Source of the DNA: Nostocoides sp. Soil756
GTDB lineage: Bacteria > Actinomycetota > Actinomycetes > Actinomycetales > Dermatophilaceae
Assembly: GCF_001428065.1 (NCBI RefSeq)
Contig: NZ_LMSE01000002.1
Location: forward strand, 655,521 to 698,663
DNA: 43,143 bases
Reading direction: 5' to 3'
Each line of letters begins with the position of its first letter. Position 1 is the stretch's first letter. Of the stretch, positions 1 through 43,143 are shown piece after piece. The position numbers and the translations under genes are program-made. The notes below the pieces were generated by a model. That model did not search any database, was not told the origin of the DNA, and saw only the letters and a program-made list of their open reading frames with translations.

Positions 1-67
1 GCTCGAGGAGGCCGAGGCGCAGGACCTGGCCGACATGCGCCGCACCCGCGACAAGTTCACGGGCTGA
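1..67 (+). CDS. C-terminal end of an unidentified protein (partial)
   Basis: An open frame starting at base 2 ends at TGA 65-67. Its last 21 residues are charged and look helical (ending DMRRTRDKFTG). The stop lies 40 bases before the methyltransferase start on the same strand, so the two may be cotranscribed. The fragment is too short to assign a family. Confidence 0.5.
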   Translation, partial: LEEAEAQDLADMRRTRDKFTG

Positions 68-107
68 GCGCGGTGCGCTACGGGGCCGGCCCGGCCGGGG
101 GCGTGCG

Positions 108-785
108 GTGACCAACTCGCTGCGCGAGGACGCCCGGCTGCGGGCGACGCTCGACCGGCTGCACGCGGCGAGCGCGGCGCAGGAGGCCGAGAACCGGCAG
201 TGGCTGGCCGGGGAGGGACGGGGGACCACCACCGGGAGCGACGAGCGGCTCGAGGCCGGGCGCGCGTACTGGGCCGACAAGTACGTGGCCCTCGACCGCG
301 AGAAGGCCGAGCTCTGCTACCTGCTCTGCCGGATGCGGGGGGCGCGGCGGGTGGTGGAGGCCGGGACGTCCTACGGGGTGTCGACGCTGTACCTCGCGGC
401 CGCAGTACGCGACAACGGCGGCGGGGTGGTCGTCGGCACCGAGCGCGAGCCGGGCAAGGTGGCGCAGGCCCGGGCCCACCTCGAGGAGGCGGGGCTGGCC
501 GACCTCGTCGACCTGCGCGAGGGCGACCTGCGCGAGACGCTGCGCCCCGACGACGGGCCGGTCGACCTGCTGCTGCTCGACATCTGGGTGCCGATGGTGG
601 CCGCCACCCTCGCGCTCGTAGCGCCGCGGATCCCGGTGGGCGGCTTCCTCGTCGCCGACAACACGGTGGCCCGGCGCGAGGACTACGCGGCGCTGTTCGA
701 GTTCCTCGACGACCCGGCGAACGGGTTCACCACCACGACCCTGCCGATGCCGGACGGGCTGGAGCTGGCGGTCCGCACCACCTGA
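108..785 (+). CDS. SAM-dependent O-methyltransferase family protein
   Basis: This 225-residue protein looks like a class I methyltransferase of the O-methyltransferase family 3 / catechol-O-methyltransferase type. SAM motif I is EAGTSYG at residues 84-90. It is followed by a GTEREPGK segment, where the acidic residue would hold the ribose, and by DLLLLDIW near residue 155. The protein ends at about the usual length for the family. The GTG start at 108 has a G-rich Shine-Dalgarno-like stretch (GCCGGGGG) upstream. No membrane or signal segment is present. The acceptor substrate cannot be read from the sequence and the neighbours do not point to a pathway. Confidence 0.82.
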   Translation: MTNSLREDARLRATLDRLHAASAAQEAENRQWLAGEGRGTTTGSDERLEAGRAYWADKYVALDREKAELCYLLCRMRGARRVVEAGTSYGVSTLYLAAAVRDNGGGVVVGTEREPGKVAQARAHLEEAGLADLVDLREGDLRETLRPDDGPVDLLLLDIWVPMVAATLALVAPRIPVGGFLVADNTVARREDYAALFEFLDDPANGFTTTTLPMPDGLELAVRTT

Positions 786-795
786 GCGGGGCGCG

Positions 796-894
796 CCCGG
801 GTGGATCCCGAGCCGGGATCGTACGCCCGCGCCGGGCGGACCCGGGTGGATGCCGACCCGGGTTCGTGCGCCCGAGCCGGGTTCGTGCGCGCGA
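796..894. repeat. Degenerate tandem repeat in the gap before the Nudix gene
   Basis: A 10-base word CCCGGGTGGA occurs at 796 and again at 841, 45 bases apart. Nested in this are three copies of a roughly 19-base unit of the form GCCGGGTTCGTGCGCCCGA, at 812-830, 857-875 and 876-894, differing by a few substitutions. The repeat lies between the convergent ends of the methyltransferase and the Nudix gene. I see no coding role. The rest of the gap to 978 continues as GC-rich low-complexity DNA. Confidence 0.65.
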
Positions 895-978
895 GCCCGC
901 TGCAGCAGGCTCGTGCCCACCGACCCGGCTCGCGATCGCCGACGCGGCTCGCCCCCACCCGCGCGGGACGAGCGCCCG

Positions 979-1518
979 TCAGACGCTGTGGCCCAGGTGC
1001 GCCAGGGCCTGGCGCAGCAGGACCCCGTGGCCGCGGTCCATCTCGGCCTGGATGCCGGGGTCGAGCGCCTGCTGCGGGGTGAGCCAGGTGAGGTCGAGCG
1101 CGTCGTTCTGCGGGGCGCAGTCGCCGGCCACCGGCACCACGAACGCCAGCGACACCGCGTGCTGACGGGGGTCGTGGAACGGGGTGACGCCCGGGGTGGG
1201 GAAGTACTCGGCCACGGTGAACGGCTGCGGGGCCACCGGCACGCGCGGCAGCGCCACCGGCCCGAGGTCCTTCTCGATGTGCCGCAGCAGCGCGTCGCGG
1301 ACCCGCTCGTGGTGCAGCACCCGGCCCGACACCAGCTCGCGGCAGACCCGCCCGTCGGCGTCCAAGCGCAGCAGGACCCCGACCGCGGTGACCTCGCCGC
1401 GGTCGTCGACCCGCACCGGCACGGCATCGACGTAGAGGATGGGCAGCTTCTCGCGCGCCGCGTCGAGCTCCTCCCGGCTCAGCCAGGCGCGGTCGCGGTC
1501 GAGCTCGAGGGGGTTCAT
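979..1518 (-). CDS. Nudix-like DUF4916 protein with degenerate Nudix box
   Basis: This is a 179-residue cytoplasmic protein with the overall Nudix/DUF4916 pattern, including a strand-rich core around VDAVPVRVDDRGEVTAVGVLL. The Nudix box should read GX5EX7REUXEEXGU. Here G65, E71, R79 and G86 are in place, but the two catalytic glutamates are replaced (RHIEKDLG at 79-86 instead of REUXEEXG), so ordinary pyrophosphohydrolase chemistry is doubtful. ATG at 1518 overlaps the stop of the S-component gene by four bases (ATGA), so translation is probably coupled. It is the last gene of the corrinoid ECF operon. Its role there is unknown; processing or sensing of a nucleotide-like ligand is only a guess. 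Confidence 0.8.
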   Translation of the reverse strand: MNPLELDRDRAWLSREELDAAREKLPILYVDAVPVRVDDRGEVTAVGVLLRLDADGRVCRELVSGRVLHHERVRDALLRHIEKDLGPVALPRVPVAPQPFTVAEYFPTPGVTPFHDPRQHAVSLAFVVPVAGDCAPQNDALDLTWLTPQQALDPGIQAEMDRGHGVLLRQALAHLGHSV

Positions 1519-2402
1519 GGAGGCGATTGTGCCAAGTGCCCCGCGGCGCCCCCCGGGGGACGCGCCGCGACCGCGGCATCCGGGCGGTCGTCGAAGACGA
1601 CGGGCGCGTCGAAGGCCGCGCGCCGCGCCGCCCGCCGCAGGGCGCCGAGCACCGGCCGGGCCGTGAGCGAGATGAGCACGACGTTGGTCAGGGCGCGCCC
1701 GAGGTCCCAGCCGAGGCTGGTCGCGAGGCTGAACACGACGAACCGGTGCAGGTTCTCGGGCAGCGGCGCGCCGGGCACGAACGACAGGCCGGTGGCCGCC
1801 CCGGTGGAGAACGGCCAGAACGACAGGTTCAGCAGCATCCCGTAGGCCAGGCCGGCCACCGCGCCGTAGCCCGCGAGCAGCGCGACCTCGCGCCGGCCGG
1901 CGGCCCGCGGGAGCAGCCCGGCACCCCAGCCGACCCACGCCGCCCCGAGCATCTGGAACGGCAGCCACGGCCCGACCCCACCGGTGATGAGGGCGGAGGC
2001 GAACAGGGTGACCGCGCCCTGGACGAACCCGAAGCCGGCGCCGAACACCCGGCCGCCGAGGATGAGCAGGAAGAACACGGTCTCGAGGCCGGCCGTGCCG
2101 GCGCCGAGCGGGCGCAGCGCCGCCCCGACCGCCGACAGCACGCCGAGCATCGCGACCGCCTTGACGTCCATCCCGCCCTCGGCGATCTCGGCCAGCACGA
2201 CCGCGAGCAGCAGGGGCAGGACGAGCGCGAAGACCAGCGGGGCGTCGGTGGAGTGCGCGAGGCCGGAGCCGGGGGTCACCAGCAGCGGCCAGCCGAACGC
2301 CACGATGCCGGCGAGGCTGACCAGCGTGACCGCCGCCGCCGAGCGGGGCCGCAGGGCGATGGCCGTGACCCGCTCGCCCGCCGCCCTGGCCCGGGCGCTC
2401 AC
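1515..2402 (-). CDS. ECF transporter S component, likely corrinoid-specific (CbrT-like)
   Basis: This 295-residue integral membrane protein has about six hydrophobic segments, for example AAAVTLVSLAGIVAFGWPLL, FALVLPLLLAVVLAEIAEGG, GLETVFFLLILGGRVFGAGF and LLAGYGAVAGLAYGMLLNL. The pattern fits S components of energy-coupling factor transporters, which bind the substrate and topple in the membrane. I chose GTG 2402 because it overlaps the ATPase stop by four bases (GTGA); a GTG about 11 codons later is an alternative. Substrate specificity is inferred from the cobalamin riboswitch heading the operon, not from sequence. A roughly 30-residue Pro/Ala-rich hydrophilic tail follows the last membrane segment, which is unusual for small S proteins. 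Confidence 0.82.
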   Translation of the reverse strand: MSARARAAGERVTAIALRPRSAAAVTLVSLAGIVAFGWPLLVTPGSGLAHSTDAPLVFALVLPLLLAVVLAEIAEGGMDVKAVAMLGVLSAVGAALRPLGAGTAGLETVFFLLILGGRVFGAGFGFVQGAVTLFASALITGGVGPWLPFQMLGAAWVGWGAGLLPRAAGRREVALLAGYGAVAGLAYGMLLNLSFWPFSTGAATGLSFVPGAPLPENLHRFVVFSLATSLGWDLGRALTNVVLISLTARPVLGALRRAARRAAFDAPVVFDDRPDAAVAARPPGGAAGHLAQSPP

Positions 2403-4051
2403 GAGGGCACCCGCTGGGGCGCGAGCACCGCGTCCCGGACGTCGGCCACGGTGAGCCACGGGCCTCCGAGCACCTTGGAGACCTGCGGGGCGAAGGCGGG
2501 AGAGGAGACGACGACCTCGGCGGTCGGCCCGTCGGCCACGACCTCACCGGTGGCCATGACCACCACCCGGTCGGCGCACTCGGCGACGAACTCGACGTCG
2601 TGGGTCGACACCACCACCGAACGGCCCCGGGCGGCGAGGTCGCGCAGCGTCGCACTGAGGACGGCCTTGGCGGTGGGGTCGAGGCCCCTCGTGGGCTCGT
2701 CGAGCAGCAGCACCGGCGGGTCGGCGGTGAGCTGCACGGCCAGGACCAGGGCGAGGCGCTGGCCCTCGGACAGGTCGCGGGGGTGGCGGTCGGCCGGGAT
2801 GCCGGGGGCCAGGCGCTCGAGCAGGCCCGCGCCGGTGCCCGCCGGGGCGCCGCTCTCGCGGTCGGCCTGGGCGCACTCGCCGCCCACGGTGTCGAGGTAG
2901 AGCAGGTCGCCGGCGCTCTGCGGCACCAGCCCGACCCGGGCGCGACGGGCGGCGGGGGAGAGTGAGGCCGGGGCGACAGGGGTGCCGCCGGGCCCGGTCA
3001 CCTCGACCCGTCCGCTCGCCAGCCGGCCGCTGCCCTGCAGGGCCCAGAGCAGCGAGGACTTGCCCGAGCCGTTGCGGCCCATGAGGGCCGTGACCTCGCC
3101 GGCGCGCAGCTCGAGGTCGACGCCGGCCACGGCGATGACGTCACCGGGGTGTCGCACCACCACGCCGGCAGCGCGCAACGCCGGCGGCCCGAGGACGGGA
3201 GCATCCCAGGGTGCTCCGGCCGGTGAGCCGTGCAGGCGCTCGCGCAGGTCGCCGGCGGCCCGCCGGGCGTCGCGGACCGACAGCGGCAGCGGCGACCATC
3301 CGGCCCACCGCCCCAGCTCGACCACGGGGGGTGCGATGTCGCTGGTGCGCATGACCTCGGCCGGCAGCCCGTCGTGCACGGTGCCACCGGGAGCGATGTG
3401 CACGACGCGGTCGGCGTGGTGCAGCACCCGCTCGACGCGGTGCTCGGCGACCACCACGGTGACGCCGAGGTCGTGCACCAGCCGGGTGATGGTGGCCAGC
3501 ACCTCCTCGGCGCCGGTGGGGTCCAGGGCCGAGGTGGGCTCGTCGAGCAGGATGACGCTGGGGTGGGCGGTGAGCACCGACCCGATGGCGACCCGCTGCT
3601 GCTGGCCGCCCGAGAGCTCGCGCAGCGGCACCCCACGCAGCTCGGGGATGCCGAGCAGGTCGAGGGTCTCCTCGACGCGCTTGCGCATGGTGGCGGTCGG
3701 CAGGCCGAGCTGCTCCATCCCGTAGGCGAGCTCCTCCTCGACGGTGTCGGTGACGAAGCCGGCGAGCGGGTCCTGGCCCACGACGCCCACGACGTCCGCG
3801 AGGTCGCGGGGGCGGTGGGTGCGCGTGTCCCGCCCGGCCACCACGGCCCGGCCGCGCAGGGTACCGCCGGTGAAGTGCGGGACCCGCCCGCACATCACGC
3901 CGAGCAGGGTCGACTTGCCCGAGCCGGTCCGCCCGACGACCAGCGCCAGCTCGCCCTCGTCGACCACGAGGTCGACGTCGTGCAGCAGCGGGGCCGAGCC
4001 GTCGGCGGGCACGACACCGACGCCGGTGAGGACGATCGCGGGCTCAGCCAC
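2399..4051 (-). CDS. Fused ECF transporter ATPase (EcfA1-EcfA2 in one chain)
   Basis: This 550-residue cytoplasmic protein contains two ABC ATPase domains. The first has Walker A GRTGSGKST (40-48), signature ELSGGQQQR and Walker B VILLDEPTSALD. The second has Walker A GRNGSGKSS, a degenerate signature DLSEGQ and Walker B VLLLDEPTRGLD. In the ECF family two ATPases, usually from separate genes, drive the T and S subunits; a fused form is common in actinobacteria. The GTG start at 4051 overlaps the end of ecfT by eight bases, and the stop overlaps the S-component start. The degenerate second signature suggests asymmetric ATP sites, which is an inference. Confidence 0.93.
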   Translation of the reverse strand: MAEPAIVLTGVGVVPADGSAPLLHDVDLVVDEGELALVVGRTGSGKSTLLGVMCGRVPHFTGGTLRGRAVVAGRDTRTHRPRDLADVVGVVGQDPLAGFVTDTVEEELAYGMEQLGLPTATMRKRVEETLDLLGIPELRGVPLRELSGGQQQRVAIGSVLTAHPSVILLDEPTSALDPTGAEEVLATITRLVHDLGVTVVVAEHRVERVLHHADRVVHIAPGGTVHDGLPAEVMRTSDIAPPVVELGRWAGWSPLPLSVRDARRAAGDLRERLHGSPAGAPWDAPVLGPPALRAAGVVVRHPGDVIAVAGVDLELRAGEVTALMGRNGSGKSSLLWALQGSGRLASGRVEVTGPGGTPVAPASLSPAARRARVGLVPQSAGDLLYLDTVGGECAQADRESGAPAGTGAGLLERLAPGIPADRHPRDLSEGQRLALVLAVQLTADPPVLLLDEPTRGLDPTAKAVLSATLRDLAARGRSVVVSTHDVEFVAECADRVVVMATGEVVADGPTAEVVVSSPAFAPQVSKVLGGPWLTVADVRDAVLAPQRVPS

Positions 4052-5168
4052 GGGTCGTCACCTCCCGCGCGCCGCGGACCGGGCGGCGGGACGCCGGCCG
4101 GGGGGGCTCCGGCGTGAGCAACCCGGGGAGGGCGGCCACCAGCAGGCCGGCCACGGCCAGCAGCGGCAGGGCGGGGACGGCCAGCGGCGACAGCGGCATC
4201 GACAGGGCGTCGGGGGTGGTCCGTGACACGACCACGACCGCGGCCGCCGCGGCCGCCCCGCAGGCGACGGTGAGCCACTCGGCCCCGCGCCAGGGGTCCG
4301 GGCGGTAGGTGGTGCGCTCGACGTGCCGCCCCCCGAGCCACAGCCCGGCCCCCGACAGCAGCAGCCCGACGACGAGGGTGGGCGTCCCCATGAGGGCCGG
4401 GGTCGAGGCGTCCAGGACGCCGTAGAGCCCGACGGCGCACGCCAGCAGGCCGCCCAGGGTGAGGACGCCGGTGCCGACCCGCTGGCCGCCCGGCGCCGCA
4501 GGGGTCCGGCCGTAGCCGCGCGAGTCCATGGCGGCGGCCAGCAGCAGCGAGCGCTCGAGGGTGTCCTCGAGCACCGGGAGCGCCACCGAGGGCAGCGCCC
4601 GCAGACCGCGCGCGGTGTCGCCGCGCAGCTGCCGGGCCCGGTGCACGCGCTGCACCGACTCGGCCAGCTGGGGCGCGACCGAGACCGACACCACCACCGC
4701 CGCGCCGACCTCGTGCAGGGCGCTGGGGAGGGTGCGGAGCAGCCGCTTGGGGTTGGCCAGGGCGTTGGCCGCGCCGATGCACGCGATGATGACGGCGAGC
4801 CGCAGGCCGAGGGTGGCCGCGCCGAGCAGCCCCTCGAGGTAGACGTCGCCGCCGAGCTGGATGCCGGCCGCCCACGACGGCAGGGTGGCCTCCGGCAGCG
4901 GGAACAGCCGCACGGTGCCGAGCTTGAGCCCGACCAGCACGTGCAGCACCACGCGCACCGCGATGATGGCGGCTCCGAGGTAGAGGTAGAGCCGGAAGGC
5001 CCGGGCCCAGGGGGAGGTGCCCCGCCGCGCGGCCACGACGAAGCCCGCCACCGACAGCCCGAGAAGGAGCAGCAGTGGGTTGGTGGTGGTGCTGACCGCC
5101 ACGGCGAGCCCGACCGCCCAGCCCCACCACGCCGCCGGATGGACGGTGCGGGGCACGAGGCGGCTCAC
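4044..5168 (-). CDS. ECF transporter transmembrane T component (EcfT/CbiQ family)
   Basis: This 374-residue membrane protein has N-terminal hydrophobic segments (WWGWAVGLAVAVSTTTNPLLLLLGLSVAGFVVAA). It carries the EcfT coupling motif AMDSRGYGRT, matching the family's x-R-G signature that docks on the ATPases. Two more hydrophobic stretches near the C terminus (VACGAAAAAAVVVVS; LAVPALPLLAVAGLLVAALPGLL) make it longer than a minimal EcfT. Start GTG 5168 lies 12 bases after the stop of the SCO2322-like gene. It would link the S component to the fused ATPase encoded immediately downstream. Confidence 0.9.
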   Translation of the reverse strand: MSRLVPRTVHPAAWWGWAVGLAVAVSTTTNPLLLLLGLSVAGFVVAARRGTSPWARAFRLYLYLGAAIIAVRVVLHVLVGLKLGTVRLFPLPEATLPSWAAGIQLGGDVYLEGLLGAATLGLRLAVIIACIGAANALANPKRLLRTLPSALHEVGAAVVVSVSVAPQLAESVQRVHRARQLRGDTARGLRALPSVALPVLEDTLERSLLLAAAMDSRGYGRTPAAPGGQRVGTGVLTLGGLLACAVGLYGVLDASTPALMGTPTLVVGLLLSGAGLWLGGRHVERTTYRPDPWRGAEWLTVACGAAAAAAVVVVSRTTPDALSMPLSPLAVPALPLLAVAGLLVAALPGLLTPEPPRPASRRPVRGAREVTTRG

Positions 5169-5180
5169 CGCGGCATCATC

Positions 5181-6035
5181 TCAGCCGCGCCGTCGCCACA
5201 CGGTCCAGCCGGCCCCGCCCGCGACCAGCGCGATGAGGGCACCGCCGGCCAGCAGCGGGGTGCCGCCCGGCCCGGCGTCGCCGCTGGTGGGGGCGGAGGC
5301 CACGGCCGTGGGGCCGTCGGTCGGCGTCGCGTCGTCGGTCGGCGACGGGCTCGCGGAGGCGGACCCGGTGGGGGAGGCCGACGGGCTGGGGGTGGCGGTG
5401 GCCGACCGCGACGGGGCGGTGCTGGGGCGCGCGCCGGGGGTGGCGGGGGTGGTGCCGGCCGTCGTCGACCCGGTGGTGGCCCGCGGGGCGGTGGTGGTCT
5501 TGCGCGGGGTGGCCGCGGGCTTCGGGGCCGCGGTGGTGGTGCGCGGCGTCGACGTGGTCTTCGGGGTCGACACCGTGGCGGTGGGGGCGGGCGGGGCGAT
5601 GCGGGGCTGCTGGCCCGACCCGAAGCGCCAGCCCTGGACAGTGCCCGGCTGGGGGTCGTAGCTCCCCGCTCCGGTGCTGCTGTAGCTCCACGAGCCTCCG
5701 CGGGCCGCGTGGTAGTAGGCCCAGTAGGCGGTGGCCGGGGGAGTGCTGTGGCACGGGTCGCTGCTGGGGAAGCCGTTGATCCGGCACACGAACCCCGGCT
5801 GGGTCGCCACCTGGGTGACGCCGAACCCGGCCAGGTTCAGGGCCTGCAACCCGCTCGACGGGTCGCCGGGCGCGCAGGCCGTGACCACCGACGAGCCGGT
5901 GTCGACCACGACCGTCACCCCGCTGGTGCCCGAGCACGCGGCGGCCGCGGCGGGCGCCGCCGCGGCGACGAGCCCGGCCGCGGCCAGGCCCGCCGCCGCG
6001 GCGGCTCCGAGGATGCTGCTGAGCAGGCGCCGCAT
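5181..6035 (-). CDS. SCO2322-family secreted, membrane-anchored protein
   Basis: This 284-residue exported protein has an Arg-led signal sequence ([10 protein letters not shown] followed by an Ala-rich core ending AAPAAAAA). A compact Cys-containing domain spans about residues 35-135, with the family's aromatic motif TAYWAYYHAARGGSWSYSS and VQGWRFG. A long Thr/Pro/Ala stalk follows, then a C-terminal hydrophobic segment (LLAGGALIALVAGGAGW) and WRRRG. The domain pattern matches the SCO2322 family, which sits next to ECF transporters in streptomycetes. ATG 6035 shares one base with the upstream stop (TGATG). It probably sits on the outer face of the membrane at the end of a wall-spanning stalk. 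Binding of a corrinoid or of a partner is inference. Confidence 0.85.
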   Translation of the reverse strand: MRRLLSSILGAAAAAGLAAAGLVAAAAPAAAAACSGTSGVTVVVDTGSSVVTACAPGDPSSGLQALNLAGFGVTQVATQPGFVCRINGFPSSDPCHSTPPATAYWAYYHAARGGSWSYSSTGAGSYDPQPGTVQGWRFGSGQQPRIAPPAPTATVSTPKTTSTPRTTTAAPKPAATPRKTTTAPRATTGSTTAGTTPATPGARPSTAPSRSATATPSPSASPTGSASASPSPTDDATPTDGPTAVASAPTSGDAGPGGTPLLAGGALIALVAGGAGWTVWRRRG

Positions 6036-7654
6036 CAGGCGTGCGCCCCCCGGCGGCGGGAGCCGTAGACGGCCAGGACGCCGACCACGAGGAGCACCAG
6101 GCCGAGGAGCACCGGCAGCAGCGGAGAGGCACCGGTCTGAGCGAGAGCGCCGGTGGGCCCGGCCGCGATGGGGGCCACGGTGTCGCCCGGGTCGGAGCCG
6201 GAGCCGGCCGCGGCGTTCGTGGCCGGTGTGGTCGTGGCCGGCGCCGTCGTCGTGGGGGCGGTGCTGCTCGTCGGCGTGCTGGTCGGGGTGCTGCTGGGCG
6301 CGGCGGCGCAGGCCAGGCTGGGCGCCTGCGCCTCGGCCCCGGCAGCCGTGACCGCCCCGAGGGGGACGCCCGCGAGGGCGAGGAGCCCCTGCGACGTGGA
6401 GCGCCGGTCCTGGTCGGTGGGCAGCGCCCCGGCACCCTTGGCGACCTGAGCGTCGTAGGCGGTGCGGTCGTACGCGATCCCGCCGCGGAGCACCGCCGGC
6501 AGGGCGCAGCCGTACTGGAGCGAGGTGAGGTACCGGACGGCCAGACGCGCCTGGGCGGTACGGCCACCGGCGAGGAAGGCCTGGCCGGCGAGGCCGGTGC
6601 TGTTCGCGTTCAGCGTGGCGGTGAGCCCGGCGCCGGGGACGCCACCGGAGGCGTCCTGGAGGCCGGCGAGGTAGTCGAGGCCGGCCGAGGCCGCGGCGGT
6701 CTGACCTCCCACCGCGAGCAGCGCCTGCACGGCCATCGCGGTGGCGTCGGGGTCGGCGGCGGTGTCGCTCGTGCAGCCGGCGTCGGTCTCGTACAGCTGG
6801 AAGCCGCCACCCGGGCACTGCTGCGCCACGAGGTAGGCGCGGGCCTGCGGGCTGACGGTGACCCCGGCCCGGGTGAGGCCGATGAGCGCGAACGACTGTC
6901 CGAAGGTGTTGGAGTAGTCGCCGTACTGGGACCGGTCGGAGAAGCGGCCGTTGGGCTGCTCGAGGCCCTGCAGGGTCGCCACGAGGTCGGTGCCTCCGAA
7001 GGCGGTGGGGTCGACCCGCTGGGCGACCGCCACGTTGAGCAGCTTGGCCAGGGCCCCGGCGGGGACCTCGTTCGGGTCGCCGAAGCCCAGGTAGTCGACG
7101 AGGTGGTCGGCCAGCGTCCGGGTGGCCGCGGTGGCGGCGTCCTGACCGCTGCCGGCGGCGTCGAGCGCCAGCACGGCGTCCGCGACGAGCCCGTACTGCG
7201 GGTACTCGATGCCGCCGAAGACGATCGGGAGGGTGTACTTCGTGGAGACGAGCTCGCGCTCGAGGTAGTCGGCACCGACCAGGACCGGGTCGGTGGAGGT
7301 GGCGGGGCCGGCGGCCGCGGCGATGCCGTACCGGGCGGTGGCGCCCCCGGGGACGAGGGCCGCGGGGGCCGACGAGCTCGGGCTCGGCGAGGACGTCGAC
7401 GTCCCGCTGGGCGTGGGGGATGCCGTCGCGCTCGGGCCGGGGGAGGTCCCGGTCGGCGTGGCCGACGAGGTCGGCGTCGCCGACGTGGTCGACGACGGGG
7501 TCGGCGTGGCCGACGGTGACGCGGTGGTGGTCGGGGTGCCCGAGGCGGCCGGCGCAGCATCGGCGAACGCCGCCGACGAGGCGCCGACGAGCGCGGCGGA
7601 CACGAACAGAGCACCGAGCGCGCGAGCGCCGGGGCGGAGCGTGGTGGGGGACAT
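6035..7654 (-). CDS. Sortase-anchored alpha/alpha-toroid (prenyltransferase/squalene-cyclase-repeat) surface protein
   Basis: This is a 539-residue exported protein. It has a signal peptide (about 1-30), then a Ser/Thr/Pro stalk (about 31-85). An alpha/alpha-toroid-type region (about 95-420) carries repeated G-rich turns such as [20 protein letters not shown] and [11 protein letters not shown] second Thr/Pro region is followed by LAQTG at 504-508, a hydrophobic helix and RRRGAHA. LAxTG plus helix plus basic tail is the signal used by actinobacterial class E sortases. The toroid is the fold of squalene cyclases but also of the B12-binding domain of animal intrinsic factor and transcobalamin. 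As first gene after a cobalamin riboswitch it is best read as a surface corrinoid-handling protein, not an enzyme. ATG 7654 follows AGGAAGG; an in-frame upstream ATG at 7696 lacks such a site. Confidence 0.83.
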
Positions 7655-7670
7655 GGGGCCTTCCTGCAGC

Positions 7671-7694
7671 GGTTCGGTGACGAATGCCCGAACC
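7671..7694 (-). promoter_or_regulatory. Hairpin next to the toroid-gene ribosome binding site
   Basis: On the minus strand GGTTCGG (7694-7688) and CCGAACC (7677-7671) form a perfect 7-bp stem with a 10-base loop. It ends just before the AGGAAGG site of the gene starting at 7654. It could be part of the expression platform that couples the riboswitch to ribosome access. No U-tract is present, so translational control is more likely than termination. Confidence 0.5.
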
Positions 7695-7759
7695 ACCGGG
7701 AGGACCCGGCATCTCGGGCTCCGTCCCGCATTCCTCGACGGGTGTGTGGAGCCGCTCGC

Positions 7760-7876
7760 GCCTGGCAGGCATTCCGACTTGCCACCCCGAGGGGCGACCT
7801 ACGGCTGCGGGACAGTGCCGGAGTTGGACCGGCTTCCCCCACCAAGTGCGTGTGGTGCCGCCCCTGAGGGCGACGC
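7760..7876 (-). ncRNA. Cobalamin riboswitch (AdoCbl class)
   Basis: Read on the minus strand, the region has the hallmark conserved core AAGCCGGTCCAACTCCGGCA followed by CTGTCCCGC (7835-7807). After a variable arm comes the 3' conserved block GTCGGAATGCCTGCC (7778-7764), matching the riboswitch consensus (AAGCCGGTGCAAxTCCGGCAC, CCCGC, AGTCxGGAxxCCTGCC). It starts about six bases after a -10-like TAGCAT and ends about 105 bases before the ATG of the surface-protein gene. In this RNA family ligand binding normally lowers expression of B12 uptake genes, so the operon should be on when cobalamin is scarce. Confidence 0.93.
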
Positions 7877-7881
7877 CGGTG

Positions 7882-7887
7882 ATGCTA
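7882..7887 (-). promoter_or_regulatory. -10 element of the corrinoid operon
   Basis: Minus-strand TAGCAT lies directly upstream of the riboswitch, so transcription would begin close to its 5' stem. The -35 region (CCGACC-like) is weak. Confidence 0.45.
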
Positions 7888-7929
7888 CCCCCTCCGCACC
7901 TCGGTCGGGTACCGGGCGTGCGCCGCCGC

Positions 7930-7935
7930 TAGAGT
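7930..7935 (+). promoter_or_regulatory. -10 element for ileS
   Basis: TAGAGT on the plus strand would start transcription near 7942, just before the T-box stem I. No good -35 is visible. Confidence 0.45.
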
Positions 7936-7941
7936 GGGCCC

Positions 7942-8150
7942 ACAGGCGTTCGAGCCGTCATCAGCGGCGAGCCTCCGGAAGAACGGGAACGGTCCTCGGG
8001 CCGGTCCTCACTAGACCCGGACGTCGGGGTCACGTCACGACCTGGTGCAAGAGCGGCCGCCCCCCGGGCGGCAAGCGAGGTGGTACCGCGGTGGTGCCCC
8101 GGCCGGAGGTCGGGAGCCGTCGTCCTCGTCCCCACGAGTCGACGACCCGC
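7942..8150 (+). ncRNA. Isoleucine T-box leader, ultrashort stem I
   Basis: The T-box proper GAGGTGGTACCGCGG is at 8077-8091. Upstream, a short stem I closes by CGTTC/GAACG pairing and presents ATC (Ile) at 7960-7962 in a purine-flanked specifier loop (GTCATCAGCGGCGAGC). This compact arrangement is the ultrashort-stem type known from actinobacterial ileS leaders, which act on translation. No run of Ts follows. The ATG at 8166 is preceded by AGGAG. Uncharged tRNA-Ile should favour ileS expression. Confidence 0.93.
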
Positions 8151-8165
8151 AGGAGCAGCACGGCC

Positions 8166-11100
8166 ATGACCTACCCCAAGGTGTCCACCACCGGCACGCA
8201 CACCGGCGCGGCGTTCGGCGTCCCCGCGAGCCCGCGCCTGCCGCAGGTCGAGGAGGCCGTGCTGGCCCACTGGGAGGCTGACGGCACCTTCGCGGCCTCC
8301 ATCGAGAACCGGCCCCGGGGCGAGCGGGGCGAGAACGAGTTCGTCTTCTACGACGGGCCGCCCTTCGCCAACGGGCTGCCGCACTACGGCCACCTGCTGA
8401 CGGGCTATGTCAAGGACGTCGTGCCGCGCTACCAGACGATGCGCGGGCGCCGGGTCGAGCGGCGCTTCGGCTGGGACACCCACGGCCTGCCCGCCGAGCT
8501 CGAGGCGATGCGCCTGAACGGCATCAAGACCACCGACGAGATCCTCGAGCTGGGCATCGAGAAGTTCAACGAGGCCTGCCGCGAGTCGGTCATGAAGTAC
8601 ACCGGCGAGTGGCGCGACTACGTCACCCGCCAGGCCCGCTGGGTCGACTTCGACCACGACTACCGCACCATGAACGCCGACTACATGGAGTCGGTCATCT
8701 GGGCCTTCAAGTCCCTCTACGACAAGGGCTACGTCTACGAGGGCTTCCGCGTCCTGCCGTACTGCTGGAACGACGAGACCCCGCTCTCGAACCACGAGCT
8801 GCGGATGGACGACGAGGTCTACCAGAACCGCCAGGACCCCGCCGTCACCGTCGGCTACCGGTTCGACGACACCGGCACCGACCCCGTGCTCGACGGCGCC
8901 CACGTCCTCATCTGGACCACGACGCCGTGGACGCTGCCCTCGAACCTGGCCGTGATGGTCGGCTCCGACATCGACTACGTGGTCGTCGAGGCGCCGGTGC
9001 CCGGCACCGAGCGCTCCGCGCGCTACCTGCTGGCCGAGGCGCGTCTCGAGGCCTACCGGCGCGAGCTCGCCGACGCCGAGGGCGAGTTCCGGGTCCTCGG
9101 GCGCTACCGGGGCGCCGACCTCGTGGGTCGCACGTACACCCCGCCGTTCGCCTACTACGCGGGGCACGCCAACGCCTTCCGCGTCGTGGCCGCCGACGAC
9201 GCCGTGACGACCACCGACGGTACGGGCGTGGTTCACACCGCCGGCGCCTTCGGTGAGGTCGACAAGGAGGTCACCGACCGCGAGGGCATCGAGGCCGTGA
9301 TGCCGGTGGGCAAGGACGGGCGCTTCACCGCCCCGGTCGGCGACTACGAGGGCGTGCAGGTCTTCGACGCCAACGCCCTGGTCATCGAGCACCTGAAGGC
9401 CGCCACCCGCGGCGAGGGTCCGACCGGCTCGGTCAGCCCCGGGACGGTGCTGCTGCGCCGCGAGTCCTACGACCACAGCTACCCGCACTGCTGGCGCTGC
9501 CGCGAGCCCCTCATCTACAAGGGCGTCGAGTCCTGGTTCGTCGAGGTCACCGCGATCAAGGACCGGATGGCGGCGCTGAACCAGGAGATCACCTGGGTGC
9601 CCGAGCACGTCAAGGACGGCCAGTTCGGCAAGTGGGTCGAGAACGCCCGCGACTGGTCGATCACTCGTAACCGGTTCTGGGGCAGCCCGGTCCCGGTGTG
9701 GAAGTCCGACGACCCCGCCTACCCGCGGATCGACGTCTACGGCTCGTTCGAGCAGATGGAGCGCGACTTCGGCGACCTGCCGCGCGACCGCGCAGGCAAC
9801 CCCGACCTGCACCGCCCGTTCGTCGACGAGCTGACCCGGCCCAACCCCGACGACCCGACGGGCCGCTCCACGATGCGCCGCGTCGAGGACGTCCTCGACG
9901 TCTGGTTCGACTCGGGCTCGATGTCCTACGCCCAGGTGCACTACCCGTTCGAGAACGCCGAGTGGTTCGCGGGCACCGACACCCAGGACGCCCACTTCCC
10001 GGCCGACTTCATCGTCGAGTACATCGGCCAGACCCGCGGCTGGTTCTACACGCTGCACATCCTGGCCACCGCGCTCTTCGACCGGCCCGCCTTCGAGCAC
10101 TGCATGAGCCACGGCATCGTGCTGGGCAACGACGGCCAGAAGATGAGCAAGTCGCTGCGCAACTACCCCGACGTGCGCGAGGTGTTCGACCGCGACGGCG
10201 CCGACGCCATGCGGTGGTTCCTGATGGCCTCGCCGATCCTGCGCGGCGGCAACCTCGTCGTTACCGAGGAGGGCATCCGCGAGGGCGTCCGCCAGGTCAT
10301 CCTGCCGCTGTGGTCGTGCTGGTACTTCTTCTCGCTCTACGCCAACGCCGCGAACGGCGGGGCGGGGTACGAGGCGCGGTGGTCGACGGCGTCCACCGAC
10401 CCCCTCGACCGCTACCTGCTCGCGAAGCTGCGCACGCTCGTGACCACGGTGTCGGGCCAGATGGACGCCTACGACGTGCCGGGCGCGTGCGAGTCGGTGC
10501 GGGGCTTCGTCGACGTGATGACCAACTGGTACATCCGGCGCTCACGGGAGCGGTTCTGGGACACCGGCTCCGATGACTCGTCGCGCTCCGAGGAGGCCTT
10601 CGACACGCTGTACACGGCGCTCGAGGTGCTGACCCGGGTGGCCGCGCCGCTGCTGCCCCTGGTCACCGAGGAGGTCTGGCGCGGGCTCACCGGAGGCCGC
10701 TCGGTGCACCTGGCCGACTGGCCGGACGCCGACGCGCTGCCGGCCGACGAGGCGCTGGTGGCGGCGATGGACCAGGTGCGGGCCGTGTGCTCCACGGGGT
10801 CGTCGCTGCGCAAGGCCGAGAAGCTCCGGGTGCGCCTGCCGCTGCGCGAGCTCACCGTCGTCAGCGCCGACCCGGCCGGGCTCGAGCCCTTCGCGGGCAT
10901 CGTGCGCGACGAGCTCAACGTCAAGGCCGTGCGGGTCCTCGACGTCGCCGACGCCTCGGGGGCCGACTTCGGCATCTCGCAGCGCCTCACCGTCAACGCT
11001 CGCGCGGCCGGGCCCCGGCTCGGGCGCGAGGTGCAGACCGCCATCAAGGGCTCGAAGTCGGGCGACTGGTCGGTGGCCGACGACGGCACCGTGACGGCCG

Positions 11101-11501
11101 GCGGCCTGGCCCTGGTCGAGGGGGAGTACACCCTCGAGACCGTGGTCGACGCCGCGGCGGCCTTGGGCTCGCGGGCCACCGCGATGCTGCCGGGCGGCGG
11201 GTTCGTCGTGCTCGACACCGAGGTCACCAGCGACCTCGAGCGCGAGGGGCTGGCCCGCGACCTGGTGCGGGCGGTGCAGCAGGCGCGCAAGGACGCCGGG
11301 CTCGAGGTCTCCGACCGCATCCGGCTCGAGGTCGGCGGCGACGACGAGGTGCTCGCGGCCGTCGAGGCGCACCGCGCGCTGGTGGCGGGCGAGACGCTGG
11401 CCGAGGCGGTCGACGCCCTCGACGCGCCCGACGGCACGGGTGTCACGGTGGTGACCGTCGGCGACGGTCTTAAGGCGCACCTGCGGATCAGCCGCCGCTG
11501 A
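8166..11501 (+). CDS. ileS: Isoleucyl-tRNA synthetase, type 2
   Basis: The product is 1111 residues and charges tRNA-Ile with isoleucine in the cytoplasm. The HIGH motif appears as HYGH at 73-76 and KMSKS at 659-663. The long editing (CP1) insert lies between them, and an anticodon-binding C-terminal part follows. The length and segments such as [13 protein letters not shown] and [15 protein letters not shown] are those of the eukaryote-like type 2 IleRS, which is commonly less sensitive to mupirocin (family knowledge, not shown here). The frame stays open far upstream, but the T-box and the AGGAG site fix the start at ATG 8166. The gene ends tail to tail with the rhodanese gene, overlapping it by 14 bases. 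Confidence 0.98.
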
Positions 11502-11955
11502 GCGGGAGGCCGGCCGCCCGCCAGGCCGCGAACCCTCCGTCGACGTCGGTGGCGTGCAGCACCCCGATGTCGCGGAGGGACGCGGCGGCCAGGCTCGAGG
11601 TGTAGCCCTCCTGGCACAGGACGATGACGCGCAGGTCGTCCGACGCGATGGGCAGGGCGGCACCGTCGGTGGGGTCGAAGCGCCACTCGAGGACGTTGCG
11701 CTCGACGACGATCGCGCCGGCGGCCTCGCCCTCGGCGGCCCGCTGCGCGGCGGGGCGGATGTCGACCAGGACCGCGTCGCCGGCGGCCAGCTCGGCGTAC
11801 GCCTCCTCGGGGGTGAGGCGGTCGAGCCGTGACCGGGCTGCCGACAGGACGAGCCCGATGCGGCTGGGGCGCCCGTCGTGGCCGGGCTCGTGCGGCGGGG
11901 TGTGCGTGGTCACGGACCCACGGTAGGGCGCGTCGGGTCGGGCGGTACGGGTCAT
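11488..11955 (-). CDS. Rhodanese-like domain protein
   Basis: This 155-residue cytoplasmic protein contains one rhodanese domain. [22 protein letters not shown] opens the domain, and the active-site loop is CQEGYTS with Cys114, expected to carry a persulfide. I place the start at ATG 11955, preceded by GAGAGG. The frame stays open to 12210 only because repeat DNA upstream happens to lack stops. That GAGAGG site is itself the end of the first repeat unit. The gene lies downstream of cysteine dioxygenase on the same strand, a pairing seen in other bacteria and consistent with cysteine sulfur catabolism. The sulfur acceptor is unknown. Confidence 0.88.
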
Positions 11956-11957
11956 GG

Positions 11958-12200
11958 CTGCCTCTCGGATGCTCCCGGTCGTGATGCGGCGTCGGGCGTG
12001 CGGGTGGTGGGGTGCGCCCGCCTCTCGGTTGCTCCCGAGGGTGAAGCGGCAGGCGCGCGGTGAGGGGGATGCGACCGATTCTCGGTTGCTCCCGAGGGTG
12101 GGGCGGCGGGCGCGAGGTGAGGGTGTGTACCCGCCTCTCGGTTGCTCCCGATGGTGATGCGCGGGTCGTGCTCCCCGTCGGGGTGCATCCGAGAGGCGGT
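11958..12200. repeat. Hairpin-forming tandem repeat between rhodanese and dioxygenase genes
   Basis: Four direct units carry CCTCTCGGTTGCTCCCGAGG or close variants. Their CCTCTCGG words lie at 11961, 12021, 12078 (as ATTCTCGG) and 12134, giving periods of 60, 57 and 56 bases. In most units CTCGG and CCGAG can pair around a six-base loop. A fifth, inverted copy of the first unit's word (CATCCGAGAGGCGG) lies at about 12186-12199. The block fills most of the 283-base gap. It is too degenerate and too variable in spacing to be a CRISPR array. Confidence 0.8.
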
Positions 12201-12238
12201 GGGCGACCACCCCCGGACGGCGCCCGCGACCGCTCGGG

Positions 12239-12721
12239 TCACCAGGCCTCGGCGGTGCGGGTGGCGACGGCCTCGAGGATGCCGTCGTGCTCGTCGTAGT
12301 CGGTCATCGACGCCAGCCGCGGCGCGTAGACGTGCAGCGACACGGCCGGGTCGGGGCCCTCGTTGGTCACCCGGTGCACGTACTCGGGCCCGAACGCGTG
12401 CGACGCCCCGCGGGTGTGGATGCGCCGGATGCCGCGCACCAGGCCGTGCCGGGCGGTGCGCTCGACCAGCACCCCCTGGAGCACCACGAACGCGCCGGCG
12501 CTGCCACCGTGGTCGTGCCACGGCGTGCCCTGGCCCGGCAGCCAGGTGAGCAGCCACGCCTCGTGGGCGCCGTCGGCGAGCAGCCGCCGGTAGTAGCGGC
12601 TCACCGGGTCGAAGTCGAGGTGCGGGCGCCACAGGGCGTCGTCGGCGGCGAGCCGGCGGGCGGTGCCGAGCGGGCTCGTGGTAGAGGTCGTGGGGTCGGT
12701 CGGGCGGGCGATGACGGTCAT
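12239..12721 (-). CDS. Cysteine dioxygenase family protein
   Basis: This 160-residue cupin protein would oxidise L-cysteine to cysteine sulfinate using a ferrous iron held by three histidines. The ligands visible are H69 and H71 (PWHDHGG) and H116 (GPEYVHRV), with Tyr132 in SLHVYAPRL as candidate second-sphere tyrosine. The length is normal for bacterial enzymes. ATG 12721 follows AAGGACG. A reading frame from 12775 lacks a better site. A 190-base leader with a Cys-codon reading frame and a strong hairpin precedes it. With the downstream rhodanese it forms a likely cysteine-degradation unit. Related thiol dioxygenases acting on 3-mercaptopropionate cannot be excluded from sequence. Confidence 0.88.
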   Translation of the reverse strand: MTVIARPTDPTTSTTSPLGTARRLAADDALWRPHLDFDPVSRYYRRLLADGAHEAWLLTWLPGQGTPWHDHGGSAGAFVVLQGVLVERTARHGLVRGIRRIHTRGASHAFGPEYVHRVTNEGPDPAVSLHVYAPRLASMTDYDEHDGILEAVATRTAEAW

Positions 12722-12754
12722 GGGACGTCCTTCGGGACGGCGTGGGTCGGCAGG

Positions 12755-12792
12755 GCGCGCCGGGCCCAGGGGCACGAGGGCCCGGGGCGCGC
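12755..12792 (-). promoter_or_regulatory. Strong GC hairpin in the dioxygenase leader
   Basis: GCGCGCCGGGCCC at 12755-12767 pairs with GGGCCCGGGGCGCGC at 12778-12792 around a 10-base loop, with only a small bulge. It lies between the leader reading frame and the dioxygenase ribosome binding site, where an attenuator or ribosome-access switch would be expected. No T-run follows on either strand. Confidence 0.6.
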
Positions 12793-12845
12793 GGACGCGG
12801 GGGAGAGGGCGGGCGCGGAGGCCGGCCGGGGGAGGCGGAGCGGCG

Positions 12846-12899
12846 TCAGCGTCGACAGCGGCGACGCGGGACGCGCGTCGCCACAGTCGTCGGACACAT
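12846..12899 (-). CDS. Possible cysteine-codon leader peptide upstream of cysteine dioxygenase
   Basis: A 17-codon frame reads MCPTTVATRVPRRRCRR and then TGA. It has Cys at positions 2 and 15 and an Arg-rich end, recalling the short leader peptides that actinobacteria place before sulfur and cysteine genes. GAGAG lies four bases before the ATG, and a plausible promoter starts transcription about 12 bases upstream. If translated, ribosome pausing at the Cys codons could reshape the leader that contains the 12755-12792 hairpin. The evidence is position and content only; chance is possible in such GC-rich DNA. Confidence 0.45.
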   Translation of the reverse strand: MCPTTVATRVPRRRCRR

Positions 12900-12918
12900 T
12901 CGCTCTCGCTGCACGCAC

Positions 12919-12958
12919 CGACCGTAGAACACCGTCACCGAGTTATGCAAACCATAAC
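12919..12958 (-). promoter_or_regulatory. Promoter with operator-like palindrome for cysteine dioxygenase
   Basis: GTTATG (12942-12947) and CATAAC (12953-12958) form a perfect inverted repeat with a 5-base spacer, in one of the few AT-rich spots of the window. On the minus strand TTGCAT (-35) overlaps this palindrome and TACGGT (-10, 12924-12919) follows after 18 bases. A repressor or activator at the palindrome would therefore control the dioxygenase. It could also influence folC, which is divergent. Confidence 0.5.
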
Positions 12959-13019
12959 CAGATGTTGGGTCAGCAGGAGAGGCGAACCGCACCCGGCCCG
13001 CATGCGGGAGGATGCGGGG

Positions 13020-14411
13020 GTGAGCCCCGCACCCGATGCCGCCCAGCGCGACGCCGCGCACGCCCTCGAGGTCCGCAAGCGGATGCGCGAGGTCGAGGAG
13101 TCCATCCTCGCCCGCGCCCCCGAGCACGACCTCCAGCCCTCGCTCGACCGCATCCGCAGCGTCATGGAGCTCATGGGCGAGCCCCAGCGCACCTTCCCGG
13201 TCATCCACGTCACGGGCACCAACGGCAAGACCAGCACCGCTCGCATCATCGAGTCGGTCCTGCGCGAGATGGGCCTGAAGACCGGCCGCTTCACCAGCCC
13301 GCACCTGCACTCGATGCTCGAGCGGATCGCCGTGGGCGGCCGCCCGGTCGACGCCGAGCGCTTCCTGGCCGCCTACGACGACGTGGCGCCGTTCGTCGGC
13401 ATCGTCGACGCCCGCAGCGCCGCCGAGGGCGGCCCGCGGATGACCTACTTCGAGGTGCTCGTCGCGGTGGCCTACGCCTGCTTCGCCGACCTGCCCGTCG
13501 ACGTCGCGGTCGTCGAGGTCGGGATGGGCGGCCGGTGGGACGCCACCAACGTCGTCGACGCCCCGGTCTCGGTCATCACCCCGATCGACGTCGACCACCA
13601 GCGCTTCCTCGGCGACACCCCGGCCGACATCGCCCAGGAGAAGTCGGGGATCATCAAGGCCGACGCCATCACCGTCAGCGGCATCCAGCCGGACCGCGAC
13701 GCCGCGGAGGTCCTCATCGACCGGGCTGCCGAGGTGGGTGCGCGGATCGTGTTCGAGGGCAACGACTTCGGCGTCTCGGGCCAGGACGTCGCCGTCGGCG
13801 GCCAGCAGCTCTCCCTGCGCGGCCTCGCCACCGACTACCCCGACCTCTTCCTGCCGCTGCACGGCTCGCACCAGGCCCAGAACGCGGCGGTGGCGGTGGC
13901 CGCGGTCGAGGCCTTCGTCGGCGGCGGTGAGCAGGCCCTCGACATCGAGGTGCTCCGGGCCGGCCTCGCGGCCGTCGAGTCACCCGGCCGGCTCGAGGTC
14001 GTGCGCCGCAGCCCCACCGTGCTCGTCGACGCGGCGCACAACCCCGCGGGCGCCCGGGCGCTGCGCACCGGCATCGAGGAGGCCTTCACCTTCGTCAAGC
14101 TCGTCGGGGTCGTGGCCGTGATGAAGGACAAGGACGCCGCGGAGATGCTCGAGACCCTCGAGCCGGTGCTCGACGAGGTCGTGGTCACCCGCAACTCCTC
14201 GCCGCGGTCGATGAGCGCGCGCGAGCTCGGCGAGATCGCCCGCGAGGTGTTCGGCGAGAACCGCGTCACCGTCGTCGCCGACCTGCCGGACGCGCTCGAC
14301 CAGGCCGCCGGTCTGGCCGACGACGGTGGGGTCGGGGGTGGGGTGCTGGCCACCGGGTCGGTGGTCACCGCCGCCGACGTGCGGATGCTGCTGGGCACCA
14401 CCGACGTGTGA
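13020..14411 (+). CDS. folC: Folylpolyglutamate/dihydrofolate synthase
   Basis: The product is 463 residues, normal for FolC, which adds glutamates to folates (and often makes dihydrofolate from dihydropteroate) in the cytoplasm. The P-loop is TGTNGKTS at 65-72. The Mur-ligase-type centre includes VEVGMGGRWDATN and QEKSGIIK. The C-terminal domain has DAAHNPAGARAL, typical for the family. GTG 13020 is chosen because GGGAGG lies eight bases upstream; an ATG at 13002 lacks such a site. The gene ends at a large palindromic terminator facing the cation-transporter gene. Confidence 0.95.
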   Translation: MSPAPDAAQRDAAHALEVRKRMREVEESILARAPEHDLQPSLDRIRSVMELMGEPQRTFPVIHVTGTNGKTSTARIIESVLREMGLKTGRFTSPHLHSMLERIAVGGRPVDAERFLAAYDDVAPFVGIVDARSAAEGGPRMTYFEVLVAVAYACFADLPVDVAVVEVGMGGRWDATNVVDAPVSVITPIDVDHQRFLGDTPADIAQEKSGIIKADAITVSGIQPDRDAAEVLIDRAAEVGARIVFEGNDFGVSGQDVAVGGQQLSLRGLATDYPDLFLPLHGSHQAQNAAVAVAAVEAFVGGGEQALDIEVLRAGLAAVESPGRLEVVRRSPTVLVDAAHNPAGARALRTGIEEAFTFVKLVGVVAVMKDKDAAEMLETLEPVLDEVVVTRNSSPRSMSARELGEIAREVFGENRVTVVADLPDALDQAAGLADDGGVGGGVLATGSVVTAADVRMLLGTTDV

Positions 14412-14416
14412 GGGAG

Positions 14417-14454
14417 GGCGCCCAGCGCGCGCCGCGGCGCGCGCTCGGTGCCCT
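14417..14454. terminator. Bidirectional terminator between folC and the cation-transporter gene
   Basis: A perfect 22-base palindrome occupies 14424-14445 (arms AGCGCGCGCCG). It is extended by GGGCGCC on the left and GGTGCCC on the right. It sits in the 42-base gap between two convergent stops, so it can serve both genes. No T-tract is present, as is frequent in this GC range. Confidence 0.8.
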
Positions 14455-15080
14455 CAGTCCAGGTCGTCCCCGGCCAGGGCCCGCGCGGCCAGCCGCTCCT
14501 CGCCGGCCAGCCGCCACACCTCCCACGCCGCGGTGGCGTTGAGGGCGACGATGCCCACACCGAGCAGGAGGTCGGGCCAGCCCGAGGCGGTCCAGGCCGT
14601 GACCCCGGCCATCGCCACCACGGCCAGGTTGACGGCCACGTCGTTGCGGGCCGACAGCCACGCCGCGCGCCCGAGGGACCCGCCGTGGTGACGCACCCGG
14701 GCCAGCAGGAGGGCGCACAGCCCGTTGACCACGGCCGCGCCGAGGGCCGTCAGGGCCAGAGGGGCGGCGGCCGGGGGCACCGGGTCGAACGCCTTCTCCA
14801 CCGCCGTCCACGCGGCGGCCACGGCCGGTACCAGGATGACCAGCGCCATCGCCCGCCCGGCCAGAGCGCGCTTGGCCAGCGGCCAGCCCAGGGCCAGCGC
14901 CACCAGCAGGTTCACCGAGGTGTCCTCGAGGAAGTCGACCGAGTCGGCGACCAGCGCCACCGAGCCGATGGCCAGTGCCACCGCGGCCTCGACGACGAAG
15001 CCGGCACCGTTGAGGCCCGCCACGAGGAGCACCGTGCGGCGCAGGGCGGACGGGGCGGCGATCTGCGTCGGCGGGGTCAC
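14454..15080 (-). CDS. Cation diffusion facilitator-like membrane protein
   Basis: This 208-residue protein has about six membrane segments. The second ends GSVALVADSVDFLEDTSVNL and the fifth contains LSARNDVAVNLAVV. These are the positions where cation diffusion facilitators carry their metal-binding HxxxD motifs. Here Asp/Glu-rich variants stand in place of the histidines, and the usual cytoplasmic C-terminal domain is missing. Heavy-metal export by proton antiport is the family role, but the metal, and transport itself, are uncertain. Start is GTG 15080. It is divergent from the L7/L12-like gene with 38 bases between. Confidence 0.75.
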   Translation of the reverse strand: MTPPTQIAAPSALRRTVLLVAGLNGAGFVVEAAVALAIGSVALVADSVDFLEDTSVNLLVALALGWPLAKRALAGRAMALVILVPAVAAAWTAVEKAFDPVPPAAAPLALTALGAAVVNGLCALLLARVRHHGGSLGRAAWLSARNDVAVNLAVVAMAGVTAWTASGWPDLLLGVGIVALNATAAWEVWRLAGEERLAARALAGDDLD

Positions 15081-15118
15081 CGCCCCATCCCATCAGAGGT
15101 GGCACCTACCCTGGAGGT

Positions 15119-15409
15119 ATGTGGCTCCTCCGGCTCGTTCTCATCGTGGCCGTCGTCGTCGCGGTCTGGTACGTCGTGCGGACCGTGCGCTCCGGCGGCG
15201 GCCCCACCCTCGGCACGTCGGTGCGCTTCATCCCGGTCGAGCAGCTTCCGGCCGAGGAGCGCCAGGCCATCGAGGCCCAGCTCGCGCAGGACCGGACCGT
15301 CCACGCCATCAAGCTCTACCGCGAGGCGACCGGCGCCGGCCTGAAGGAGGCCAAGACGGCCGTCGAGACCTACCGCTGGAAGCAGGGCGGCGCCGGGGCC
15401 ACGTCGTGA
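15119..15409 (+). CDS. Small membrane-anchored protein with ribosomal L7/L12 C-domain-like region
   Basis: The product is 96 residues. An N-terminal membrane helix (WLLRLVLIVAVVVAVWYVV) is followed by a short linker and a segment AIKLYREATGAGLKEAKTAV. That segment closely follows the L7/L12 C-terminal domain pattern (IKxVREATGLGLKEAKxLV). Small proteins of this design occur in actinobacteria and their role is unknown; contact with translation factors from the membrane is only a guess. TACCCT ends six bases before ATG 15119, so the mRNA is probably leaderless and the GGAGG in between would not be needed. The stop overlaps the next start (GTGA). Confidence 0.82.
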   Translation: MWLLRLVLIVAVVVAVWYVVRTVRSGGGPTLGTSVRFIPVEQLPAEERQAIEAQLAQDRTVHAIKLYREATGAGLKEAKTAVETYRWKQGGAGATS

Positions 15410-15801
15410 GGCGGTTGCCGCTCTACGGGCGCCAGGGGAAGCTGACCTTCCGGCTGCTCGCCGTGGCCCTCGTGGGCCAGGCGATCCTGCTCTCGTTCTT
15501 CGCCCTCGCCGCCCGGGGGGTCGCGATCGGCGACGGGCGCGACGGCGGTCGACTGCTGTGGCTCGGCATCGGGCTCTCGGTGTTGGCCCTGGTCGGCTCC
15601 GGCCTGATGCGCAGCCCGGTCGGGATCACCGTGGGCTGGCTGGTGCAGGTGCTCACCTGGGTCAGCGGCCTGGTGGTGCCGGCGATGTTCGGCGTCGCGG
15701 TGGTCTTCACCGCGTTGTGGCTGCTGCTCCTGGTGCAGGGGCTCAAGGCCGACGAGCTGGTGGCTCGGCACGAGGCCGAGGTGGCCGCGGCGTCCGACTA
15801 G
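15406..15801 (+). CDS. DUF4233 membrane protein
   Basis: The product is 131 residues with about four hydrophobic segments: FRLLAVALVGQAILLSFFAL, LLWLGIGLSVLALVGSGLM, GITVGWLVQVLTWVSGLVV and AMFGVAVVFTALWLLLLVQG. The C-terminal tail is charged. The pattern and the position just before ndk match DUF4233, which in actinobacteria normally sits directly between folC and ndk. Here two other genes are interposed after folC. The GTG start at 15406 overlaps the upstream stop, and its TAG stop doubles as part of the ndk -10 element. The function is unknown. Confidence 0.82.
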   Translation: MRRLPLYGRQGKLTFRLLAVALVGQAILLSFFALAARGVAIGDGRDGGRLLWLGIGLSVLALVGSGLMRSPVGITVGWLVQVLTWVSGLVVPAMFGVAVVFTALWLLLLVQGLKADELVARHEAEVAAASD

Positions 15802-15804
15802 GGT
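15799..15804 (+). promoter_or_regulatory. -10 element for leaderless ndk
   Basis: TAGGGT ends six bases before GTG 15811. Its first three bases are the stop codon of the DUF4233 gene. Confidence 0.45.
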
Positions 15805-15810
15805 GGCGGC

Positions 15811-16233
15811 GTGACCACCGAACGCTCGCTCGTCCTCGTCAAGCCCGACGGTTTCGCCCGCGGCCTCACCGGTGAGGTGCTGCGCCGCATCGAGGCCAAG
15901 GGCTACCGCCTCGTCGCGCTGGCCGTGACCACCCCCGACACCGACCGTCTCCACCGGCACTACGCCGAGCACGAGGGCAAGCCGTTCTTCGAGCCCCTCG
16001 TCGCCTTCATGTCCTCCGGTCCCGTGGCCGCCGTCGTCATCGAGGGCGAGCGCTGCATCGAGGGCTTCCGGGCCCTGGCCGGGGCCACCGACCCCACGGC
16101 GGCGTTGCCCGGCACCATCCGCGGCGACCTCGGCCGCGACTGGGGCGAGAAGGTCCAGAAGAACATCGTGCACGGCTCGGACTCGCCCGAGTCGGCCGCC
16201 CGCGAGATCGGCATCTGGTTCCCCGAGCTCTGA
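15811..16233 (+). CDS. ndk: Nucleoside-diphosphate kinase
   Basis: The product is 140 residues, standard length. It transfers the gamma-phosphate of ATP to nucleoside diphosphates through a phosphohistidine. It opens with RSLVLVKPDGFARGL and carries the active-site motif NIVHGSDS, with the catalytic histidine, followed by SAAREIGIWF. GTG 15811 is the first codon after a -10-like hexamer, so the transcript is probably leaderless. No Shine-Dalgarno site is seen. Confidence 0.97.
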   Translation: MTTERSLVLVKPDGFARGLTGEVLRRIEAKGYRLVALAVTTPDTDRLHRHYAEHEGKPFFEPLVAFMSSGPVAAVVIEGERCIEGFRALAGATDPTAALPGTIRGDLGRDWGEKVQKNIVHGSDSPESAAREIGIWFPEL

Positions 16234-16345
16234 CCGGACCGACCTCCTGGGCCTCTTCCGTCACCTGAGTCACACCCGTCACACGGGACGCAGGACGGAC
16301 CGCGGGGCACCGGTGTGGCACCGAGGAGCCGGCCCGCGGGCCACC

Positions 16346-16351
16346 TAGCCT
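16346..16351 (+). promoter_or_regulatory. -10 element for leaderless mreB
   Basis: TAGCCT ends six bases before ATG 16358. The 124-base gap after ndk otherwise holds GTCAC-rich sequence (16259-16283) with no clear -35. Confidence 0.45.
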
Positions 16352-16357
16352 GCGGGC

Positions 16358-17392
16358 ATGAACGGCTGGGCGGCGGGCTGGATCCGGGGGCGCGACCTCG
16401 CGATCGACCTCGGCACCGCCAACACCGTCGTCTACGAGCGCGGCCGCGGCGTGGTGCTCGACGAGCCCTCGGTCGTCGCCGTGCGGGCCGGCACCAGCGA
16501 GCTCGTGGCCGCCGGTCGGCGCGCCAAGGAGATGCTCGGGCGCACCCCCGAGTCGGTCACGGCCGTGCGCCCGCTGCGTGACGGCGTCATCTCCGACGCC
16601 GACGTGACCGAGCGGATGATCCGCTGGTTCGTCGACCAGGTCTCGCCCTCGCGGCTCGTGCGCCCCCGGGTGGTCGTCTGTGTCCCCAGCGACATCACCA
16701 GCGTCGAGCGGCGGGCCCTCGAGGACGCCACCCTGCGCTCGGGCGCCCGCCGCGTCTTCGTGGTCGAGGAGACCATGGCGGCGGCCATCGGGGCCGGGCT
16801 GCCGGTCGAGGAGACGATGGCCTCGATGGTCGTCGACATCGGCGGCGGCACCACCGACGTCGGCGTCGTGAGCCTCGGCGGCATCGTCACCTCGCGCACG
16901 ATGCGCATCGGCGGCGACGAGATCGACGACGCCATCGTGGCCCACGTGAAGGCCGAGTACTCGCTGCTGCTGGGGGAGTCCAGCGCCGAGCAGCTGAAGA
17001 TCGGGGCCGGCTCGGCGTTCCCGCTGCGCGAGGAGATCTCCGAGCGGGTGCGGGGGCGCGACCTGGTCACCGGCCTGCCCAAGACCGTGACCATCGGCTC
17101 GGCCGAGGTGCGCCGGGCCATCGAGACCCCGGTCGCCTCGATCGTCGACCTCGTCCGCTCGGTGCTCGACGTCTGCCCGCCCGAGCTCGCCGGCGACGTC
17201 GTCGACCGCGGGATCGCCCTCACCGGGGGCGGCGCCCTCATCCGCGGGCTAGACGAGCGGCTGTCGCACGAGCTCGGCGTCCCGGTGCGCACCGCCGAGG
17301 ACCCGCTCCGGGCGGTCGTGCGCGGCGCCGGCCGGTGCGTCGAGGAGTTCGGCACCCTCGAGCGGGTCCTCGTCGACACCCGCCGGTCATGA
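16358..17392 (+). CDS. mreB: Rod shape-determining protein MreB
   Basis: This 344-residue actin-fold ATPase forms membrane-associated filaments that guide wall synthesis. The phosphate-1 motif is DLAIDLGTANTVVY near the start and the phosphate-2 motif is VVDIGGGTTDVGVVSLGG. The adenosine motif is ALTGGGALIRGL. The length is normal. It heads a four-gene unit whose junctions all overlap (ATGA into mreC), so stoichiometry is probably set by translational coupling. Confidence 0.96.
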   Translation: MNGWAAGWIRGRDLAIDLGTANTVVYERGRGVVLDEPSVVAVRAGTSELVAAGRRAKEMLGRTPESVTAVRPLRDGVISDADVTERMIRWFVDQVSPSRLVRPRVVVCVPSDITSVERRALEDATLRSGARRVFVVEETMAAAIGAGLPVEETMASMVVDIGGGTTDVGVVSLGGIVTSRTMRIGGDEIDDAIVAHVKAEYSLLLGESSAEQLKIGAGSAFPLREEISERVRGRDLVTGLPKTVTIGSAEVRRAIETPVASIVDLVRSVLDVCPPELAGDVVDRGIALTGGGALIRGLDERLSHELGVPVRTAEDPLRAVVRGAGRCVEEFGTLERVLVDTRRS

Positions 17393-18216
17393 GGCGCCGG
17401 CTCCTGCTCGCGGCGGTGGCCCTGACCGTGCTCGCCCTCCTGCTCGACCTGGCCGGGGTCAGCGACCTGGGCCCGCTCCGGCGCGCCGCGGCCGCGGCGC
17501 TCGGCCCGATGGAGCGCCTGACCGGGCCTGGTGCCCCCGACCCGGCCGATGCCGCCCGCCTCCGGGCCGTCGTCACGGGTGGCCCGTCGTCGGCCGCCGT
17601 CACGGGTGGCCCGTCGTCGGCCGCCGTCGACCGCCTGCTGGCCACCCCGGGGGTCGGGGGCACCCGGCTCGTGCTGGCCCGGGTCGTGGCCGTGGGGCAG
17701 TCGGGGCCGGCCGGCCCGGAGCGGGTGACCCTCGACGTCGGCGCGCGCGACGGGGTCGAGGTCGACCGCGCCGTGGTGGCCGAGCAGGGGCTGGTCGGCC
17801 GGGTCGTCGCCGTGGCTCCGTGGACCAGCGACGTGCTGCTCGTCGGCAGCCCGGCGGTCACCGTGGGGGTGCGGGTGGGAGCGGCCGGGGTCCTGGGGGA
17901 GGCCTCGGGGGCCGCGGCCCCCGGCGCCTCGGCACCCGACCCCGGGACGCTGTCGCTGTCCCTCGTCGAGCGCGGCACCATGGCCGCCGGCGACGCCGTC
18001 GTCACCCTCGGCAGCGTGGGCGGGCGGCCGTTCGTGCCCGGCATCCGAGTGGGGACGGTGCGCGACGTGCGCACCGCGGTCGGGCGGCTGGCGCCCAGCG
18101 GCACGCTCGTCCCGGCCGTCGACACCACCGCCCTCGACCTCGTCGCCGTGCTGCTCGCCCCGGCCCGCAGCACCGCGCGCCCCGTGCTCACCCCGACCGC
18201 GGCCCCGGCCCCCTGA
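17389..18216 (+). CDS. mreC: Rod shape-determining protein MreC, short coiled-coil region
   Basis: The product is 275 residues. After one N-terminal membrane helix (LLLAAVALTVLALLLDL) there is a region of only about 60 residues where MreC usually has a coiled coil. The beta-rich periplasm-facing domain follows (LDVGARDGVEVDRAVVAEQGLVGRVV and ATLG-like turns). The linker contains a nine-residue duplication, VTGGPSSAA twice, from an exact 27-base repeat. ATG 17389 overlaps the mreB stop. MreC ties MreB filaments to PBP2. The C terminus is Thr/Pro/Ala-rich. Confidence 0.9.
   Translation: MRRRLLLAAVALTVLALLLDLAGVSDLGPLRRAAAAALGPMERLTGPGAPDPADAARLRAVVTGGPSSAAVTGGPSSAAVDRLLATPGVGGTRLVLARVVAVGQSGPAGPERVTLDVGARDGVEVDRAVVAEQGLVGRVVAVAPWTSDVLLVGSPAVTVGVRVGAAGVLGEASGAAAPGASAPDPGTLSLSLVERGTMAAGDAVVTLGSVGGRPFVPGIRVGTVRDVRTAVGRLAPSGTLVPAVDTTALDLVAVLLAPARSTARPVLTPTAAPAP
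17572..17625 (+). repeat. Exact 27-base tandem duplication inside mreC
   Basis: GTCACGGGTGGCCCGTCGTC plus GGCCGCC occurs at 17572-17598 and again at 17599-17625 without a mismatch. It encodes VTGGPSSAA twice in frame, in the linker between the membrane helix and the beta domain. Exact identity suggests a recent or unstable duplication. Confidence 0.95.
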
Positions 18217-18704
18217 TGCGCGTCGTCGCGCTCACCGGCCGCGGGGCCGCCCTCGTCGTGGCGGTCCTGCTGGGGGTGGGGCTCGGGGCGCGGCACGTCG
18301 CACCGGTGCCCGACCTGGTCCTGGTCCTGGTCGTCGCGTGGTCCCTGTTCCGCGGCCCCGCGGCCGGAGCGGTGGCGGGCCTCGCCGGCGGCTGGGTCGT
18401 CGACCTCGTCCCGCCGGGGGCGCAGCCCCTGGGGACCCACGCGCTGGCCTACGCCCTGGCGGGGCTGCTCGCGGGGCGGGCCCGGCACGAAGGTCCCGTC
18501 GCCGCGGCTCGGGTCGCCGTCGTCACCCTGGGGGCCGCGGCCGTCGTCGAGGGCGTCGACGTGGTGCGGGCGCTCGCGGTGTCGGCCCCCGTCGACCTCG
18601 GTGCGGTGGGGGTGCGCGCGCTGTTCACCGCGACCGTCGGCGCGCTGGTGGTGCCGCTGGTCGTCCGGGCCGAGCGGGCCGTGGTGCGCAGGCGCTTCGG
18701 ATGA
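18216..18704 (+). CDS. mreD: Rod shape-determining protein MreD
   Basis: This 162-residue membrane protein has about five hydrophobic segments, including GRGAALVVAVLLGVGLGARHV, DLVLVLVVAWSLFRGPAAGA and GVRALFTATVGALVVPLVV. Size, topology and position between mreC and the PBP2 gene identify it as MreD, since the family's sequence conservation is low. ATG 18216 shares one base with the mreC stop (TGATG), and its stop overlaps the next ATG. Confidence 0.88.
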   Translation: MRVVALTGRGAALVVAVLLGVGLGARHVAPVPDLVLVLVVAWSLFRGPAAGAVAGLAGGWVVDLVPPGAQPLGTHALAYALAGLLAGRARHEGPVAAARVAVVTLGAAAVVEGVDVVRALAVSAPVDLGAVGVRALFTATVGALVVPLVVRAERAVVRRRFG

Positions 18705-20701
18705 GCCGCGCCCACGCCCACCACGGCCGGATGCTGGCCGTCCTGGCCGTCGTGCTGCTCGCCTTCGGCGGCCTGGTCGGGCGGCTCGGCCAGGTGCAGC
18801 TCGCCGGGGCCGCCGGCTTCGGCGACCAGGGAGCCGGCCCGGGCACCTCCCTCGACACCCGCACCATCGTCGTCCCGGCGCTGCGCGGCCGCATCCTCGA
18901 CCGCGCCGGGCGTGCCCTGGCGGAGAACCGGATGAGCACCGTCGTCACCCTCGAGCGGCGCGTCATCGCCGACGACCGGAGCGCCGCCGAGGCCGAGGTC
19001 CGCGCCGTGGCCGCGGTGCTGCGCCTCGACCCCGCGCCGCTGCTCGGGCGCACCTGGCTGTGCGGCGAGCGGGGCGCGCCCGCGGCCCCGGTCTGCTGGA
19101 GCGGCTCGCCGCAGGTACCGGTGCCGCTGGCCGACGGGGTGGACGCCGCCGCGGCCCTGACCCTGGTCGAGCAGCCCGAGCGCTTCCCCGGCATCGCGGT
19201 GTCGTCGCGGGCGGTACGGGTCTACCCGCGGCCCGAGGGGGCCAGCGCGGCCCAGGTCATCGGGTACCTCGGCCCGGTCACCGCCGACGAGGTGGCGGCC
19301 GGCGCGGGGCTCGTGGCCGACGACCTCGTGGGCCGGGCCGGGCTCGAGCAGCAGTACGACCGCGCGCTGCGCGGCACCCCCGGCCGCACCGTCGTGGCCG
19401 TCGACGCCCGCGGTCTGGTCACCGGCGTGGTCTCGCGCACCGACCCGGTGCCGGGGCGCGACCTCGTCACCTCCCTCGACGCCACCGTGCAGGCCTCGGC
19501 CGAACGCGCCCTGGCCACCCAGATGCGGGCGGCGAAGAAGCGGGGCTGGGCCGCCGACACCGGGGCGGTGGTCGTGCTCGACCCGCGTAGCGGTGCCGTC
19601 GCCGCGCTGGCCAGCGCGCCCACCTACGACCTCAACGTGTGGACCGGCGGCATCTCGTCGGCCGACTACGCCACCCTGACCTCGGCCCGGGCCCGGATGC
19701 CCCTGCTGTCGCGGGCCACCGACGTGGGCTTCGCGCCGGCCAGCACGATGAAGCCGGCGTCGGTGGCGGCGGCGGTCAGCGCCGGGCGCTCGCTCTCGGC
19801 CGCCTACGACTGCCCGGCCGTCTACCGCATCGGCGACCGCGACTTCAAGAACTACGAGACCTTCCCGCAGGGGCACATCAGCCTCGCCCGCAGCATCGAG
19901 ATCTCGTGCGACACCGTGTTCTACGAGCTGGCCTTCACGCAGTGGAAGCGCGAGGGCGGCCTGCGGGCGGCATCCAGCGTCGCCGGGACGTTCGCCACCG
20001 TCGCGCGCGGGCTCGGGCTCGGCGCCCCCACCGGGGTCGACCTGCCCCAGGAGTCGGCCGGCCGCGTCCCCGACCGGGCGTGGCGCCAGGCCACGTGGGA
20101 GCAGCAGCGCGGCGAGCTGTGCCGCCGCGCCCGCACCGGCTATCCGGAGGTCACCGACCGCACCCGCGCCGCGTACCTGCAGGCCATCGCGAAGGAGAAC
20201 TGCACCACCGGGTTCCAGCTGCGCGGCGGCGACGCCGCGAACTTCGCCATCGGGCAGGGCGACGTGCTGGCGACACCCCTGCAGATGGCGGTGATGTACG
20301 GGGCCATCGCCGACGGCGGCCTGGTGCGCACCCCGCGCCTCGGCGTCGCGCTCGTCGAGCCCGGGTCGGGGGCCCGCACTCCGGTCGCGGCGGGGCCCAC
20401 GCGGGCCTCCGGTCTCAGCGCCGCCACCGACGCCTACCTGCGCTCGGCGCTGCGCTCGGTGGTCACCACCGGCACCGCGGCCGGCGCGTTTCGCGGAATG
20501 CCGGCCGACTGGCCCGTGGCGGGCAAGACCGGGACCGGCGAGGTCCTCGGCCGGCGGGACACCTCGTGGTTCGTCTCGTACGCCCCCGCGGACCGGCCGC
20601 GCTGGGTGGTGGCGGCGGTGGTCGGCCAGGGCGGCCACGGGAGCGACACCGCCGCCCCGGTGGCGCGGGCGGTGCATCTCACCCTGCGCGGCCTGGGCTG
20701 A
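18701..20701 (+). CDS. mrdA: Penicillin-binding protein 2 (class B transpeptidase of the elongasome)
   Basis: The product is 666 residues with one N-terminal membrane helix (MLAVLAVVLLAFGGLVGRL), a pedestal domain (about 50-250) and a transpeptidase domain. Catalytic motifs are STMK (S348, K351), SCD (402-404) in place of SxN, and KTGT (K609). It cross-links peptidoglycan during elongation with MreBCD. ATG 18701 overlaps the mreD stop (ATGA). An extra Cys pair (WLCGERG, VCWSG around residues 121-132) in the extracellular pedestal could form a disulfide. No RodA gene follows, although rodA is often next in such operons. Confidence 0.95.
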   Translation: MSRAHAHHGRMLAVLAVVLLAFGGLVGRLGQVQLAGAAGFGDQGAGPGTSLDTRTIVVPALRGRILDRAGRALAENRMSTVVTLERRVIADDRSAAEAEVRAVAAVLRLDPAPLLGRTWLCGERGAPAAPVCWSGSPQVPVPLADGVDAAAALTLVEQPERFPGIAVSSRAVRVYPRPEGASAAQVIGYLGPVTADEVAAGAGLVADDLVGRAGLEQQYDRALRGTPGRTVVAVDARGLVTGVVSRTDPVPGRDLVTSLDATVQASAERALATQMRAAKKRGWAADTGAVVVLDPRSGAVAALASAPTYDLNVWTGGISSADYATLTSARARMPLLSRATDVGFAPASTMKPASVAAAVSAGRSLSAAYDCPAVYRIGDRDFKNYETFPQGHISLARSIEISCDTVFYELAFTQWKREGGLRAASSVAGTFATVARGLGLGAPTGVDLPQESAGRVPDRAWRQATWEQQRGELCRRARTGYPEVTDRTRAAYLQAIAKENCTTGFQLRGGDAANFAIGQGDVLATPLQMAVMYGAIADGGLVRTPRLGVALVEPGSGARTPVAAGPTRASGLSAATDAYLRSALRSVVTTGTAAGAFRGMPADWPVAGKTGTGEVLGRRDTSWFVSYAPADRPRWVVAAVVGQGGHGSDTAAPVARAVHLTLRGLG

Positions 20702-20727
20702 TCGCCGAGGGGGCCCGGGAGCCCCGA

Positions 20728-20733
20728 TAAGGT
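20728..20733 (+). promoter_or_regulatory. -10 element for lpdA
   Basis: TAAGGT ends seven bases before ATG 20741, giving a near-leaderless message. The gap after mrdA is only 39 bases. Confidence 0.45.
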
Positions 20734-20740
20734 AGGCGGT

Positions 20741-22138
20741 ATGTCTGACTTCGACGTCGTGGTGCTCGGTGCCGGTCCTGGTGGTTACGTCGCGGCGATC
20801 CGCGCCTCCCAGCTCGGGAAGAAGGTCGCGGTCGTCGAGAAGAAGTACTGGGGCGGGGTCTGCCTCAACGTCGGCTGCATCCCCTCCAAGGCGCTCATCA
20901 AGAACGCCGAGCTCGCCCACACGCTCCAGCACGACAAGGAGCTGTACGGCATCGAGGGCGACGCCACGATGAGCTACGGCGTCACCCACGCCCGCTCGCG
21001 CAAGGTGTCGGCCGGCATCGTCAAGGGCGTCCACTTCCTCATGAAGAAGAACAAGATCGAGGAGATCGACGGCTGGGGCACGCTCACCAGCGCGAGCTCG
21101 ATGGACGTCGCCCTCAACGACGGCTCCACGCGACAGCTGACCTTCGACACGCTCATCATCGCCACCGGTGCCGTCACCCGGATGCTGCCCGGCGTCGAGG
21201 TGAGCCAGAACGTCGTCACCTACGAGGAGCAGATCCTCGACGAGAACCTGCCGGGGTCGCTCATCATCGCCGGCTCCGGCGCCATCGGCGTCGAGTTCGC
21301 CTACGTGATGAAGAACTTCGGGGTCGACGTCACCATCGTCGAGTTCCTCGACCGGATGGTCCCGACCGAGGACGAGGAGGTCTCCAAGGAGCTCCTCAAG
21401 CACTACAAGAAGCTCGGCGTGAAGGTCATGCTCGGCACCAAGGTCGAGTCGGTCGAGGACACCGGGTCGGGCGTGCGCGTCACCGTCTCGCCGGCCGCCG
21501 GGGGCGAGCAGCAGGTGCTCGAGGCCGACAAGCTCCTCTCGGCCATCGGCTTCGCGCCGCGCACCGAGGGCTACGGGCTCGAGGCCATCGGCGTCCAGCT
21601 CACCGAGCGCGGCGCCGTCGCCATCGACGAGTACTGCCGCACCAACGTCGAGAACGTCTACGCCATCGGCGACGTCACCGCCAAGCTCATGCTCGCCCAC
21701 GTCGCCGAGGCCATGGGCGTGGTCGCCGCCGAGCACCTGTGCGGGGCCGACACGATGCCGGTCGAGTACGACTTCGTCCCGCGCGCCACCTACTGCCACC
21801 CGCAGATCGGTTCCTTCGGCTACACCGAGGCGCAGGCCAAGGAGAAGGGCTACGACGTCAAGGTCGCCAAGTTCCCCTTCAGCGCCAACGGCAAGGCCAT
21901 GGGCCTCGGCGACGCCGTCGGCTTCGTCAAGGTGATCGCCGACGCGACGCACAACGAGATCATCGGCGCCCACATGATCGGCCCCGACGTCACCGAGCTG
22001 CTGCCCGTGCTCACCCTCGCCCAGAAGTGGGACCTCACCGCCGACGAGGTGTCGCGCAACGTCTTCGCGCACCCGACGCTGTCCGAGGCGGTCAAGGAGG
22101 CCGTCGAGGGCATCGCCGGCCACATGATCAACCTCTGA
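20741..22138 (+). CDS. lpdA: Dihydrolipoyl dehydrogenase
   Basis: This 465-residue flavoenzyme reoxidises lipoamide of 2-oxoacid dehydrogenase complexes with NAD+. The FAD-binding motif is [11 protein letters not shown]. The redox disulfide is Cys41-Cys46 ([13 protein letters not shown]). The NAD-binding motif is [13 protein letters not shown]. The FAD-contacting block is YAIGDV, and the C-terminal acid-base pair lies in HPTLSE (H444, E449). The length is typical. No partner subunits are adjacent, as is usual for free-standing copies. Confidence 0.97.
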
Positions 22139-22152
22139 CGCTCGGCCTCGTT

Positions 22153-22216
22153 CCCCGCACGTGCGGGGTCGTTGCGGTGCGTCGGTCCGGCGCGCGACCG
22201 GAACCCGGCACGTGCG
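22153..22216. repeat. Dispersed GCACGTGC repeat, copy A
   Basis: It starts with the perfect palindrome CCCCGCACGTGCGGGG (22153-22168). TCGTTGC and a variable stretch follow, then a 26-base right arm at 22191-22216 that is identical to copy B at 24785-24810 (it contains GACCGGAACCCGGCACGTGC). It lies between lpdA and the protease gene. Confidence 0.85.
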
Positions 22217-22234
22217 TGACCATGGCGAGGCCGG

Positions 22235-22260
22235 GCCGATGGGGAGTGCTCCCCATCGGC
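22235..22260. terminator. Perfect hairpin after lpdA
   Basis: A 12-bp stem with a two-base loop (arms GCCGATGGGGAG / CTCCCCATCGGC) lies about 100 bases past the lpdA stop. There is no T-tract. It is a plausible terminator, or a dyad upstream of the protease gene. TTGACG at about 22276 may be a -35 of the latter. Confidence 0.6.
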
Positions 22261-22361
22261 GGCACGCCCCGGATGATTGACGCCCCCGCCGGGCAGGAGG
22301 AGTCATCTCCTACGGGGGGACGACCGTCCTCCCGGGGGATCACGAACATCGGGGACTCGAC

Positions 22362-23360
22362 ATGACCAGTGCACTTCCGCGCGCCCGCGCGCTCGTCGGC
22401 GGGGCGGCCGCCGTCGCCACCTGCCTCACCGCGCTCGCGGCCACCTCGCTCCCGGCCTCGGCCGCGCCCGTCGGCTCGGGTGCTCCGGCCGCCGCCTGCG
22501 CCCTGCCCTCGTCCGGGGCGCTCACCACCCGCCAGCTCCCGGCCGGGGCGTCCGCCACCGCCTGTCGCGCCGTGGGTCGCGTCGTCACCGTCGGAGGCGT
22601 CGGCCTCACCGTGCCCGAACCCGGGATGGCGGCCGGCGTCGAGGCGCTGCGCGCCGACGGTGGCCACGCCGGCTTCCAGATCGAGGTGAGCAAGGACGGT
22701 CGCATCTCCTACCCGCAGGCCGTCACCGTCGCGTCACCGGCCGTGGCCGCGGCCTCCCCGAGCGCGTGCAGCGACGGGGCGTACACCACGAACGACCTCA
22801 AGGAGTACGGCACCTACAACTGGTACATCGGCGACGGCGGGATGCCGGGTGCCCTGTCGCGCTCGGAGGCGCAGGCGGCCTTCGCGGACGCCATCAACAA
22901 CATCACCGGCAGCTACAACAACTGCGGCTACAGCGACACGGTCGACGCGAAGTCGGCCTACCAGGGCACGACGACCTACGAGTCCGACATGAGCTCGACG
23001 GGCGCCTGCACCGACCGCGACGGAAAGAGCACCTGGGACGCCGGCAACCTCGAGTCCGGCACGGTCGCGCAGACCTGCTGGTGGTCGACGCCGACGCCGG
23101 GCCTCAAGAACGACCTGGTCGAGGCCGACGTCCGCTACAACACCACGGACTACGACTTCACGAACAGCCCGACCTCGACCTGCTCGAACAAGTACGACAT
23201 CCGCTCGGTCGGCACGCACGAGGCCGGTCACGTGTTCGGGATGGGCCACGTGGGGTCGGGTCACTCCGAGCTGACGATGTACACGAACTCGTTCACCTGC
23301 ACGACCAAGGCCCGCACCCTCGGCAAGGGTGACGTCGCCGGGCTCCGCAGCATCTACTGA
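22362..23360 (+). CDS. Secreted zinc metalloprotease, metzincin/matrixin-like
   Basis: The product is 332 residues with an export signal (RARALVGGAAAVATCLTALA, ending ASA). After a propeptide-like region and several Cys residues comes the zinc site THEAGHVFGMGH (H286, E287, H290, H296), the HExxHxxGxxH pattern of metzincins. A candidate Met-turn is M306 in ELTMYTNS, and the matrixin-like ending DVAGLRSIY follows. The pre-catalytic domain has paired Cys (CTDRDGKSTW, QTCWWS, STCSNK), suggesting disulfides. An extracellular protease of unknown target is the best reading. The upstream GGGGA site is weak. Confidence 0.83.
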   Translation: MTSALPRARALVGGAAAVATCLTALAATSLPASAAPVGSGAPAAACALPSSGALTTRQLPAGASATACRAVGRVVTVGGVGLTVPEPGMAAGVEALRADGGHAGFQIEVSKDGRISYPQAVTVASPAVAAASPSACSDGAYTTNDLKEYGTYNWYIGDGGMPGALSRSEAQAAFADAINNITGSYNNCGYSDTVDAKSAYQGTTTYESDMSSTGACTDRDGKSTWDAGNLESGTVAQTCWWSTPTPGLKNDLVEADVRYNTTDYDFTNSPTSTCSNKYDIRSVGTHEAGHVFGMGHVGSGHSELTMYTNSFTCTTKARTLGKGDVAGLRSIY

Positions 23361-23370
23361 CGCCTCGGCG

Positions 23371-24174
23371 TCACCCGCGGGTGAGGGAGACGGCCTCGTA
23401 CCCGGTGCCCTGGCACCGTGCCGTCACCCTCACCCGTGCGCCGTCCTGCAGGGCGGCCACGACCAGCGCCCGGTCGTCGCCACCCCGGGTGGCCGCGGTC
23501 ACCGCCACGTCGATGGTGGTGCGGGCGAAGCCGCCGGGGACGTCACCCCCGTCGACCGTCACGCCGAGCGTGTAGGGGACCGCCGGGCCGACGCCGGCGT
23601 CGACCTCGGTGTCGATCGAGGCGGCCGTCCCCCGGAGGTCGAGCGTGCCGTCCCCGGTGCACGGCACCGGCTGCAGCAGGCGTTGGAGGGCGTCGGGGGC
23701 CGGCTGGCCGTCGGCCAGCCAGTAGTCGCCGCCGATGACGACGGCCCGCGCCGGCGCCACGTCCGGGAGCGCCTGCACGGTCACCGCCTCGTCCGGAGTG
23801 GCGCCCCCGCCGTCGTCGCAGCCGAGGAGAGTGCCGCCGCCGGCATCCGTGATGCCGGAGGGGAGCGACTGCAGGGGGCCGCCTTGCACGTACTGCGCAC
23901 CCTGGTAGCGCAGGACGCCGGCGCACGACGCGGACCCGGTGCTGGTCGGCGGCTGGGCCGCCACCCACCAGGCGCCGCCTCCGACCACCACCGCGGCCGC
24001 CGCGGCCGCGGCCAGCCACACGGGTCGCCGCGGCCGGCCGGGCGCCGCGGTGCCGGCGTCCTCGATGTCCCTGACGTCCTCCGGGTCGGAGGGGAGCAGG
24101 TCGGCGCGCCAGGCGGGCGCCTCCCCGGCGGCCACGGCGAGCCGGCGGCGCAGGTCGTCCTCGAAGTCGGTCAT
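23371..24174 (-). CDS. Membrane protein paired with the sigma factor (possible anti-sigma factor)
   Basis: This 267-residue protein has a cytoplasmic N-terminus (TDFEDDLRRRLAVAAGEAPAW), one membrane helix at about 52-73 and an extracytoplasmic domain with several Cys. The short N-terminus with DLRRRL resembles the partners encoded after SigE-family sigma genes, which are annotated as anti-sigma or simply hypothetical. No zinc (HxxxCxxC) anti-sigma motif is present. ATG 24174 overlaps the sigma stop by four bases, so the two are coupled. The outer domain may sense an envelope signal, which is inference. Confidence 0.78.
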   Translation of the reverse strand: MTDFEDDLRRRLAVAAGEAPAWRADLLPSDPEDVRDIEDAGTAAPGRPRRPVWLAAAAAAAVVVGGGAWWVAAQPPTSTGSASCAGVLRYQGAQYVQGGPLQSLPSGITDAGGGTLLGCDDGGGATPDEAVTVQALPDVAPARAVVIGGDYWLADGQPAPDALQRLLQPVPCTGDGTLDLRGTAASIDTEVDAGVGPAVPYTLGVTVDGGDVPGGFARTTIDVAVTAATRGGDDRALVVAALQDGARVRVTARCQGTGYEAVSLTRG

Positions 24175-24692
24175 GACGGGTCTCCTGCCGGGTCGGTGGT
24201 GGTGAGGTCGAGCTGCTCGCGCAGCCGGGGGAGGGCGCGGTGCACCAGGGAGCGGACGGTGGCCCGGGCGCAGCCCAGGGTCTCGGCGATCTCGTCGTCG
24301 GGCAGGTCGGCCCAGTACCGCAGGACCACCGCGGCCCGCTCCTTCTCGCCGAGGGTCCGCAGCGCGGCCAGGACGTCGAGGCGCTCGCCGGGGTCGTGCG
24401 TCACGGCGCCCTCGTCGACGACGAGGCGGGGGAGGGCCAGGCGGCGCGTCTGCTCGCGGCGCCCGCTGGTGTGCTGCTCGTTGACCAGGGCCCGCCGGGC
24501 GTACGCGACCGGGCGCTCGAGGTCGGCGACGCCGCGCTCCAGCATCCGGGCCAGGACGGTCTGCACCAGGTCCTCGGCCTCCGCGCCGCGGCCACTGGTG
24601 AGCAGGTAGGCGAACCGCAGCAGGGAGGTGCCGTGCTCCTCGGCGAACGCCGCCATCGCGGTGCGCTCGGTCACGGCTGCCCCCTCGTTCAT
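24171..24692 (-). CDS. ECF RNA polymerase sigma factor, SigE family
   Basis: The product is 173 residues. Region 2 contains LLRFAYLLTSGRGAEAEDLVQTVLARMLER. Region 4 contains EKERAAVVLRYWADLPDDEIAETLGCARATVRSLVHRALPRLRE, the helix-turn-helix that reads the -35. This is the actinobacterial SigE-type family (TIGR02983-like). ATG 24692 lies six bases after a CGTCTA -10, so the message is probably leaderless. A matching -35 suggests autoregulation. The downstream coupled membrane protein is its likely regulator. Confidence 0.92.
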   Translation of the reverse strand: MNEGAAVTERTAMAAFAEEHGTSLLRFAYLLTSGRGAEAEDLVQTVLARMLERGVADLERPVAYARRALVNEQHTSGRREQTRRLALPRLVVDEGAVTHDPGERLDVLAALRTLGEKERAAVVLRYWADLPDDEIAETLGCARATVRSLVHRALPRLREQLDLTTTDPAGDPS

Positions 24693-24698
24693 GCCCCC

Positions 24699-24726
24699 TA
24701 GACGCGCCAGGGCCGTCATCTGTTGC
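24699..24726 (-). promoter_or_regulatory. ECF-type promoter of the sigma gene (probable autoregulation)
   Basis: On the minus strand GCAACA (24726-24721) and CGTCTA (24704-24699) are separated by 16 bases. This is the GCAAC/CGTC pattern typical of ECF sigma promoters. The -10 ends six bases before the ATG. Confidence 0.65.
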
Positions 24727-24760
24727 AGTGCAGTGTGGCCCATCGCCGCCGACCCGTCCC

Positions 24761-24810
24761 GGCCCGTGCGGGGTCGTTGCTGTTCGCGCGACCGGAACCC
24801 GGCACGTGCG
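24761..24810. repeat. Dispersed GCACGTGC repeat, copy B
   Basis: GTGCGGGGTCGTTGC (24766-24780) and a 26-base block ending CCCGGCACGTGCG (24785-24810) match copy A exactly. The variable middle is 14 bases shorter. It lies in the divergent gap between the sigma and decarboxylase genes. Confidence 0.85.
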
Positions 24811-24877
24811 GCGTCCGGAGGGTGACGGGCCGGATGCCGGGGCGCCCGTCGCCGCGGCTGCTGGGCATGATGTCGGC

Positions 24878-26299
24878 ATGACCCCCGAGGAGTTCCGCGT
24901 CGCCGGCCATGCCCTGATCGACTGGATCGCCGACCACCGCGCGCGCGTGCCCGAGCTACCCGTCGCCGCGCAGGTCCGCCCCGGCGAGGTGCGCGCCGCC
25001 CTGCCCCCCCGCGCGCCCGACACCCCCGAGGACTTCGCCGCCGTCCTGGCCGACCTCGACCGCGTCGTCGTCCCCGGGGTCACCCAGACCCAGCATCCCG
25101 GCTTCTACGGCTGGTTCCCCAGCAACGCCAGCCTCGCGAGCGTCCTCGGCGACATCGCGTCCGGGGGCGTGGGCGCGCTCGGCATCACGTGGCAGTCGGC
25201 CCCGGCGCTCACCGAGGTCGAGCAGGTCGTCACCGACTGGCTGCGCGAGCTGTGCGGCCTCTCGCCGGAGTGGAAGGGCGCCATCCAGGACACCGCCTCG
25301 ACCGCCTGCCTGGTCGCGATGCTGGCCGCGCGCGAGCGGGCCAGTGGCGGCTCCGAGCACCGCGGGGGGCTGCAGGCGCTGGATGCGCCGCTGGTCGCGT
25401 ACACCTCCCCGCACGCCCACAGCTCGGTGCCGAAGTCGGTGCTGCTCGCCGGCTACGGCGCCGACAACCTGCGCTACGTCGATGTCGACCCGGTCACCTA
25501 CGCCATGGACCCCGAGGCGCTGCGCCGCGCCATGGCCGACGACGTCGCCGCCGGGCGCGTCCCGGCCGTCGTGGTCGCGGCCGTCGGCACCACCGGCACC
25601 ACCGCCATGGACCCGGTGCGCGCCATCGTCGACGTCGCCCGCGAGCACGGCGCCTGGGTGCACGTCGATGCCGCGATGGCCGGCTCGGCGATGCTGCTGC
25701 CCGAGATGCGTCATCTCTTCGACGGGGCCGACGACGCCGACTCCATCTCGTGGAACCCGCACAAGTGGATGGGCACCGTCCTCGACACCTCGTTGCTCTA
25801 CGTGCGCGACGTCGACCACCTGGTGTCGGTGATGTCGACGACGCCCAGCTACCTGCGCGCCGGCACCGACGACGAAGTGGTGCAGTACAAGGACTGGGGC
25901 ATCCCGCTCGGGCGCCGGTTCCGCGCGCTCAAGCTGTGGTTCCATCTGCGGCTCGACGGCGTCGACGCCATCCGCGAGCGGCTGCGGCGCGACCTCGAGA
26001 ACGCCCGCTGGCTGGCCCAGCAGGTCGAGGCCGAGCCCGGCTGGCGGGTGCTGGCGCCGGTGTCGCTGCAGACGGTGTGCCTGCTCCACGAGCCCGAGGG
26101 CCTCGCCGGCGACGCGCTGGACGCCCACACCCTGGCCTGGATGGACGCCGCGAACGCCACCGGCCGCGTCTTCCTGGGGGCCAGCCAGCTCGACGGGCGC
26201 TGGATGGTGCGGGTCTCGGTCGGGGCCGAGGCCACCGAGCGCGCCGACGTCGAGGAGCTCTGGGCGCTGCTGCGCGAGGTCGTGGCCACGACCCGCTGA
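24878..26299 (+). CDS. PLP-dependent aromatic-L-amino-acid-type decarboxylase
   Basis: This 473-residue group II decarboxylase has the PLP lysine in SWNPHKWMGT (K296). The aspartate pairing with the pyridine nitrogen is in VHVDAAMAG (D264), and the ring-stacking His is in SPHAHSS. The N-terminal block HPGFYGWFPSNAS is characteristic of aromatic amino acid decarboxylases (tryptophan, tyrosine, DOPA, phenylalanine). Substrate is not decided by these motifs. CATGAT ends six bases before ATG 24878, so the message is probably leaderless. No transporter or amine oxidase gene is adjacent. Confidence 0.92.
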   Translation: MTPEEFRVAGHALIDWIADHRARVPELPVAAQVRPGEVRAALPPRAPDTPEDFAAVLADLDRVVVPGVTQTQHPGFYGWFPSNASLASVLGDIASGGVGALGITWQSAPALTEVEQVVTDWLRELCGLSPEWKGAIQDTASTACLVAMLAARERASGGSEHRGGLQALDAPLVAYTSPHAHSSVPKSVLLAGYGADNLRYVDVDPVTYAMDPEALRRAMADDVAAGRVPAVVVAAVGTTGTTAMDPVRAIVDVAREHGAWVHVDAAMAGSAMLLPEMRHLFDGADDADSISWNPHKWMGTVLDTSLLYVRDVDHLVSVMSTTPSYLRAGTDDEVVQYKDWGIPLGRRFRALKLWFHLRLDGVDAIRERLRRDLENARWLAQQVEAEPGWRVLAPVSLQTVCLLHEPEGLAGDALDAHTLAWMDAANATGRVFLGASQLDGRWMVRVSVGAEATERADVEELWALLREVVATTR

Positions 26300-26342
26300 C
26301 GCCTCCGGCTCCGCGCCGTGTATCGCGCAGGGGTCGACGCGC

Positions 26343-26379
26343 CTCCTGACTGTCGACGGACCCCGTCGAGAGTCAGGAG
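26343..26379 (+). promoter_or_regulatory. 17-bp stem burying the ribosome binding site of the next gene
   Basis: CTCCTGACTGTCGACGG (26343-26359) pairs with CCGTCGAGAGTCAGGAG (26363-26379) with one mismatch and a three-base loop. The 3' arm contains AGGAG, the Shine-Dalgarno site of ATG 26386. The structure could block translation initiation, or act as the decarboxylase terminator; no T-tract follows. Confidence 0.75.
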
Positions 26380-26385
26380 AGTGTC

Positions 26386-26616
26386 ATGCGCACGAGGATG
26401 TGGACCGAGAGCGGGCTGGCGGCGGTGACCGCGGTGCTGGCGGTCGTCACGGCGGTCGACGCCGAGTGGGTCGAGTGGCTGTTCGGGGTCGACCCCGACG
26501 GTGGCTCGGGTGCCCTCGAGCTCGGGCTGGTGGTCGCGCTCGCGGTCGTCAGCCTGGTGCTCGCGGCGCTGGCCCGGCGACACCAGCTGGCCGCGCGACG
26601 GCCCCGGCCGGCCTGA
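26386..26616 (+). CDS. Small membrane protein of unknown function
   Basis: The product is 76 residues with two predicted membrane helices (GLAAVTAVLAVVTAVDAEW and GLVVALAVVSLVLAALARR). They are joined by a short acidic loop WVEWLFGVDPDGGSG, with a basic tail RRHQLAARRPRP. The ATG has AGGAGAG five bases upstream, inside the stem described at 26343-26379. It leads a tightly spaced three-gene unit. I recognise no family. Confidence 0.68.
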   Translation: MRTRMWTESGLAAVTAVLAVVTAVDAEWVEWLFGVDPDGGSGALELGLVVALAVVSLVLAALARRHQLAARRPRPA

Positions 26617-26625
26617 GCCGCAGCC

Positions 26626-26835
26626 GTGCCCGACGACGAGGCCTCGGAGGCAGCCGCCTCCGAGCCCCACCCCAAGGAGGCGTCCCGCACCCGGGGCGCG
26701 CCCTACCCGCCGGCCCCGCCGCGGGGCTTCGGCCCGGACCGCACCGCGGCCGCGGTGCCGTCGTCGCGCCCGGATGCCGACGACGCACCACCGCAGGACG
26801 AGAACGACCAGGAGCAGGGAGAGGACCATGCCTGA
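26626..26835 (+). CDS. Small acidic Pro-rich disordered protein (hypothetical)
   Basis: The product is 69 residues starting at GTG 26626, ten bases after the previous gene. It is rich in Pro, Asp and Glu, with no hydrophobic core, and ends DENDQEQGEDHA. It overlaps the next gene by eight bases, which supports it being translated. A chance open frame in GC-rich DNA is possible, since the start has no clear Shine-Dalgarno site. No function can be given. Confidence 0.4.
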   Translation: MPDDEASEAAASEPHPKEASRTRGAPYPPAPPRGFGPDRTAAAVPSSRPDADDAPPQDENDQEQGEDHA

Positions 26836-28264
26836 AGCACACAGCAGCCGCGGCACCATCGAGGCCGAGCGGGTCGAGGGGGCGCCGTACAAGCCCCTGA
26901 GACGCCGCGCCCTGGGGCAGCGCCGCAAGGCCAAGCGCCCCCACGTGCGCGTCCCCGAGGCTGCCGACCCGAGGCCGCTGCGAGAGCTGCCGGGCCCGGC
27001 CGAGGTCCGCAAGGGCGGCGACGACCGCGAGCCGCACGTCGACTTCTTCGACTACGGGCCGAGCGACACCCTCGACCGCGCCCTGGACAGCGCCGCCGAC
27101 ATGAGCGGCGCCGACAGTGAGCGCAACGTCGTCATGATGTCGTTCAACTGGGGCTGCGACGTCAGCACCGACGGCGGCGGCACCTGGAAGCGGCTCGACC
27201 CATCGACCGTCTTCCCCAACACCCTGGGTGGCGGCTTCTGGTGCGACCAGGTGGTCGTCTACGTCCCGCACGCGGACCTGTTCGTCTGGTTCCTCCAGTA
27301 CTACGCCGACGCCGCGGGTCAGGGGGCCTTCCGGATCGCCGTGGCCGACTCCGCGTCGGTCGGCGCCGACCCCACGGCGTGGACGTTCTGGGACTTCCGC
27401 GCCGGCGACTTCGGCTTCCCCACGAGCGACATGGACTACCCGGACCTGTCCTACTCCGACCGCTCGCTCTACGTCTCGACCGACGTGATGGGCTCCGGGC
27501 GGGTCGTGCTGCGGATGCCGCTGGACGAGCTGCGGGCCGGCGGCACGGTCAACTACCAGTACACGAACCCCGACGACGGCAAGCGCGCCTGGGGCCACCA
27601 CCTCGTGCAGCAGACCACGGACGCCGGGATGTGGACCCACCACGAGGACAGCTCAACGCTGCGCCTGTTCACCTGGCCCGACGGCTCCGGGACGTACTCG
27701 TGGGGCGACATCACGGTCGCGGCCTGGCCCAACGGCACCGTGACGTGCACCGGCCCGGACGGCAACGACTGGCTCACCAAGCTGCGCGACTTCCCGGGGT
27801 TCGCCGTGACCGGCGGAGTGCAGCGGGCCGACGGCACCGTGGCGCTCGCGTGGACCGCGAGCGGAGGCCAGGCGAACGGGGCCGGCAAGGACTTCAAGCA
27901 GCCGCACGTGCGCTACGTCGAGGTGGACCCGTCGACGCACACGACGGTGCGCGAGATCCCGATCTGGAACGACGACTACGCCTTCGCCTACCCGTCGCTC
28001 GCGCGGGCCGGCGAGCGGGTGGGCATCACGCTCGGCTGGGGCGGCCCGGCCGACCATGCCAACTGTGCGATGGGCGTCATGGGCGACTACGTCGTGTACT
28101 TCATCGACGCCTCCACCCGCACCGTCACCCGCTTCGGCGACTACATCACGGCCCGCCCGGCCCAGCGCCACGGCGGCTTCTCGGCCTTCGGCTACTGGCT
28201 CGAGGCGCAGGCCGGCAAGCCGACGCGGGTGACGTACCACCCGTTCTTCACCCGTTTCGGCTGA
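26828..28264 (+). CDS. Predicted beta-propeller-like protein of unknown function
   Basis: This 478-residue protein has a basic N-terminal stretch (LRRRALGQRRKAKRPHVRVP) and no signal peptide. The rest is rich in Trp, Tyr and Gly with strand-like repeats. It includes one clear Asp-box, STDGGGTW near residue 115, as in sialidase-type propellers. Other repeated motifs are WCDQVVVYVPHADLFVWFLQYY, MDYPDLSYSDRSLYVSTDVM and DDYAFAYPSLARAGERVGITLGWGG. I do not see the catalytic Arg triad of sialidases. ATG 26828 follows GGAGAGG. Export, if any, would need a route without a classical signal. Confidence 0.75.
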   Translation: MPEAHSSRGTIEAERVEGAPYKPLRRRALGQRRKAKRPHVRVPEAADPRPLRELPGPAEVRKGGDDREPHVDFFDYGPSDTLDRALDSAADMSGADSERNVVMMSFNWGCDVSTDGGGTWKRLDPSTVFPNTLGGGFWCDQVVVYVPHADLFVWFLQYYADAAGQGAFRIAVADSASVGADPTAWTFWDFRAGDFGFPTSDMDYPDLSYSDRSLYVSTDVMGSGRVVLRMPLDELRAGGTVNYQYTNPDDGKRAWGHHLVQQTTDAGMWTHHEDSSTLRLFTWPDGSGTYSWGDITVAAWPNGTVTCTGPDGNDWLTKLRDFPGFAVTGGVQRADGTVALAWTASGGQANGAGKDFKQPHVRYVEVDPSTHTTVREIPIWNDDYAFAYPSLARAGERVGITLGWGGPADHANCAMGVMGDYVVYFIDASTRTVTRFGDYITARPAQRHGGFSAFGYWLEAQAGKPTRVTYHPFFTRFG

Positions 28265-28282
28265 TGCCGGCGTGCGGCCCCC

Positions 28283-30358
28283 TCAGCCGGCCAGGGCTTC
28301 GGGCAGCGGGTCGCTGTGCACCACCGTGAGTCCCGACACCGCCCGGGTCAGCACGACGTAGAGGCGTCGCAGCCCGGTGCGTTCGTCGGGCTCGGCGGCG
28401 GCGATAGCGGCGGGCTCGACCACCACGACCCGGTCGAACTCCAGGCCTTTGGCGATGCTCGCCGGCACCAGCTCGACCTGGCGGTCCTCGTCGTCGCCGT
28501 GGTCGGCGTCGAGCCGGCCGTGGGGGATGTCGGCCCGGGCCAGCGCCGCGCTGAGCGCCGTGACGAACGCGTCGGGCGCGATGACGCCCACCGATCCCGG
28601 CTCGGTGACCGCGGACCGCACCGCGGCGACCACCGCCGCCGAGCGGCGCGCTGGGTCGGCCGCCACCACGTCGAGCCGCCCGGGGTTTTCGCGCACCGAG
28701 CGCGGCGCCCCCAGCCCGGGCGCCATCGACGGCAGCAGCCGCGCGGCGAACTCGATGACCAGCCCCGGCACCCGGAAGCCGCGGTCGAGCACCACCAGCT
28801 CGTGCTCCGGGCGGCCCAGGTGCGCCATCGCGGTCTCCCACGCGTCGGTGGCCCACGGGGTGGTGCCCTGCGCGATGTCGCCGAGCACCGTGAGGCTGCC
28901 GGTCGAGGCGCGCCGCCCGACGGCCCGCAGCTGCATCGGCGAGAGGTCCTGGGCCTCGTCGAGCACCACGTGGCCCAGGCTCGGGGTGCGCTCGAGCAGG
29001 TCGGCCAGCTCGTCGAGGAGCGCCATGTCGGCGGTGCTCCAGCGGGCGGCGCCCTTGGTGCGCGGGGGTGCGTCCCAGCGCAGCAGCGCCTGCTCGTCGG
29101 CGTCGAGGACGCCCTCGGCCGCCGCGGCCAGCGCACCGGCATCCGAGAGGAGCCGGAACAGCACGCCGGCCGGGTCGAGCGGCGGCCAGAGGGTCTTCGC
29201 GTAGGCGGTGACCGGGGCCGAGCGGGCGATGGCTCCCTGGGCCGCCTCGCCGGGGAAGTCGCCCGAGGCCTCGAGGCGCAGCATCACCAGGTGGGCCAGG
29301 CGCTGGGCCAGCAGCTCGCGCGCCGCCGAGTAGCGCACCCCGCGGGCCACCAGGGCGTCGACCTCGTCCTGGACGTCATAGGCCGGCACCCGCCAGCGCC
29401 GCGAGCCGCGGGGCACGACCATCGCCTCGTCGGCGCGGGCGATGCTGCTCCACACCGCACGGTGCAGCACCTGCGCCATCCGGGCGTCACCCTTGAGGGC
29501 GGCGACGGGCGTGGGGTCCTGGGCGCGCACCCGACCGTGCTCGAGCAGGGTGTCGATGGTGGCGTGCTGCACCCGGACCTCACCCAGCGAGGGCAGCACC
29601 GCGCCGATGTGGTCGAGGAAGGCGCGGTTGGGCCCGACGACCAGCACCCCCGAACGGTCGAGCCGCTGGCGGAAGGAGTAGAGCAGCCAGGCGGCCCGGT
29701 GCAGGCCGACGGCGGTCTTGCCGGTGCCGGGGGCGCCCTGGACGCAGATGCTCGTGGCGATGTCGGAACGGACGATCTCGTCCTGCTCGGGCTGGATGGT
29801 CGAGACGATGTCGCGCATCGGGCCCGAGCGCGGCCGCTCGATCTCGGCGGCCAGGATCGCGCTGTGACCGGTGTCGTCCGTCTCGTCCGCGGCGCCCCGG
29901 TCGAGCCGCTCGTCCTCGTAGGCGGTGAGCCGGCCCCGGTCCACCCCGAAGCGGCGGCGCAGCTCGACGCCCATCGGCTCGGTGGGGGAGGCGCGGTAGA
30001 ACGCGGTCGAGATGGGGGCGCGCCAGTCGACGACGACGGGGTCGCCGTGGTCGTCGCTGACGTGCCGCCGCCCCACGTGGAAGGTCTCCTCGCCGTGCTC
30101 GGTGCGGCAGTCGATGCGGCCGAAGAACAACGTGGTGCGGGGGTCGTCCTGGAGCGAGGCGACCCGGCGCGCGAGCACGAGGTCGAGGTAGGCGGCGTTG
30201 AACGCGTCGGCGGCGGTCGAGGCGTCGAGGCTCTCGGTGCTCTCGCGCATCCGGCGCAGCTCGTCGCGCGCGCGGTCGAGGTGGGCCTGCTCGCGCGCGA
30301 GGACGTCGTCGGGCGAGCCGAGCGTGGTTGGAGACGGGTGGGCGGGGGTCGCGGGCAT
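28283..30358 (-). CDS. HelD-like UvrD/Rep-family ATPase
   Basis: This 691-residue protein has an N-terminal coiled-coil arm (DVLAREQAHLDRARDELRRMRE). A small insert FFGRIDCRTEHGEETFHVGRRHV and the DPVVVDWRAPISTAFYRA block follow. The superfamily 1 motor core has Walker A GAPGTGKT (208-215), Walker B VVLDEAQDLSPMQLRA and the C-terminal motif RRLYVVLTRAVSGL. This is the HelD/HelR organisation: such proteins remove RNA polymerase from stalled complexes, and some protect it from rifamycins. ATG 30358 is the likely start (GAGAGGGG upstream); ATG 30394 near a TACCAT -10 is an alternative. No rifamycin-associated element was noticed upstream. Confidence 0.9.
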   Translation of the reverse strand: MPATPAHPSPTTLGSPDDVLAREQAHLDRARDELRRMRESTESLDASTAADAFNAAYLDLVLARRVASLQDDPRTTLFFGRIDCRTEHGEETFHVGRRHVSDDHGDPVVVDWRAPISTAFYRASPTEPMGVELRRRFGVDRGRLTAYEDERLDRGAADETDDTGHSAILAAEIERPRSGPMRDIVSTIQPEQDEIVRSDIATSICVQGAPGTGKTAVGLHRAAWLLYSFRQRLDRSGVLVVGPNRAFLDHIGAVLPSLGEVRVQHATIDTLLEHGRVRAQDPTPVAALKGDARMAQVLHRAVWSSIARADEAMVVPRGSRRWRVPAYDVQDEVDALVARGVRYSAARELLAQRLAHLVMLRLEASGDFPGEAAQGAIARSAPVTAYAKTLWPPLDPAGVLFRLLSDAGALAAAAEGVLDADEQALLRWDAPPRTKGAARWSTADMALLDELADLLERTPSLGHVVLDEAQDLSPMQLRAVGRRASTGSLTVLGDIAQGTTPWATDAWETAMAHLGRPEHELVVLDRGFRVPGLVIEFAARLLPSMAPGLGAPRSVRENPGRLDVVAADPARRSAAVVAAVRSAVTEPGSVGVIAPDAFVTALSAALARADIPHGRLDADHGDDEDRQVELVPASIAKGLEFDRVVVVEPAAIAAAEPDERTGLRRLYVVLTRAVSGLTVVHSDPLPEALAG

Positions 30359-30511
30359 GGCGGAGCCGCCCCTCTCTGCTGGTGTGGGTCGCATACTGGC
30401 GAACCGATGATGGTAGCGCTGCTGGCGTGCTGATGTCCACCGGCCGGGATGCCGCCGCCGGCCCGTAGCGGTGGGGTGCCCGGTGTCGGTGCCCCGCGCC
30501 ACACTGCCGGG

Positions 30512-30955
30512 ATGGACCGATCCTCAGCCCCCGTTCAGGTCGTGGTCGACTGCCTCGACCCCGCGTCCCTCGTCGAGTTCTGGGCCGCCGCGCTCGCGCC
30601 GCGCGGCTACGCCCTCCCGGCGCCGCCCGGCGGCTTCGCCGACTGGCCCGCCTTCCTGGCCGCCCAGGGCGTCCCCGAGGAACGGTGGAACGACGCCTCC
30701 GCGCTCGAGGCGCCGGGCCAGCCGCGCATCTTCTTCCAGCGCGTCCCCGAGCCGCGCTCCGGCAAGAACCGGGTGCACCTCGACCTCCTGGGCGGCGGAG
30801 GCCCGTCGGTGCCCCTGGACGAGCAGCGCGCCCGGGTCGCGGCCGAGGTCCGGCGCCTGGTGGCGCTCGGGGCCACCCGCGGCGGCGAGCACACCGAGAT
30901 GGGCGTGCACTGGGTGACGATGCAGGACCCCGAGGGCAACGAGTTCTGCGTCTGA
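30512..30955 (+). CDS. VOC (glyoxalase/bleomycin-resistance-like) family protein
   Basis: The product is 147 residues with the paired beta-alpha-beta-beta-beta modules of the vicinal oxygen chelate fold. VQVVVDCLDPASLVEFWAAAL opens the first module. KNRVHLDLLGGG and VTMQDPEGNEFCV form the second, with the usual PEGNEFC ending. The second-module sites HLDL and E (GNEF) could bind metal. The substrate is unknown. CACACT ends six bases before ATG 30512, so the mRNA is probably leaderless. It is divergent from the HelD gene. Confidence 0.85.
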   Translation: MDRSSAPVQVVVDCLDPASLVEFWAAALAPRGYALPAPPGGFADWPAFLAAQGVPEERWNDASALEAPGQPRIFFQRVPEPRSGKNRVHLDLLGGGGPSVPLDEQRARVAAEVRRLVALGATRGGEHTEMGVHWVTMQDPEGNEFCV

Positions 30956-30971
30956 GACCACCGAGGCAGCG

Positions 30972-32801
30972 TCAGGCGCTCATCCGCACCGGGGCGCTGA
31001 CCACCAGGCCGTCGTGGCATCGCCGGCGCAGCACCAGGGCGGCCACGTCGTCGTCGGACGAGCCGTCCTCGACCCGGCTCAGCACCGCGGCCAGCCCGTC
31101 GTCGAGGTCGTCGCCGCTGAGCGCGGCGGCCGCACCGCGCAGCCGCCGCAGCCCGGTCTCGATGTCCTCGCCGCGCCGCTCGACGAGGCCGTCGGTGACC
31201 AGCAGCAGGGTGTCTCCGGGCCCCATCGGCACCTCGAGCCCCGCGCGCGCCCAGCCCAGTCCGAGCGGCGGGCCGTCGGCATCCGGCAGCCGGTCGACCG
31301 AGCCGTCGGGCCGCACGACGAACGGCGGCAGGTGCCCGGCACTGGCGATGCGCAGCGTGCCCGCGGCGCCGTCGGCCAGCACGTAGACCAGCGTCACGAG
31401 CTGCTCGGTGTCGAACTGCAGCACCATCCGGTCGAGCGCGGCCAGCACCGCCTCGGGGGAGGGGTCGGCCGTGGCGAACGCGCGCACGGCCGCGCGCATC
31501 TGGGCCATGGCCGCCGAGGCCGCCACCCCGCGCCCCATCACGTCGCCGACGAACGCGACGTACCGGCCGTCCGCCAGCGGGAACGCGTCGTAGAAGTCGC
31601 CGCCGACCTCGGTGCGCCCCGACGGCTCGTAGCGCCACGCCACGTCCCAGTCGTCGGTGCCTTCGAGGCCGAGGGGGAGGACGGCGCGCTGCAGCTGCTC
31701 GGCCACGGCCCGGGTCTGTCCGTAGAGGTCGGCGTTGTCGATGGCGCTGGCCGCGCGCCGCGCCAGATGCTCGGCGAACCGCACGTCGTCCTCGTCGTAG
31801 CGCCGGGCGGGGTCGGTGGAGGCCCAGGTCAGCACCCCGGTGACCCGCCCGCGCACCAGCAGCGGCACGGCCAGCACGCTCGCCATGTCCAGTCCGCGCA
31901 GGGCCTCGAGGTGCTCGGCGTCCAGCGCGGACGCGGCCAGGTGCTCGCCGGTGACCTCGGGCAGCAGCAGCGGCTGCCCCGTGCGCACGACGTCGCCCAG
32001 GCTGCCGCGCTGCGAGACGCGGGTGGGCCAGCGCTCCATGATGCGGGTCACCAGCTCGACGCGGTCGGGGTCGGCGTGCGCGGCGGCCAGCCGGCGCAGC
32101 GTCCCGTCGACCACGGTGTCGATGGCGCACCAGTCGGCGAAGCGCGGCACCGTGAGCCGGGTGACCTGCGCGGTCGTGGCTTCCAGGTCGAGGCTGCTCG
32201 CGAGCTGGATGGACGCCTCCGCCAGGAAGGCCAGGCGCTCGGTCTGCTCGGCCGCCACCGCCGCGGCCTCGATGCGCTGAAGGGCCTGGGTACAGGCGTC
32301 GGCGAGGATGCCGAGGAAGTCCAGCTCGACCGGGTGCGGCGGCGACGCGTCCGGCACCGACAGGTGGATGGCGCCGATGGTGCGGCCGGCCGCCCGCAGG
32401 GGCACCGTCACCGTCGAGCGCTCGCCGCGGCGGGCGTTGGTCAGGTCGGGGTAGCGCCGCGCGATGGCCTCGGCACCCACCAGCACCACGCGCTCGCCGG
32501 TACGGATGACGTCGGAGATGCTGTTCGGCGTGGCCAGGTCGAACACCTGCCAGCGGTCGGCCTCGGCGGCCTCGAGTCCGCGCATCCCGATGAGCCGCAC
32601 CCGGTCGGTGCCCTGCACCAGCCCGAGCACGGCGATGGTGGCGCCCACGGCATCCGCCATGTGCTGGGTCACGACCTTGGTGACCGTCTCGATGGTCGCG
32701 GCCGTCGTGAGCTCGTTGGTGACCAGGGCCAGCCGGGTCAGCGTCTCACCCAGCCGCCGAGGCATCCGGGGGCGGGCGACGTCGCCGGTTGGGGGCTCCA
32801 C
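30972..32801 (-). CDS. GAF-domain PP2C/SpoIIE-type serine phosphatase
   Basis: The product is about 609 residues. Two GAF-like sensor regions come first (about 20-170, with VGATIAVLGLVQGTDRVRLIGM, and about 195-365, with VLAVPLLVRGRVTGVLTWAS). A SpoIIE phosphatase domain follows (EVGGDFYDAFPLADGRYVAFVGDVMGRGVAASA, LLLVTDGLVERR, SSDDDVAALVLRRR) with the metal-binding aspartates in place. Such proteins usually dephosphorylate anti-sigma-antagonists to switch on alternative sigma factors; no such partners are adjacent. I chose GTG 32801, which has GAGGA seven bases upstream. A TTG at 32855 that overlaps the plsC-like stop is also possible. No membrane segment is present. Confidence 0.9.
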   Translation of the reverse strand: MEPPTGDVARPRMPRRLGETLTRLALVTNELTTAATIETVTKVVTQHMADAVGATIAVLGLVQGTDRVRLIGMRGLEAAEADRWQVFDLATPNSISDVIRTGERVVLVGAEAIARRYPDLTNARRGERSTVTVPLRAAGRTIGAIHLSVPDASPPHPVELDFLGILADACTQALQRIEAAAVAAEQTERLAFLAEASIQLASSLDLEATTAQVTRLTVPRFADWCAIDTVVDGTLRRLAAAHADPDRVELVTRIMERWPTRVSQRGSLGDVVRTGQPLLLPEVTGEHLAASALDAEHLEALRGLDMASVLAVPLLVRGRVTGVLTWASTDPARRYDEDDVRFAEHLARRAASAIDNADLYGQTRAVAEQLQRAVLPLGLEGTDDWDVAWRYEPSGRTEVGGDFYDAFPLADGRYVAFVGDVMGRGVAASAAMAQMRAAVRAFATADPSPEAVLAALDRMVLQFDTEQLVTLVYVLADGAAGTLRIASAGHLPPFVVRPDGSVDRLPDADGPPLGLGWARAGLEVPMGPGDTLLLVTDGLVERRGEDIETGLRRLRGAAAALSGDDLDDGLAAVLSRVEDGSSDDDVAALVLRRRCHDGLVVSAPVRMSA

Positions 32802-32851
32802 TCGGCGATCCTCGCAGGTCGGGGGCGATTCGTCATCCGCGGGGGGACCCG

Positions 32852-33418
32852 TCAAACGGGGCGCTCCTCCTCGCGGAGGCGGGGCTCGGTGCGGCGCACG
32901 GGATGGACGCCGCGCTTGTCGGCGTAGAACGCCCGCACCTGGTCCATGTCGGCTCGCACGTCAGAGGTCGGGATGAGGGTGGGCCCGAACCCGGCGGTGC
33001 GGCTCGGGCCGTCGATGAACGCCAGCGCGATGGGCAGCTTCGCGGCGCGGGCGATGCGCCAGAAGCCCGACTTCCAGTACTCACCCTTCTCGCGGGTGCC
33101 CTCGGCGGCCAGCACCAGCAGGAACGGCTCTCCGCTACGGGCCTCGCGCACCAGCTCGCGCACGACCTCGCCGGGGTGCTCGCGGTCGAGCGGGATGCCC
33201 CCGAGCCGGTGCAGCAGCGGGCCGAGCGGGCCGCGGAACAGCTCGTGCTTGATGAGCACCCGCGGGGTGACGTCGCCGCGCCACATGACCAGGAGCATCA
33301 TCACGAAGTCCCAGTTCGAGGTGTGGGGGGCGCCGACCAGGATGCCAGTGCGCGGCACCTCGCCGACGGCCTTCCAGCGGGCGGCTCGCAGCACGGCCTT
33401 GGCGACGGCGACCCTCAT
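32852..33418 (-). CDS. PlsC-like acyltransferase
   Basis: This 188-residue protein has the acyltransferase motif HX4D as HTSNWD (H32, D37) in APHTSNWDF. The later motifs are GGIPLDRE and LVLAAEGTREKGEYWKSGF. It is shorter than typical 1-acylglycerol-3-phosphate acyltransferases and lacks an obvious N-terminal membrane helix, as in the subgroup acting on lysophospholipids or glycolipids. GAGGAG lies shortly before ATG 33418. The stop is close to, or overlaps, the start of the phosphatase gene, suggesting one operon. Confidence 0.85.
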   Translation of the reverse strand: MRVAVAKAVLRAARWKAVGEVPRTGILVGAPHTSNWDFVMMLLVMWRGDVTPRVLIKHELFRGPLGPLLHRLGGIPLDREHPGEVVRELVREARSGEPFLLVLAAEGTREKGEYWKSGFWRIARAAKLPIALAFIDGPSRTAGFGPTLIPTSDVRADMDQVRAFYADKRGVHPVRRTEPRLREEERPV

Positions 33419-33501
33419 GGCACTCCTCGGTGACGGGCCCGCGCCGGCCGGGGCGCCCCGCGGGTGGAGGTCCCACGCTACGGGGCGCCCGGGCCGGTCG
33501 G

Positions 33502-33990
33502 TCAGTGCGCGGCGAGGTAGCCGTCGATCTGGTTGATGGCGGCCTTCGAGCCCTCCTCGACGCCCATGTCGAGCACCGTCTGCAGCCCCTCGGCGGTGGG
33601 GAAGGTGCTGGTGTACGTGGCCCGGGTGCCGGTCGCGGTGGCCTCCAGGACGTAGACGTTCTCGCTCACCGGCAGGTCGGGGTTCGGGGTCAGGTCCGCG
33701 TGGGCGAAGCCGTCGCTGAAGGTGAAGCGCTGCGGGGCGGCGACCTCGGCGATGTCCCAGTAGCCCGCGAACTTCTCGCCCTCGGGGGAGGTCATGTAGT
33801 AGGTCGAGCGGGTGCCGGGGCGCAGCTCGTGGTCGACGAACGTGGCGGGGTACTGCGGTGGGCCCCAGACCTGCTCGAGCTGGCGCGGGTCCTCGTACAG
33901 GGCCCAGACCCGTTCGACGGGGGCGGCGAACTCCGCCGTGATGACGAGGGTGCGGGCGTCGAGGTCCTTGGTGATGTCGGTGACGGGCAT
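33502..33990 (-). CDS. SRPBCC/AHSA1-family protein
   Basis: This 162-residue protein has the START-like helix-grip fold pattern. DARTLVITAEFAAPVERVWALYEDPRQLEQVWGPP opens it, then GTRSTYYMTSPEGEKFAGYWDI, and a C-terminal helix GVEEGSKAAINQIDGYLAA. These proteins hold hydrophobic ligands in a cavity. It is encoded directly after an ArsR-type repressor (two bases between stop and start), a very common pairing. ATG 33990 follows AGGAGAA. Confidence 0.9.
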   Translation of the reverse strand: MPVTDITKDLDARTLVITAEFAAPVERVWALYEDPRQLEQVWGPPQYPATFVDHELRPGTRSTYYMTSPEGEKFAGYWDIAEVAAPQRFTFSDGFAHADLTPNPDLPVSENVYVLEATATGTRATYTSTFPTAEGLQTVLDMGVEEGSKAAINQIDGYLAAH

Positions 33991-33992
33991 GG

Positions 33993-34412
33993 CTACTTCT
34001 CCTGGGTGGTGGGGGTTGCGGTGGTGGTGCGTGTGGTGGTGGGTGTTGTCGTGGTGCTCGGGGTGTCGGTCGTGCCGGTGCCGGCCGGGTCGCGGGCGAG
34101 GAGCTCGTCGATCCGGGCGATGCGGCCGCGCCAGACCGCCTCGAGCTCGTCGAGCATCGAGGCGACCGAGCGGACCGCCTCCACGTCGCCGCTGGCCAGC
34201 TGCTCGCGGCCCTGGCGCCGCTTGGTCAGCAGGCCGACGCGTTCGAGGACGGCGACGTGCTTCTGCACGGCCGCGAAGCTCATGTCGTAGGCCGCCGCCA
34301 GGGCCGTGACCGAGTGCTCGCCAGCCAGCACGCGGCGCAGGATGTTGCGCCGGGTCCGGTCGGAGAGGGCGTGGAACAGGGCGTCGGCCCGGTCCTCGGA
34401 GGTCTCGTTCAC
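33993..34412 (-). CDS. ArsR-family transcriptional repressor
   Basis: The product is 139 residues. A winged-helix domain (ADALFHALSDRTRRNILRRVLAGEHSVTALAAAYDMSFAAVQKHVAVLERVGLL) is followed by a helix and an unusual Thr/Pro tail (TTDTPSTTTTPTTTRTTTATP) that looks disordered. No metal-binding Cys pair is seen, placing it with the SRPBCC-linked repressors rather than arsenic sensors. An upstream ATG at 34424 lies inside the -10 element, so GTG 34412 is the likely start. It should repress its own operon through the palindrome at 34421-34444. Confidence 0.9.
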   Translation of the reverse strand: MNETSEDRADALFHALSDRTRRNILRRVLAGEHSVTALAAAYDMSFAAVQKHVAVLERVGLLTKRRQGREQLASGDVEAVRSVASMLDELEAVWRGRIARIDELLARDPAGTGTTDTPSTTTTPTTTRTTTATPTTQEK

Positions 34413-34420
34413 GCTCCGAA

Positions 34421-34450
34421 ACATACAACCGTTAGGTTGTATGTTGTCAA
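34421..34450 (-). promoter_or_regulatory. ArsR-type operator overlapping a consensus promoter
   Basis: ACATACAACC (34421-34430) and GGTTGTATGT (34435-34444) are a perfect 10-bp inverted repeat with spacer GTTA. On the minus strand TTGACA (34450-34445) is an ideal -35. TTGTAT (34428-34423) is the -10 after 16 bases. The operator thus fills the promoter spacer, as expected for direct repression. Confidence 0.92.
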
Positions 34451-34605
34451 CCCTCGCACGGGTGAGGGAGGGGCGAGGTGAGCCGTGGCGGGGTCGTGAG
34501 GCCGCTGCGGCGGGGGTGTGACACTCCCGGGACGGGGCCGTCCTCAACGGGTCGCAGATTGCCCGAAAAACGTTGGCGTGGATCGCTATTGAGAGAGCGG
34601 AAGGC

Positions 34606-34634
34606 TTGCCCGGCCCCACTCGAACCGGTACGAT
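34606..34634 (+). promoter_or_regulatory. Promoter of the DUF222-HNH gene
   Basis: TTGCCC (34606-34611) and TACGAT (34629-34634) are separated by 17 bases. An in-frame ATG at 34633 falls inside the -10, which argues for the start at 34660. The 34451-34600 stretch upstream holds no gene that I can support. Confidence 0.65.
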
Positions 34635-34659
34635 GGACGCACAGGGGGAGGGGGTTCCG

Positions 34660-36309
34660 ATGGCCGACACGTTTGAGGTCGCTGACAGGGCGATGAGCGC
34701 CGCGGATGCCGCCCTGCACCGGCTCGACGCCGCCGTCCACGATCCCGCGTCCCTCACCCAGGGCGAGTGGCTGGCGGTGGTCGGCCACTGCCAGGCGCTC
34801 GCCAACCGGCTCGCCGCGGTGCAGAGCGTCGCGGTCGCCCGGGCCGCCCGGTTCGAGCAGGTCGTGCTCGACGACGGCACCCTGGGCACCCACGAGCACG
34901 GCGCCGGCCGGGTGGCCCTGGATGCCGCCGACCTCGTCGCGCCCCACCTCGGGGTCTCGCACCACCAGGCCCAGAACGTGGTCGAGGCCGCGGTCCGCCG
35001 CACCGGCCGCGAGCCCGTCCCGGCCGAGTGCGACGAACGTCCCGGCGCCACCGGCCTCGGCGGCCTGCACGACGCGATGCGCGCGGGCCGTCTCGACGCC
35101 TACCGGGCGGGGGTCGTCGCCGACGAGCTCGTCGAGGCTCCGGCGGCCGTGGCCGAGGCGGTCGTCGCCGCCCTCGACCCCCACCTCGGCACCGAGCCCG
35201 CGGCCGGCCTGCGCCGCCGGGCCCGCCGGGTGCTCGCCCGCATCTCGCCCGCCCTGCTGCGCCAGCGGGCCCAGCGGGCTCGCCGCGAGACCGGGCTGCG
35301 CCGCTGGGTCGCCGAGCCCGGGGTCGACGCCTGGCACGGCACCTTCCCGTCCGAGGACTCCGCTGCCGCCTGGGCCGCGGTCGACCGGCTGGCCCGCCAG
35401 TACGTCACCGACGGCGTCTGCTCCACCATCGAGCAGGCCCGCGGCCGCGCCCTCACCGACCTCGTCACGCAGCAGGCCGACGTCCAGGTCCGGCTGGTGC
35501 TCACGACCCCGGCCGAGGCAGCGCCGGCTGCCGGGGCCCTGGATGTCGTGGCCGCGGCTCCCGCCTCGACTCCGGGCGACGCCGAGCCGGAGGCGGCCTC
35601 CGGCACCGCAGCGCCCACGCGTACGCCGGTACCCGCTCCGGCCTCCGTCGCGGCCGGCGACCTGGTCCAGGTGACCGGCATCCGGCCGAGCGAGCCGATG
35701 TTCGTCGAGCGCGGCTGGCTCGAGCGGGTGGGTGCGGCGGCCGGCACCACCGTGGTCGCCCAGCCGTGTCACCCCGGTTCGGGGGCGCTGGTCGACCTCC
35801 TCGGGGGCCTCGCCCGCGACGGCTACCGCCCGGGCCGGCGCCTCACCGCTCTGGTCAAGGCCCGCGACGGGCGCTGTCGGTTCCCCGGCTGCTCGGTGGC
35901 CGCCCGCTTCTGCGACCTCGACCACGTGCGGCCGTGGCCTCGCGGCGCCACCGCCGCCGCGAACCTCCTCTGCCTCTGCCGGCGACATCACCGCATCAAA
36001 CAGCTGCCGGGATGGTCGGTCCGGCTCGCGTCCGACGGCACCGCCACCTGGAGGGACCCCACCGGGCGGGTGCGCACCACCGAGCCCCTCGACGCCCTCG
36101 AGCAGGTCGTCCTGGCCGCCGACCCTGCCGATGCCGCCGACCTCACCACCGCACCGGGCCCCGCCGCCCTCCCCAGCGTGCTCGAGGAGTCGTTCCAGCG
36201 CGTCATCGAGCAGTACCGCGTCACGCTCCGGCAGCGCGCCGCCGTCGCGGCCGCGGCGCCCACCCCTCGCCCGTCGCCCCTGCCGCCCGACACCACCCCA
36301 CCCTTCTGA
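34660..36309 (+). CDS. DUF222 and HNH endonuclease domain protein
   Basis: The product is 549 residues. An N-terminal DUF222 region (about 1-280) is followed by an Ala/Pro-rich variable linker (about 285-335). A C-terminal HNH nuclease domain carries CRFPGCSVAARFCDLDHVRPWPRGATAAANLLCLCRRHHRIKQ, with zinc-type Cys and the D-H and R-H-H catalytic elements. This family is abundant and multicopy in actinobacteria; its role is unknown. ATG 34660 follows [12 protein letters not shown] see no adjacent methylase or transposase. Confidence 0.9.
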   Translation: MADTFEVADRAMSAADAALHRLDAAVHDPASLTQGEWLAVVGHCQALANRLAAVQSVAVARAARFEQVVLDDGTLGTHEHGAGRVALDAADLVAPHLGVSHHQAQNVVEAAVRRTGREPVPAECDERPGATGLGGLHDAMRAGRLDAYRAGVVADELVEAPAAVAEAVVAALDPHLGTEPAAGLRRRARRVLARISPALLRQRAQRARRETGLRRWVAEPGVDAWHGTFPSEDSAAAWAAVDRLARQYVTDGVCSTIEQARGRALTDLVTQQADVQVRLVLTTPAEAAPAAGALDVVAAAPASTPGDAEPEAASGTAAPTRTPVPAPASVAAGDLVQVTGIRPSEPMFVERGWLERVGAAAGTTVVAQPCHPGSGALVDLLGGLARDGYRPGRRLTALVKARDGRCRFPGCSVAARFCDLDHVRPWPRGATAAANLLCLCRRHHRIKQLPGWSVRLASDGTATWRDPTGRVRTTEPLDALEQVVLAADPADAADLTTAPGPAALPSVLEESFQRVIEQYRVTLRQRAAVAAAAPTPRPSPLPPDTTPPF

Positions 36310-36324
36310 GCCGAGCCGCCGCGG

Positions 36325-37095
36325 TCATCCGGTCAGCGGCTGCTGGAACGACCAGTAGTGGCCCTCGAGGTCGCGGGCGCTGTACTCGCGGTACCCGTAC
36401 GGCTGGTCCACGGGTGGGTAGGCGATCTCGGCGCCCGCCGCCGCCGACCGCTCGTGGTGGGCGTCGACGTCGTCCACGTGCACGGCCAGCGACGCGGTCA
36501 CGAACCCGCCGGTGCTGAGCGGTGACGCCATCCGCGCGCTCTCGTGCTCGCCGTGCAGCCACAGCACCCCGTCGCCCACGTACAGCTCGCCGTGCCGGGC
36601 CACCCCGTCCTCGTCGCGGGTCAGCTCGCCCGACGCCAGCCCGAACACCTCGACCAGCCATGCGTGCGCGGCGGCGATGTCGCGGTAGGTGAGCAGCGTG
36701 ATGCGGCGGGTCAGCCCCGGCTCGTCGCCGGTCAGCCCCGCCAGCAGGTCGAGCAGGGCGTCGTCGCCCGGCGGGTCGCCGGCCAGCAGCCGGTCCTCGA
36801 CCGCCCGCACCCGCTCGCGCTGGCGGGCCAGCTCGCCGAGCCGCCGGTCGAGGTCGCCGAGGTGGCGGCGGGTCAGCGCCGGCAGGTCGCTGGCGTCGGG
36901 GTCGACCTCGGCCACGGGGGTGCCGAGCTCGCGCAGCAGCCGGATGCGGTAGAGCCGGTCGAGCGTCGCGGTGTCGTAGCGGCGCCGGTCGCCGGCGTCC
37001 CGCGTGGGGGAGAGGAGGCCGAGCTCCTCGTAGTAGCGCAGCGTGCGCTCGGTGAGTCCGGTGCGGTGGGCGACGTCGCCGATGCCGAGGTCCAT
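36325..37095 (-). CDS. MerR regulator fused to a VOC domain
   Basis: This 256-residue protein has a MerR winged helix at the N terminus (LGIGDVAHRTGLTERTLRYYEELGLLSPTRDAGDRRRYD). A dimerisation coiled coil follows (about 75-105, LGDLDRRLGELARQRERVRAVEDRL). A C-terminal VOC/glyoxalase module (about 130-255) contains ASLAVHVDDVDAHHERSAAAGAEIAYPP and ends REYSARDLEGHYWSFQQP. The VOC part probably serves as ligand pocket, so the protein would be a one-component sensor. ATG 37095 is seven bases after the TAGCGT -10 of an autoregulated promoter. Confidence 0.9.
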   Translation of the reverse strand: MDLGIGDVAHRTGLTERTLRYYEELGLLSPTRDAGDRRRYDTATLDRLYRIRLLRELGTPVAEVDPDASDLPALTRRHLGDLDRRLGELARQRERVRAVEDRLLAGDPPGDDALLDLLAGLTGDEPGLTRRITLLTYRDIAAAHAWLVEVFGLASGELTRDEDGVARHGELYVGDGVLWLHGEHESARMASPLSTGGFVTASLAVHVDDVDAHHERSAAAGAEIAYPPVDQPYGYREYSARDLEGHYWSFQQPLTG

Positions 37096-37102
37096 GCCCG
37101 GC

Positions 37103-37133
37103 ACGCTAGGACCTCACGTGGCGTGAGGAGCAA
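37103..37133 (-). promoter_or_regulatory. MerR-type promoter with 19-base spacer and dyad operator
   Basis: On the minus strand TTGCTC (37133-37128) and TAGCGT (37108-37103) are 19 bases apart, the overlong spacing that MerR proteins correct by distorting DNA. The dyad CCTCACGCCACGTGAGG (37128-37112) lies in the spacer. It is most likely bound by the MerR-VOC protein itself. Confidence 0.85.
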
Positions 37134-37178
37134 GTGCGGCGCGGCATCCGGCCGGAGGACCGGCAGCCGCCCTCGGCG

Positions 37179-37523
37179 TCAGCGGGTCTCGGAGCCCTCG
37201 CCGAAGGCCCGGACCTCCTGGGCGCACCGGCAGGCGGTGGCGAACCGGGCGGCCCACGCGAGGGCGTCGTCCCGCGTCGGCAGGTCGAGCACGGTGTAGC
37301 CGCCCTCGATCTGCGCGGTCTGCGGGTAGGTGTCGTCGGTGACGGTGCCGTCACCGGCCACGCGCACCGGCGGGGTGCTCTCGTCGATGCCGCCGGCGAA
37401 GACGAAGACGCCGGCGTCCTGCGCCGCGCGGACGACGGCCATGGCGTCCTCGCCCACGGCGGGCAGCTCGTCGGTGGTCGCGTCCATGGCGCCGCTCGGG
37501 AACGAGATCAGGTAGTGGGTCAT
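37179..37523 (-). CDS. YciI-family (DGPF-type) protein
   Basis: This 114-residue protein begins MTHYLISFPSGAMD and has the YciI-like pattern of a small alpha-beta barrel. The middle GVFVFAGGIDESTPPVRV and the end EGGYTVLDLPTRDDALAWAARFATACR are typical. Relatives are often encoded with sigma factors, but none is adjacent. GGAGGAGA lies six bases before the ATG. The biochemical role is unknown. Confidence 0.85.
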   Translation of the reverse strand: MTHYLISFPSGAMDATTDELPAVGEDAMAVVRAAQDAGVFVFAGGIDESTPPVRVAGDGTVTDDTYPQTAQIEGGYTVLDLPTRDDALAWAARFATACRCAQEVRAFGEGSETR

Positions 37524-37711
37524 CGGCTCTCCTCCAGGTGTGACGACGGCGAGCGGCCTGCGTGCGCTCCCCGTGCCCGAGTCAACCGCAACGATCTCGG
37601 GATGGACAGTGCCCCACGCGTGTCGGTTCGTGACCGCCGGCGCGGGCCCGGGCAGGGTGGTGCCGGCCGAGGAGCGCCCGCGGCCGGGGGGACGTGCGAG
37701 GAAGAGTGCTG

Positions 37712-38824
37712 ATGGTCAACATCCTGCTTGCCGGGGGTGTCTCGATGGTGGTGGCGCTGCTGGGGACGCCGCTGTTCGCCCGGTACCTGGTGCGGCGGCG
37801 CTACGGGCAGTTCATCCACGACGACCTGACCCACCACCACTACAAGCGGGGCAAACCCACGATGGGCGGCGTCGTCATCCTGGGCGCGACGGTGGCGGGG
37901 TACCTCGTCTCGCACGGGCTGCTGCTGCTGGCCGACGTCAGCGGGCTGCGGCCCGGCCTGCACGACCCGCTGTCGCCCAGCGCCGGGCTGGTGCTGTTCC
38001 TGATGCTCGGGCTGGGGCTGGTCGGCTTCCTCGACGACTACACCAAGGTCAGCCGCGAGCGGAGCCTGGGCCTGACGTCGCGGCAGAAGCTGGCCGGGCA
38101 GGCCGTCGTGACGTTGATGTTCGCGCTGGGGGCCCTGTTCGTGACCGACGACGCCGGGCGCGCGCCGGCCTCGACGGCGATCTCGTTCATCCGCGACACC
38201 GGCCTCGACCTGGCGTTCGCCGGGCCGGTGCTGGGGGTGGTGCTGTTCGTCCTCTGGGCCAACCTGCTGATCACCGGGGCGTCGAACGGGGTCAACATCA
38301 GCGACGGGCTCGACGGACTGGCCGCGGGTGCGTCGGTGATGGTGTTCGGGGCGTACACGCTGATCGCGCTGTGGCAGAACAACCAGAGTTGCGCGGCGGT
38401 GCCGGGGGCCGCCTGCTACGAGGTGCCGGACGCGCTCGACCTGGCCGTGGTGGCGTGCTCGGTGGCGGGGGCGTGCTTCGGGTTCCTGTGGTGGAACGCG
38501 TCGCCGGCGCAGATCATCATGGGCGACACCGGGTCACTGTCGCTGGGGGCCGGGCTTGCGGGGATGGCGATCCTCACCCGCACCGAGTTGCTGCTGGTGG
38601 TGCTCGGTGGGCTGTTCGTCATCATCACGCTGTCGGTGATCATCCAGGTGGCGAGCTTCAGGCTGCGCGGCAAGCGCGTCTTCCGGATGGCACCGCTGCA
38701 CCACCACTTCGAGCTGCTCGGCTGGGCCGAGATCACGATCGTCATCCGCTTCTGGATCATCGCCGGCATCTGCGTGGCCGCGGGGCTGGGGTTGTTCTAC
38801 GCCGGATGGGTCGTCGCCCTCTGA
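37712..38824 (+). CDS. mraY: Phospho-N-acetylmuramoyl-pentapeptide-transferase, outside the division cluster
   Basis: This 370-residue polytopic protein would make lipid I from UDP-MurNAc-pentapeptide and undecaprenyl phosphate. It has the family motifs HHHYKRGKPTMGG, GFLDDYTKVSRERSLGL (the Asp pair), NGVNISDGLDGLAAG (third Asp) and LHHHFELLGWAE. All catalytic residues appear intact. ATG 37712 follows AGGAAG; GTG 37694 is less likely. It stands alone, with no mur or fts genes around it, although mraY normally lies in the dcw cluster. It is therefore either a second copy or a relocated gene. A lower-GC scar follows directly. Confidence 0.93.
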   Translation: MVNILLAGGVSMVVALLGTPLFARYLVRRRYGQFIHDDLTHHHYKRGKPTMGGVVILGATVAGYLVSHGLLLLADVSGLRPGLHDPLSPSAGLVLFLMLGLGLVGFLDDYTKVSRERSLGLTSRQKLAGQAVVTLMFALGALFVTDDAGRAPASTAISFIRDTGLDLAFAGPVLGVVLFVLWANLLITGASNGVNISDGLDGLAAGASVMVFGAYTLIALWQNNQSCAAVPGAACYEVPDALDLAVVACSVAGACFGFLWWNASPAQIIMGDTGSLSLGAGLAGMAILTRTELLLVVLGGLFVIITLSVIIQVASFRLRGKRVFRMAPLHHHFELLGWAEITIVIRFWIIAGICVAAGLGLFYAGWVVAL

Positions 38825-39174
38825 GGCGATGACCGCCGCGCCCTGGGGCACTCGACCAGTCCGCTGCGTCGACTCCGTTCGTGAGCCCTCAGCGCGACGG
38901 CCAGTGCCAATACGCCTTCGGCGGCGAGGCCCCTGACCGCCCCACGGGTCTGTGGGAGGTGCGTCCTTCCGCCCACATAGACGCAGCCAGCCCACAGGAC
39001 TGCACCCACTGGTTGGGGCATCGCGTGGACGACGTTGTCGCGAACTTCGAGTTCGCCTTCCCCGGCGTCAAGATCGCGTCCTCCGTTGTCACGTCGGCGG
39101 AGAGTTTTGAGGCGACGACGGTCTGAAAAGACCGAAGGGGGGCCGCTTGGATGAGCACGGCCGACAGGGGTCCG
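38825..39174. other. Gap after mraY without a supported gene; atypical composition
   Basis: The stretch has short open frames on both strands, for example 38881-39126 plus strand (81 codons, ending SSVVTSAESFEATTV). None has a start signal or a family I recognise. Its composition is visibly less GC-rich than the flanks towards the right. It ends in the hairpin CGGTCTGAAAAGACCG (39119-39134), a 6-bp stem closed by a GAAA tetraloop. Confidence 0.5.
39119..39134. terminator. GAAA-tetraloop hairpin
   Basis: CGGTCT and AGACCG pair perfectly around GAAA. It lies just downstream of the minus-strand remnant ending at 39175, on the side where its transcription would end. The stem is short for a terminator. 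Confidence 0.4.
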
Positions 39175-39790
39175 TCAGAGCGGATCGTGGGTCTTGTCCA
39201 AGATGCCGTCCTGCCACTCCATCAAGATCTTGTCGGCGACGCTGAGGCCAAACTTGCGCAAGATCTGCTGCGTGAGGTCAACGCCAACAGTCCTCGGTGA
39301 CGCGAGAAGGGCCGGCGCCGCGAGGACGACGCTAGCGGTGAGGGACTCGGCCTGCGTCACGTAAGTGCCGTGGAGCTCACGCTTCCAGTCGCCGGAGATG
39401 AGTTCACGCCCCGCGATGTTGTGAACGCTGACGTTTATGGACACGGTGTCCACGCTCAGTGCGGTCGCGTACCGGGCTCCAAGCTCGGCCACCTCCACCA
39501 AGTACAGCAGCACGTCCCAGACAGCGACAGCGCCGGTCGCGTCGGGGGCGTCAGGCCGGAGCTCGGCGGCATCTCGGAGGTCCGTCGCAACCACGCGACG
39601 GTGAAGTAGGTGCCCGCTGGAGAACAAGCGCCACGCTTCAACGTGCGGCACGACTTCGGCCTGAAGGTCCTGCCCGACCCAGTTTCCGTGATGTGCAACC
39701 CGGTCCCGGTTGCTGATCATCGGCACGGGCCACCCGCGCATCCGTACGGCCTGAATCGCGGCGAACGACTCGAGCTCGTCGGAGCGGATG
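39175..39790 (-). pseudogene. C-terminal remnant of an AlbA_2/Schlafen-type DNA-binding protein
   Basis: The frame reads (R)SDELESFAAIQAVRMRGWPVP, then GNWVGQD, EAWRLFSSGHLLHRRV, VWDVLLYLVEVAELGARYA and VSINVSVHNIAGREL. This resembles the C-terminal half of AlbA_2-type helix-turn-helix proteins, where RGWxFP, an E-W-R-F-Y-x-SG block and a VE-E-F-A-AR block recur. The DNA-binding N-terminus is missing: upstream the frame meets a stop at 39814-39816. An ATG at 39741 would give 188 residues but starts inside the conserved part. One 60-base line (39181-39240) is about 58% GC, far below the window, suggesting foreign origin. The family assignment is from memory of the pattern. Confidence 0.6.
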
Positions 39791-39862
39791 CGGCTCGGCC
39801 GCGGCCCGCAGGACTACGCGGCGCACCTGCGCGACGTGTGGGCGCGCACCCTGCTGGCGTGA
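39782..39862 (+). pseudogene. C-terminal remnant of a plus-strand gene
   Basis: The plus frame ERMRLGRGPQDYAAHLRDVWARTLLA ends at TGA 39860-39862. It has the high-GC codon pattern of the host, while sequence just upstream does not (an in-frame stop is at 39752). It looks like the tail of a host gene cut by the foreign segment. The family is unknown. Confidence 0.4.
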
Positions 39863-39902
39863 CGGCGGCCCGGTGGGCGCGGCCGCGACATCCCGCCCCG
39901 TG

Positions 39903-41795
39903 TCAGACCTGGACGGGGTAGACGGTCTCGGGCACGTCGGGGTGGATGCGCTGCTCGACGAAGATGCCGTGCCAGAGCAGGAACACCAGCACGGTCCAGA
40001 TCTTGCGCGAGTGGTCGTGGGGGCCGGCGCGGTGCGCGTCGATCATCCGCAGCACGGCGTCCTTGTCGATGAGCGCGTCGGCCTGCGACTCGAGCACGAT
40101 CGAGCGCGCCCAGTCGTACATCTCGTCCTTGAGCCAGTGCCGGATGGGGACGGGGAAGCCGAGCTTGGGCCGGTTCAGCACGTGCGCGGGGACGATGAGC
40201 TCCATCGCGCGACGCAGCGCGAACTTGGTCGTCCCCTGGGTCAGCTTCTCGTCGACCGCGAGCCCGGCGGCGGCCTCGAACACGACGGTGTCGAGGAACG
40301 GCACCCGCAGCTCGAGGCTGTTGGCCATCGTCATCTTGTCGGCCTTGACCAGGATGTCGCCGCGCAGCCAGGTGAACAGGTCGATGTACTGCATCCGGGT
40401 CGAGCCGTCGAGGTGCGTGGTGGCGGCGTAGTGCTCGGCGGTGACATCGGCGTGCCCGACGGCGGGGTCGAACGAGCGCAGGAAGCCCATCTCCTCGGGG
40501 CGGAAGATGCGGGCGTTGCCGTAGTAGCGCTGCTCGAGGGTCTTGGAGCCGCGGCGCAGCAGGTCCTTGCCGCGCACGCCCTCGGGGATGACGGTGGCGG
40601 CCTTCCCGAGGCCGCGGCGCAGCGGCCCGGGCACCTTGTCGAACGGCGCCAGCGAGATGGCCTCGTGGTAGATCGTGTAGCCGCCGAACAGCTCGTCGGC
40701 GCCCTCGCCCGAGAGCACGACCTTGACGTGCTTGCGGGCCTCGCGCGCGATGAAGTACAGCGGCACCAGGGCCGGGTCGGCCACCGGGTCGTCGAGGTAC
40801 CAGACGATGAGCGGCAGGATGTCCATCATCTCCTGCGGCGTCACGACCTTGGTGATGTGCTCGACCCCGATGGCGCGCGCCGACTCGGCGGCCACGTCGA
40901 TCTCGGAGTAGCCCTCGCGCTCGAACCCGGTGGTGAAGGTGAGCAGGTCGGGGTTGTGCCGCTTGGCCAGGGCCGCGATGGCCGTGGAGTCGATGCCGCC
41001 GGAGAGGAACGCGCCCACCGTGACGTCGGCGCGCATGTGCTTGGCGACGGAGTCCTCGAGGGCCTCGGCGATGCGCCGGTAGAGGGCCTCGGGGTCGCTG
41101 GAGCGCTGCGGGCGGAAGTCGGGGCGGAAGTAGCGGTCGTAGGCCGGCGCGGCGCCCGGGCGCAGGGTGAACGAGGTGCCCGACTGCACCCGCTCGATCC
41201 CCGCGGTGAGGGTGGCGGGCTCGGGGACGTACTGCAGCTCGAGGTAGTGCTGGAGGGCGCGCGTGTCGACCGCGCGGCGCTCGGGCGCGAGGTCCATCAG
41301 GCTCTTCTTCTCGGACGCGAAGAAGGTGCCCCGCTCGTCGGTGAGCGTGAAGAGCGGCTTGATGCCGAAGGGGTCGCGGCCGCCGAACGCCACCTTCTCG
41401 TGGCTGTCCCAGATGACGAAGGCGAACATCCCGCGCAGCTCGCCGATGATGCTCGGGCCGAGGTGGTGGTAGCCCGCCACGATGGTCTCGGTGTCGCCGT
41501 CGGTGTGGAACCGCGCGCCGAACTCGCTGGTGAGGCGCTCGCGCAGCTCGACGTAGTTGTAGATCTCGCCGTTGAAGACGATGTGGTAGCGCTCGTCGGC
41601 GTAGGCCAGCGGCTGGTGGGAGTTCTCGATGTCGATGATCGAGAGGCGCCGGAAGCCCAGCACGACGTCGTCGTCGGACCACACGCCGTCGTCGTCGGGG
41701 CCGCGGTGGCGCATGTCGTGCAGCGCCGGCCCGAACGCCGGCGCGAGCGCCCCGGCGTCGCCGTGGGCGGAGATGAACCCGAGGAGTCCGCACAT
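39903..41795 (-). CDS. asnB: Asparagine synthase (glutamine-hydrolysing)
   Basis: The product is 630 residues. The N-terminal glutaminase domain starts MCGLLGF with the nucleophile Cys2 and contains RHRGPDDDG, FNGEIYNY and DGDTE. The synthetase domain has the PP-loop SGGIDST and GEGADELFGGY. It converts aspartate, glutamine and ATP to asparagine. ATG 41795 follows AAGGTAGGA and is fixed by the requirement for Cys at position 2. In several actinobacteria this AsnB form also affects lysozyme and antibiotic resistance by amidating wall peptides, which is family knowledge only. Confidence 0.96.
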   Translation of the reverse strand: MCGLLGFISAHGDAGALAPAFGPALHDMRHRGPDDDGVWSDDDVVLGFRRLSIIDIENSHQPLAYADERYHIVFNGEIYNYVELRERLTSEFGARFHTDGDTETIVAGYHHLGPSIIGELRGMFAFVIWDSHEKVAFGGRDPFGIKPLFTLTDERGTFFASEKKSLMDLAPERRAVDTRALQHYLELQYVPEPATLTAGIERVQSGTSFTLRPGAAPAYDRYFRPDFRPQRSSDPEALYRRIAEALEDSVAKHMRADVTVGAFLSGGIDSTAIAALAKRHNPDLLTFTTGFEREGYSEIDVAAESARAIGVEHITKVVTPQEMMDILPLIVWYLDDPVADPALVPLYFIAREARKHVKVVLSGEGADELFGGYTIYHEAISLAPFDKVPGPLRRGLGKAATVIPEGVRGKDLLRRGSKTLEQRYYGNARIFRPEEMGFLRSFDPAVGHADVTAEHYAATTHLDGSTRMQYIDLFTWLRGDILVKADKMTMANSLELRVPFLDTVVFEAAAGLAVDEKLTQGTTKFALRRAMELIVPAHVLNRPKLGFPVPIRHWLKDEMYDWARSIVLESQADALIDKDAVLRMIDAHRAGPHDHSRKIWTVLVFLLWHGIFVEQRIHPDVPETVYPVQV

Positions 41796-41871
41796 GGGTC
41801 CTACCTTGGTGCATCCGGGCGCCGCTGGTCACATCGGGACCCGGGACACGCGCGGGCCCGGGCCGGCCGAT

Positions 41872-41946
41872 GACCAGAACTCGGCACGTGTCGAGCTGTG
41901 GTGGTCTCGGGCGGCGGCGGACGACCACAGCCCGGCACGTGCGGAG
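41872..41946. repeat. Dispersed GCACGTGC repeat, copy C
   Basis: It contains AACTCGGCACGTGTCGAG and, inverted in arrangement, ACCACAGCCCGGCACGTGCG. CTGTGGTGGTC and GACGACCACAG between them can form an 11-bp stem with one mismatch. It fills most of the divergent gap between asnB and the next gene. Confidence 0.75.
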
Positions 41947-42028
41947 TCCGTCGGATGTCGTGTGCCCGGGCGACCGAGCCTGTGGAAAGCCGCGCGGGCC
42001 CGGGCGCCGGTTGCGGCATCGTCGGGGC

Positions 42029-43036
42029 ATGGGCGACGGAATGTCTGACGAAGGTCGCCCCTTCCTGCGCGCGGAGGGGCTGGCGAGCGGGCTGACCACT
42101 GGTCGGCTGCGCGGCCCCGGGTACCGGCAGCTGTTCCGCGGCGTGTACGTCCCTGCGTCCCTGTCCGTCGATGCCCGCGTCCGAGCGCAGGCGGCCCTGC
42201 TCATCGCACCGTCCGACTCCGCGGTCTCGCGCCACACGGCCGCCACGCTGTGGGGTGGTGCGCCACCCCCTGACTGGCACACCCATGTCACGACCTTCCG
42301 GCCTCCCGCCGCCGCGCTCGCTGCGACCCGACCCTCCGCGAACGGGGGACGACGCCCGCGCGCGGCCCGCCCGCGGGAATGGGGCCGGATGGACGTGGAG
42401 CAGATCGACGCTCGCGTGTCGAGCGACCGCTCGGAGGTGGTCGAACACCGCGGTGTACGGGTGACGGCGCCGGTCCGCACCTTCCTCGACCTCGCGCAGG
42501 ACCTGGACCTCGTCGAGCTCGTCGTCGTGGGGGACAGTCTGGTCAAGGCCGGCGTCGTGACGACGGATGCGCTGCGCACCGGCGCTGCCACGCCCGGTCG
42601 GCACCGGCGACTCGCTCGACGGGCCGCCGCTCTCGTCCGCGCCGGGGTCGACTCACCGCCGGAGTCGCGGACGCGGATGCTGTGCGTGCTGGCCGGCCTG
42701 CCGGAGCCGGAGGTGAACATCCGCTTCGTGGATGCCGAGGGTCGCGTCATCCGGCGTGCGGACCTGGGGTACCGCGGAGCGAAGGTGAGCCTCGAGTACG
42801 ACGGGCGCCAGCATGCCGAGAGCGCCGAGCAGTGGGCCGAGGACATCCGGCGGCGCGAGCAGTTCGACGGATGGGGCTGGCGGATGGTGGTTGTCACCTC
42901 CGCCGGGCTCAACCAGGAGCCGGCGGCCACCCTGGCGCGGATCGTCGAGGTGCTGCGATCCCGCGGGGAGGACGTCGGCGTCCGGTCCGGCGAGTGGCGC
43001 CGGTACTTCGGGCCGCGCCACCTGCGGACTGCGTGA
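42029..43036 (+). CDS. AbiEi-antitoxin-like/DUF559 protein
   Basis: This 335-residue protein has an N-terminal winged-helix-like part (GRPFLRAEGLASGLTTGRLRGPGYRQLFRGVYVPA). That pattern recurs in actinobacterial proteins annotated as AbiEi-type antitoxins. The C-terminal part has a restriction-endonuclease-like core: RRADLGYRGAKVSLEYDGRQHAESAEQWAEDIRRREQFDGWGWRMVVVT has the D-(x)n-ExD pattern of DUF559/Vsr-type folds. No AbiEii toxin gene follows. CATCGT ends six bases before ATG 42029, suggesting a leaderless message; ATG 42041 is an alternative. The function is unproven. Confidence 0.8.
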   Translation: MGDGMSDEGRPFLRAEGLASGLTTGRLRGPGYRQLFRGVYVPASLSVDARVRAQAALLIAPSDSAVSRHTAATLWGGAPPPDWHTHVTTFRPPAAALAATRPSANGGRRPRAARPREWGRMDVEQIDARVSSDRSEVVEHRGVRVTAPVRTFLDLAQDLDLVELVVVGDSLVKAGVVTTDALRTGAATPGRHRRLARRAAALVRAGVDSPPESRTRMLCVLAGLPEPEVNIRFVDAEGRVIRRADLGYRGAKVSLEYDGRQHAESAEQWAEDIRRREQFDGWGWRMVVVTSAGLNQEPAATLARIVEVLRSRGEDVGVRSGEWRRYFGPRHLRTA

Positions 43037-43143
43037 ACGTGCACCGGCAGGTGCGAGGTTGTGGTGGCCGGGCAGCGCGGGGGAGCGCAACAACTCGGCA
43101 CGTGCGGGGATGTGGCCCTCGGGTGGGGTGCGGGAGCGCAACA
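43037..43143. repeat. Dispersed GCACGTGC repeat, copy D, with internal direct repeats
   Basis: AACTCGGCACGTGCGGGG lies at 43091-43108, preceded by a diverged arm CACCGGCAGGTGCGAGGTTG. GGGAGCGCAACA occurs at 43081-43092 and 43132-43143, a 51-base period that runs off the end of the window. Confidence 0.75.

Follow-up and report, generated by a model that had tools for sequence, protein, structure and literature searches.

The window, the whole 43,143-nt stretch of DNA analysed here, comes from the 3.47 Mb genome of Nostocoides sp. Soil756 (contig NZ_LMSE01000002.1, positions 655,521 to 698,663) and carries a run of cobalamin-linked genes on its minus strand. A cobalamin riboswitch, called in the original prediction and confirmed by an Rfam match above the gathering level, leads six tightly packed minus-strand ORFs (Table 1). 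Adjacent ORFs overlap by 1 to 8 nt, the sole exception being a 12 nt gap before EcfT. The first two encode surface proteins, alpha and beta, and the next three encode an ECF-type importer. Folding the leader as a single sequence gave no clear switch.

Table 1. Features of the cobalamin-linked operon, in window coordinates
Feature	Position	Strand	Evidence
Cobalamin riboswitch aptamer RF00174, operon leader	7747..7861	-	Rfam 42.7 bits, gathering 31.5
Alpha subunit, secreted alpha/alpha-toroid protein, 539 aa	6035..7654	-	Signal peptide, Ser/Thr/Pro stretches, C-terminal sorting signal
Toroid domain of alpha as aligned	6347..7279	-	Toroid alignment; DxDD absent in 45/45 rows
LAQTG sortase-type motif, then hydrophobic stretch and RRR	6131..6145	-	Sequence reading
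Beta subunit, SCO2322-like, 284 aa	5181..6035	-	Signal peptide, beta-grasp domain, Thr/Pro-rich stalk, C-terminal membrane segment
Transcobalamin-beta-like (SLBB/DUF4430-like) domain of beta	5586..5939	-	
EcfT, CbiQ-type transmembrane coupling subunit	4044..5168	-	PF02361 (CbiQ) 35.4 bits, cut-off 25
Fused EcfA-EcfA' ATPase pair	2399..4051	-	Two ABC_tran stretches; ECF_ATPase and CbiO models
S component, predicted corrinoid-specific	1515..2402	-	PF12822 26.6 bits, below cut-off 30.7
DUF4916/NUDIX protein, last gene of run	979..1518	-	DUF4916 281.3 bits; NUDIX 23.0, cut-off 21.1

The importer genes keep company across relatives. EcfT and the fused EcfA pair were recovered as predicted, and EcfT, two EcfA ATPase domains and the S component stand together in the same order in related loci. 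Gene order and family resemblance back the predicted S component, although the window protein scores under the Pfam cut-off; all 4 sequences of the S-component alignment match PF12822 with E no higher than 1, the strongest at E 9.9e-9. A 4-sequence profile of the S component returned nothing from the PDB at E up to 10. The last gene has the Nudix-like identity assigned to it but not the membership: a phmmer relative occurs in just 13 of 85 loci, some with little downstream sequence, and adjoins the S gene in 10 of those 13. We therefore dropped it from the system and regard it as a lineage-specific passenger. A T-box suspected by eye before an isoleucyl-tRNA synthetase-like gene had no Rfam match at E up to 1 and was likewise rejected.

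Toroid and beta-grasp domains of the surface pair

Alpha and beta are related to the paired NCBIfam families SCO2321_fam and SCO2322_fam, alpha reaching 102 bits (cut-off 300) and beta 27.7 bits (cut-off 85). Weak matches to the same profiles place the gene pair in plasmid relatives as well. Beta has a Thr/Pro-rich stalk, in line with the stalked SCO2322-type protein first proposed, and falls short of the family cut-off. At the end of alpha, LAQTG is followed by a hydrophobic stretch and RRR, the arrangement of a sortase signal, although the sorting-signal models stay below cut-off (LPXTG_anchor 15.1 bits against 15.9; LAXTG model 24.8 against 65). In beta, the stalk leads into a hydrophobic segment with no clear LPXTG, and the GVDTG model scores 18.3 bits against 29. 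Two wall-anchored proteins had been proposed; because a sortase-type signal was found only in alpha, the sequences make it more likely that alpha sits in the wall and beta in the membrane.

Profile searches point to a toroid in alpha. The alpha/alpha toroid is also the fold of the B12-binding domain of animal intrinsic factor and transcobalamin, carriers that hold B12 between their alpha and beta domains. The alpha protein itself had no PDB sequence match at E up to 1, and Pfam at E up to 10 returned one irrelevant family each for alpha and beta. The toroid profile matched squalene-hopene cyclases in the PDB (E 4.1e-33), with transcobalamin absent from the 60 of 73 matches listed. By profile search and VIA, squalene-hopene and drimenyl diphosphate cyclases rank as the nearest toroids of solved structure, followed by glycosidase-type toroids. 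That ranking favours a secreted enzyme, akin to a terpene cyclase or glycoside hydrolase, whose tie to B12 uptake is incidental. We consider such an enzyme extremely improbable. The class II terpene cyclase motif DxDD, the subject of the catalytic-residue check attached to the original prediction, is missing from its equivalent place in all 45 aligned toroids (D.DD occurs elsewhere in 3 rows). The toroid is secreted, and a riboswitch precedes the toroid gene even where it stands apart from the importer (L028, L048, L054, L066 and L071).

Beta contains a transcobalamin-type beta-grasp domain whose structure model (AF2, one alignment) resembles B12 carriers. In the model, a helix at 30-36 is followed by strands at 41-43 and 51-54, where a beta-hairpin insert of the SLBB clade would be expected. 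No Foldseek match to the beta model reached E 0.001. Pfam DUF4430 did not match the window protein at the gathering level or at a relaxed E up to 10; aligned by hhalign with 16 DUF4430 domains, the beta profile gave a probability of 82.7 and E 9.6e-6 over 92 columns. Searched against the PDB, it found five antibody chains (E 0.072-3.9) and no transcobalamin, and neither the alpha protein nor the beta profile yielded a sequence-level match to animal B12 carriers there.

Gene order, fusions and riboswitches across Actinomycetota

Relatives of the operon are widespread in actinomycetes. A tblastn search of plasmids with EcfA returned 4 records, and one with the toroid returned no match. The S-component alignment, built from the window and three plasmid relatives found via EcfA, was scanned against genome contigs; of the 592 stretches that matched, at least 537 code for a relative. 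The best 80 of these at least 537, all from Actinomycetota to judge by their titles, joined the window and four plasmid loci in a set of 85. Gene HMMs seeded with the window and plasmid proteins were run on stop-to-stop ORFs, with related genomes counted as independent.

Beta is the steadier partner and stands nearer the importer. Beta genes were counted in the 71 loci that contain EcfT and no less than 2 kb of sequence before it. A same-strand beta gene, short forms included, lies within 1 kb ahead of EcfT in 66 of them, the exceptions being L006, L032, L039, L053 and L065; alpha occurs anywhere in the locus in 61. Nine of the ten loci without alpha (all but plasmid L006) were searched as whole genomes: five hold a clear alpha elsewhere (E<=3.7e-26), one a weak match (E 3.2e-4), and three have beta with no alpha match. 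Where both genes stand before EcfT, alpha always precedes the last beta (55 of 55 loci). The short beta forms match only about positions 67-122 of the 124-position profile; a beta protein of this C-terminal kind occurs in 16 loci, 10 of them Streptomyces.

These patterns lend some weight to separate roles, in which the membrane-held beta domain would supply the S component with corrinoid by itself, the toroid binding another corrinoid form, a carrier or the wall. Besides beta's steadiness, its position beside EcfT and the three genomes with beta and no alpha match, an isolated human transcobalamin beta domain with cyanocobalamin exists as PDB 5np4. Against separate roles stand the common alpha-beta operon order and fourteen ORFs in which alpha and beta run together without a stop, in both orders. 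We judge separate roles unlikely.

The fusions join the two domains in either direction. Beta comes first in 12 of the 14, seven of them from Streptomyces and one (L027) running off its record, with one to three toroid matches each. Of the two alpha-first fusions, L018 has a sorting-type signal between its domains. L024 follows the transcobalamin order in one chain, with a signal peptide, toroid, beta domain, stalk and membrane anchor, and a riboswitch lies upstream. A single chain in transcobalamin order occurs in L024, and in L018 with its internal sorting-type signal, while the window encodes the halves as separate genes.

A structure model of the L024 fusion supports the toroid assignment. 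The model (AF2, one alignment) used 19 of 76 beta rows, chosen because several other selections misplaced toroid rows; toroid rows cover 90% of the toroid and beta rows 97% of the beta region. It reached pLDDT 91.1 and pTM 0.77. Foldseek placed transcobalamin or intrinsic factor at ranks 1-9 and 11-15, over 469-488 columns with E 2.7e-9 to 3.5e-7. Superposition on whole transcobalamin gave an rmsd of 22-25 and a query TM of 0.35-0.41, so the predicted domain placement differs from that of the closed, ligand-bound animal proteins. VIA with the same fusion listed toroid proteins only, with no transcobalamin among the 50 matches listed. We take that list to have probably been filled by one domain, and still counted it against the transcobalamin reading. 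The toroid fold of alpha is predicted from the model of the homologous domain in L024 and its Foldseek ranks, and from the cyclase profile match, with terpene cyclases still nearest by VIA.

Riboswitch-like sites accompany most of these clusters. At the gathering level, Rfam found one at the operon front in only 10 of 19 other loci (2/4, 4/8 and 4/7). A scan with the consensus of seven aligned aptamers, which match it by construction, found 87 sites in 1.48 Mb and zero in five dinucleotide shuffles. S-component clusters preceded by 700 nt or more of sequence number 70, and in 63 of them a riboswitch-like site lies within 700 nt before the first domain; the seven others are L006, L010, L031, L039, L060, L073 and L076, and L060 has a site inside the cluster. 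Alpha and beta genes away from the importer mostly bring their own, as 7 of 9 separate clusters have a site. L053 and L071 hold three sites each.

Some sites face other genes. Twelve are not tied to an alpha/beta or S-component cluster, and six of these, in streptomycete loci, face away from the operon, as does one cluster-tied site in L066. The divergent streptomycete genes behind such sites in L066, L070 and L050 encode a toroid with a C-terminal, sub-threshold DUF4430 match (14.2, 16.3 and 15.2 bits; cut-off 23.8) and no anchor. The divergent genes of L068 and L081 yielded nothing in the same scan, the chosen ORF possibly being in the wrong frame.

Host gene content and a proposed transcobalamin-like corrinoid trap

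Host gene content fits B12 scavenging. CbiC, which acts at a core step of corrin-ring synthesis, has no match in the host genome, and one NrdJ-type ribonucleotide reductase scores above cut-off (612.8 bits). A second cobalamin riboswitch lies just before another ribonucleotide reductase gene, which is sub-threshold for the NrdJ model.

Across genomes of the family, we called beta full-length where the best match covers at least 84 of 124 profile positions. By this measure, 119 genomes comprise 48 with full-length beta, 38 with the short C-terminal part, one with a partial match (G503, with CbiC, counted among the 71 others) and 32 with none. CbiC is absent from 32/48, 11/38, 0/1 and 8/32 of these, respectively; its absence is enriched with full-length beta over the rest (Fisher p 2.6e-5, without correction for kinship). 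Because the short forms are not enriched in CbiC-lacking genomes, we restrict the enrichment to full-length beta. The pattern fits scavenging, though not exclusively, as CbiC and full-length beta occur together in 16 of the 48.

Host gene content also bears on whether the importer carries cobalt or another cofactor precursor, with surface proteins binding that instead of corrinoid. EcfT and EcfA resemble CbiQ and CbiO of cobalt transporters, and cobalamin riboswitches also control cobalt uptake genes. Such a cargo is nevertheless very unlikely: neither CbiM nor CbiN was matched by any of the six proteins, the beta domain is similar to that of B12 carriers, and free cobalt would not give B12 in a host without a CbiC match.

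We propose that the operon probably encodes a corrinoid trap of two surface-held subunits, similar to transcobalamin, that supplies an ECF importer dedicated to it. The alpha toroid half would be fixed to peptidoglycan by sortase, presumably via LAQTG, and beta, the other half, would stand on its stalk in the membrane, beside the importer. By analogy with animal carriers, cobalamin or another corrinoid would be sandwiched between the two half-sites before passing to the S component for import with EcfT and EcfA. Plentiful corrinoid would lower expression of the whole set through the riboswitch. The case for the trap rests on the match to the riboswitch and the conservation of that element, on gene order, the fold similarity of beta, a relative's toroid fold, the fusions and host gene content. 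The same evidence partly supports the surface relay to an ECF importer first predicted for this locus, within which we infer corrinoid binding and hand-over.

The closest precedent is a predicted bacterial clade. Burroughs et al. 2007 (PMC1796856), in the portion drawn on here, defined the SLBB superfamily and predicted that bacterial proteins combining a toroid with SLBB scavenge B12. Those proteins are secreted or wall-anchored, the toroid lying before or after the beta domain, and their operons also encode CbiO/CbiQ and in some cases another SLBB protein; their owners, low-GC Gram-positives, planctomycetes and less often euryarchaea, usually lack key B12 synthesis enzymes. That portion does not mention a riboswitch, and the actinomycete beta domain differs in going unrecognised by Pfam DUF4430. 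Our analysis adds an actinomycete branch that Pfam does not recognise, split into two separately anchored proteins. It further adds, as predicted from sequence, systematic riboswitch control, soluble copies and a link to missing corrin synthesis.

Other B12 systems share single elements with the operon. Transcobalamin, intrinsic factor and haptocorrin of animals are one chain each, whereas the window halves are two proteins, each with its own anchor, and actinomycete fusions mostly put beta first. BtuG, a Gram-negative lipoprotein, belongs to a different system. ECF-CbrT of Lactobacillus delbrueckii (PMC5997447) is likewise an ECF-type B12 importer, and a characterised one, with cbrT in an nrdJ-cbrS-cbrT-pduO cluster; unlike the window operon, it has no extracellular capture protein described in the part of that paper used here. 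BtuG of gut Bacteroides (PMC6143338) is similar in being a surface B12 capture protein that works with a transporter. Among the matches listed from the open-licence literature, we found no experimental study of the actinomycete surface proteins.

The family bears on how thick-walled bacteria bring a large, scarce cofactor, B12, to the membrane. As far as we found, bacterial kin of human B12 carriers had only been predicted, in 2007 and in other groups. Here a widespread actinomycete family keeps the two halves apart, apparently under B12 control and linked to a single importer, and their small soluble domains make binding, assembly and hand-over testable. They suggest a function for SCO2321/SCO2322-like families and offer simple cousins for studying how animal B12 carriers arose.

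Some loci may extend the trap into a staged, haemophore-like extracellular relay. We raise tentatively, as a possibility short of even odds, that a secreted alpha/beta 'corrinophore' passes B12 to the anchored alpha/beta pair and on to the ECF importer, under riboswitches of their own. Candidate soluble forms lack a membrane-like stretch in their last 60 residues, and a hydrophobic stretch precedes the domain. The domain is followed by no more than 18 residues in twelve beta ORFs and by no more than 14 in eight single-toroid alpha ORFs. The three riboswitch-like sites each of L053 and L071 and the anchorless divergent toroids of L066, L070 and L050 also speak for the relay. Both forms occur together in five loci: L040, L048, L053, L054 and L071.

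Variant surface proteins

Among the 85 compared loci (L-numbers), three streptomycete ones carry divergent toroid genes whose products combine a toroid with a sub-threshold terminal match to DUF4430, the Pfam family of transcobalamin-beta-like domains, and lack an anchor. From sequence, they are candidate soluble transcobalamin-like proteins accompanying the anchored system. Beta proteins also vary: in 16 loci, 10 of them in Streptomyces, the match to the domain profile built on the window and plasmid proteins is confined to its C-terminal half (L033, L036, L037, L042, L058, L059, L061, L064, L067, L073, L076, L079, L080, L083, L084 and L085). This YRYWSFW-type form possibly binds in another way.

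Features of the operon's surroundings and related loci
Feature	Location	Strand	Detail
metE with own cobalamin riboswitch	L005:8639-11349		riboswitch 80.2 bits
Second cobalamin riboswitch of own genome	L001:1501-1713 = C2:864953-865165		82 bits
Divergent streptomycete toroid gene	L066:1346-3115	minus	3' of riboswitch-like site
Divergent streptomycete toroid gene	L070:1422-3050	minus	3' of riboswitch-like site
Divergent streptomycete toroid gene	L050:1318-2820	minus	3' of riboswitch-like site
T-box-like sequence AGGTGGTACCGCG	window about 8079-8095		upstream of isoleucyl-tRNA synthetase-like gene

Other cobalamin riboswitches

On a plasmid of Streptomyces sp. SAT1, metE adjoins the operon. The second riboswitch of the window's own genome lies immediately 5' of a ribonucleotide reductase gene, and a gene for an NrdJ-type enzyme lies on a different contig, an arrangement that looks like B12-dependent switching between reductases.

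Flanks of the operon

By eye, we take the T-box-like sequence to resemble a T-box core; Rfam returned no T-box there at E up to 1. Between the operon end and a methyltransferase-like gene, window 786-985 holds short G+C-rich direct repeats (units of 27 and 45 nt) as well as imperfect inverted repeats.
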